From contig JAHBSW010000021.1 in the NCBI GenBank assembly GCA_019638935.1, positions 1 through 40,055 on the forward strand: a stretch of 40,055 nucleotides of DNA, in the 5' to 3' direction. Both the position numbers and the translations under genes were made by a program. This DNA comes from Cryobacterium sp. (lineage in GTDB: Bacteria; Actinomycetota; Actinomycetes; Actinomycetales; Microbacteriaceae). Each line of letters begins with the position of its first letter. Position 1 is the stretch's first letter. The notes under the pieces are model-generated. The model saw only the letters and a list, made by a program, of their open reading frames with translations, did not search any database and was not told where the DNA came from. This document shows positions 1 to 40,055 of the stretch, in pieces.

Positions 1-1
1 C

Positions 2-745
2 GAGGGGCGCGGCGGCTCGGTGATCGTGCACGAGCAGCTCGCGGTCGGCGACGTGGTTCACGCGGCGCTCCCGCGCAACAACTTCCTCGCCGCGGATGCT
101 GCCCCGTGGGTATCGGGTGCGGCTGCCCCCGTCGTGTTCGTCGCGGGCGGCATCGGGATCACGCCGATTCTTCCGATGCTGCGCGCGGCGCAAGGCTCCA
201 GAATCGACTGGCAGCTGCTCTACCTCGGGCGCCGACTCGAGACGATGGCGTTCCGCGACGAACTCGCCGAGTTCGGCGATCGGGTTCGCTTGCACCCGCG
301 CGACGCGAACGGCTCGCTCGCGCTCGCCGACGCGCTTGGCGAACTGTGCCGAGCGGACACCGTGATCTTCGCGTGCGGTCCGCAGCGGCTGCTGGACGCG
401 GTCGAGGGCTGGTGCGCCGACTCGCAGGCGAGGCTGCACGTCGAGAAGTTCACCCCGGTCGAGGCGGTCCGCGAGGGCGACACCGCGTTCGAGGTGGAGC
501 TCGGCGACGGAACCCTCGTCGACGTGGGCGCCGACGAGTCGATCCTGACGGCGCTCACCCGCTGCGGCATCCCGGCACTGAACTCGTGTCAGGAGGGCAA
601 CTGCGGAACCTGCGAGACGTTCGTTCTCGAGGGTGTGCCCGAGCACCGCGACAACGTGCTGAGCGAGGAAGAGCGTGCCGCGGGCGAGTCGATGATGATC
701 TGCGTGTCACGTGCTCGAACGCCGCGCCTCGTGCTCGACCTGTGA
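2..745 (+). CDS. Phthalate-dioxygenase-reductase-like FAD/NAD(P)/2Fe-2S oxidoreductase (5' truncated)
   Basis: This is the C-terminal part of an electron-transfer reductase that passes electrons from NAD(P)H through flavin to a plant-type 2Fe-2S centre, normally feeding a Rieske oxygenase or similar partner. The frame is open to the left edge, so the N-terminus and most of the flavin domain are missing. About 247 residues remain of a family usually a little over 300 long. Visible parts are RGGS followed by VHEQL at the very start (end of the FMN/FAD barrel), the nucleotide-binding GGIGITPI segment near base 150, and a C-terminal ferredoxin domain. That domain has the cluster motif CQEGNCGTC (bases 587-613) and a fourth cysteine at base 701. 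The C-terminal ferredoxin is the phthalate dioxygenase reductase arrangement. The substrate or partner oxygenase lies outside the window. Confidence 0.85.
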   Translation, partial: EGRGGSVIVHEQLAVGDVVHAALPRNNFLAADAAPWVSGAAAPVVFVAGGIGITPILPMLRAAQGSRIDWQLLYLGRRLETMAFRDELAEFGDRVRLHPRDANGSLALADALGELCRADTVIFACGPQRLLDAVEGWCADSQARLHVEKFTPVEAVREGDTAFEVELGDGTLVDVGADESILTALTRCGIPALNSCQEGNCGTCETFVLEGVPEHRDNVLSEEERAAGESMMICVSRARTPRLVLDL

Positions 746-752
746 TCGTTCC

Positions 753-793
753 GGTGGTTGAGTAGCCGTCGAAGGCGGCGTATCGAAACCACC
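753..793. repeat. Intergenic palindromic repeat, copy 1
   Basis: Hairpin-forming repeat of the family that recurs through the window. The left end GGTGGTTGAGTAGCC pairs with the right end CGTATCGAAACCACC around a short GC-rich centre. It fills the gap between the convergent reductase and vapC genes, so it could act as a bidirectional terminator. No T-run follows the stem. Confidence 0.75.
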
Positions 794-794
794 G

Positions 795-1193
795 TCAGTA
801 CGCGGCTTGCAACCCCTCGAACATGGGGAAGTGCCGCACGTTGAGCGTGGCGAGGCGGGCGCCGGTGAGCTGGGAGGTTGCCGCGATGACGAGATCCGCG
901 GCATCGATTCCGGAGTGGCTGGGACGCCAGAGCCTGCCGAGTTCTCCGGCGAGGGTGGTGACGGGCTCGAACACGGGGTACCACTCCATGAGATCGATGA
1001 GGGCGTGGGCGGCACCGAACTCGTGCTGCCGAAGACCCTGCAGGAGCTCGACCCTAGAGATTTCGCTGGAGATCGGTGGTTCTGTGAGCGTATTCACGAA
1101 TTCGACTGCCCGTGAATTGCCGCGAAGCACGTCGATGAGAACGGTGGTGTCGAGCAGCACCGTTTCGGGCGCGGGTTCGAGGTCAGCGATCAC
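795..1193 (-). CDS. vapC: PIN-domain toxin, VapC family
   Basis: Predicted PIN-fold Mg-dependent ribonuclease, the toxin of a type II toxin-antitoxin pair. It is 132 residues, normal for VapC. The conserved acidic residues can be placed: Asp15 in VLLDTTVLIDVL, Glu49 in ISRVELLQGL, Asp97/Asp100 in GIDAAD, and LATLNVRHF near residue 118, where many VapC proteins also carry Asn. The start is GTG at 1193 and overlaps the 3' end of the upstream antitoxin gene by 11 bases, so the two are translationally coupled. Expression should follow the antitoxin promoter. RNA target unknown. Confidence 0.85.
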   Translation of the reverse strand: MIADLEPAPETVLLDTTVLIDVLRGNSRAVEFVNTLTEPPISSEISRVELLQGLRQHEFGAAHALIDLMEWYPVFEPVTTLAGELGRLWRPSHSGIDAADLVIAATSQLTGARLATLNVRHFPMFEGLQAAY

Positions 1194-1458
1194 GGAGGGA
1201 GTTTAGGCGCTCGGCCCCGAGCCGGCGCAGTTCTTCCACCTCCGCTGCGGAATCTCCGTAGTCCCGGGTCGCTGTGGAGGAGTTGTTTGCGACGAAGGCT
1301 TTGAGTCGGCGAAGCCGTTCCCGAGGATCCACCTGCCGGGTGAGGTAACTGTCGATGGCATCGCGGATGACCGAGGACGAGGTGACCCCCCGCCCCTTCG
1401 CCATTTCCTTCAGCTGGCGCAGCTGTTCTTCGCTGAGGTAGATCTGTGTGCGCTGCAT
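1183..1458 (-). CDS. vapB: Ribbon-helix-helix antitoxin, VapB-like
   Basis: Small DNA-binding antitoxin (91 residues) with an N-terminal ribbon-helix-helix: the strand RTQIYLSEEQL followed by helices through residue 40 (SSVIRDAIDSYL). The charged C-terminal part should wrap the VapC active site. It is the first gene of the pair and overlaps vapC. There is no Shine-Dalgarno sequence before the ATG. A -10-like TATATT lies about 8 bases upstream on the minus strand, which suggests a leaderless transcript. The palindrome at 1461-1474 covers that -10, as expected for autorepression by the VapBC complex. Confidence 0.85.
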   Translation of the reverse strand: MQRTQIYLSEEQLRQLKEMAKGRGVTSSSVIRDAIDSYLTRQVDPRERLRRLKAFVANNSSTATRDYGDSAAEVEELRRLGAERLNSLRDR

Positions 1459-1460
1459 GG

Positions 1461-1474
1461 TGTATAAATATACA
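1461..1474. promoter_or_regulatory. Probable VapBC operator overlapping the vapB -10 region
   Basis: Perfect palindrome TGTATA-AA-TATACA, two bases upstream of the vapB start codon. It is an AT-rich island in GC-rich DNA and includes a -10-like hexamer read on the minus strand. RHH antitoxins bind such palindromes at their own promoters, so binding here would block RNA polymerase. The role is inferred from position. Confidence 0.6.
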
Positions 1475-1722
1475 TCATCAAGCGGACATCGCGATGGTCA
1501 TTCACACAGGATGCTGTCCGCTACGATTGTTCGGTCGGCTCTAGACATCGCTCGAAAAGAGCGAATGGGTTTGTAAGTCTGGTGGGCCGGTTCCCCTGAT
1601 GCTTCCATAGGCATCCTTAGTTCGTGGGGAAAATCACGAGTGATACGGTCCTGGCCAAAGACTGCCCGGGTTCCTGCAGGTGTGCGCATCTGCCATGCAA
1701 TCGAGACAACCCGGAAAGAATC

Positions 1723-3530
1723 ATGTCCAGTTTCAAGAAGAGCCCAGCCCGCGCAACGGGCGCCAAGTCGACGCCGAAGGCCGGCAGCAAGAGCCCCAAG
1801 CACCGCGGTTACCGCCCGGATGCTGCGGCTCCCGCACCCGGCAAGGCGAAGCCGTCACGCGGCGGCGCCCCCAAGAAGTCCCGCTGGACAGTCGAGGAGC
1901 GTGCCGCCCGCGGCCGCGCCGAACAGCGCCCCCGAGGCGAAGCGCAGGGCGGGCCTCGGGGTTCGGGTGCTCCCGCTCGTGGCGAGGATCGTCGTCGCGA
2001 CTGGACGCCGCCGAGCGAGCGTCCGGCCGCCAAGCGCCGTTTCGGCACCGCGCCCGCCGAAGGACGTGAGAAGCGCTACGACCGCAGCGAGCGACCCGAC
2101 CGTGCGCCGCGCCGGGACTTCGACGACCGTGCGCCGCGCCGCGACTTCAGCGACCGCCCGGATCGTGCGGAGCGCGCACCGCGTCGTGACTACACGGACC
2201 GCGCCCCCCGCCGCAGCTTTGACGACCGCGGCGATCGTGCCCCCCGCGCCGCCCGCAGCGATTCGAAGTTCTATCCCGCCAGGGAAGAGCGCACCTTCAC
2301 TCCCCACGACGACATCGTGCTCGAGCGCCTCGAGGCGCAGGCGATCGAGGCAACCGATGTCGACGGTGTGAGCTTCGCCGACCTCGGCCTCGGTGGCAAC
2401 ATCACCCGCACCCTCGAAGAACTCGGCGCCGTCAGCCCGTTCCCGATCCAGGCGGCGACCATCCCGGTCGCCCTCACGGGTCGTGACGTTCTCGGACGTG
2501 GCAAGACGGGCTCGGGCAAGACCATCGCGTTCGGAGCCCCGCTCGTCGAACGGCTGATGGAGAACGGCGGCGGCAAGAACCGCAAGCCGGGACGCAAGCC
2601 GCGTGCCCTCATCCTCGCCCCCACTCGTGAGCTCGCCCTGCAGATCGACCGCACCGTGCAGCCGATCGCCCGCAGCGTCGGGCTCTTCACGACCCAGATC
2701 TACGGCGGGGTTCCCCAGCACCGTCAGGTGACGGCGCTGCAGCGCGGTGTCGACGTCGTCATCGGCACTCCCGGGCGCATCGAGGACCTCATCGACCAGG
2801 GCCGGCTCGACCTCTCCGAGGTGACGATCACGGTGCTCGACGAGGCCAGAACTGCATGCGCGACCGGGGCTTTCTCGAGCCGGTTCAGCGCATCATCCGT
2901 GAGACCGCGCGCGGCGGGCAGAAGATGCTCTTCAGCGCCACCCTTGACAAGGGCGTCGCCTCGCTCGTCGACGAGTTCCTGGTGCAGCCGAGCGTGCACG
3001 AGGTCGCCGGTGAGGACCAGGCGAGCTCCACGATCGACCACCGGGTGCTGCTCATCGAGCAGTCCGATAAGCGCGCCATCATCGAACAGCTCGCGAGCGG
3101 CCCCGGCAAGACGCTGGTCTTCGCGCGCACTCGGGCCTTCACTGAGCAGCTCGCCGACGACCTCGAGGATGCCGGCATCCGAACGGTCGCCCTCCACGGC
3201 GACCTCAACCAGGCTCGCCGCACCCGCAACCTCGAGCGGCTCACGAGCGGGCGCGTCAACGTGCTCGTGGCGACGGACGTCGCGGCCCGCGGCATCCACG
3301 TCGACGACATCTCCCTCGTGATCCAGGCCGACCCGCCGGACGAGTACAAGTCGTACCTGCACCGCGCCGGCCGCACCGGCCGTGCGGGACGCAAGGGCAC
3401 CGTCGTGACCCTCGTCAACGCGCGTCGCCGCCGCAAGATGGACGAGCTGCTCGGACGCGCCGAGATCGAGCCGACGTTCGAGCGCGTGCGCCCGGGCGAT
3501 GCGCTTCTCGATGAACTGGCTGCGCTCTAG
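1723..3530 (+). pseudogene. DEAD-box RNA helicase, frameshifted at the DEAD motif
   Basis: ATP-dependent RNA helicase of the DEAD-box family, split over two frames. The start is ATG 1723. The N-terminal extension (to about base 2270) is rich in Arg/Asp and repeats units such as RAPRRDF. Then come the Q motif (FPIQAATIP), Walker A (GRGKTGSGKT), APTREL, TPGR and VTVLDEA-type Walker B up to base 2847. The frame then breaks. MRDRGFLEP resumes at 2856 in another frame and carries SAT (LFSATLD), ATDVAARG and HRAGRTGRAGRKG to the stop at 3530. Between the Ala of DEA and the expected Met there are 8 bases where 6 fit, so the last Asp of DEAD is lost. Both halves are otherwise intact, so this is either a very recent lesion or a sequencing error. 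Confidence 0.85.
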
Positions 3531-3537
3531 CACACCG

Positions 3538-3620
3538 CTGGTCGAGTAGCCCGCTCGCGGGCGTATCGAGACCTCGCTCGACTGGCCTCGATATGCGCCT
3601 ACGGCGCTACTCGACCGGCG
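3538..3620. repeat. Intergenic palindromic repeat, two copies
   Basis: Two copies of the window-wide repeat. One runs forward (CTGGTCGAGTAGCCC ... GGGCGTATCGAGACC, 3538-3572). One is inverted (CTCGATATGCGCC ... GGCGCTACTCGACC, 3587-3617). The second runs into the 3' end of the convergent Ppx/GppA gene, so that protein's last residues (GRVAP) are encoded by repeat sequence. Confidence 0.75.
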
Positions 3621-4585
3621 GAAGAGCCTGACAGCGACAGCGCGATCCCATCCAGGATGTCGTGCTCGCTCGCGATCACCTCGTCGACTCCGGAAGCCGC
3701 CGCAACCCGCTCGAGCACCGTCGCCCAGACCGTCGCACCCGCTGCGATCACGTCGACACGTCCGGGATGCATATAGGGCAGTGCCGCGCGCTGTGCTCGC
3801 GTCATCGCGGCGAGTTCGTTCGCGGCGGCGACGGCGACCCACAGGGGCAGCTTCGCGCCGTGGATCGCGTGCGGGTCGTAGCGGTCGAGTCCGAGCGCAT
3901 GCGCCGTGATCGTGGTCACCGTTCCTGCGACACCGATGACGCCGGATGCCTGGCTCAGGTCGACGACGCCCTCCGCTTCGTCGAGGGCTCGCTCGACATC
4001 CGCGCGAATCGCCTGCAGCTCGTCGGCGCTCGGCGGGTCGGTACGCACGTGCCTCTCGGTGAGGCGTACGCATCCGACGTTCATCGAGAATGACGACTCG
4101 GGCAGGGTGCGGCCGAGCACCAGCTCGGTCGACCCTCCGCCCAGGTCGACGACGAGTACGGGCGCGTCGGGTGTCGCGGTGGCATGCCCCGCGGCGGGCA
4201 GCGCACTGATCGCCCCGCGGAACGAGAGTGCGGCCTCGTCGACTCCGCTGACGACCTCGGGGCGCACGCTCAGGATCGACTCGACTCCGTCGAGAAACTC
4301 GTCGCGGTTGGCGGCGTCGCGCGTGGCCGAGGTCGCGACGAATCGCAGGGTCGAGGCATCCGGTGTGATGCCCAGTGCGCGAATCCGTTCGGCGTATTCG
4401 CGCGTCGCGGCAAGCGTGCGCGCGAGCGCGGCCGGGTCGAGGCGTCCGGTGCGGTCGACTCCATGGCCGAGCCGGACGATCTGGTTCGATCGTTCGAGAT
4501 CGATGAGGGTGCCGTCGGCAGAAACGTCGGCGATGAGCAGGCGTATCGAGTTGGTTCCGCAGTCGATGGCCGCTACTCGCTTCAC
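3599..4585 (-). CDS. ppx: Ppx/GppA family exopolyphosphatase
   Basis: Predicted phosphatase of the ASKHA fold acting on inorganic polyphosphate or (p)ppGpp. The N-terminus has the phosphate-binding signature AAIDCGTNSIRLLIAD. The second signature is VVDLGGGSTELVLGR near the middle, followed by GVAGTVTT. At about 328 residues this is the short actinobacterial form, lacking the C-terminal HD-like domains of E. coli Ppx. I chose GTG 4585 because a GTAGG-like ribosome site sits 8 bases upstream. TTG 4591 would leave only 2 bases. It is divergent from the kyn operon and convergent with the helicase gene. Ppx versus GppA specificity cannot be told from sequence. Confidence 0.85.
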   Translation of the reverse strand: MKRVAAIDCGTNSIRLLIADVSADGTLIDLERSNQIVRLGHGVDRTGRLDPAALARTLAATREYAERIRALGITPDASTLRFVATSATRDAANRDEFLDGVESILSVRPEVVSGVDEAALSFRGAISALPAAGHATATPDAPVLVVDLGGGSTELVLGRTLPESSFSMNVGCVRLTERHVRTDPPSADELQAIRADVERALDEAEGVVDLSQASGVIGVAGTVTTITAHALGLDRYDPHAIHGAKLPLWVAVAAANELAAMTRAQRAALPYMHPGRVDVIAAGATVWATVLERVAAASGVDEVIASEHDILDGIALSLSGSSAGRVAP

Positions 4586-4634
4586 GCGCAAAGCCTACGC
4601 GCCCGCGCGGGCCGCATCCGCCCTCGACCCCGCG

Positions 4635-4686
4635 ACGGTTTGTGGCACGTGCGCCCGAACGTTCGGGAACACTTGCCACAAACCGT
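4635..4686. repeat. 52-bp long palindrome between ppx and kynA
   Basis: Near-perfect inverted repeat centred between bases 4660 and 4661. The outer arms ACGGTTTGTGGCA / TGCCACAAACCGT are exact and the centre CCCGAAC/GTTCGGG is exact, with a few mismatches between. It lies between divergent genes, so it is not a simple terminator. It is either a repeat element or a regulatory site for ppx or kynA. A partial second copy of the outer arm (GGTTTGTGGCA) occurs at 34180-34190. Confidence 0.75.
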
Positions 4687-4752
4687 GGATTGGTGGGGGT
4701 CGCGAGCCGCTCGAGGACATGAAACAAAAACGTAGCGCACGCCACAAAAGCG

Positions 4753-4761
4753 TAATATGCT
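4753..4761 (+). promoter_or_regulatory. Candidate kynA -10 (leaderless start)
   Basis: TAATATGCT lies just upstream of the kynA ATG at 4768. Read as TATGCT (4756-4761), the expected start of transcription, 7 bases on, is the A of ATG. No ribosome-binding site is visible. The imperfect direct repeat AAAACGTAGCG / AAAAGCGTAAT immediately upstream is a possible regulator site. Confidence 0.45.
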
Positions 4762-4767
4762 GTCGCC

Positions 4768-5622
4768 ATGACGAACGCAGCAACGCACGAACGCGACCTC
4801 GAGGCCGAGATCGTCACCGACTTCCGCGAGCGCATGAGCTACGGCTCCTACCTGCAGCTCGACACGCTGCTCAGCGCGCAGACGCCCGTCTCGAAGCCCG
4901 AGCACCACGACGAGATGCTGTTCATCATTCAGCACCAGACGAGCGAGCTGTGGCTCAAACTCGTCATCCACGAACTGCTCTCAGCCCGCGCCCTCATCGC
5001 GGCCGACGAGCTGCAGCCCGCGCTCAAGCGCATCGCGCGGGTCAAGCACATCCAGCGGCAGCTGACCGAGCAGTGGTCGGTGCTCGCGACGCTGACGCCG
5101 ACCGAATACGCCGAGTTCCGCGGAGTGCTGGGCAACGCATCCGGATTTCAGTCGCACCAGTACCGTGCCGTCGAGTTTCTGCTCGGCAACAAGAACTCCC
5201 GCATGATCCAGGTGTTCGAATCCGACCCGGATGCTCACGCCATGCTCGCGACGCTTCTCACCGAGCCGAGTGTCTACGACGAGTTCCTGCGCTACCTGTC
5301 CCGGGCGGGCTACGCCGTGCCGAAGGAGGTGCTGGAGCGCGACCTCACCAAGGGCTACGCGATGAACGAGGAGCTCATCGACACCTTCCGCACGATCTAC
5401 GAGAACCCCGCCGAGCACTGGCTCGCCTACGAAACCTGCGAGGAGTTCGTCGACCTCGAAGACAATTTCCAGCTCTGGCGCTTCCGCCACCTGAAGACAG
5501 TGATGCGCATCATCGGCCACAAGCGCGGCACGGGTGGCTCGAGTGGAGTGGGCTTTCTGCAGAAGGCGCTAGACCTGACGTTCTTTCCCGAACTCTTCGC
5601 GGTGCGCACCGAGATCGGCTAG
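4768..5622 (+). CDS. kynA: Tryptophan 2,3-dioxygenase
   Basis: Haem enzyme that opens the indole ring of L-tryptophan with O2 to give N-formyl-L-kynurenine, the first step of kynurenine catabolism. The 284 residues match bacterial TDO length. Family segments are visible in order: [12 protein letters not shown] near the N-terminus, [10 protein letters not shown] (residues 56-65), FQSHQYR (127-133), and [12 protein letters not shown] with GTGGSSG near residue 240, where the haem-ligand His is expected. It is the first gene of a four-gene operon. Only 3 bases separate its stop from the next start. There is no Shine-Dalgarno site; a -10-like hexamer lies directly upstream. Confidence 0.95.
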
Positions 5623-5625
5623 ACG

Positions 5626-6663
5626 ATGAGCACCCCGGAGCCCCTCATCTTCTCGGTCGACGAGCTGTGGCTCGACGGTCAGGCGAGGCGCGCGGTTCTC
5701 GAGGCCGATGCTTCGGGCATCCGTCTCGCTGATGACGGCGCTACGCCGGAGGGGCACCTCGCGGGCACGGTGCTGCCGGGACTGCGAGACGTGCACGTGC
5801 ACCTGGGACTCATCGATCCGACCGAGTTCCTCGCAGGCGGGATAGCCGCGGTCGCCGACTTCGGCTGGATTCCCGAACAGGCTCGCGCCTGGCTCGACGA
5901 TCCGAACCTGCCCGAGGTTCGGATCGTCGGTGCGTTCCTGACCTGCAGGGGCGGCTACCCGAGTGACCGCGAATGGGCGCCCCCTGGCAGCGTTCGTGAG
6001 GTGACGGTGACGGATGCCGCTGCCGCCGTCGACGAGCAGCTGGCTCACGGCGCCACCGGCGTCAAGGTCATGCTCAACTCGACCGCCGGACCGGTGTTCG
6101 ATGACGCCACCCTTCGCGCGATCGTCACTCGGGCGCACAGCCGGGGCGCCAAAGTCGTCGCCCACACGGAGGGGGCCGGTCAGGCCGCTCGCGCCTTCAC
6201 CGCCGATGTGGATGCGCTCGCTCACGCGCCGTTCACCGAGCGCCTCGACGACTCGCTCCTGCGCGCAATGGCCCACACGCTCACCTGGGTGAGCACGCTC
6301 GACATCCACGGCTATGGCGAACGCACCGAAGACTTCGAGCGAGCGCTCGACAACGTGCGGCGCTTTCACGCCTACGGTGGTGTCATCAGGTACGGCACCG
6401 ACCTCGGCAACGGACCGCTGCCTGTCGGAATCAACACACGCGAGCTCGCCGCCCTCGTCGAGGCGAAGCTCTCGACGGTGGCGCTCATCAATGCGGTCGC
6501 GGCTCCCGAGCTCGGCCGTCGCATCAGCCACACCTTCGAGCCCCGCTGTGAGGGGGCGCGTAGCCAGTCCTCGCGCGGTCATGTGGCCCCGGGGGGAATG
6601 GCGCAGTGGCTCGCTTCGACATCCGTTCTCGACCACCACCAGATCAGGGAGAAATTGCAGTGA
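5626..6663 (+). CDS. Metal-dependent amidohydrolase in the kyn operon (candidate formylkynurenine hydrolase)
   Basis: Amidohydrolase-superfamily protein of 345 residues, closest in style to imidazolonepropionase/prolidase-like hydrolases. A complete metal site is visible: His57 and His59 in DVHVHLG, Lys147 in TGVKVML (position of a carboxylated lysine), His180 in VVAHTEG, His200 in ALAHAPF, and Asp259 in YGTDLGNG. It lies between kynA and kynU, 3 bases after the first and overlapping the second by 4. The chemistry missing between those enzymes is hydrolysis of the formamide of N-formylkynurenine. It resembles neither KynB (cyclase family) nor the alpha/beta-hydrolase formamidases. The last 45 or so residues look less family-like than the rest. 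The assigned reaction is inference from context. Confidence 0.75.
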   Translation: MSTPEPLIFSVDELWLDGQARRAVLEADASGIRLADDGATPEGHLAGTVLPGLRDVHVHLGLIDPTEFLAGGIAAVADFGWIPEQARAWLDDPNLPEVRIVGAFLTCRGGYPSDREWAPPGSVREVTVTDAAAAVDEQLAHGATGVKVMLNSTAGPVFDDATLRAIVTRAHSRGAKVVAHTEGAGQAARAFTADVDALAHAPFTERLDDSLLRAMAHTLTWVSTLDIHGYGERTEDFERALDNVRRFHAYGGVIRYGTDLGNGPLPVGINTRELAALVEAKLSTVALINAVAAPELGRRISHTFEPRCEGARSQSSRGHVAPGGMAQWLASTSVLDHHQIREKLQ

Positions 6664-7889
6664 CCGCAGTCGCACAGTCGAACTCCTCCGCTCTCGATAG
6701 CGCCGCACTCGACGACGCCGATCCGCTCGCCGAGCACACGGCCAAGTTCGTGCGAGAGGGCGACGTCGTCGCCTACCTCGACGGCAACTCGCTCGGGCGT
6801 CCTCTCGCAGCGAGCGTCGATCGTCTCGCCGACTTCGCGCGAAACTCCTGGGGAGGTCAACTCATCCGCGGGTGGGATGAGGAGTGGTACGACCTGCCGT
6901 TGACGATCGGCGACGAACTCGCCGCGGCGACCCTCGGGGCCGCGCCAGGACAGACCTTTGTCGGGGATTCGACCACCGTCATCCTGTACAAGCTCATTCG
7001 TGCCGCCGTCGACGCGCGGCCCGACCGTGGCGTGATCGTCACCGACACGGACAATTTTCCGACCGATCGCTACATCATCGAGGGAATCGCCGCCGAGTGC
7101 GGCAAGGCCGTGCGCTGGCTGACACCCGACCCTATCGCCGGTGTCACCCCCGAGCAGGTCGCGGACGCGGTCGGCGGCGACACGGCGGTGCTCGTGCTCA
7201 GCCACGTCGCGTACCGCTCGGGTTTTCTGGCCGATGCGCGGGAGATCACACGCATCGCTCACGATGCGGGGGCGCTCGTGCTGTGGGATCTCTGTCACTC
7301 GGTGGGCTCGGTGCCGGTGGAGCTCGACGCGTGGGGCGTCGACCTCGCTGCGGGCTGCACCTATAAGTACCTCAACGGGGGCCCGGGTTCGCCGGCGTTC
7401 GGCTATGTTCGGTCCAAGCTGCAGGGGGCGCTGCGGCAGCCGATTCAGGGCTGGATGGGGAGCGCGGCACCGTTCGAGATGGGTCCGGGGTACTCGCCTC
7501 ACCCCGGCATCCGGGGTTTCATGAGCGGAACGCCCGCGGTCGTGGGGATGCTCGCCATGCGCGACATGCTCAGCCTCATCGACTCTGTCGGCATGCCGGC
7601 GGTTCGGGCGAAGTCGAAGGCGCTCACCGCGTTCGCCGTCGAGCTCATCGACCAGCTGCTGGTGCCTCGCGGCGCCCGGCTGTCGTCGCCGCGCGACCCT
7701 GCCCTGCGTGGCAGCCATGTGACGGTTGATCACGAGTCGTTCGCCGAGGTCAACGCCCGGTTGTGGAAGCGCGGCATCATTCCCGACTTCCGCCGCCCGC
7801 ACGGCCTGCGCCTCGGGCTCTCGCCGCTGTCGACGACGTTCGCGGAGGTCGAGCTCGGGGTTCGGGCGATCGCCGAGGAACTCGGGTGA
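6660..7889 (+). CDS. kynU: Kynureninase
   Basis: PLP-dependent hydrolase of the aminotransferase fold I class that cleaves kynurenine to anthranilate and alanine. It has 409 residues, normal for the family. Visible features are LDGNSLGRP near residue 43, GDSTTVILYK for phosphate binding, WDLCHSVGSVPVEL with the cofactor Asp, and Lys236 in CTYKYLNGGPGSP as the Schiff-base lysine. The start is GTG 6660, which overlaps the previous stop (GTGA) and has GGGAG 8 bases upstream. Its 3' end overlaps the regulator gene by 4 bases in the same way. Confidence 0.95.
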   Translation: MTAVAQSNSSALDSAALDDADPLAEHTAKFVREGDVVAYLDGNSLGRPLAASVDRLADFARNSWGGQLIRGWDEEWYDLPLTIGDELAAATLGAAPGQTFVGDSTTVILYKLIRAAVDARPDRGVIVTDTDNFPTDRYIIEGIAAECGKAVRWLTPDPIAGVTPEQVADAVGGDTAVLVLSHVAYRSGFLADAREITRIAHDAGALVLWDLCHSVGSVPVELDAWGVDLAAGCTYKYLNGGPGSPAFGYVRSKLQGALRQPIQGWMGSAAPFEMGPGYSPHPGIRGFMSGTPAVVGMLAMRDMLSLIDSVGMPAVRAKSKALTAFAVELIDQLLVPRGARLSSPRDPALRGSHVTVDHESFAEVNARLWKRGIIPDFRRPHGLRLGLSPLSTTFAEVELGVRAIAEELG

Positions 7890-8719
7890 CCGGTTCGCCA
7901 GGCTTCGACGATTTCGAGGTACGACCGGGCAGTGCAACATCGCTCGTGCGCACGATCGTCGGAGTGTTTCTGCGCGACCTCGGTGGCACGATCACCTCGG
8001 CCGAACTCGTGCGCCTGCTCGGCGCCGTCGATGTGTCGGCCACGCATGCGCGCACCGCGATCACCCGTGTGAAGAACAAGGGCCTGCTGCTGAGCACCGA
8101 GGTAACTGGCCAGCCCGGTTACGAGTTGAATCCGGATGCCGTGCCCGCCCTCGAGAGGGGCGACCGCCGCATCTATCGCTACCGCCAGCAGGGTGAGACC
8201 GAGCTGTGGTGCCTCATCTCGTACTCCGTGCCCGAGTCGCAGCGAGATGCGCGTCACCAGCTGCGCAAGCGTCTCGGCTTCATCGGCTGCGGTACGGTGG
8301 CGCACGGTCTCTGGATCGCGCCCGGACACCTCGCGGGCGAGGTGGAGCAGATTCTCGACGAGCTCGACCTGCGCGACGCGGCTACGGTCTTCATGACGGG
8401 CACACCGCGCACAGCAGGGTCGCTCGTGGGCGCTGCGGCAAGCTGGTGGGACCTCGACCGTCTCGCCGAGCTGCACCGCGGCTTCCTCGCCGCGACGGAC
8501 GGATTCGAGGCGGATGCTTCGCTCGGCTCACTCGACCCCGAAACCGCGTTCGCGCGGTGGGTGCGCTCCGTGGACGAGTGGCGCATCCTGCCCTACGTCG
8601 ACCCGGGCTTGCCCACTGCCATGCTGCCGCCCGCGTGGCCGGGTTTCGCGGCGATCGAGCGCTTCGGTCGGCTGCGGGCCGACCTGGAAGCTCTGGCGCG
8701 TGCCTTCGCCGGTATCTGA
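7886..8719 (+). CDS. PaaX-family transcriptional regulator of the kyn operon
   Basis: 277-residue regulator with the PaaX layout: an N-terminal winged helix (TSLVRTIVGVFLRDLGG through HARTAITRVKNKGLL, residues 15-75), a middle segment, and the C-terminal PaaX domain. PaaX proteins are usually repressors released by an aryl-CoA ligand. Here the gene is last in kynA-amidohydrolase-kynU and overlaps kynU by 4 bases (GTGA). It probably controls this operon and its ligand may be an intermediate such as anthranilate, its CoA thioester or kynurenine. Start GTG 7886 was chosen for the overlap and for alignment of the helix-turn-helix. Ligand and operator are not identifiable here. Confidence 0.85.
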   Translation: MTGSPGFDDFEVRPGSATSLVRTIVGVFLRDLGGTITSAELVRLLGAVDVSATHARTAITRVKNKGLLLSTEVTGQPGYELNPDAVPALERGDRRIYRYRQQGETELWCLISYSVPESQRDARHQLRKRLGFIGCGTVAHGLWIAPGHLAGEVEQILDELDLRDAATVFMTGTPRTAGSLVGAAASWWDLDRLAELHRGFLAATDGFEADASLGSLDPETAFARWVRSVDEWRILPYVDPGLPTAMLPPAWPGFAAIERFGRLRADLEALARAFAGI

Positions 8720-8733
8720 CTCGACGCCCCGCT

Positions 8734-8935
8734 CCGCTGGTCGAGTAGTGCGCGCAGACTCTTCCCCAAACCGCTAGTCGGGTAGCGCGCGCAGATTCTT
8801 CCTCAACCCGCTGGTCGAGTAGCGCCCGTAGGGCGCGTATCGAGACCCTTCTTACGGCGAGGTGTCGACACGCGCGCTTCCGACCGCCGAGACGGCGGTC
8901 GCCGCTGTGCCGCGCGCTACTCAACCAACGAGTGT
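8734..8935. repeat. Repeat cluster: 37-bp tandem half-copies plus full palindromic copies
   Basis: The left half of the intergenic repeat is duplicated in tandem: two 37-bp units (8734-8770 and 8771-8807) that differ at a few bases. A full hairpin copy follows (8808-8848, CTGGTCGAGTAGCGCCC ... GGGCGCGTATCGAGACC). An inverted half-copy at 8918-8933 (CTACTCAACCAACGAG) closes the cluster next to the EamA gene. It lies between two convergent genes and holds no gene. Confidence 0.7.
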
Positions 8936-8936
8936 C

Positions 8937-9878
8937 TTACGCCAGTGCCAGCATTCCCGCCGCCACGAGGGCGAGCACCAAACCCACACCCTGCAGCGGC
9001 GCGATGCGTTCGCGCAGCACCACCGCCGCGAGAATGATCGTGCCGGCCGGGTAGAGCGCCGTGAGCACGGCCATGACCGAGAGGTCGCCGATGCGCAGCC
9101 CCCAGAGCAGCAGCACGTTCGCGATCGCGTCGATCATGCCGCAGGAGACGGCGAGCCAGAACCCCGCCCGCCAGCCCACGCTCAGCAGGCCGACGGGCCG
9201 GGATCCCCCGACATCCGTCGTCGCTGTGCCCGTCACCGCCGCGCCCGTCACCGTTGCCGACCGCCCCCGCCGAGCAGCCACGAGCGCGAGCACCCCGATG
9301 ACGGAGAACATGACGACCGCGTTGACGCCGCGGTTGGCGATGAGGGGCACGAGGCCCGAATCATCCGGCGTCAGATCGATGAGGATGAGGAACGCGCCGA
9401 TCATCGTTCCGGAACCGATCGCCATGAGCAGTCCCGTGAGGGTCGGCCGCACGGCGGTCTCCTCCTTAACGATGCCGACGAGCACGACCGCGACGAGCGC
9501 GATGCCGATGGCGATGTAGCCGAGCAGCGGCAGCCGTTCACCGCGCAGCACGCCCGCCATGAGCGGAACGAAGGCCGAGACGAGCGCCGTCAACGGCGAC
9601 AGGATGCTCATGGGTCCGATCGCGAGGCACGCGTAGAGCAGTGTGATGGCGATCGCCCCCGTGACGCCCGAGATGCCGCCGTAGAGCACGGCGCTCCACG
9701 ACCACTCGCCGCCGAGCAGCGGCAGGGCGGCGAACAGCACGACGAGTCCCGACAGCGCTCCGATCGCCGTGACCCGGATCGCGCTCACGCGCTTCGAGGC
9801 GATCCCGCCGATGAAGTCGGCGAAGCCGTAGACGAGGGCGGCGGTGAGTCCGACGAGTACGGTGAGCACGAGAACCAA
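8937..9878 (-). CDS. EamA/DMT-superfamily transporter
   Basis: Integral membrane protein of 313 residues with about ten hydrophobic segments in two repeated halves, as in EamA (drug/metabolite transporter) exporters. The first half runs from LTVLVGLTAALVYGFADFIGG, and the second ends in LYPAGTIILAAVVLRERI and a final helix. RKxxA-like ends of helices and SILSPLTALVSAFVPLMAG fit the family. Substrate cannot be predicted. It is convergent with the kyn operon, so it is not co-transcribed with it, although export of an aromatic amine such as anthranilate is conceivable. Confidence 0.8.
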   Translation of the reverse strand: MVLVLTVLVGLTAALVYGFADFIGGIASKRVSAIRVTAIGALSGLVVLFAALPLLGGEWSWSAVLYGGISGVTGAIAITLLYACLAIGPMSILSPLTALVSAFVPLMAGVLRGERLPLLGYIAIGIALVAVVLVGIVKEETAVRPTLTGLLMAIGSGTMIGAFLILIDLTPDDSGLVPLIANRGVNAVVMFSVIGVLALVAARRGRSATVTGAAVTGTATTDVGGSRPVGLLSVGWRAGFWLAVSCGMIDAIANVLLLWGLRIGDLSVMAVLTALYPAGTIILAAVVLRERIAPLQGVGLVLALVAAGMLALA

Positions 9879-10056
9879 GCCTAGAGAACAGCGTCAGCGC
9901 ACGATCGCAACAACTGGTGCACGCTTGCTTTGTAGATACCCACAGTTCTAGCCGGGGCATCCGAATCGCTTGCTTGTCGTTCTCGCACTGGCCATTTCCC
10001 CGCCGTCACCGACGTGCTTAGCCTTGAAGAACCGACCGCTCCGAAAGGCACGACCC

Positions 10057-12174
10057 ATGGTGGATACCGCGTCACGCATCTCGCTCGAGACGGAGGTCGA
10101 CGAGCAGCTCGACCGCGCAGCCGGGGGGCGCGCGGCATCCGTCGACGTGCCGGCGCTCGCCCGCGTGCTCGCCGGCTCGTGGGCCGACGTTCGCCTCGAG
10201 GCGCGGGAGATGACGAAGCGTCCCGAGCTGCACAAGGTCGAGGGGATGCCGTACGCCGAGCATCGTGAGCGCGTGCTCGGCCAGTTGAAGCTGCTGGCGA
10301 AGCTCGGCAGCTCGAAGCGGGCGTTCCCGAAGTCGGTGGGCGGGCTCGAGGACCACGGCGGCAACCTCGCCGCCTTCGAGGAGCTCATCACCGCCGACCC
10401 CTCGCTCGCCATCAAGGGCGGCGTGCAGTGGGGGCTCTTCGGCGCGGCCGTGCTGCACCTCGGCACCGAGCCGCACCACAGGGCGTGGCTGCCCGACGCC
10501 ATCTCGGTGAAGGTTCCGGGGGCGTTCGCGATGACCGAGATCGGGCACGGATCGGATGTTGCGAGCATCGGCACGACGGCGACCTACGACCCGAAACGAC
10601 AGGAGTTCGTCATCCACACGCCGTTCACGGCCGCGACGAAGGAGTTCCTCGGCAACGCTGCCCTTCACGCGACGGCGGCGGTCGTGTTCGCCCAGCTCAT
10701 CACCAAGGGCGTGAACCACGGCGTGCACGCGTTCTATGTTCCGGTTCGAAGTGCCGACGGCAGCTTCCTGCCCGGCATCACCGGTTATGACGATGGCGTC
10801 AAGGGCGGGCTGAACGGGGTCGACAACGGTCGCCTCGCGTTCGACTCGGTGCGGGTGCCGCGCACGAATCTGCTCAACAAGTACGGGGACGTCGCCGAGG
10901 ACGGCTCCTACTCGTCGCCCATCGACAGCCCCGGCCGCCGCTTCTTCACGATGATCGGAACCCTCGTGCAGGGCCGCGTGTCACTCGCCGGCTCGGCCGC
11001 GCTCGCGGCATCCCTCGGTCTGACGATCGCGGTCACCTACGGAAACCAGCGCCGCCAGTTCACCGCCGGAAGCGACACCGACGAGGTCGTGCTGCTCGAC
11101 TACCAGCGGCACCAGCGTCGCCTCATCACCCGCCTCGCCGAGAACTACGCGAACACCTTCGCGCACGACGAGCTGCTGCAGAAGTTCGACGACGTCTTCA
11201 GCGGCAGGAGCGACACGGATGCCGACCGCCAAGACCTCGAGACTTTCGCCGCCGCGATCAAGCCGCTCGCCACCTGGCACGCGCTCGACGCCCTGCAGGA
11301 GGCGCGGGAGGCGTGCGGCGGGGCGGGCTTCATGGCCGAGAACCGGCTCACGGGCCTGCGCGCCGACCTCGACGTGTGGGTGACGTTCGAGGGCGACAAC
11401 ACCGTGCTGCTGCAGCTCGTCGCGAAGCGCCTGCTCACCGACTACAGCGCGAAGTTCAAGAACGCCGACTCGGGCGCGCTCGCGCGCTACGTCGTCGGGA
11501 TGGCGGCCGACCGCGCCTACCACGGCACGGGCCTTCGCACTCTCGCGCAGACCATCAGGGACTTCGGCTCGACCGCGCGCAGCGTCTCGGAGCTGCGCGA
11601 GACGAACGTGCAGCGCGAGCTGCTCACCGACCGCGTCGAGACGATGATCGCCGACCTCGGCCAGCGCCTGCGCCCCGCCTCGAAGCTCTCGAAGCAGGGT
11701 GCCGCCGACCTGTTCAACTCGGTGCAGAACGAGCTCATCGAGGCCGCTCGCGCCCACGCCGAGCTGCTCGCCTGGGAGGCGTTCACCCGCGGAGTCGAGG
11801 CGATGCCGGATGCGGGCACGCGCCAGGTGCTCGAGTGGCTGCACGACGTCTACGGCCTTGGACTCATCGAGAAGCACCTCTCCTGGTACCTCATCAACGG
11901 CCGCCTCTCGCCGCAGCGTGCGCAGGCGATCACGGCCTACATCGACCGCCTGCTGGCTCGCCTGCGTCCGCACGCGCAAGACTTGGTGGATGCGTTCGGT
12001 TTCGCTCCCGAGCACGTGCGGGCTCCCATCGCGAGCGGCATCGAGGCCGAGCGTCAGGATGAGGCGCGCACCTACTACCGCGAGCTGTGGGCCTCGGGCT
12101 CGGCACCCGCCGACGAGAAGGCGCTGCGCGCCGCCCTCGAGAAGCCATCGGATGTGGAGACGGCGGAGGAGTAG
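10057..12174 (+). CDS. Acyl-CoA oxidase/dehydrogenase family protein
   Basis: FAD-dependent flavoenzyme of the acyl-CoA oxidase branch, oxidising acyl-CoA to trans-2-enoyl-CoA. It is 705 residues, the length of acyl-CoA oxidases rather than the roughly 380 of ordinary dehydrogenases. The central domain shows AMTEIGHGSDVASIGTTATY and ATKEFLGNAALHATAAVVF. The C-terminal half shows REACGGAGFMAENRLTGLR and WVTFEGDNTVLLQLVAKRLL, including the Glu expected for catalysis. Start ATG 10057 has an AAAGG ribosome site. A more upstream in-frame start gives a non-family N-terminus. It stands alone, followed by an 85-bp inverted-end element. Whether electrons go to O2 or to ETF cannot be told. Confidence 0.85.
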   Translation: MVDTASRISLETEVDEQLDRAAGGRAASVDVPALARVLAGSWADVRLEAREMTKRPELHKVEGMPYAEHRERVLGQLKLLAKLGSSKRAFPKSVGGLEDHGGNLAAFEELITADPSLAIKGGVQWGLFGAAVLHLGTEPHHRAWLPDAISVKVPGAFAMTEIGHGSDVASIGTTATYDPKRQEFVIHTPFTAATKEFLGNAALHATAAVVFAQLITKGVNHGVHAFYVPVRSADGSFLPGITGYDDGVKGGLNGVDNGRLAFDSVRVPRTNLLNKYGDVAEDGSYSSPIDSPGRRFFTMIGTLVQGRVSLAGSAALAASLGLTIAVTYGNQRRQFTAGSDTDEVVLLDYQRHQRRLITRLAENYANTFAHDELLQKFDDVFSGRSDTDADRQDLETFAAAIKPLATWHALDALQEAREACGGAGFMAENRLTGLRADLDVWVTFEGDNTVLLQLVAKRLLTDYSAKFKNADSGALARYVVGMAADRAYHGTGLRTLAQTIRDFGSTARSVSELRETNVQRELLTDRVETMIADLGQRLRPASKLSKQGAADLFNSVQNELIEAARAHAELLAWEAFTRGVEAMPDAGTRQVLEWLHDVYGLGLIEKHLSWYLINGRLSPQRAQAITAYIDRLLARLRPHAQDLVDAFGFAPEHVRAPIASGIEAERQDEARTYYRELWASGSAPADEKALRAALEKPSDVETAEE

Positions 12175-12220
12175 CTCGCAGGCCCACCCCCCAAGCCGCG
12201 CCCGGCGCCGCTCTCGTCCT

Positions 12221-12305
12221 GTGCGAAATGCAGGAGATTCTGCAACTTCGCCCGGTTTTGCCCATGGCGCAGAGTTCGTCGAGTGCGTTCTCCTGCATTT
12301 CGCAC
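12221..12305. repeat. 85-bp inverted-end element, copy A
   Basis: Ends GTGCGAAATGCAGGAGA and TCTCCTGCATTTCGCAC are exact inverted repeats of 17 bases. The interior (51 bases) is not shared with copy B. The second copy at 18670-18754 has the same ends and exactly the same 85-bp length. It lies between the acyl-CoA oxidase and recQ. It could be a non-autonomous mobile element or a hairpin terminator. Confidence 0.75.
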
Positions 12306-12334
12306 GGGGCGGATAGAGGGTCACCCGTCCCCAG

Positions 12335-12340
12335 TACTCT
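12335..12340 (+). promoter_or_regulatory. Candidate recQ -10 (leaderless start)
   Basis: TACTCT fits TAnnnT and ends 7 bases before the ATG at 12348. There is no ribosome-binding site between them, so a leaderless recQ message is likely. Confidence 0.4.
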
Positions 12341-12347
12341 GAACGAC

Positions 12348-14255
12348 ATGGTCACAGCACTCGACACCCTGCACCGCGTGTTCGGGTACGAGGCATTCCG
12401 CGGCGAGCAGGCCGAGATCATCGACCACGTCGTCGGGGGCGGCGACGCCATCGTTCTCATGCCCACGGGCGGTGGCAAGAGCCTCTGCTACCAGATCCCC
12501 TCGCTCGTGCGCGAGGGAACGGGCGTGGTCATCTCCCCGCTCATCGCGCTCATGCAAGACCAGGTGGATGCCCTGGCTGCTCTCGGGGTGCGCGCCGCCT
12601 TTCTCAACTCGACCCAGAGCCCGGCGGAGCGCGCATCCGTCGAGCAGCAGTACCTGAGCGGTGAACTCGACGTGCTCTACCTCGCGCCGGAGCGGCTCAC
12701 GATGCCTGCCACGGCCGACTTTCTCGATCGCGGAAAGATCGCCCTCTTCGCCATCGACGAGGCGCACTGCGTGTCGCAGTGGGGGCACGACTTCCGGCCC
12801 GACTACCTCGCGCTGTCGATGCTGCACGAGCGGTGGCCGAGCATCCCGCGCATCGCCCTCACGGCGACGGCGACCGAGCAGACTCACGCCGAGATCGCGA
12901 AGCGACTGCGGCTCGGCGACGCGCGGCACTTCGTGTCGAGCTTCGACCGGCCGAACATCCAGTACCGCATCGTGCCGAAGGACCAGCCGCAGAAGCAGCT
13001 GCTCGAGTTCCTGCGAACCGAACACCCCGGCGACGCGGGCATCGTCTACTGCCTGTCGCGCGCATCCGTGGAGAAGACCGCCGAGTTCCTGACCGAGAAC
13101 GGCATCCCCGCACTGCCCTACCACGCGGGGCTGCCGGCGCCGGTGCGCGCCGCCAACCAGGCGCGCTTCCTGCGCGACGAGGGCACGATCATGGTCGCGA
13201 CGATCGCGTTCGGCATGGGAATCGACAAGCCCGATGTGCGCTTCGTCGCGCACCTCGACCTGCCCAAGAGCGTCGAGGGCTACTACCAGGAGACCGGTCG
13301 CGCGGGTCGCGACGGTCTGCCCTCGACCGCGTGGCTCGCCTACGGGCTTCAGGATGTCGTGCAGCAGCGGCGGATGATCGATCAATCCGAGGGCGACGCG
13401 GCTCACCGGCGGCGGCTCACCGCCCACCTCGACGCAATGCTCGCCCTGTGCGAGACCGTGGAGTGCCGCCGCCAGCAGCTGTTGGCGTACTTCGGAGAGA
13501 AGGCGGATGCGTGCGGCAACTGCGACACCTGCCTCACCCCTGCGGAGTCGTGGGACGGCACCGTGCCCGCGCAGAAGCTGCTCTCCACGGTCGTGCGACT
13601 GAAGCGCGAGCGCGGCCAGAAGTTCGGGGCGGGGCACCTCATCGACATCCTGCTGGGTAGGCAGACGCCGCGTGTCGACCAGTACCGGCACGACGACCTC
13701 GCGACCTTCGGCATCGGCGGTGAGCTGAGCGAACCCGAGTGGCGCGGCGTCGCGCGGCAGCTGCTCGCGCAGGGGTTGCTCGCCGTGAACTCCGACGGAT
13801 ACGGCACGCTCGTGCTCACCGACGACAGTGCGGCTGTGCTCTCGGGTGAGCGGGCCGTGCGATTCCGGCGCGAGCCCGAGCGCAGTGCCCGTCGACCCGG
13901 CAACCGGACGAAGTCCGGTGTATCGAAACCAGGCAGCCTCTCCCCCGAAGCGTTGCCCGTATTCGAAGCGCTGCGCGAGTGGCGCGCGTCGGCGGCGAAA
14001 GAGCAGGGCGTTCCCGCATACGTCGTATTCCACGATGCGACCCTCCGCGAGCTCGCGGAACGGCGACCGGTAAGCCACGAGCAGCTCTCCACCATCACCG
14101 GTGTCGGCGAGGTCAAACGGGAGCGTTACGGCGACGAGATTCTTGGGCTTCTCGCCGCACAATCGGATGTTGACACGCCCCGTTCGACGGCAGGCTCGGC
14201 TGAGTCGATCCACCACCTTCGGGAACGCAGCGACGATCCGCTATCGATGGAGTGA
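12348..14255 (+). CDS. recQ: ATP-dependent DNA helicase RecQ
   Basis: 3'-5' DNA helicase for recombination and replication-fork repair, 635 residues. Order of parts: FGYEAFRGEQAEII, Walker A (MPTGGGKSLCYQ, about residue 39), DEAH box in AIDEAHCVSQWGHDFRPDY, QETGRAGRDG (motif VI), a zinc-binding region with Cys in CETVECRR and CGNCDTC, a winged-helix RQC region, and an HRDC domain from about residue 545 to 620 (PVFEALREWR ... ITGVGEVKRERYG). The linker between RQC and HRDC contains part of the intergenic palindromic repeat (13904-13931), read as residues in frame. The start has no ribosome site. Confidence 0.95.
   Translation: MVTALDTLHRVFGYEAFRGEQAEIIDHVVGGGDAIVLMPTGGGKSLCYQIPSLVREGTGVVISPLIALMQDQVDALAALGVRAAFLNSTQSPAERASVEQQYLSGELDVLYLAPERLTMPATADFLDRGKIALFAIDEAHCVSQWGHDFRPDYLALSMLHERWPSIPRIALTATATEQTHAEIAKRLRLGDARHFVSSFDRPNIQYRIVPKDQPQKQLLEFLRTEHPGDAGIVYCLSRASVEKTAEFLTENGIPALPYHAGLPAPVRAANQARFLRDEGTIMVATIAFGMGIDKPDVRFVAHLDLPKSVEGYYQETGRAGRDGLPSTAWLAYGLQDVVQQRRMIDQSEGDAAHRRRLTAHLDAMLALCETVECRRQQLLAYFGEKADACGNCDTCLTPAESWDGTVPAQKLLSTVVRLKRERGQKFGAGHLIDILLGRQTPRVDQYRHDDLATFGIGGELSEPEWRGVARQLLAQGLLAVNSDGYGTLVLTDDSAAVLSGERAVRFRREPERSARRPGNRTKSGVSKPGSLSPEALPVFEALREWRASAAKEQGVPAYVVFHDATLRELAERRPVSHEQLSTITGVGEVKRERYGDEILGLLAAQSDVDTPRSTAGSAESIHHLRERSDDPLSME
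13904..13931. repeat. Palindromic repeat fragment inside recQ
   Basis: CCGGACGAAGTCCGG followed by TGTATCGAAACCA is the centre and right arm of the intergenic repeat. It lies in frame in recQ between the RQC and HRDC domains. The left arm (CTGGTTGAGTAG) is not recognisable. Confidence 0.6.
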
Positions 14256-14552
14256 TTCGCCCCCGAACTGGGGGGATCAGAGCGCCTATCGACCAATATT
14301 CTGCCTGCTATTTTGGTGGCAGCCTCGACACTTCCGTGGGGGCACCAACCCGCATGGAATTGCTGCTCTCAACCCTCGCAGCGCGAACTTCATCTGAATG
14401 GAGTGGTGTAGGCGTCCCTAGCCGCTGAAAGTCGACACGGTCACCCGAACTCGGCCGCGTCGCAACCCACAGCTTCGCGGTCGTCTACGCACGCGCCGTG
14501 GCACACGCTTGACCAGTGCGTTTGACAACCAATTATGAGGAGTCCTGACCGA
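14256..14552. other. Intergenic region recQ to surface protein gene
   Basis: 297 bases without a convincing gene and noticeably less GC-biased than its surroundings. Near the right end TTGACC (14509) and AATTAT (14531) are spaced 16 apart and could be -35 and -10 boxes. The implied start of transcription would fall on the ribosome site, so this is weak. Confidence 0.3.
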
Positions 14553-16340
14553 ATGACGAACGTACCACCGAAGATCTGGATCGATCCTCAGACCGGCCAG
14601 CCGATGATGCTCGACCCGGTGTCCGGTCAGCCGGTTGTCTACCAGGCTCCTGTCAACGAGGTGCCCCAGGTCTGGGTCGATCCGCAGTCCGGTCAGCCGA
14701 TGATGCTCGACCCCGTGAGCGGGCAGCCGGTTCCCTACGTGGCCCCGGCGGCTCAGGCTGCGGCTCCCGTGCCGGCGACTCCGGTTCCTGCCGCTCAGGT
14801 TCCTGCCGCTGCGGCCCCGGCGGTTCCGGCGACTCCCGCACCGGTGACTCCGGCCCCGGCGACCCCGGTTGCGCAGGCTCCGGCGGCTCAGGCTCCGGTT
14901 GCTGAGGCGACTCAGGCACCTGAAGAGCGGGTCGTGTACATGACGTTGCCGCCGAAGAAGAAGCGCACCGGCTTGATCGCAGGGCTCACGGTGGGAGCCG
15001 TCGCGATCGCCGCCGTCGGCTTCACCGGCTTCGTCACCCCCGGTTTCCTTCTCGGCGGCGGTGAGAACGAGGTCTTCCTCGAGGCCGCCGACGACATCGG
15101 GCGCGAGCCTTTCTCGGCCACGCCGCTCGCGGAGGCGCCCAACAAGGAGCTCGCCAAGCCCACGGTGGCTGAACCGGTCGCCTCGACCGTCCCCGCTGCA
15201 GCTGTCACGGGAGGCACCCCTGGCCTTTACGGCGGCAGCATGGATCTCGGCGTCTGTGACCCGCAGGGCATCGTCGACTTCTTGGCCGGTGACGCGGTGA
15301 AGGCGAAGGCGTGGGTGGACGCGTTCAACGCCGACCCGACCGTGGCGCTGCCCAACGGTGACGCGCTCACGACCGCCAACATCGCTCAGTACATCGGTTC
15401 GCTGACCTCGGTCGTGCTCACCTTCGACACCCGGGTGACGAACCACGGCTTCGCGAACGGGGCGGCCAAGCCGCTGCAGGCGGTGCTGCAGAAGGGTACC
15501 GCGGTGCTCGTCGATCAGAATGGTGTGCCGCGTGTGAAGTGCTACTGCGGCAACCCGCTGATTCCGGCGAAGCCCACCGCGGGCACGCCGAAGCTCACCG
15601 GGGACCCCTGGGAGGACTTCGACCCGAACGAGGTCAAGGTCGTCCAGCCCACAGAGGAGCCGATCTACGTCTTCGTGCTCACCGACATCGCCTCGCTCGT
15701 CGCCGGCGGCGACCTCACCTTCCTGAACCGCCTCGCCGGATCCAAGGGAACCGGTGGAGACCAGCTCAACGACGGCACCGACCCGAACGCGGCGATCGTT
15801 CAGGCCATCGCCCAGAACCCGCCCGGCCTGCTCGAGAACGACTCCTTCTCGGTGGACATCTCCGCGGGTGGGCTGCCGGTCGACCTGACGCCGACCCCCG
15901 ACGGCACCCCTCGCATCCAGATCGGAACCTTGACCGAGAACCACTGGGTGGGCACGGGCGGCAACCTGGAGAACGGAAACCTCAAGGGTTACTACACGGG
16001 AGCGACACCCCACATGAGGATCTCGGAGCTCAGCGCGACCGGCGAGGATGCGGCGCAGACCGCGGCCGAAGGGTTCCGGGGCGCTACTGCTGCGTCTGCC
16101 TGTGTTCCCACCCTCGTGCCGGTCTCGATCAATGGATGGACGGGCAACCGGTTCGAGTACCCTGCGTGCCCCTTCGACTTCCTAGCGGATGACGGAAACT
16201 GGTACGCCGGAAATGACACCCCGGTGATCCAGTACGGCCTTAATTCCATCGATGGTCACAGCCTCCTGATCACCTTCCGCGGCGGAATGGGACCGGAGCC
16301 GATGCTCTCGCAGACGCTGGCGACCTTCACCAAGAAGTAA
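14553..16340 (+). CDS. DUF6777-like membrane-anchored surface protein with N-terminal decapeptide repeats
   Basis: 595-residue protein. Residues 9-18, 19-28, 41-50 and 51-60 are four copies of a decapeptide of type (W/M)(I/L/V)DP(Q/V)(S/T)GQP(M/V). Residues 64-128 are Pro/Ala-rich. A basic stretch (KKKR) and one membrane helix at about 139-160 follow, so the N-terminus is probably cytoplasmic and the rest outside. From about residue 167 (EVFLEAADDIGREPF) the sequence resembles DUF6777 of Streptomyces membrane proteins, including LYGGSMDLGVCDP, DTRVTNHGFANG and a Cys-rich VKCYCGNPL. The C-terminal 230 residues are unassigned. Start ATG 14553 has GAGGAG about 10 bases upstream. Function unknown. 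Confidence 0.75.
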   Translation: MTNVPPKIWIDPQTGQPMMLDPVSGQPVVYQAPVNEVPQVWVDPQSGQPMMLDPVSGQPVPYVAPAAQAAAPVPATPVPAAQVPAAAAPAVPATPAPVTPAPATPVAQAPAAQAPVAEATQAPEERVVYMTLPPKKKRTGLIAGLTVGAVAIAAVGFTGFVTPGFLLGGGENEVFLEAADDIGREPFSATPLAEAPNKELAKPTVAEPVASTVPAAAVTGGTPGLYGGSMDLGVCDPQGIVDFLAGDAVKAKAWVDAFNADPTVALPNGDALTTANIAQYIGSLTSVVLTFDTRVTNHGFANGAAKPLQAVLQKGTAVLVDQNGVPRVKCYCGNPLIPAKPTAGTPKLTGDPWEDFDPNEVKVVQPTEEPIYVFVLTDIASLVAGGDLTFLNRLAGSKGTGGDQLNDGTDPNAAIVQAIAQNPPGLLENDSFSVDISAGGLPVDLTPTPDGTPRIQIGTLTENHWVGTGGNLENGNLKGYYTGATPHMRISELSATGEDAAQTAAEGFRGATAASACVPTLVPVSINGWTGNRFEYPACPFDFLADDGNWYAGNDTPVIQYGLNSIDGHSLLITFRGGMGPEPMLSQTLATFTKK

Positions 16341-16348
16341 CACCACGG

Positions 16349-16383
16349 CAGGGTGCGCTGGTCGAGTAGACCGACGCACCCTG
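16349..16383 (+). terminator. Possible terminator hairpin after the surface protein gene
   Basis: Arms CAGGGTGCG and CGCACCCTG form a perfect 9-bp stem around a loop holding a repeat half-copy (CTGGTCGAGTAG). It begins 9 bases after the stop codon. There is no T-tract, so the mode of termination is uncertain. Confidence 0.45.
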
Positions 16384-16410
16384 CTGGCCCCGGAGGCCGG
16401 CCGCACCTTG

Positions 16411-16495
16411 CTGGTTGAGGAGGCCAAAGGCCGTCTCGAAACCAACCTTCTTAGACTCGTTTCGAGGCGGCCTTCGGCCCTTCGGGGCCACCGAG
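16411..16495. repeat. Palindromic repeat copies before the metallopeptidase gene
   Basis: A full copy (TGGTTGAGGAGGCCAAAGG to CGTCTCGAAACCA, 16412-16444) is followed by an inverted, partly decayed copy (GTTTCGAGGCGGCCTTCGG, from about 16459). They lie between two same-direction genes, which is unusual for the family here. Confidence 0.65.
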
Positions 16496-16509
16496 GGGCG
16501 CATGGGTTG

Positions 16510-16515
16510 TACCGT
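16510..16515 (+). promoter_or_regulatory. Candidate -10 of metallopeptidase gene (leaderless)
   Basis: TACCGT fits TAnnnT, and 7 bases downstream is the A of the ATG at 16522. No ribosome-binding site is seen. Confidence 0.4.
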
Positions 16516-16521
16516 TATCCC

Positions 16522-17409
16522 ATGACGTTCAACCCGGATGCGAAGATCGACTCGAGCAAGGTCAGCAAGCGCGGCCGCAACACCGCGATCGGTGTCGGCG
16601 CGGGAGGTGGCCTGGCGCTCATCCTCGCCCTCGTCGGCCCTCTGCTCGGGGTCGACCTCTCGGGTCTCGCCCCGCTGTTCGAGGGCGGCCAGAGCCAGCA
16701 GGTCACCGAGGAGGACCTCTCGCACTGCGACACCGGCGCCGACGCCAACGAGAACGTCGAGTGCCGCATGGTCGGTGCTGCGACGAGCCTCGACGACTAC
16801 TGGAAGGGCGTGTTCGCTCGCTCCTCGAACGTGCCCGACTACGTCACTCCCGGATTCATCGTCTTCGAGTCGTCGACGTCGAGCGGATGCGGCATGGCCT
16901 CTGCCGCGACCGGCCCCTTCTACTGCCCCTCCGATGGGTCCATCTACCTCGACACGGGCTTCTTCGACCAGTTGCGCACCCAGTTCGGGGCATCCGGCGG
17001 ACCGCTCGCGGAGATGTACGTCGTCGCGCACGAGTGGGGTCACCACATTCAGAACGTGCTCGGCACGATGAACAACCTCAACCTGCGCGAGTCGGGCCCG
17101 ACATCCGACTCGGTGCGGCTCGAGCTTCAGGCCGACTGCTACGGCGGCGCCTGGGCGAACGCCGCCTCGACCCAGCCGGATGGCTCGGGCACCACGTTCC
17201 TGAAGCCGATCACGCAGCAGCAGATCGCGGATGCCCTGAACGCGGCCTCGGTGATCGGCGACGACCGCATTCAGGAGGCCTCGGGCGGGCAGGTCAACCC
17301 CCACCAGTGGACTCACGGATCGAGCGAGCAGCGTCAGAAGTGGTTCCTCAAGGGCTTCGAGGGTGGACCGGGCGTGTGCAACACGTTCGGCCCGAACGTC
17401 GACCTCTAA
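16522..17409 (+). CDS. Neutral zinc metallopeptidase (YpfJ family)
   Basis: 295-residue membrane-anchored predicted metallopeptidase of the YpfJ/putative neutral zinc peptidase family. A basic N-terminus is followed by one hydrophobic helix (about residues 22-43, GVGAGGGLALILALVGPLLG). The catalytic domain contains HEWGHHIQ starting at His170 (HExxH), then RLELQADCYGGAWA with the downstream acidic residue, and a conserved end around QWTHGSSEQRQKWFLKGF. The active domain should face outside. Start ATG 16522 is chosen because a -10-like box sits at leaderless spacing and the protein then begins just before its signal anchor. Natural substrates of the family are not known. Confidence 0.9.
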   Translation: MTFNPDAKIDSSKVSKRGRNTAIGVGAGGGLALILALVGPLLGVDLSGLAPLFEGGQSQQVTEEDLSHCDTGADANENVECRMVGAATSLDDYWKGVFARSSNVPDYVTPGFIVFESSTSSGCGMASAATGPFYCPSDGSIYLDTGFFDQLRTQFGASGGPLAEMYVVAHEWGHHIQNVLGTMNNLNLRESGPTSDSVRLELQADCYGGAWANAASTQPDGSGTTFLKPITQQQIADALNAASVIGDDRIQEASGGQVNPHQWTHGSSEQRQKWFLKGFEGGPGVCNTFGPNVDL

Positions 17410-17474
17410 CTACTTGGCGGCTGAGAACCGCGCGACGGGAGAAGTCTGGCGGTTCAGGATTGCTGACGGTGAAG

Positions 17475-17576
17475 CTTGGTGGTTGAGGAGGTCGCGGAAA
17501 GCGATCGTCTCGAAACCCCCGTTCGATAGCCGCTGGTTTCGAGACGCGCGCTTCGCGCGCTCCTCAACCAACCAAG
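17475..17576. repeat. Paired palindromic repeats between convergent genes
   Basis: Two copies of the repeat in opposite orientation form a 102-bp structure whose outer ends CTTGGTGGTTGAGGAG and CTCCTCAACCAACCAAG are also inverted repeats. It lies between the metallopeptidase (plus) and aldo/keto reductase (minus) genes and is well placed to stop transcription from both sides. Confidence 0.75.
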
Positions 17577-17612
17577 TCCAGCCGAGCACCCCGCGCTCAC
17601 AAAACAGCCAGC

Positions 17613-18653
17613 TCAGTCGAGCTCCCCACGGCGCGCCGACGCCCACAGGTCGACGCCGACCTCGGCGGCGTGCTCGTCGATCGCGGCGAGCTCGTCGGCG
17701 GTGAAGTCGAGCCGGTCGAGCGCGGCGACGTTCTGCTCCAGCTGGGCGACGCTGCTCGCGCCGACCACGAGCGAGGTGACTCGGGGGTCGCGCAGCGCCC
17801 AGGCGAGCGCGAGCTGGGCCAGCGACTGACCCCGTTCCGCCGCGATCGCCGCGAGGGCGCGCAGGCGGGCGACGGTTTCGTCGGTCAGGAGCGAAGCATC
17901 CAGTGACGTGCCCTTCGAGGCACGCGAACCGGCGGGAACGCCGTCGAGGTACTTGTCGGTGAGGATGCCCTGGGCGAGCACCGTGAAGGCGATGACTCCG
18001 AAGCCGAGCTCCTCAGCGGCATCCAGCAGCCCCTCGCCCTCGATCCAACGGTTGAAGAGCGAGTACGACGGCTGGTGGATGAGCAGCGGCGTGCCGAGGT
18101 CGCGCAGGATCTCGACAGCGCGGCGGGAGTCCGCGGTGCCGTACGAGGAGATGCCCACGTAGAGCGCCTTGCCGCTGCGCACCGCCGTGTCGAGTGCGCC
18201 CATGGTCTCCTCGAGTGGAGTCGTCGGGTCGGGACGGTGCGAGTAGAAGATGTCGACGTAGTCGAGCCCGAGGCGTGCGAGCGACTGGTCGAGGCTCGCG
18301 AGCACGTACTTGCGGCTGCCGCCGCCCTGACCGTAGGGGCCGGGCCACATGTCCCAGCCGGCCTTCGTCGAGATGATGAGCTCGTCGCGATGCGCGGCGA
18401 GATCGGAGTTCAGGATGCTTCCCAGGTTCGTCTCCGCCGAGCCGTAGGGCGGTCCGTAGTTGTTAGCCTGGTCGAAGTGGGTGATTCCCAGATCGAAGGC
18501 GCGCAGCACGATATCGCGGCGGGTCTCGGCCGGCATCTCGTCGCCGAAGTTGTGCCAGAAGCCGAGGGAGAGAGCGGGAAGGTCGAGACCGCTGCGTCCG
18601 GTGCGGCGGTACTGCATCGCGTCGTAGCGGGTCGGATCGGGCGTGTAGCTCAT
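17613..18653 (-). CDS. Aldo/keto reductase (YghZ/glyceraldehyde-phosphate reductase type)
   Basis: 346-residue NADPH-dependent aldo/keto reductase with a TIM-barrel fold. The catalytic tetrad is visible: Asp61 and Tyr66 in FDQANNYGPPYGSAE, Lys97 in IISTKAGWDMW, and His139 in FYSHRPD. The loop following Tyr and the WPGPYG segment are typical of the L-glyceraldehyde-3-phosphate reductase (YghZ) branch, which detoxifies aldehydes such as methylglyoxal. NADP-binding residues are in VVGASSVAQLEQN near the C-terminus. It is a single gene. An 85-bp element sits directly upstream. Confidence 0.9.
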   Translation of the reverse strand: MSYTPDPTRYDAMQYRRTGRSGLDLPALSLGFWHNFGDEMPAETRRDIVLRAFDLGITHFDQANNYGPPYGSAETNLGSILNSDLAAHRDELIISTKAGWDMWPGPYGQGGGSRKYVLASLDQSLARLGLDYVDIFYSHRPDPTTPLEETMGALDTAVRSGKALYVGISSYGTADSRRAVEILRDLGTPLLIHQPSYSLFNRWIEGEGLLDAAEELGFGVIAFTVLAQGILTDKYLDGVPAGSRASKGTSLDASLLTDETVARLRALAAIAAERGQSLAQLALAWALRDPRVTSLVVGASSVAQLEQNVAALDRLDFTADELAAIDEHAAEVGVDLWASARRGELD

Positions 18654-18669
18654 CCCTCAACCGTAACGC

Positions 18670-18754
18670 GTGCGAAATGCAGGAGGTTCTGGTTTGCAGC
18701 CCCGAAACTCGGGCCAGAAAACCCCAACTCGCGAAAATCTCCTGCATTTCGAAC
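18670..18754. repeat. 85-bp inverted-end element, copy B
   Basis: Same length and ends as copy A at 12221-12305 (left GTGCGAAATGCAGGAGG, right TCTCCTGCATTTCGAAC). The interior is different and carries its own smaller hairpin (CCCCGAAACTCGGG). It lies in the gap upstream of the aldo/keto reductase and downstream of trxA. Confidence 0.75.
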
Positions 18755-18823
18755 AGGATGGGCAACCGCCGCCGCCTAAGACGGGTGTCAGCGCCGCGGC
18801 GAGGGCCGGAAATGGCCTTCGCC

Positions 18824-19222
18824 TTACTCCGACGCGGGTGGGGCCTCGCCAGCCTCCGCGGCGGCCTGGGCGGCGGCGACCTGCTTGTGCACCTCGTCCA
18901 TGTCGAGGCCGCGGACTGCCTCGATGACCTGCTCGAGGGCCGGCGCGGGCAGTGCGCCGGGCTGCGCGAACACGAGCACTCCGTCGCGGAAGGCCATGAG
19001 CGTGGGGATCGAGGTGATGCCGGCCGCACCGGCGAGGGCCTGCTCGGCATCCGTGTCCACCTTGGCGAACGTGATGTCGCCGTGGTTCTCGCTCGCGGCC
19101 TCGAAGATCGGACCGAACTGCTTGCACGGTCCACACCATTCGGCCCAGAAATCGACGAGCGTGATCCCCGGTTCAGTCACCGATTTCTCGAAGTCGGTTG
19201 CGGTCAGTTCGATCGTGGCCAT
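18824..19222 (-). CDS. trxA: Thioredoxin
   Basis: Cytoplasmic dithiol-disulfide oxidoreductase of 132 residues. The active site WCGPC is at residues 29-33 within VDFWAEWCGPCKQF, and the cis-proline loop is GITSIPTLMAF. The thioredoxin domain ends near residue 108. An Ala/Glu-rich tail of about 25 residues follows, which is longer than E. coli TrxA. A ribosome site GGAAGGTG precedes ATG 19222. The gene lies 41 bases downstream of the YhgE/Pip gene on the same strand. Confidence 0.92.
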   Translation of the reverse strand: MATIELTATDFEKSVTEPGITLVDFWAEWCGPCKQFGPIFEAASENHGDITFAKVDTDAEQALAGAAGITSIPTLMAFRDGVLVFAQPGALPAPALEQVIEAVRGLDMDEVHKQVAAAQAAAEAGEAPPASE

Positions 19223-19263
19223 GGTTCACCTTCCGTATGTGTCGTTTCAGACTATGCGGAACG

Positions 19264-21231
19264 TCACGTCATCGCTGTATAACTCTTCACAGTGACGGGC
19301 TGAACGGCGGCATTCGACCGGATGAGCGTGCTCGCCCGCACGGTGCGCCCGCGGGTGAGCGCAAGGCTCGTGGCGACGAGGCCGCCGAGTCCCCAGAGCA
19401 CGAGCGCCGCGATCGAACCGCCCGCGACCGCGCCGTTCACGACGCCCCGCAGGGCGGCGACGAGCGGCTCAACGGGCAGCACCCCGTGCACGGCATCGAG
19501 CAGGCCGGGAACGGTCGAGATGATCCCGGTGGCGAGCACGATGACGCCGATGACCATCGCGATGAAGCGTCCCGTGCCCCCGAACCAGACGAGCAGCGCC
19601 TGGTTGACGGCGGTGAAGGTGAGCGCGCCGAGCACGCTCAGGGCGACGAATCCGAACCCGGCGCCGACCGACAGCGATCCGCCGAGGGCGAGCAGCGTGC
19701 CGACGATCGCGCCCTGCGCCACCGCGACGCCGGCGGGCAGCGCGAACATGCGCAGCGCGAGCACGAACGACGGTCGCGTGGAGTCGAGCAGGCGCTTCGG
19801 CCGTGCGCGCAGCGCGATGAAGGTCGCGAGCGCGCCGAGCCAGAGCGCGAGCGCGGCGTAGAGCGGCAGGGCGGCCCCGCCGAAGCCGAGGGTGGGCTCG
19901 CCGGCGACGCCGACGGGCTGGGCGACGACCTTCGCGAGCTGCGTGCGCTCGGCATCCGTGTACGCGGGGATCGCGTCGACCGCCTCGGCGAGGCCGTCCG
20001 CGAGGCCGTGCGTGCCGGTCGCGATCTCGGTGGCACCGTCGGCGATGCCGGTGATGCCGACAGAGATTCCGGATGCTCCTGACGCGAGCCCCCGAATCCC
20101 GCTCGCGAGGTCGGAGGCGCCGGCGGCCACCTGGGCTGAGCCCTGGCCGAGCGGGGCTGCCCCGTCGGCGAGCTGGGCGATCCCTCCGACGAGGGCGGGG
20201 ACTCCACCCCCGGCGGCCGGGTCTGCGCCGGAGAGGGCGGCGGCGTAGCCGTTGGCGGTTCCGGCGTCGACGGCGAGCTGGCCGGCGGTGGTGGCGGTGC
20301 CGCCCGCGCCTGCCGCAAGTGCCGACAGTTCAGCGCACAGGGCTGATGCGGGGTCGGCGGTGCACTCGCTCGTGGCGAGCGCGCCGAGCTGTGCGGCGAG
20401 CGCGCCGAGCTCGCCCGCGACGGTGACCGAGCCGGCCGCGGCATTCGCGGTGAATCCGGCGAGGGTCGATACGGTGCCGGGGAGCGCGGCGGTCTGGGCC
20501 TTGAGTGCGGTCAATCCGCCCACGACACCGGCGACACCGTCGGTGTACTTGCGCAGTTCACCGGCGAAGGTCGCGGCACCTGACGCGGCCTGGCCTGCGC
20601 CTCCTGCGAGTTGCGACGCACCGTCCGCGAGCAGGCCCGCACCCTCGGCCAGCGAGGTCTGGCCCTCGGCAAGCTGCCCCGCACCATCGGCGGCGTCGCC
20701 GAGGTTCGAAGAGAGCGTGCCGAAGGAGAGGTAGATGTTGTCGAGGTACTGCTCGGTGAGCTGCTGCGACAGCACCGAGGTCGCTGCGGCGGTGATCGTC
20801 TGGCTGATGGTGTCGTCGATGAGGCGCGAGCGCGCGCTCAGCTCGACCTCGATCACGGCTCTCTCGGCGCTCGCGGCGTCGCCCGCGAACGACGTCGCGG
20901 CGGCGGAGAACCCGCTCGGAATCGTGATCACCGCGACGTACGCTCCGTTGTCGAGTCCGGCGCGCGCACCCGCCTCGTCGGTCATGACCCAGTCGTAGTT
21001 GGTGTCGATGTCGTCGCCGATGAGTCCTGCCGCGAGCTGTCGACCGAGCGGCACGAGCTGCCCGTCGAGCTCGACTGGTTCGTCGAGGTTGACGATGGCG
21101 CCGGTGACGGTGTCGAGCCGCTCGGCGGGGCTCCACAGCGACCACACGAGCACGCCCGCGATGGTCAGAGGCACCAGGATCACTCCGACGATGCGACGGA
21201 TGCGCCGCAACCGGCTGCTTCTCTCGGTCAT
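19264..21231 (-). CDS. YhgE/Pip family membrane protein
   Basis: 655-residue membrane protein of the YhgE/Pip (ABC-2-like) family. One helix at residues 11-30 (RIVGVILVPLTIAGVLVWSLW) leads into a large external region. Its middle is built of repeats such as LADGASQLAGGAGQAASGA and LASGASGI. At least five hydrophobic segments at the C-terminus, from LPLYAALALWLGALATFIAL on, form the membrane domain. Its ATG overlaps the stop of the MMPL gene upstream (ATGA), so the two are translated together. Homologues serve as phage receptors and in cell-surface export, often next to an ABC ATPase. Here the only ATPase-like sequence is the degenerate tail of the MMPL protein. A longer in-frame upstream extension lies within the MMPL gene and was discarded. 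Confidence 0.88.
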   Translation of the reverse strand: MTERSSRLRRIRRIVGVILVPLTIAGVLVWSLWSPAERLDTVTGAIVNLDEPVELDGQLVPLGRQLAAGLIGDDIDTNYDWVMTDEAGARAGLDNGAYVAVITIPSGFSAAATSFAGDAASAERAVIEVELSARSRLIDDTISQTITAAATSVLSQQLTEQYLDNIYLSFGTLSSNLGDAADGAGQLAEGQTSLAEGAGLLADGASQLAGGAGQAASGAATFAGELRKYTDGVAGVVGGLTALKAQTAALPGTVSTLAGFTANAAAGSVTVAGELGALAAQLGALATSECTADPASALCAELSALAAGAGGTATTAGQLAVDAGTANGYAAALSGADPAAGGGVPALVGGIAQLADGAAPLGQGSAQVAAGASDLASGIRGLASGASGISVGITGIADGATEIATGTHGLADGLAEAVDAIPAYTDAERTQLAKVVAQPVGVAGEPTLGFGGAALPLYAALALWLGALATFIALRARPKRLLDSTRPSFVLALRMFALPAGVAVAQGAIVGTLLALGGSLSVGAGFGFVALSVLGALTFTAVNQALLVWFGGTGRFIAMVIGVIVLATGIISTVPGLLDAVHGVLPVEPLVAALRGVVNGAVAGGSIAALVLWGLGGLVATSLALTRGRTVRASTLIRSNAAVQPVTVKSYTAMT

Positions 21232-24071
21232 GCTGTGTACACCTCGGCTTCGTGTCGGGCCTGAGCTTGTTCGCGGGCGGGGTCGTCGAGCGCGAGGGTC
21301 TCGACGGGAAGAGTGGGCGGCAGATGGGACTCGGCGGTGCCGTCGACGGTGGAGATCACCAGTGTCAGCGGCGGCGTGTTCTTCCGACGTCCGGCCTGGG
21401 CGCCGTCGACCTCGTTCACGGTGGCATTGCTCAGTGCCGCGCGAACCGCAGCGGCTTCGGCGGAGTCGCGCACGCTGTCGAGCCCGTCGATCATGAGGAT
21501 GCGGGGGCGCTCGGCGAGGGCGGTGGTCACGGCACGAGCGGAACCGCCCTCGATGGTGGCGATTCCGACCCGTGACCGCACGGCGGCCGCGCGCGCGGGC
21601 AGGAGCAGTCCGGTGACTTTGAGGGTGCCGGCATCCGGTGCAACGCGTCCCGCGATCGTGAGCAGCAGCGCCGTCGCCTGCACGGCCGACTCTCCCCGCA
21701 CGATGAGTGCACTGCCGGCGGGAACGGTGGTCGAGACATCCCGGTACAGCGCGGGGGAGCCGAGCGAGAGACCGTCGGCGACGACCGCTGCGGCGGATCC
21801 GGGTGACGGCCAGTCGGCGAGTTCGAGCTCGCGGCGAAGCGACTCGCCCTCGACGTCGACGTTGGGAATGTGGCGGTCGAGCCACGCGGGCATCCACCAC
21901 GCGCGCTCACCGAGCAGCGCGAGAATCGCGGGCATGAGCACCATGCGCACGAGGAACGCGTCGACGAAGACGCCGACGGCGAAGCCGAGCGCGATGGGTT
22001 TGATGTTCGTGTCGCCCTCGGGAACGAACGCCGCGAACACCGCGATCATGATGACCGCCGCGGCGGTGACGACGCGCGCCGAGCCCACGAAGCCGGTGCG
22101 GATCGAGCGCTGTGCGTCGCCCGAGTGCACGTAGTCCTCGCGGATGCGCGAGACCAGGAACACCTGGTAGTCCATCGCGAGTCCGAAGAGCACACCCATG
22201 AGGACGATGGGCATGAAGCTGATGACGGGGCCTTCGCGGGTCACGTGCAGCAGCTCGGCGAGCCAGCCGTACTCGAACACGAGCGTCGTCACACCGAAGG
22301 CGGCTGCGACGCTGAGCAGGTAGCCGAGCGCGGCCGTGATGGGCACCCAGATCGACCGGAACACCATCGTCAGCAGCACGAGCGACAGGCCGACGACGAG
22401 CAGGCCGAAGGGCAGCAGCGCGCCGGCGAGCTTGTCCGACACGTCGATGCCGACCGCCGTGAACCCGGTCACCGCGATGCTGACGCCGTACTTCTCCTGA
22501 AGTTCGTCGTGCAGGCTCCGGATGTCGGAGACGAGCTGTTTGGTCCCCTCCGAGTCCGGCCCGCCGACCGGAACCACCTGCACGATCCCGGTGTCCGCGG
22601 TCAGGTTCGGCGTCGCGAGGGGAACGCTAGCCACCCCCGGCAGGGCCTCGAGTTCGCGTTTCAGGTCGTCCATGAGGCCGAGCGGATCGGTGCTCGTGAT
22701 GATCGAGGTGGTGACGATGAGGGGGCCGTTGTAGCCCGGGCCGAAGTGGTCGGACACGAGGTCGTAGGTCACTCGCGCCGACTCGCTCTCGGGCAGCGCG
22801 CCCGCGTCGGGCAGGGCGAGGCGCAGGCTCAGGGCGGGTGCCGCGACGAGCAGCAGCCCCGTGACGACGGTGACGATGCTCACGATCGGGCGCCTGGTGA
22901 CGGTCGACACCCAGCCGGCGAAGAAGCGAGTGGCACCGGATGGGCGGGGCTGAGCGGCCGCCACCTCGGGTGAGCCGGTGGCGGTGGCCGCGGCATCCGT
23001 CGCCGTGTCGCTGCCCTTGCGTCGACGAGCGAACCAACGAGCAACTCGCGCCTTCGGCCGCAGCCGCTCGCCCGCGAAGCCAAGCAGCGCGGGGGTGAGT
23101 GTGAGCGCGACGAGAACGGTGAGCCCGACGGCGATGGCGGCCCACGAGCCCATGGTCGCGAGAAAGGGGATGCCGGCGACAGAGAGTCCGAAGAGGGCGA
23201 TCATGACGGTGAGCCCGGCGAAGACCACGGCTCCGCCGGCGGTCGCGACGGAGCGGGCCGCGGCCTCCTCGGTGCTGACGACACTGTCGGCGAGCAGCTC
23301 ACGGTAGCGCGACACGATGAAGAGCGAGTAGTCGATTCCGACCGCGAGGCCGAGCATGAGAGCCAGCAGCGGTGTCGTCGACGAGATCGGGCCGAGTGCG
23401 GATGCCGCGAAGATGAGGCCGATCGACGACCCCACGCCGACGAGCGCGGTCACGAGCGGCAGACCCGCGGCGAGCAGCGACCCGAGGGTGAGAGTCAGCA
23501 CGAGGAGTGCGACGAGCAGGCCTACGCCCTCGGTGATCGTGATGGCCGGCATCTTCTGGGCGAAGAGCTGGCCGCCGAGCACCGCCTGGGCGTCGGCCGG
23601 CAGGGCCGCGTCGAGGCTGTCGGCGATCGCCGCGAGAGCTGTCTTGGTGTCGTCGGTGATGTCGAACTGCCCGCCGTCGAGCTGCAGCGAGATGATCGCG
23701 GCGTCGCGGTCGGCGTCGACCATCTCGCCCGTCTCCACGGCGAAGGGCGACATCGCGATGCTCATCTGGTCGAGGTCGACCAGGTCATCGATCGCGGACT
23801 CGATCGCGCTCACGACGCGAGGGTCATCGATGCCGTCGGGGGCGACGATGACGATCTGCGCGGTTGCACCGGCCACCTGGGGGAACGTCGCCGACAGCGA
23901 GTCGAGCGCTTGCTGCGATTCGGTGCCGGGGATCGAGACCGAGTTGTCGAGACCCTGGCCGATGGTGAGGGCGAGGGTGCCGATGATCGCGAGCAGCACG
24001 ATCCAGGCGCCGACGACGAGTCTGCGGCCGCGGTAGGCGGCGCGGCCGAGCGAGTAGAGGAAGGATGACAT
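21228..24071 (-). CDS. MMPL-family RND transporter with C-terminal degenerate ABC-ATPase-like domain
   Basis: 947-residue transporter. Residues 1 to about 735 are a standard MMPL/RND pump: an N-terminal helix (LVVGAWIVLLAIIGTLALTI), a first external domain, a helix bundle with GLAVGIDYSLFIVSRYRE, a second external domain, and a second bundle with GLAMDYQVFLVSRIREDY. MMPL proteins move lipids or hydrophobic molecules using the proton gradient. From about residue 759 there is an extra domain that reads like an ABC nucleotide-binding domain (LYRDVSTTVPAGSALIVRG, LLLTIAGRVAPDAGTL). Its Walker A is GESAVQAT (lacking Gly-Lys) and its Walker B-like segment is RILMIDGLDSV. Start ATG 24071 has a GGAG site. 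The gene is coupled to the Pip gene and divergent from tetR. Confidence 0.88.
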   Translation of the reverse strand: MSSFLYSLGRAAYRGRRLVVGAWIVLLAIIGTLALTIGQGLDNSVSIPGTESQQALDSLSATFPQVAGATAQIVIVAPDGIDDPRVVSAIESAIDDLVDLDQMSIAMSPFAVETGEMVDADRDAAIISLQLDGGQFDITDDTKTALAAIADSLDAALPADAQAVLGGQLFAQKMPAITITEGVGLLVALLVLTLTLGSLLAAGLPLVTALVGVGSSIGLIFAASALGPISSTTPLLALMLGLAVGIDYSLFIVSRYRELLADSVVSTEEAAARSVATAGGAVVFAGLTVMIALFGLSVAGIPFLATMGSWAAIAVGLTVLVALTLTPALLGFAGERLRPKARVARWFARRRKGSDTATDAAATATGSPEVAAAQPRPSGATRFFAGWVSTVTRRPIVSIVTVVTGLLLVAAPALSLRLALPDAGALPESESARVTYDLVSDHFGPGYNGPLIVTTSIITSTDPLGLMDDLKRELEALPGVASVPLATPNLTADTGIVQVVPVGGPDSEGTKQLVSDIRSLHDELQEKYGVSIAVTGFTAVGIDVSDKLAGALLPFGLLVVGLSLVLLTMVFRSIWVPITAALGYLLSVAAAFGVTTLVFEYGWLAELLHVTREGPVISFMPIVLMGVLFGLAMDYQVFLVSRIREDYVHSGDAQRSIRTGFVGSARVVTAAAVIMIAVFAAFVPEGDTNIKPIALGFAVGVFVDAFLVRMVLMPAILALLGERAWWMPAWLDRHIPNVDVEGESLRRELELADWPSPGSAAAVVADGLSLGSPALYRDVSTTVPAGSALIVRGESAVQATALLLTIAGRVAPDAGTLKVTGLLLPARAAAVRSRVGIATIEGGSARAVTTALAERPRILMIDGLDSVRDSAEAAAVRAALSNATVNEVDGAQAGRRKNTPPLTLVISTVDGTAESHLPPTLPVETLALDDPAREQAQARHEAEVYTA

Positions 24072-24096
24072 GCGGTTCTCCGAGGAAGGCGAATGA

Positions 24097-24144
24097 ATAC
24101 ACCGATGTATTCGATACACAAATGTATTCGATACACTGGTGTAT
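24097..24144. promoter_or_regulatory. Triple palindromic operator between the MMPL and TetR genes
   Basis: Three 14-bp palindromes of the form ATACAC-NN-NTGTAT-like start at 24097, 24114 and 24131, an exact 17-bp period, separated each time by TCG. The copies are ATACACCGATGTAT, ATACACAAATGTAT and ATACACTGGTGTAT. The site lies in the 110-bp gap between divergent genes, one of which encodes a TetR repressor, so it is the probable autoregulatory operator. Confidence 0.8.
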
Positions 24145-24181
24145 CTCAAGCCGGGAGTAGTCTTCACAGGGAGGTGCCAGC

Positions 24182-24868
24182 ATGACCGATACGACCGAGA
24201 CGGACGCCGATGTCGTCGTCGACTCCGCGCGCCGCCAGAGGACTCGCCAGCGACTCATGGATGCCGCGTTCGAGGTGTTCGCGGAGCAGGGCGTGCATGC
24301 GGCCGCGATCGAGACGATCGCCGAGCGCGCCGGATTCTCGCGGGGCGCGTTCTACTCGAACTTCGAGACCAAGTTCGAGCTCTTCATCGCGCTGGCCGAG
24401 CGGGAGAACGCGATGCGGTTGGAGCGCCTGCACGAGCTCGTGGCGGGGCTGCCGTCGGGCTTCGAGTTTCCGCAGGGCGTCGACGAGATCGCTGAACTGG
24501 TGGAGAAGTTCCTCTCGGTCGATGCGGGCGGCGCGACCTGGTGCCTGATCCTGGGCGAGTTTCGGATGCTCGCGCTGCGCGATCCCGACACCGCCCGGCA
24601 GTTTCTCGAGTTCCAGCGGCGTCTCGACGGCGAGCTCGGCGCGATGCTGGCCGCCACCATCGGCCAGCTCGGCATGGAGTTCACGATCGCGCCGGTCGAG
24701 TTCGCGCGCCTCGCGGCGGTCGTCTACGAGGCAGCCGTGCAGGAGTCGATCCTCTCAGGCGAGCCGACGATGCTCGCGCGCGAGTCACTGCCGAAGCTCG
24801 TGCAGGCCTTCACCCGAGCTGCTGGCCCGGAGGCCGAAGGCCGTCTCGAAACCAAAGCCCACGAATAA
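24182..24868 (+). CDS. TetR-family transcriptional regulator
   Basis: 228-residue regulator with the TetR helix-turn-helix at about residues 20-65 (QRLMDAAFEVFAEQG, IAERAGFSRGAFYSNFETK). The ligand domain that follows is helical and unassigned. It is divergent from the MMPL-Pip genes, with three palindromic operators in the gap. It very likely represses that pair and itself, with release by a transported or membrane-active compound. ATG 24182 has a strong GGAGGTG site. The last residues (GPEAEGRLETKAHE) are encoded by a copy of the intergenic repeat, so the original C-terminus has been replaced or extended. The SDR gene starts 18 bases downstream, probably in the same transcript. Confidence 0.88.
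   Translation: MTDTTETDADVVVDSARRQRTRQRLMDAAFEVFAEQGVHAAAIETIAERAGFSRGAFYSNFETKFELFIALAERENAMRLERLHELVAGLPSGFEFPQGVDEIAELVEKFLSVDAGGATWCLILGEFRMLALRDPDTARQFLEFQRRLDGELGAMLAATIGQLGMEFTIAPVEFARLAAVVYEAAVQESILSGEPTMLARESLPKLVQAFTRAAGPEAEGRLETKAHE
24821..24854. repeat. Palindromic repeat copy within the tetR 3' end
   Basis: The sequence GGCCGAAGGCC then GTCTCGAAACCA matches the centre and right arm of the repeat family. It is inside the coding region and supplies the regulator's last dozen residues. Confidence 0.65.
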
Positions 24869-24886
24869 TTAGAACTGAGGAGAACC

Positions 24887-25693
24887 ATGGACGTCAAAGA
24901 CAAGGTCATCGTCGTCACCGGCGGCGGCAACGGTATGGGTCGCGAGGTGGTGCTCGGCCTCCTCGCGCGCGGCGCTCGCGTCGCCGCGGTCGACCTCAGC
25001 GAGGCGGGCCTCGCCGAGACCGCGGAGCTCGCGAAGGCTCCGGAGGGTCGCCTGACGACGCACGCACTCGACGTCACCGACCGCAAGGCGGTGCTCGCAT
25101 TCCCCGCCGCGGTCATCAAGATCCACGGCCAGGTGGACGGCCTCGTCAACGTGGCCGGCATCATCCAGAAGTTCGTGAAGATCGCGGAGCTCAGCTTCGA
25201 GGAGATCGAGCGCGTCATGAATGTCAACTTCTGGGGCGTCGTGAACATGACCAAGGCCTTCCTGCCGCACCTGCTCGAGCGGCCCGCGGCATCCGTCGTC
25301 AATGTGTCGAGCATGGGCGGATTCCTGCCCGTGCCCGGCCAGGCGACCTACGGGGCGAGCAAGGCCGCGGTGAAGCTCTTCACCGAGGCGCTCTACGCCG
25401 AGTCGCAGGGCACGAACCTCGCCGTCACGGTCGTCTTCCCCGGCGGCGTGGGCACGAACATCACGGCGAACTCGGGTGTCGACATCCCGAACCTGGGCGA
25501 TGTCGAGCAGGGCAAGGCGCGCAAGGTCGTGAGCCCCGCGGATGCCGGCCGCCAGATCATCGAGGGTCTCGAGAAGGGCTCGTACCGGGTGCTCATCGGC
25601 AGCGACGCGAAGGCGATGGACAAGCTGTCGCGCCTCATGCCGCGCCGCGCGACCGAGCTCATCGCGAAGCAGATGAAGTCGCTGCTGGGCTGA
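24887..25693 (+). CDS. SDR-family NAD(P)-dependent oxidoreductase
   Basis: 268-residue classical short-chain dehydrogenase/reductase. The cofactor motif TGGGNGMG is at residues 11-18, NVAG follows the fourth strand, the catalytic Ser is in NVSSMGG, and the YxxxK pair is in TYGASKAAVK. Asp in VAAVDLSE after strand two suggests NAD(H) preference. The PGGVGTNI segment after strand six is standard. Start ATG 24887 has a GAGGAG ribosome site. It lies 18 bases after tetR and is probably co-transcribed. Substrate unknown; it may act on whatever the neighbouring transport system handles. Confidence 0.88.
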   Translation: MDVKDKVIVVTGGGNGMGREVVLGLLARGARVAAVDLSEAGLAETAELAKAPEGRLTTHALDVTDRKAVLAFPAAVIKIHGQVDGLVNVAGIIQKFVKIAELSFEEIERVMNVNFWGVVNMTKAFLPHLLERPAASVVNVSSMGGFLPVPGQATYGASKAAVKLFTEALYAESQGTNLAVTVVFPGGVGTNITANSGVDIPNLGDVEQGKARKVVSPADAGRQIIEGLEKGSYRVLIGSDAKAMDKLSRLMPRRATELIAKQMKSLLG

Positions 25694-25721
25694 TGCCTGT
25701 GCCGACTCTGAGGATGCTGCG

Positions 25722-25829
25722 GTGAGGGCTCTCGGGGTCGCCCTGCTCGTTGTTGTGCTGGTCGTCGTTGTCGTGATCGTTCGGCTTCGCCGGCTGTGTC
25801 ACGTGCGGACGACGCGCGCCGACGAGTGA
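25722..25829 (+). CDS. Possible 35-residue single-helix membrane peptide
   Basis: Short frame from GTG 25722, 28 bases after the SDR stop, with a GAGG ribosome-like site 7 bases upstream. Residues 5-20 are a run of Val/Leu (GVALLVVVLVVVV) flanked by an Arg-rich C-terminal half (RLRRLCHVRTTRADE), which would give one transmembrane helix with a cytoplasmic tail. No family is recognised. GC-rich DNA makes such frames by chance, so this is tentative. Confidence 0.35.
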   Translation: MRALGVALLVVVLVVVVVIVRLRRLCHVRTTRADE

Positions 25830-25877
25830 TGCTCTGGTGTTTTCCCGAAGCGGATGCGCTGAGCAGGGGAGGCGTCG

Positions 25878-26060
25878 TCAGCCGCTTTTGCGGCGGAACT
25901 CGCGTCGGGTTCGCGCACCCTTGGTGGCGTGCACGGCGGAGTCTCCGTCGAGGTGTGTCTCACCTTTGCGCTGCTGCGCGTTCTTCTTCTCGAGCGCTTC
26001 CTTGAACTTGCGCTTCATCTCCTCCGCAGCGGAGGACTGTGCTGATTCGTCGCTGCTCAT
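25878..26060 (-). CDS. DUF5302 family small protein
   Basis: 60-residue charged cytoplasmic protein. The pattern is an acidic/Ser N-terminus, then EEMKRKFKEALEKKNAQQRKG, HLDGDSAVH and a basic end TRREFRRKSG. This matches the actinobacterial DUF5302 family in length and in its conserved ends. Function is unknown. It stands alone on the minus strand between the SDR region and the DHFR-like gene. Confidence 0.75.
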   Translation of the reverse strand: MSSDESAQSSAAEEMKRKFKEALEKKNAQQRKGETHLDGDSAVHATKGARTRREFRRKSG

Positions 26061-26140
26061 GCACCCAGCCTAGGCGGTGTCTCCCCTGTGAACGGTTGTG
26101 GTCACCTCTAGCCGGTGTGCGGTTGCGCGTGCGAGTATTG

Positions 26141-26224
26141 CCTCCTCACTGAGGAGGACGCATGAAGTATCTGATCTCGTTTCCGCAGGAGCTGCGCGAG
26201 TTCATGTACGACCCGATCTCGTAG
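26141..26224 (+). other. SD-sequestering hairpin and 20-codon frame upstream of the DHFR-like gene
   Basis: CCTCCTC-ACT-GAGGAGG (26141-26157) is a 7-bp hairpin that buries a strong ribosome site. The site is followed at 26162 by ATG and a 20-codon frame beginning MKYLISFP and ending at 26224. The start resembles those of YciI-like proteins. It is either a remnant of such a gene or a short leader peptide. Confidence 0.4.
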
Positions 26225-26241
26225 GGATGCAGGAGAGGCTC

Positions 26242-26835
26242 ATGGCCGGTCGCTTCGTCTATTGGATGAACGTGTCGCTCGACCTGTTCATCGGGCGCGA
26301 CGCCGCCGAGGACGGCGGCGGTGACTGGATGCGTATCGGGGAGGCACTGCATCGCGAGTTCAATCGCCGGGCTCGCGACTTCTCGCTGGATGTCTCGGGG
26401 CGCGTTGTATACGAGATCATGGAGGAGTACTGGCCGACGATCCTCACCGACGACGAGCAGTCTGATGTCATGCGCGAGTACGCCGAGATCTGGGTGTCAA
26501 CGCCGAAGGTGCTGGTCTCCCGCACTCGCGCCGCATCGAGCGCCGACTACAACACGCGTGTGATCGGTGGCGATGACCTTGTGGAGCAGTTGGCGGCCTT
26601 GAAGGCGTCGACGGATGGCGACATTGGGGTCGGCGGCGCGAACGTGGCCACCCAGCTGCTGAAGGCGGGCCTGCTCGACGAGGTGCTGCTCTTCATCCAC
26701 CCGGTGATTTTGGGCGGAGGTCGGCCACTCTTCGATGAGGGTGTCGGAACGGTCGAACTCGACCTGATCGAGAACACCACCTATGACGACGGAGTGGTGC
26801 TGCACCGCTATGCGGTGCGCCGACTGACGGGGTGA
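26242..26835 (+). CDS. Dihydrofolate reductase family protein (RibD C-terminal type)
   Basis: 197-residue protein of the DHFR/RibD-C fold found in many actinobacteria. The N-terminal strand with FVYWMNVSLDLFIGRD corresponds to the substrate/cofactor-binding start of the fold. VSGRVVYEIMEEYWP is the usual GRxTYE-like segment. GDIGVGGANVATQLLKAGLLDEVLLFIHPVILGGGRPLF is the NADPH-binding and closing region (shown here in pieces: DIGVGGANVA and HPVILGGGRPLF). ATG 26242 is chosen because GGAGAGG lies just upstream. ATG 26227 is the alternative. These proteins are generally not the essential DHFR; substrate unknown. Confidence 0.8.
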   Translation: MAGRFVYWMNVSLDLFIGRDAAEDGGGDWMRIGEALHREFNRRARDFSLDVSGRVVYEIMEEYWPTILTDDEQSDVMREYAEIWVSTPKVLVSRTRAASSADYNTRVIGGDDLVEQLAALKASTDGDIGVGGANVATQLLKAGLLDEVLLFIHPVILGGGRPLFDEGVGTVELDLIENTTYDDGVVLHRYAVRRLTG

Positions 26836-26929
26836 ATCTCGCGATCAGTTGCTCCGACAGTATGATCGTGCAGCGCTGACTAGCCGAATTGCAACGCAGA
26901 TGACGTTGCTATTGGTTTGACCTGTGTTG

Positions 26930-27484
26930 CTACTCGCACGCTATTCCGTCGCGGTCACGGTCGAGGTGTGTAGCGTACCCTGGCTGGCCTTGATAGATCG
27001 GCGTCACGCCCGCATTTCGTGCCTCAGTGCAGTTCTTGTAGTAGACGCTTTTCGGCGCCATCGGTGCTGCGATCGGCGCCGGTCGCTGAGTAGCAGCTTC
27101 AAGCTCTTCGATTCGCTGGGTGGTGATCTCAAGATCGGCTTTCGCGGCTTGAAGATCCTTACTCAGCGAAGTGATTGTCGCTGTCTTGGTGGAGCTTGAA
27201 GTTTCGAGGCTCTTGTTCGTCTTTTCAAGCTTCTCGTTTGACTTCGTCAGCTCATCGACCTTCGCAGAGAGGTGGGTGTTCTGATCTTCAACGGTCGACA
27301 GCTGGGACTTGAGACTGTCGATCTCTGCCTTTGCGCTGCCATTGGCAGAACTCGCTCCCATCCCAATACCGATCACGAGAGTTGCGCCACCGACAATTGC
27401 GGCGACCTTGCGGGACGTTGGCTTAGCGAAGAACCCGCGCAGAGCGCTCGGCCTGAAAGATAGAACCTTTTCATCTGGAGACAT
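26930..27484 (-). CDS. Membrane-anchored coiled-coil protein with excalibur domain
   Basis: 184-residue protein. One transmembrane helix lies at about residues 27-47 (VAAIVGGATLVIGIGMGASS). A long coiled coil (about 53-130) follows, with heptads such as IDSLKSQLSTVEDQ and VDELTKSNEKLEK. After a Pro/Ala linker comes a C-terminal excalibur domain with YYKNCTEARNAG and the calcium-binding loop DRDRDGIACE. The coiled coil and excalibur domain would be outside the cell. Base composition is clearly less GC-rich than in neighbouring genes, which suggests more recent arrival. It reads in the same direction as the tRNA cluster upstream. Role unknown; the excalibur domain suggests a cell-surface function. 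Confidence 0.82.
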   Translation of the reverse strand: MSPDEKVLSFRPSALRGFFAKPTSRKVAAIVGGATLVIGIGMGASSANGSAKAEIDSLKSQLSTVEDQNTHLSAKVDELTKSNEKLEKTNKSLETSSSTKTATITSLSKDLQAAKADLEITTQRIEELEAATQRPAPIAAPMAPKSVYYKNCTEARNAGVTPIYQGQPGYATHLDRDRDGIACE

Positions 27485-27608
27485 GTCGAACCATTACCTC
27501 AGTCCCTCGTACCATCGCGTCTACCCTAAGAAGCGCAGTGAGGGTTCTCTGCCCCCAGTTTTGGGCCGAAAAGAAGGGGGAGTGCGGTGCTTCCCCACGA
27601 GGTTCTAG

Positions 27609-27684
27609 TGGTGGCTCCGACCGGCGTCGATCCGGTGACCTTTCGATTTTCAGTCGAACGCTCTACCAACTGAGCTACAGAGCC
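27609..27684 (-). tRNA. tRNA-Phe (GAA)
   Basis: Complete cloverleaf on the minus strand. The acceptor GGCTCTG pairs with CGGAGCC (allowing wobble), the D-arm is GCTCAGTTGGTAGAGC, the anticodon loop is CTGAAAA with anticodon GAA, and the T-arm is CCGGATCGACGCCGG. Discriminator A and CCA are encoded. Confidence 0.95.
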
Positions 27685-27739
27685 GTGTCTTCCCAGGGGA
27701 AGATTAAGAAACAGCCACTGGCGAGAGTGGCTGGTTCCG

Positions 27740-27813
27740 CGACCCTGACCGGACTTGAACCGGCGACCTCCGCCGTGACAGGGCGGCGCGCTAACCAACT
27801 GCGCTACAGGGCC
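27740..27813 (-). tRNA. tRNA-Asp (GTC)
   Basis: Complete cloverleaf on the minus strand. The acceptor GGCCCTG pairs with CAGGGTC, the D-arm is GCGCAGTTGGTTAGCGC, the anticodon loop is CTGTCAC with anticodon GTC, and the T-loop is TTCAAGT. The discriminator is G, as for Asp. CCA is not encoded. Confidence 0.95.
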
Positions 27814-27842
27814 AAGCTATTCAATTTTAGTGTCTCACCGTG

Positions 27843-27918
27843 TGGTGACCCCAACGGGATTCGAACCCGTGCTGCCGCCGTGAAAGGGCGGTGTCCTAGG
27901 CCACTAAACGATGGGGCC
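27843..27918 (-). tRNA. tRNA-Glu (TTC)
   Basis: Complete cloverleaf on the minus strand. The acceptor GGCCCCA pairs with TGGGGTC, the anticodon loop is CTTTCAC with anticodon TTC, and the T-arm is ACGGGTTCGAATCCCGT. CCA is encoded. It is first in the Glu-Asp-Phe transcript. Confidence 0.95.
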
Positions 27919-28119
27919 GGGAAGCTGCGGACCATCTCAACTACCGACGACCCAGCATAACTGCGCGCCCCCAAATTCACAAACGCGTGCGGGACCGGCT
28001 TCCCGGTCATCCTGAATCGCCGTGCGGTGACAAATACGACGGATGCGTCCGCCCGGCCGCTAGGGTCAAAACGACACCGTGGGCGCAAATGCTGGCCGAT
28101 TCGGCGAGCGCTTGTTAGT

Positions 28120-28152
28120 GTGACAGATGTTAACAGTGTTACTGACGTGACT
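28120..28152. promoter_or_regulatory. Four 9-bp-spaced GTKAC direct repeats upstream of the M23 peptidase gene
   Basis: GTGACA, GTTAAC, GTTACT and GTGACT begin at 28120, 28129, 28138 and 28147, an exact 9-bp period. The last touches a possible -35 (TTGAGG, 28152). Nine-base direct repeats with a GT(C/T)ACA core are the kind of site bound by the response regulator MtrA in mycobacteria and corynebacteria, where it controls cell-wall hydrolase genes. The assignment to MtrA is inference. Confidence 0.55.
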
Positions 28153-28180
28153 TGAGGTCCGTCCGCAGGGTGCACACAAT
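28152..28180 (+). promoter_or_regulatory. Candidate promoter of the M23 peptidase gene
   Basis: TTGAGG (28152-28157) and CACAAT (28175-28180) are spaced 17 bases apart, just downstream of the GTKAC array and upstream of ATG 28205. Confidence 0.35.
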
Positions 28181-28204
28181 CGCAACACAGGGGGACCGAG
28201 GGCC

Positions 28205-29428
28205 ATGAGCGCGCAGATCACGCAGCTTGTCGCAGCACGACCGCGTCCCCACCGCATACCGTTCGTGTGGGCGATGGCGGCGATCGCCTCCCTCGTGGTG
28301 ACCGTCGGTGTGGCGGCGATGTCTCCGACGGCGGCGTACGCCGACGACTACCCGAGCTGGTCCGAGGTGCTCGCGGCGCGCAGCAACGAGGCGAAGGCCA
28401 AGGCCGAGGTTGCGCGCATCCAGAAGATCATCAACGACATGCAGATTCGTGTCGAAGAGACCCAGGCGCTCGCCGAGGAGAAGGCCGACATCTACTTCAA
28501 GGCCGAGCGGGCGTTCGACGCCGCCGACCTCCGCGCCCAGGAGCTCCAGCGTCAGGCCGACGCGGCGAACGAGCGCGCGGCCGAGTCGCGCAAGCAGGCG
28601 GGTCAGCTCGCGGCATCCCTCGCCCGCACCGGGGGGCGCGACCTCACCGCCACCCTCCTCTTCAACGGCGACAACGCGACCGACTTGCTCGCGACACTGG
28701 GCATGTCCGCGAAGCTCGCGCAGCAGTCGCAGAGCCTCTACGACAAGGCCCTGCAGGACCAGAACACGGCGCAGTCACTCACCGACCAGGCCAACGTGGC
28801 GAAGGCGGCGCTCGAGGAACTCGCCCTGATCGCCGAGGCGGCAATGCAGGAGGCCCAGCAGGCCGCGGACGAGGCCGCCGCTGCCCTTGCCGCTCAGCAG
28901 GACAACATCGCCAGGCTGCAGGCGCAGCTCGCATCGCTGACCTCCGACCGCATCCACACCGAAGCCGAGTACATCAAGGGCGTGCAGGAGAAGTGGGGTG
29001 CCGGTGCTGGCGGCGAGGTCAGCGATCAGGGTTGGGCTCGTCCGGCTGGGGGCAACATCTCCAGCAACTTCGGCCCGCGCGCATGCAACGGATGCTCGAC
29101 CTACCACCTCGGGGTCGACCTGGCACCCGGCTGCAACGCCCCGATCTACGCCGCCGCCCCCGGAACCGTCATCTACGCCGGCTGGTTCAGCGGCTACGGC
29201 AACCACATCAAGGTGGACCACGGCAACGGCGTCGTGACCTCGTACTCGCACATCCGGGACGGCGGAATTCTCGTGGGCAACGGGCAGCACGTCGCGCCGG
29301 GCCAGAACATCGCGCTCGTCGGCAACACGGGTCAGTCCTTCGGCTGCCACCTGCACTTCGAGGTGCGACTGAACGGTTCGGCCGTCGACCCGGTTCCGTA
29401 CCTGCGGGCGCGCGGGGTCAACATCTAG
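28205..29428 (+). CDS. Secreted coiled-coil M23 (LytM) peptidoglycan endopeptidase
   Basis: 407-residue exported protein. The N-terminal signal sequence has its hydrophobic core at residues 20-40 and a likely cut after TAAYA (residue 46). A long coiled coil (about 50-265, with segments like EVARIQKIINDMQIRVEET) is followed by a C-terminal M23 domain. Zinc and catalytic residues are His301 and Asp305 in YHLGVDLAPG, and His382 and His384 in GCHLHFEV. The arrangement resembles EnvC/RipA-type division or growth hydrolases, which cut cross-links in peptidoglycan. All four M23 residues are present, so it should be active rather than a pseudo-activator. The GTKAC array upstream suggests regulation tied to cell-wall growth. 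Confidence 0.9.
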   Translation: MSAQITQLVAARPRPHRIPFVWAMAAIASLVVTVGVAAMSPTAAYADDYPSWSEVLAARSNEAKAKAEVARIQKIINDMQIRVEETQALAEEKADIYFKAERAFDAADLRAQELQRQADAANERAAESRKQAGQLAASLARTGGRDLTATLLFNGDNATDLLATLGMSAKLAQQSQSLYDKALQDQNTAQSLTDQANVAKAALEELALIAEAAMQEAQQAADEAAAALAAQQDNIARLQAQLASLTSDRIHTEAEYIKGVQEKWGAGAGGEVSDQGWARPAGGNISSNFGPRACNGCSTYHLGVDLAPGCNAPIYAAAPGTVIYAGWFSGYGNHIKVDHGNGVVTSYSHIRDGGILVGNGQHVAPGQNIALVGNTGQSFGCHLHFEVRLNGSAVDPVPYLRARGVNI

Positions 29429-29437
29429 CAGTGCTTG

Positions 29438-29563
29438 TTGGTTGAGGAGGCCGAAGGCCGTCTCGAAACCGGCGTTGCAGACTGGATCTCAATACGCGCT
29501 GCGCGCTACTCGATCAGCAGATGCTCCGGTGCTCGAGTAGGCGCGAAGCGCCGTATCGAGACC
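29438..29563. repeat. Palindromic repeat cluster, three copies
   Basis: Three copies lie between the convergent M23 and ppa genes: forward 29439-29471 (GGTTGAGGAGGCC ... GTCTCGAAACC), inverted 29486-29516 (CTCAATACGCGC ... CGCTACTCGATCAGC), and forward 29527-29562 (GGTGCTCGAGTAGGCGC ... CGTATCGAGACC). Confidence 0.75.
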
Positions 29564-29576
29564 GAACGAACGAGGC

Positions 29577-30068
29577 TCAGTGACCCTCGTCAGCCAGCTT
29601 CTTGATGCCGGCCTCGATGATGGCGACAGCCTCGGCGGCGTCACCCCAGCCCTCGGTCTTGACCCACTTGCCGGGCTCGAGGTCCTTGTAGTGCTCGAAG
29701 AAGTGGGCGATCTCGTTGCGCTTGAACTCGTCGAGGTCGCCGATGTCCTGCAGGTGGTCCCAGCGGGGGTCCTTGCCGGGAACGGCGATGACCTTGGCGT
29801 CGGAGCCGCCGTCATCCGTCATGTTGAACACGCCGATCGGTCGAACCTTGAGGCCGACGCCGGGGAAGAGCGGGTAGGTGGTAAGCACGAGCACATCGAC
29901 GGGGTCGCCGTCGAGGCCGAGGGTGTTCTCGAAGAAGCCGTAGTCGGTGGGGTACTCGAATGACGTGTAGAGCACGCGGTCGAGGTAGACGCGTCCGGTC
30001 TCGTGGTCGACTTCGTACTTATTACGACTGCCTTGGGGTATTTCGATGACGGCGTCGTACACGGGCAT
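29577..30068 (-). CDS. ppa: Inorganic pyrophosphatase
   Basis: Family I soluble pyrophosphatase, 163 residues, hydrolysing pyrophosphate to phosphate and pulling biosynthetic reactions forward. The family signature is [10 protein letters not shown] near residue 53. The metal and substrate segments [14 protein letters not shown] near the N-terminus, [17 protein letters not shown] and [16 protein letters not shown] are all present. ATG 30068 has an AAAGGA ribosome site. It is divergent from tilS across a 42-bp gap with a symmetric -10. Confidence 0.95.
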
Positions 30069-30098
30069 GAGGGTGTCCTTTCGGGGCGAGTGCTGGAA

Positions 30099-30106
30099 TA
30101 ACGTTA
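30099..30106. promoter_or_regulatory. Symmetric -10 element shared by ppa and tilS
   Basis: TAACGTTA is a perfect palindrome, so a TAnnnT hexamer (TAACGT) reads out on both strands. On the plus strand the start of transcription would be the A of the tilS ATG (7 bases on). On the minus strand a leader of about 26 bases would carry the ppa ribosome site. Confidence 0.45.
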
Positions 30107-30110
30107 CTGG

Positions 30111-31163
30111 ATGACCACTCGCCCCAGGCTGACCCCCGCGATCGCCGATGTTCGGCGCGCGGTGCGTGAGGCGCTGGTGGCGCTGCCAGGCCTTGGCGCG
30201 GGCTCGCTAGTGCTCGTCGCCTTCAGCGGTGGCACCGACTCCCTCGCGTTAGCGGCGGCTACCGCGTTCGAGGCGCCGCGTGCCGGATTGCGCGCGGGCG
30301 TGGCCGTCATCGACCATCAGTTGCAGGAGGGGTCGACGGATGTCGCGACTGCTGCCGCCGATCAAGCCCGCGGCCTCGGGCTCGATCCCGTGATCGTGCG
30401 TCAGGTCAGCGTCGGCTCGGAGGGCGGCCCGGAGGCCGCCGCCCGTACAGCTCGATACGGGGCGCTCGCGGCGGTGGCGTCCGAGCTGGGTGCGAGCGTG
30501 ATTCTTCTCGCCCACACGCTTGACGATCAGGCCGAGACAGTGCTGCTGGGTCTCGCCCGCGGCAGTGGGGCGACGAGCCTGCAGGGGATGGCCGAGCACA
30601 CCGCTGGTGGCGCCGGGTCGGGTGCGCTGCTGCTGCGACCGCTGCTGGGCATCCGTCGGTCGACGACCGAGCAGTTCTGCACGGATTCGGGACTCGAGCC
30701 GTGGCACGACCCGCACAACGACGACGAGGCTTTCACGCGGGTGCGCATCCGCAGGTCGTTGCTGCCCGCTCTGGAGAGGGAGCTCGGGCCGGGCGTCGCC
30801 GAGGCGCTCGCGCGCACCGCCGAGCAGCTGAGAGAAGACACCGAGGCCCTCGACCACTTCGCCGAGGAGCAGGTCGAGGAGCTGGCGGAGCACGCCGAGG
30901 CGGGCCTGTCGCTCAGCGTGCCGGGGCTGGCGGCGAACCCGGCGGCGCTGCGGCAGCGCATCATCCGGCTCGCCGTGCTCGCGGAGTTCGGGGTCTCGCT
31001 CAGCCGCACCCATACGCTCGCGATCGCGGCGCTCGTTACTGACTGGCGGGGGCAGGGGCCGATCGATGTGCCGGGCGTTAGAGTGGGTCGCGAGGGCACG
31101 CGACTGGCCTTTCGGGCAACGGATGTCGGTTCCCGTGACACGAGAAGCGCCGACGCAGAGTAG
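30111..31163 (+). CDS. tilS: tRNA(Ile)-lysidine synthase
   Basis: ATP-dependent ligase that attaches lysine to C34 of tRNA-Ile (CAU), changing its codon from AUG to AUA. It has 350 residues, the usual actinobacterial length. The PP-loop SGGTDS is at residues 39-44, [11 protein letters not shown] follows, then the [20 protein letters not shown] segment and the [15 protein letters not shown] motif. [19 protein letters not shown] is also typical. It is essential and linked to hpt downstream. There is no ribosome site; the message is probably leaderless from the shared -10. Confidence 0.95.
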
Positions 31164-31196
31164 CGCTGCCGCCGAGATGTGAAGGGCTCCCACCAC

Positions 31197-31748
31197 ATGC
31201 AACTGGACGAAGTCGCCGACGACACCACCGAGGTTCTGCTCACTCAGGAGCAGATCCGCGAGAAGCTGGCGGAGCTGGCGCGCCAGATCGAGCAGGACTA
31301 CGCGGGCGAGAAGCTGCTGCTGGTCGGCGTGCTCAAGGGCGCGGTGATGGTGATGGCCGATCTCGCGCGCGAGCTGCGGATGCACGTGGAGATGGACTGG
31401 ATGGCGGTGTCGTCCTACGGGTCGGGCACGCAGTCATCCGGTGTCGTGCGCATCTTGAAGGACCTCGACACCGACATCGTCGATCGCAGGGTGCTCATCG
31501 TTGAGGACATCATCGACTCGGGGCTGACCCTGTCGTGGCTGCGCGAGAACCTGGTCAGTCGAGGCGCGAAGTCGGTGGAGATCGTGGCGCTGCTGCGCAA
31601 GCCGGACGCCGCGAAGGTCGACGTGGACGTGCGCTACGTGGGCTTCGAGATCCCGAACAAGTTCGTCGTCGGCTACGGCCTCGACTACGCGGAGAAGTAC
31701 CGCAACCTGCGCGGCGTGGCGGTGCTGGCCCCGCACGTCTACGAATAG
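31197..31748 (+). CDS. hpt: Hypoxanthine phosphoribosyltransferase
   Basis: Purine salvage enzyme that makes IMP or GMP from hypoxanthine or guanine and PRPP. It has 183 residues. The PRPP motif [14 protein letters not shown] is at about residues 97-110, the [11 protein letters not shown] loop carries the flexible active-site segment, and [19 protein letters not shown] closes the purine site. ATG 31197 has GAAGGG about 10 bases upstream. The gene follows tilS as in most actinobacteria. Normally ftsH would come next; here 3.2 kb of other DNA intervenes. Confidence 0.95.
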
Positions 31749-31779
31749 CGGTGCTTGCTGGTTGCTTGCGCAGAACCTG

Positions 31780-31818
31780 CTGGTTGAGGAGCGCGCAAAG
31801 CGCGCGTCTCGAAACCAG
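31780..31818. repeat. Palindromic repeat, well-preserved copy after hpt
   Basis: 39-bp hairpin: CTGGTTGAGGAGCGCGC, AAA centre, GCGCGCGTCTCGAAACCAG. It is one of the cleanest copies and defines the TTGAGGAG/CGTCTCGAA subtype. An inverted fragment (GCTGCTCAACCAC) lies at about 31827-31839. Confidence 0.8.
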
Positions 31819-31921
31819 ACAACGCGCTGCTCAACCACTAACGTGGCACTCATAACACGTGTTGATAACACCGGCAGCGTCTGAGGTTGATGATCTAATC
31901 TTCATGTCGAAGGGAAGAACA

Positions 31922-32119
31922 ATGGGCACAGTTTTCTATCCCACCCGCGAAGAACTCGTTGAACAGCGCGAGGAGATTCTTGCGGCCGCGGGTCTCACCG
32001 AGCCTGAGTTACGCGCCAAGGCAGATGCTGGCCTGCTTTCCGGTGGCGAGTACGACGCGCTTTCGGAACTTGACGTTATCGCATACCTCCTAGATGAGGC
32101 TGTAAGCGAAACCGTCTGA
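31922..32119 (+). CDS. Small acidic protein, partner of the downstream unknown gene
   Basis: 65-residue acidic protein beginning MGTVFYPTREEL, with a helical middle (AAAGLTEPELRAKADAG) and ending in DVIAYLLDEAVSETV. ATG 31922 follows GAAGGGA by 6 bases. Other in-frame starts upstream (31859, 31904) lack such a site. I recognise no named domain. The DNA is visibly lower in GC than hpt and ftsH. The gene sits directly upstream of a second unknown gene reading the same way. A small acidic protein before a larger basic one is the layout of many toxin-antitoxin pairs, but that role is only a guess. Confidence 0.7.
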   Translation: MGTVFYPTREELVEQREEILAAAGLTEPELRAKADAGLLSGGEYDALSELDVIAYLLDEAVSETV

Positions 32120-32125
32120 GGAGCG

Positions 32126-32244
32126 ATGCTCTTTCGCAGAAGGCGTCGAGTTTCGCCCGGGAGATCGGGACAGTTCTTTCCGCTTGTCTTTCGAACGCTC
32201 CAAGTATCGACGCGAAGGGTTCGATAGATCGGAAGGGCGCTTTC
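32126..32244 (+). other. Coding-like 5' extension of the downstream unknown gene, lacking a start codon
   Basis: The frame of the next gene stays open through this whole stretch and reads like protein (ALSQKASSFAREIGTVLSA and more). It contains no ATG, GTG or TTG in frame. An ATG at 32126 with a good GAGGAGC ribosome site is one base out of frame: it reads ATGCT where ATGGCT would fuse directly to this frame. A one-base loss at the start codon would explain the arrangement. Confidence 0.5.
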
Positions 32245-32835
32245 GTGGTTTCGCCAACGAAGGGCAAAGGAAAACCGGCGAAGGTGCCGTTGTTCGTCAA
32301 CCAGAAGCACTTGGCTGACCTTGATTTCAAGATGTACCTCGATCTTGATACCTCGGGCGACTTTCTCAAAGCGGTTCGCACGGACTTCGCCGTCTACTCG
32401 GTTCTCGATAAGCAGCCGTTGTTTCGTCTCGACTATCAGGCTGATATGCATACGGTGCCTGTTGCGCACTGGCAGTTTCACGCTGAGCGCGGTTCGTTGA
32501 CTCACTTGCTCACGCTGGCAAACCAACACCGCCCCAAAGTCGTAGAGAACCCTCACACGATTTCTAAGCTCCACTTTCCTGTGGGCGGCGAGCGGTTTCG
32601 CCCATGCATGGAAGACGTTCTGCAGTTCCTCATTGAAGAATGCGGTGTCGACTCGCAACCGAACTGGCGGGAGGCGGTAGATAAGGGTCGTGAAAAGTGG
32701 CGGCGCTTTCAATTGCGCTCGGTCGTTCGCGACCTACAGGAAGAAGCGGCGGCTGTACTACGACGCGAGGGGTGGACGGTGGTGGCACCGGAGCAGAAGC
32801 TCGTGGAATCGATGTCGACTCTGAGTCGTTGGTGA
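32245..32835 (+). CDS. Unknown protein of the accessory pair; N-terminus possibly lost
   Basis: 196 residues from GTG 32245, which has GGAAGGG 7 bases upstream. No named domain is recognised. Conserved-looking blocks are VPLFVNQKHLADLDFKMY, FRLDYQADM, HWQFHAERG and a C-terminal region with LHFPVGGERFRPCMEDVLQF and REKWRRFQLRSVVRDL. It is mixed alpha/beta, without signal or membrane segments. The frame continues upstream in coding-like fashion for about 40 codons without a start, so the real protein may be about 236 residues with its start damaged. GC is near 55 percent where counted (32341-32400), well below the flanks. It pairs with the small acidic gene upstream. Confidence 0.7.
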   Translation: MVSPTKGKGKPAKVPLFVNQKHLADLDFKMYLDLDTSGDFLKAVRTDFAVYSVLDKQPLFRLDYQADMHTVPVAHWQFHAERGSLTHLLTLANQHRPKVVENPHTISKLHFPVGGERFRPCMEDVLQFLIEECGVDSQPNWREAVDKGREKWRRFQLRSVVRDLQEEAAAVLRREGWTVVAPEQKLVESMSTLSRW

Positions 32836-32865
32836 CCGGTTAGGAACACTGGGTCGGCGACCGTT

Positions 32866-33168
32866 CTAACCCCTCAGCGGCGACCCCACGACATCGAACC
32901 GCCACCCGCCCATCTCTCCAGACAGCAGCGGCATGGCTTCGGCTATGGCGGCGCGCACGCTCTCGAGCTGCAGCGAGGCCTGGTGCGCCTCAGCGGATTC
33001 CCACAGCTCGACGACGAACACGGTGTCCGGCGAGTCGTCGTTGATCCCGACTTCGTAGAGCAGGCATCCTGCGTCGGCCAGTTCGGTGCTGGCACGTGTG
33101 AGAATCGCTACGACTTGGTCTCGGGCGCCGGGCTTCACACCGAGCGTTCCCACGTTGGCGAATGTCAT
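32866..33168 (-). CDS. Antibiotic biosynthesis monooxygenase (ABM) domain protein
   Basis: 100-residue single-domain protein of the ABM/quinol monooxygenase dimeric alpha-beta barrel family. The features are an opening strand ANVGTLGVKPGARDQVVAIL, the middle CLLYEVGINDDSPDTVFVVELW with Glu and Trp, and SAEAHQASLQLESVRA with the conserved His. These proteins oxidise quinols or act as detoxifying monooxygenases without a cofactor. Substrate unknown. Part of the accessory block between hpt and ftsH. Confidence 0.85.
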   Translation of the reverse strand: MTFANVGTLGVKPGARDQVVAILTRASTELADAGCLLYEVGINDDSPDTVFVVELWESAEAHQASLQLESVRAAIAEAMPLLSGEMGGWRFDVVGSPLRG

Positions 33169-33224
33169 GCGGCGATCGTACCCGCCGACACTGACAGAGT
33201 CGACGGATGCCGCCGCCCCCCGAC

Positions 33225-34118
33225 TCAGAACAGCGACGGCTGCACAGGCATCGGCTCCACACCATCATCCCCGTCCACAAGCTGCTGGAGCCTGCGCGCG
33301 GTGAACGGCGAGCTCGCCCCGCCGCCTTCGGGGTTGTCGAAGTAGACGTACACTTCGCGCGGCTGTCGGTCGGGGGCAGTGCGCCCGCTGCGCCACCCGT
33401 CGATCTGTTCGGACCATTCGGCGAGCGTGGCGTCGTCGTACCCATCGGGGTTGCGCCGCACATCGCCGTGGAAGCGCAGGTACACGAAGTCGCTGGTCAA
33501 CTCACGAATCTCGGGCCACTCGGGACTGTTGGTCATGACGGCGGCAACGTCGTGACGCCGGAGCTGCTCGATGAAGCGCGGGTTGTCGAAGCTCGGGTGC
33601 CGAACTTCGAAGGCATGACGGATGCGGCGGTTGGGCAGCTCAAGAATGCGTCGGTCGATCTTGGCTCCAGCGGTATTCTGCCGGATGAGTACTCGGGCTT
33701 CGGCCACCGTCTGGGGGAGCGCGGCGAGAAAGCGGTCCACTACTTCTGGGTTGTAGGCGTAGTGCTCGGAGATCTGCCACAGTACGGGGCCGAACTTGTC
33801 GTCCAGCAGCGGCACCCCGGACGCGAAAAACGCAGCGACGTTCCTCTCCGGGTTGCGGAGGGCTTGCTCGTGGGTGACTTCGCGGTGGCCCTTGATGGAG
33901 AACATGAAGCCGTCGGGCGTCTGGGCGCGCCAGGACAGGAAGTCTTTAGGCTCCTTGAGCCCGTGGAAAGTGGAATTGATCTCCAGTGATTTCAGATACT
34001 TCGACGCAAACTTCAACTGTTCACGCTGCTTAACTGTGTCGTCGTAGAACGTGCCTCGCCACGCGGGCTTGCTCCAGCCGCAGGTCCCAACCCAGACCGG
34101 CGTAACGCTCTCTGTCAT
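33225..34118 (-). CDS. DUF72 domain-containing protein
   Basis: 297-residue protein of the DUF72 (YecE-like) TIM-barrel family. Typical elements are WVGTCGWSKPAWRGTFYDD at the N-terminus, FASKYLKSLEINSTFHGL, FSIKGHREVTH, LPNRRIRHAFEVRHPSF, FVYLRFHGD near residue 210, and VYVYFDNPEGG towards the end. The biochemical activity of the family is not established. It is the largest gene of the accessory block between hpt and ftsH and reads against the operon direction. Confidence 0.92.
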   Translation of the reverse strand: MTESVTPVWVGTCGWSKPAWRGTFYDDTVKQREQLKFASKYLKSLEINSTFHGLKEPKDFLSWRAQTPDGFMFSIKGHREVTHEQALRNPERNVAAFFASGVPLLDDKFGPVLWQISEHYAYNPEVVDRFLAALPQTVAEARVLIRQNTAGAKIDRRILELPNRRIRHAFEVRHPSFDNPRFIEQLRRHDVAAVMTNSPEWPEIRELTSDFVYLRFHGDVRRNPDGYDDATLAEWSEQIDGWRSGRTAPDRQPREVYVYFDNPEGGGASSPFTARRLQQLVDGDDGVEPMPVQPSLF

Positions 34119-34430
34119 CGTCGTAGCCTAGCTCCGGCATCGGACATCCGCGCAGTCGGTAGCGAGGCGAGCCTGAGCAGGTTTGTGGCAAGGGGTCGCA
34201 GGTTAGAACCCTGGTAGGCCGATCGTTGTGATGTCTTCAATCACCGAGTAATTGATTGACGTCCATCAGCAGTAACGCGTTCGCGCGGGTACAGGAAGGT
34301 TCCGCACTGTCATGGACAGAGCCTGTCGAGCCGCGAACTGGCCTGCCGAACGCCGACGAGATCGTGCGGCGGCATCTCAGCGACGCGGTGTCCAGAAGTC
34401 GCTGTTGAATGAAGCCGATAGTCTGCCCGC
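34119..34430. other. Gene-free 312-bp stretch with repeat and tRNA-like remnants
   Basis: No gene is supported. It holds a partial copy of the 4635-4686 palindrome arm (34180-34190), then GGTCGCAGGTTAGAACCCTG (34194-34213), which looks like a decayed tRNA T-arm. A small AT-rich hairpin TCAATCA ... TGATTGA lies at 34237-34259. Confidence 0.4.
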
Positions 34431-34793
34431 ATGCTTCCTGCCGACTGGATCGAACACCGCCGCAGCGACCGCGAGCTCGTGGGGTGGATCGCAATGGAGG
34501 GTGACGGATTTCTGGCCTACGACATCCTGGGCCGGCAAGTCACGACAGAACCCGTTGACTGGCTTGCGGCAGAAGAACGACTCGACGAACTCGGGATCGG
34601 GTACGTCGCCGACCGCTACCTGCTGACACTCCCCGACGGAACCGTGCGGCCAGTGCGCATTACCGAGGTCAACACGCAAAGAATCGTGGTGATCGCTGAT
34701 GAGTTCGGGGCGGCATCCGCTGTGGGGAGTAATGCGGATCGGTATGAGTTGCCGTTTCCGGTGCCGGGCGAGCTTCGGCAGGTTCGGAACTAG
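34431..34793 (+). CDS. Hypothetical protein
   Basis: 120-residue protein with no recognised domain. It begins MLPADWIEHRRSDRELVGWI and has strand-rich segments (YLLTLPDGTVRPVRITEVN, RIVVIADEFG) ending ELPFPVPGELRQVRN. The codon use is like the host's. Nothing suggests export. It is in the accessory block before ftsH; a same-strand ATG with no clear ribosome site is the start. A repeat copy follows its stop. Confidence 0.55.
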   Translation: MLPADWIEHRRSDRELVGWIAMEGDGFLAYDILGRQVTTEPVDWLAAEERLDELGIGYVADRYLLTLPDGTVRPVRITEVNTQRIVVIADEFGAASAVGSNADRYELPFPVPGELRQVRN

Positions 34794-34807
34794 CGCATCT
34801 TGAGGTG

Positions 34808-34900
34808 AGGTTTCGATACGCCCGGCGGAGCCGGGCTACTCAACCAGCGAGATTGGCCGCCTCACGGTTCGTCGCGCTCCTCAACCGGCGAGTGTTGTCG
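34808..34900. repeat. Palindromic repeat copies before ftsH
   Basis: An inverted full copy (GGTTTCGATACGCCCGG ... CCGGGCTACTCAACCA, 34809-34846) is followed by a second partial one (CTCCTCAACCGGCGAG, 34878-34893). Confidence 0.7.
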
Positions 34901-34975
34901 CGTCAGCGCGCGTTAAGCCTCCAGCAAACAGCGAGTGGGTGCCCAGACACGCTCCGGTACCCTTAACCCCAGAAA

Positions 34976-35003
34976 GGTGCCGGGCTCGATTCCCGGTTCG
35001 CAC
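34976..35003 (+). other. tRNA T-arm-like hairpin abutting the ftsH start
   Basis: CCGGG-CTCGATT-CCCGG (34980-34996) has the exact 5-7-5 geometry of a tRNA T-arm. It is followed by a 7-base acceptor-like strand TTCGCAC and A, directly at the ftsH ATG. No matching 5' half forms a full cloverleaf. It could be a tRNA remnant or a chance hairpin. Confidence 0.35.
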
Positions 35004-36983
<1,980 letters not shown>

Positions 36984-37002
36984 CAGGCGAAAGGGCTGGC
37001 AC

Positions 37003-37626
37003 ATGGTGGATGAGCAGCGCATCGACACGGCGCGCATCGAAGCGGCCGTCACCGAGCTGCTGCTCGCGATCGGTGAGGATCCCGCTCGCGACGGCCTCGC
37101 CGAGACCCCGCGTCGCGTCGCGGAGGCGTGGCGCGAGTACTTCTGCGGCATCGGAGTCGACCCGACCACCCACCTCAGCGGCTCGATCGCGCCCGAGGTG
37201 AGCGAGGCATCCGGACCCGTCATCATGCGCGGCATCGAGTTCCGCTCCATGTGCGAGCACCACCTCGTGCCCATGCTCGGCGTTGCGCACGTCGCCTACG
37301 CTCCGCGCGATCGCGTCGTCGGCCTCGGCGCTCTGCCGCGCGTCGTCGCGACCGTCGCCTCGCGCCCCCAGCTGCAGGAGCGCCTCACCGAGCAGATCGC
37401 CGACGCCCTCGAGGCCGGCCTCGACGCGCGCGGGGTGCTCGTCGTCGTCGAAGCGAGCCACGGATGCGTCACCGCGCGCGGCCCGCGTCAGGCCGGTTCC
37501 ACGACGGTCACGCTCGCGTCGCGCGGCACTCTCGACGAGCCCGCGGCCCGCACCGAGATCGTCGCCCTCATGACCCGGCGTGACGATGGCGCACGATTCG
37601 AGCACGCAGCGGAGGACGGTCGGTGA
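37003..37626 (+). CDS. folE: GTP cyclohydrolase I
   Basis: First enzyme of folate synthesis, converting GTP to dihydroneopterin triphosphate. It has 207 residues. Zinc ligands are Cys84 and His87 in MCEHHLVPMLG, with Cys155 in SHGCVTARG. GLGALPRVV and the RPQLQERLTEQIADAL segment are family blocks. ATG 37003 has GAAAGGG upstream and lies 19 bases after the ftsH stop. An in-frame upstream start falls inside ftsH and was rejected. Its stop overlaps the GTG of folP. Confidence 0.95.
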   Translation: MVDEQRIDTARIEAAVTELLLAIGEDPARDGLAETPRRVAEAWREYFCGIGVDPTTHLSGSIAPEVSEASGPVIMRGIEFRSMCEHHLVPMLGVAHVAYAPRDRVVGLGALPRVVATVASRPQLQERLTEQIADALEAGLDARGVLVVVEASHGCVTARGPRQAGSTTVTLASRGTLDEPAARTEIVALMTRRDDGARFEHAAEDGR

Positions 37627-38492
37627 CCACGAGAACCTCGCGCCCGGGGTCGACGGAGCGCCCCGTCATCATGGGAATCCTCAATGTCACCCCCGACTCG
37701 TTCAGCGACGGCGGCAAGTATACGACGATCGACGGCGCGATCCGTCACGCCGAGGAACTCGTCGCGTCGGGGGCCAGTCTCATCGATGTCGGCGGAGAGT
37801 CGACGAGGCCCGGTGCCGCGCGCGTCGACTCCCTCGAGGAGAAGTCGCGCGTACTGCCCGTCATCACTGAGCTCGTCGCGCGGGGAATCCCCGTGAGCAT
37901 CGACACGATGAGCTCCGCCACCGCCGAAGCGGCCGTCGAGGCGGGCGTCACCATGATCAACGACGTCTCTGGCGGCCTCGCCGACAAGGGCATGCGCCGC
38001 GTCGCCGCCGAGAGCGGACTCGACTTCATCGCCATGCACTGGCGCGGGCCGAGCGCCCACATGGACCAACTCGCCCAGTACACGGATGTCGTGCGCACCG
38101 TGCGCGAGGAGCTCAAGCACCGCATCGCCGAGCTCATCGTCGCGGGCGTGAAGCCGCGTCGCATCATCATCGACCCCGGGCTGGGGTTCGCGAAGAGCTC
38201 CGAGCACAACTGGCAGCTGCTCGGGCGACTCGACGAGCTGACCGGGCTCGGCTACCGCGTGCTCATCGGGGCATCGCGCAAGCGATTCCTCGCCCCGCTC
38301 CTGCCGGCGGATGCCTCCACCAACGAGCGCGATCAGCCCACCACCGTCATCAGCGCTCTCGCCGCCGAATCGGGGGTGTGGGGGGTGCGCGTGCACGACG
38401 CCGCGAGCACCCTCGCCGCCCTCGACGTGTGGAGTGCGTGGAGCCACGGCCGCGACCACAGCCCGCGCGAGCTGGAGGCGGGGCGTGGCTGA
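37623..38492 (+). CDS. folP: Dihydropteroate synthase
   Basis: TIM-barrel enzyme that joins 6-hydroxymethyl-dihydropterin pyrophosphate to p-aminobenzoate; the sulfonamide target. It has 289 residues. Signatures are MGILNVTPDSFSDGGKY at the N-terminus, IDVGGESTRPGA, TMINDVSGG, and the late IIDPGLGFAKSSEHNW and GASRKRFL blocks. GTG 37623 overlaps the folE stop (GTGA). The 3' end overlaps folB by 8 bases. Confidence 0.95.
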   Translation: MTTRTSRPGSTERPVIMGILNVTPDSFSDGGKYTTIDGAIRHAEELVASGASLIDVGGESTRPGAARVDSLEEKSRVLPVITELVARGIPVSIDTMSSATAEAAVEAGVTMINDVSGGLADKGMRRVAAESGLDFIAMHWRGPSAHMDQLAQYTDVVRTVREELKHRIAELIVAGVKPRRIIIDPGLGFAKSSEHNWQLLGRLDELTGLGYRVLIGASRKRFLAPLLPADASTNERDQPTTVISALAAESGVWGVRVHDAASTLAALDVWSAWSHGRDHSPRELEAGRG

Positions 38493-38919
38493 GGCACCGC
38501 GCGGTGTCGGCGCGGCCTTCGACGCCGCGGCTGGCGACCACATCACCCTCACCGGGGTGCGCGCCTTCGGACACCACGGCGTCTTCGACCACGAGAGGCG
38601 TGACGGTCAGGAGTTCGTCGTCGACGCCACCGCGTGGGTCGACCTCGCCGCCGCCGCCGCGAGCGACGACGTCACGGACACCCTCCACTACGGCGAGCTC
38701 GCCGAGTTCATCGTCGCCGAGGTCGAGGGCACCCCGACCGACCTCATCGAGACCCTCGCCGAGCGCATCGCCGCGGGCGTGCTCGGCCGCTGGTCGACGG
38801 CCGTGTCGGCGGTGCGGGTGACCGTGCACAAGCCGTCCGCGCCGATCACCGTGCCCTTCGACGACGTCGCCGTGACGATCACGAGGTCGAGACACCGAGC
38901 CGGCGGGGTGGATGCATGA
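38485..38919 (+). CDS. folB: Dihydroneopterin aldolase
   Basis: Cleaves dihydroneopterin to 6-hydroxymethyl-dihydropterin and glycolaldehyde. It has 144 residues, a little longer than the family core because of a 15-residue N-terminal extension. Core motifs are LTGVRAFGHHGVFDHER with the active-site segment, DVTDTLHYGELAEFI, TDLIETLAERIA (Glu that binds pterin), and VTVHKPSAPI with the catalytic Lys. GTG 38485 has GGAGG 8 bases upstream and overlaps folP. Confidence 0.93.
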   Translation: MAEAPRGVGAAFDAAAGDHITLTGVRAFGHHGVFDHERRDGQEFVVDATAWVDLAAAAASDDVTDTLHYGELAEFIVAEVEGTPTDLIETLAERIAAGVLGRWSTAVSAVRVTVHKPSAPITVPFDDVAVTITRSRHRAGGVDA

Positions 38920-39527
38920 CCCGGATGCGCGCCTGGCTTCCCGCCGTCATCGCCCTCGGCAGCAACCAGGGCGACAGGGAGTCGACGCTGCGCGGCGCGG
39001 TCACCGCGATCAACGCGATCGACGGTGTGAGGGTGAGGCGGGCATCCGGCATCATCGAGACCCCGGCGCTCACGCTCGACGGAGTCGACGAGACCGCCCC
39101 CGCCTACCTCAACGCCGTCGTGCTCGTCGACAGCGCTCTCACCCCGGAGGAGCTGCTCGCCGAGCTGCACGCCGTCGAAGCAGAGTTCGGGCGCGTCCGC
39201 ACGACGCGCTGGGGCGACCGCACCCTCGACCTCGACCTCATCGACTTCGCGGGCCTCGAGCGTGCCACCGACACGCTCACGCTGCCGCACCCGCGTGCGC
39301 ACGAACGCGCCTTCGTGCTCCACCCCTGGGCGAGCGTGCAGCCGGATGCCTCGCTCACCGGCCGCGGCAGGGTCGCCGACCTGCTCGGCGCTGCCCTGGC
39401 CAGCGCGAGAGGCACGGCCGCCGATCCGGTCACCGAACTCGACGCGGAGCCGCTCTGGAGGCCCGAGCCTTCGCGCGGACCCGGGTCGTCGCACGGCGCG
39501 GAATCGCCGAGGGGAGTCGCACGATGA
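38916..39527 (+). CDS. folK: HPPK, 6-hydroxymethyl-7,8-dihydropterin pyrophosphokinase
   Basis: Transfers pyrophosphate from ATP to 6-hydroxymethyl-dihydropterin. It has 203 residues, with an unassigned polar C-terminal tail of about 40. Signatures are VIALGSNQGDRESTL, YLNAVVLVD, WGDRTLDLDLIDF (metal-binding Asp pair) and LPHPRAHERAFVLHPW. ATG 38916 overlaps the folB stop (ATGA), and the end overlaps the next ATG in the same way. Confidence 0.95.
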   Translation: MTRMRAWLPAVIALGSNQGDRESTLRGAVTAINAIDGVRVRRASGIIETPALTLDGVDETAPAYLNAVVLVDSALTPEELLAELHAVEAEFGRVRTTRWGDRTLDLDLIDFAGLERATDTLTLPHPRAHERAFVLHPWASVQPDASLTGRGRVADLLGAALASARGTAADPVTELDAEPLWRPEPSRGPGSSHGAESPRGVAR

Positions 39528-40003
39528 CCCGCACCCGGCCCGGCTCCCTCGTGCTCCTCGGCGCGATCGGACTCGTCATCTCGGCGCTCGCCGAGCTCGC
39601 GCTCGCCGCGATGGGCCAGCCCATCATCATCCCCCCGCTCACGCTCGCCCTCACCCTCGGCGTCGTCGGACTGCTCGTCATCGCCCTCGCCTGGCCCGTG
39701 CGCAAGACCGTGCGCGGTGGCGACGCGAAGGTCGACCCCTTCTACGCGACCCGCGTGCTCGTCTTCGCGAAGGCATCCGCGTTCACCGGCGCACTCCTGT
39801 TCGGGGCCGCCCTCGGTGCGCTCGTCTTTCTGCTGAGCCGGTCGATCGTGGGGTTAGGCTCGGTGTGGGTCGTCGCCGCAAGCGCGCTCGGAGCGATCGT
39901 GCTGCTCATCGGTGGGCTCATCGGAGAGCACTTCTGCCGCACCAACCCGCCCGACGAAGACGACACCGATGACGCAGAACCCGCGGCACCCGCCGCTCAC
40001 TGA
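39524..40003 (+). CDS. DUF3180 domain membrane protein
   Basis: 159-residue integral membrane protein with four hydrophobic segments (two in the first 60 residues, then FTGALLFGAALGALVFLL and VVAASALGAIVLLIGGLIG) and an acidic tail DEDDTDDAEP. The middle VDPFYATRVLVFAKASA is the mark of DUF3180, which in actinobacteria regularly follows folK. ATG 39524 overlaps the folK stop. Function unknown; linkage suggests only shared transcription. Confidence 0.88.
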   Translation: MTRTRPGSLVLLGAIGLVISALAELALAAMGQPIIIPPLTLALTLGVVGLLVIALAWPVRKTVRGGDAKVDPFYATRVLVFAKASAFTGALLFGAALGALVFLLSRSIVGLGSVWVVAASALGAIVLLIGGLIGEHFCRTNPPDEDDTDDAEPAAPAAH

Positions 40004-40013
40004 AGGAGAGACC

Positions 40014-40055
40014 GTGACGCAGGAGCTAGGCGCAGACGTTGCCGCGGATGCCGCG
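40014..40055 (+). CDS. Start of the next gene (3' truncated)
   Basis: GTG 40014 follows a strong GAAGGAGAG ribosome site and reads MTQELGADVAADAA to the window edge. In many actinobacteria a PH-domain membrane protein follows DUF3180, but 14 codons cannot show that. Confidence 0.5.
   Translation, partial: MTQELGADVAADAA

Follow-up and report, generated by a model that had tools for sequence, protein, structure and literature searches.

A degenerate ABC NBD-like domain fused to an MMPL pump and linked to a YhgE/Pip gene in Cryobacterium and its relatives

The last ~190 residues of an MMPL transporter encoded in a 40,055-nucleotide stretch of DNA from Cryobacterium sp. (hereafter, the window) are supported, by profile comparison, as a degenerate homologue of the nucleotide-binding domain (NBD) of ABC transporters. 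Our analysis indicates that this tail is most likely the NBD-like partner that belongs to Pip itself, now fused to the MMPL pump and maintained by purifying selection. We further propose, with a probability of roughly 55%, that the TetR, MMPL-NBD and Pip genes encode one transport complex, in which the pseudo-NBD would tether an ABC-2-like Pip protein to a pump driven by protons.

The fused gene and its ABC-like tail

The features of the locus are collected in Table 1. The MMPL-NBD gene and the YhgE/Pip gene share the ATGA at 21228-21231, which holds the stop of the former and the start of the latter; the fusion, its coordinates and this overlap are as the first-pass annotation, made by reading the letters of the window, had given them.

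Table 1. Coordinates of the features of the MMPL-NBD/Pip locus in the window.
Feature	Position	Strand	Basis or remark
YhgE/Pip gene, 655 aa	19264..21231	-	directly 3' of the MMPL gene
MMPL-NBD fusion gene, 947 aa (947 codons), ATG at 24071	21228..24071	-	
MMPL pump core, residues 1-741	21849..24071	-	PDB match and invariant Asp-Tyr pairs
Linker, residues 728-758, with DVEG and ADWP motifs	21798..21890	-	
Predicted degenerate ABC NBD-like domain, residues 759-947	21231..21797	-	hhalign
Walker A position, GESAVQAT, no Lys	21672..21695	-	
AGR motif	21645..21653	-	Arg in 80 of 81 rows of the tail alignment
Walker B position, ILMIDGLD	21477..21500	-	
Putative operator, three tandem 17-bp palindromic copies	24097..24147	.	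between the TetR and MMPL genes
TetR-type regulator gene (presumed type), divergent from the MMPL gene	24182..24868	+	ORF list

The first ~741 residues of the fused protein constitute a full MMPL pump, for which the Pfam MMPL model scores 265.2 bits in two stretches, over its cut-off. The closest solved relative of this core is MmpL3 (PDB 7nvh), which matches residues 8-733 with an E-value of 5.3e-53. The pairs D247-Y248 and D634-Y635 are invariant in a 46-row alignment (A5), and we take them to be the proton-relay residues, after MmpL3. The core match, the two MMPL stretches and the Asp-Tyr pairs are thus shared with MmpL3 and the MMPL pumps of the RND type; in contrast, the match to MmpL3 stops at residue 733, where the last ~190 residues of the present protein resemble an ABC NBD, and we know of no Pip partner of MmpL3. 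In the linker, positions P9, D12, E14 and G15 of the tail alignment are invariant in its 81 rows, and the DVEG-like part is also present in MMPLs that have no tail.

An in-frame tail of more than 150 aa was found in 99 of the 106 distinct relatives that we fetched (window included; five repeat loci, L017-L021, were dropped from the set), a proportion that is not a prevalence, since these relatives come mostly from the top of the match list and the seven tail-less ones were chosen for their short frames. The tails fall into a short class (51, including the window type) and a long class (48), and the long-class tails retain a degenerate helical part that is missing from the short class. Four genomes of the same genus (L114, L115, L071 and L081) carry tails of the long class; that of the window belongs to the short one.

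When the window tail is searched alone, its matches are weak: Pfam ABC_tran gives an E-value of 0.012, below the cut-off, and NCBIfam MlaF one of 3.7e-5, far below the cut-off. The first-pass annotation had read residues 759-947 as an ABC NBD-like domain and had named a profile-profile comparison as the way to check it. With hhalign, the 81-row tail alignment matches seven canonical ABC ATPases taken from the fetched loci with a probability of 98.1 % and an E-value of 1.2e-13, against 0.09 for one unrelated control protein, the neighbouring TetR, and the reading holds. A profile built from the 51 short tails matched 476 PDB sequences at E <=1, the best 60 of which are ABC proteins. The profile of the 48 long tails matched EcfA at 1.8e-11 over profile positions 34-248 of 271, and the 60 PDB matches listed for it are all ABC proteins; the assignment of the long tails to the ABC family comes from these profile searches, because ABC_tran matches just 6 of the 48 at E <=1. 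We also considered other P-loop families and rejected them: AAA-type models match some tails, PF00004 for instance 13 of the 51 short ones, versus 27 of 51 for ABC_tran (best E-value 2.4e-7), and the PDB matches listed for both profiles are ABC proteins.

The motifs of the domain have been lost to different degrees. The hhalign path covers Walker A, skips ~50 columns and picks up again at Walker B, and in the comparison of the short tails with the canonical ABC alignment (A6) these skipped columns hold the helical subdomain and the signature. The Walker A Lys is not in the window copy and is present in 4 of the 81 rows, and the LSGGQ signature is found neither in the window copy nor in any of the 51 short or 48 long tails. 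These two absences had already been noted in the first reading of the sequence, to which we add that the helical subdomain and the catalytic Glu are gone from the window tail as well. The Walker B Asp is kept in the window copy (ILMIDG) and in 78 of the 81 rows and the Asp three positions after it is present in 74 of them; no row has the catalytic Glu after the Walker B Asp (0/81). The likeness to ABC NBDs such as MlaF and EcfA consists of profile homology over the core with aligned Walker A and B positions, whereas the window copy differs from them in lacking the Walker A Lys, the signature, the catalytic Glu and the helical subdomain and in being covalently joined to an RND-type pump.

It is important to note that GxxxxGK[ST] is kept in 6 of the 51 short tails and in 4 of the 80 named tails described below, each time at the Walker A place, and in none of the 48 long tails. 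The fused tails of this type are those of loci L143, L144, L160, L169, L026, L029, L030, L036, L038 and L065. Since the motif survives in some tails, not all members of the group need be dead, and nucleotide binding may persist in those that keep it.

Distribution of the fusion and linkage to YhgE/Pip

Relatives of the whole protein were found at an E-value of 1e-60 in 180 of 199 Microbacteriaceae genomes, tail-less paralogues included, and at least 11 of 21 genomes of this family hold a tail-bearing MMPL. A single short-tail pattern was also run against 84,980 species, each represented by one genome, and gave 283 relatives, 80 of which were kept (the named loci); the tail is in frame in all 80. 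The survey of MMPL relatives for the same tail, put forward in the first-pass annotation, thus found it conserved both here and among the fetched relatives. The genera represented by the named loci include Rathayibacter, Plantibacter, Leifsonia, Cellulomonas, Promicromonospora and Saccharopolyspora, together with a metagenome-assembled genome of the Microthrixaceae, and the fused cassette is present in eight Saccharopolyspora loci and one Halopolyspora locus. In a sample of the phylum, 9 of 296 genomes have a match to A4 at 1e-15; four of these matches are separate frames (255-316 aa) and five are fused, the latter in the genome of the window itself, in three others of its family and in G652 of the same class. 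With five fused cases in 296 phylum genomes, nearly all from its own family, the fusion is lineage-bound, with few distant cases, which come from the named-locus scan. A plasmid origin was rejected: 33 plasmid records match at 1e-60, and none of them covers 80 % of the query. As a minor point on the records, those labelled Sphaerisporangium cinnabarinum and Cellulosimicrobium funkei (L191 and L193) are identical in 80 tail residues, and the former may be mislabelled.

The N-terminal domain of the Pip protein of the window is recognised by TIGR03061 (109.6 bits, over the cut-off of 96.15), and the C-terminal model TIGR03062 gives 64.6 bits (E-value 9.1e-18) versus a cut-off of 102.2. The protein has seven stretches of xxxLxxG heptad repeats and an ABC-2-type membrane domain (PF12698, ABC2_membrane_3; 33.4 bits, cut-off 31.6). 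In every one of the 166 distinct tail-bearing loci (the pool of 99, 80 and 5, that is 184, minus repeats), a Pip N-terminus lies no more than 100 nt from the MMPL stop, with a median distance of 14 nt, whereas none of 35 further MMPL loci from the family, two of them in the genome of the window, has one in the fetched flanks (up to ~3 kb). Thirty-three of these 35 control proteins have fewer than 150 residues beyond the aligned pump; the remaining two, L281 (only its first half aligned) and L313 (no blastp match to the query), have frames shorter than 780 aa and no tail match. Pip is likewise not near any of the seven tail-less MMPLs fetched earlier (0/7). The linkage of tail and Pip, which the first reading had proposed to survey, is conserved.

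Separate Pip partners and the origin of the tail

Special attention was given to the unfused relatives of the tail. Twenty loci were chosen among the best unfused rows of the long-tail profile search, of which 19 proved unfused and one (L238) was another fusion; an NBD-like ORF stands directly before the Pip gene in all 19. Their products have GxxxxGK[ST] or GxxxxGR[ST], they have no LSGGQ, and most carry DD at Walker B. They match the canonical ABC NBDs at an E-value of 1.2e-27 (18 of the 19 aligned), and with Pfam, four of eight examined match ABC_tran (1.2e-10 to 0.0086) and four have no ABC match. What they share with the tails is the hhalign similarity (5.2e-27) and the same position before Pip; they are unlike the tails in being free-standing, in keeping the helical region and in often keeping Walker A.

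In the reverse direction, an NBD-like ORF stands upstream of each of 20 Pip genes from the family that have no fused MMPL before them, 16 of these ORFs being detected at the first HMM pass and the full 20 after an iteration that took in true ABC ATPases too. For 20 Pip genes sampled across the phylum, such an ORF is adjacent in 11 and not found in 8, and one contig is too short. Six of these eight are tandem Pip genes of distant members of the phylum (L270-L273, L275 and L276). The NBD-like group directly before YhgE/Pip includes L219-L237, L239-L264, L266-L268, L277 and L278, many of them without the Walker A Lys, and we know of no group name for it. The earlier statement that YhgE/Pip usually pairs with an active ABC ATPase is accordingly sound as to an NBD-like partner, but "active" was an overstatement, as this partner is divergent, has no LSGGQ and shows a Walker A of GK[ST] or GR[ST] form or none that can be recognised. 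Nor need the degeneration of the tail be a result of the fusion, as had been suggested, because the unfused partners also show it.

The origin of the tail was approached with FastTree trees with local support, built on subsets. The pump-core tree has 79 rows: 29 short (23 of the 51, and 6 of the 80 named), 24 of the 48 long, 25 tail-less and one other. In this tree, the sampled tail-bearing MMPLs form one clade (99) with one loss, L122 (genome G096), which is tail-less inside the clade and whose 9.2 kb contain no Pip, likely a co-loss of tail and Pip. The NBD tree holds 18 of the 51 short tails, 18 of the 48 long ones, 35 separate NBDs and seven ABC proteins; short and long tails group together with a support of 88, which is below the 95 mark, and are nested among the Pip-partner NBDs, and the canonical ABC proteins stand apart from both (99). 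The Pip tree (23 short, 22 long, 50 with a separate NBD, 9 without an NBD and one other) puts the short-type Pips in one clade (99). Besides two Pips with a separate NBD, its smallest starred set with both fused types, of 48 rows, takes in one further row (L238 or similar), and two changes are required for the long type, so the Pips of the fused type are not cleanly apart. The origin of the tail as Pip's own partner is most likely because Pip accompanies the tail in 166/166 loci versus 0/35 controls, because the pumps form one clade and because 19/19 unfused relatives stand before Pip.

Selection on the tail was estimated with NG86 in 19 hand-picked pairs, one of which was dropped as saturated. 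In the 18 pairs with finite dS, the dN/dS of the tail ranges from 0.04 to 0.49, values that are rough where dS >1, as in several pairs. From this range, we conclude that purifying selection acts on the domain, though less tightly than on the pump, as dN/dS is higher in the tail than in the pump core in 14 of the 18.

A possible complex, its regulator and the alternatives

The product of the gene divergent from the MMPL gene is one that we call TetR-type from its sequence, and a homologue of it is found divergent beside the MMPL gene in 73 of the 80 named loci. The intervening region of the window contains 17-bp copies of the ATACACNNNTGTATTCG type (ATACAC-N3-TGTAT type), 100, 88 and 71 % alike, which form overlapping palindromes and are likely an operator, judging by their sequence and placement. 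A palindrome like ATACA-N4-TGTAT is present upstream of MMPL in 63 of the 80 named loci (two have no upstream region), versus 0.065 loci on average when the upstream stretches were shuffled 200 times and 0/78 for stretches inside the gene. The TetR gene and this common palindrome would be further parts of the MMPL-NBD/Pip cassette. In Table 2 of a study of Saccharopolyspora hirsuta exposed to cholesterol for 24 h (PMC9782250), a gene annotated as YhgE/Pip is up 3.82 and one annotated as MMPL is up 3.33; the two have neighbouring locus tags and are identified here by that annotation.

We propose that the ancestral state, found in many actinobacteria, would be a Pip protein, ABC-2-like and with a long heptad-repeat part, that works with a cytoplasmic, NBD-like partner whose gene stands immediately upstream. 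In a single lineage, this partner would have become the C-terminal part of a proton-driven MMPL pump, where the fused pseudo-NBD may act as a clamp or gate that keeps Pip beside the pump. Energy would come from the proton-driven MMPL, with Pip serving as an extracytoplasmic conduit or in the hand-over of the substrate, and TetR would free expression of the MMPL-NBD and Pip genes when a hydrophobic or lipid-like compound turns up. Since the window copy is without the residues for ATP hydrolysis, the motor is likely the proton-driven pump, with the domain in the role of a clamp or gate, and a single complex is suggested by the fusion of the partner to MMPL and its retention with Pip and a TetR switch. 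In relatives, a separate NBD-like partner is found beside the same Pip, which would mean that transporters of two kinds have been combined in a single machine. In ABC transporters, the helical subdomain is part of the groove that binds the coupling helices; because the short tails lack it, docking would not be canonical and the contact would probably be unlike the usual one in that groove. Against a complex, we count the faster change of the tail relative to the core, the survivors of GxxxxGK[ST], the fact that no more than 11 of 20 Pip genes in the phylum sample are paired with an NBD, the unclean Pip tree and a linkage that is genetic only. The stronger version, a hybrid RND-ABC machine in which an ABC-2-like Pip permease would be driven by proton flow in MMPL instead of by ATP hydrolysis, is a tentative proposal.

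While its parts are known, the MMPL-NBD/Pip combination and the Pip-partner NBD family behind it seem to be new: among the literature matches listed, no title or opening of an abstract describes an MMPL-NBD fusion or an MMPL-Pip system. One paper among these matches, PMC3924187, contains both MmpL and phage infection protein. The Pip of the window resembles YhgE/Pip and EsaA/YueB in its TIGR03061 score and its heptad repeats (TIGR03929, EsaA, matches at 2.4e-12 but below its cut-off), and differs from them in its link to an MMPL pump. EsaA is a component of type VII secretion, and in Firmicutes YhgE/Pip is associated with phage infection; to our knowledge, the function of YhgE/Pip is not settled. 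An NBD-like partner, together with the fused form that ties Pip to MMPL, makes this function testable: the fusion names partners, hints at the export of a lipid-like compound and points to a regulator. If the proposed complex exists, an ABC motor domain would have been converted into the coupling element of a pump that draws on a different energy source.

Among the other explanations, the one that survives best, though we hold it improbable, is that the tail is a sensor of a nucleotide or small ligand that gates MMPL or Pip, binding ATP or another ligand without turnover. The retention of the Walker B Asp and of the Asp three positions after it is consistent with such a role, as are the GxxxxGK[ST] at the Walker A place of a minority of short tails and the GK or GR of many separate partners, but the window copy has no Walker A Lys and the long tails never have the motif. 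A lower probability is given to the idea that the fusion does no more than keep NBD and pump in equal amounts and have them inserted together, the domain serving Pip as before while ATP is turned over at another NBD that is not linked. The separate NBD-like partners do show the domain to be Pip's, but the genome of the window has a single TIGR03061 match and, by this model, no second Pip cassette. Slightly less probable still is a dispensable remnant, left when an NBD gene came to be read in frame with MMPL, to which the lost catalytic motifs and helical subdomain and the faster change of the tail would conform; a dN/dS that does not exceed 0.49 in any of the 18 pairs, the near-invariant residues, the retention of the tail in all sampled members of the clade but one and the constant company of Pip argue against it. 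Finally, a chimeric assembly or an annotation artefact, in favour of which we found nothing, is rejected as extremely improbable, given that the tail is in frame in 99/106 fetched relatives and 80/80 named loci.
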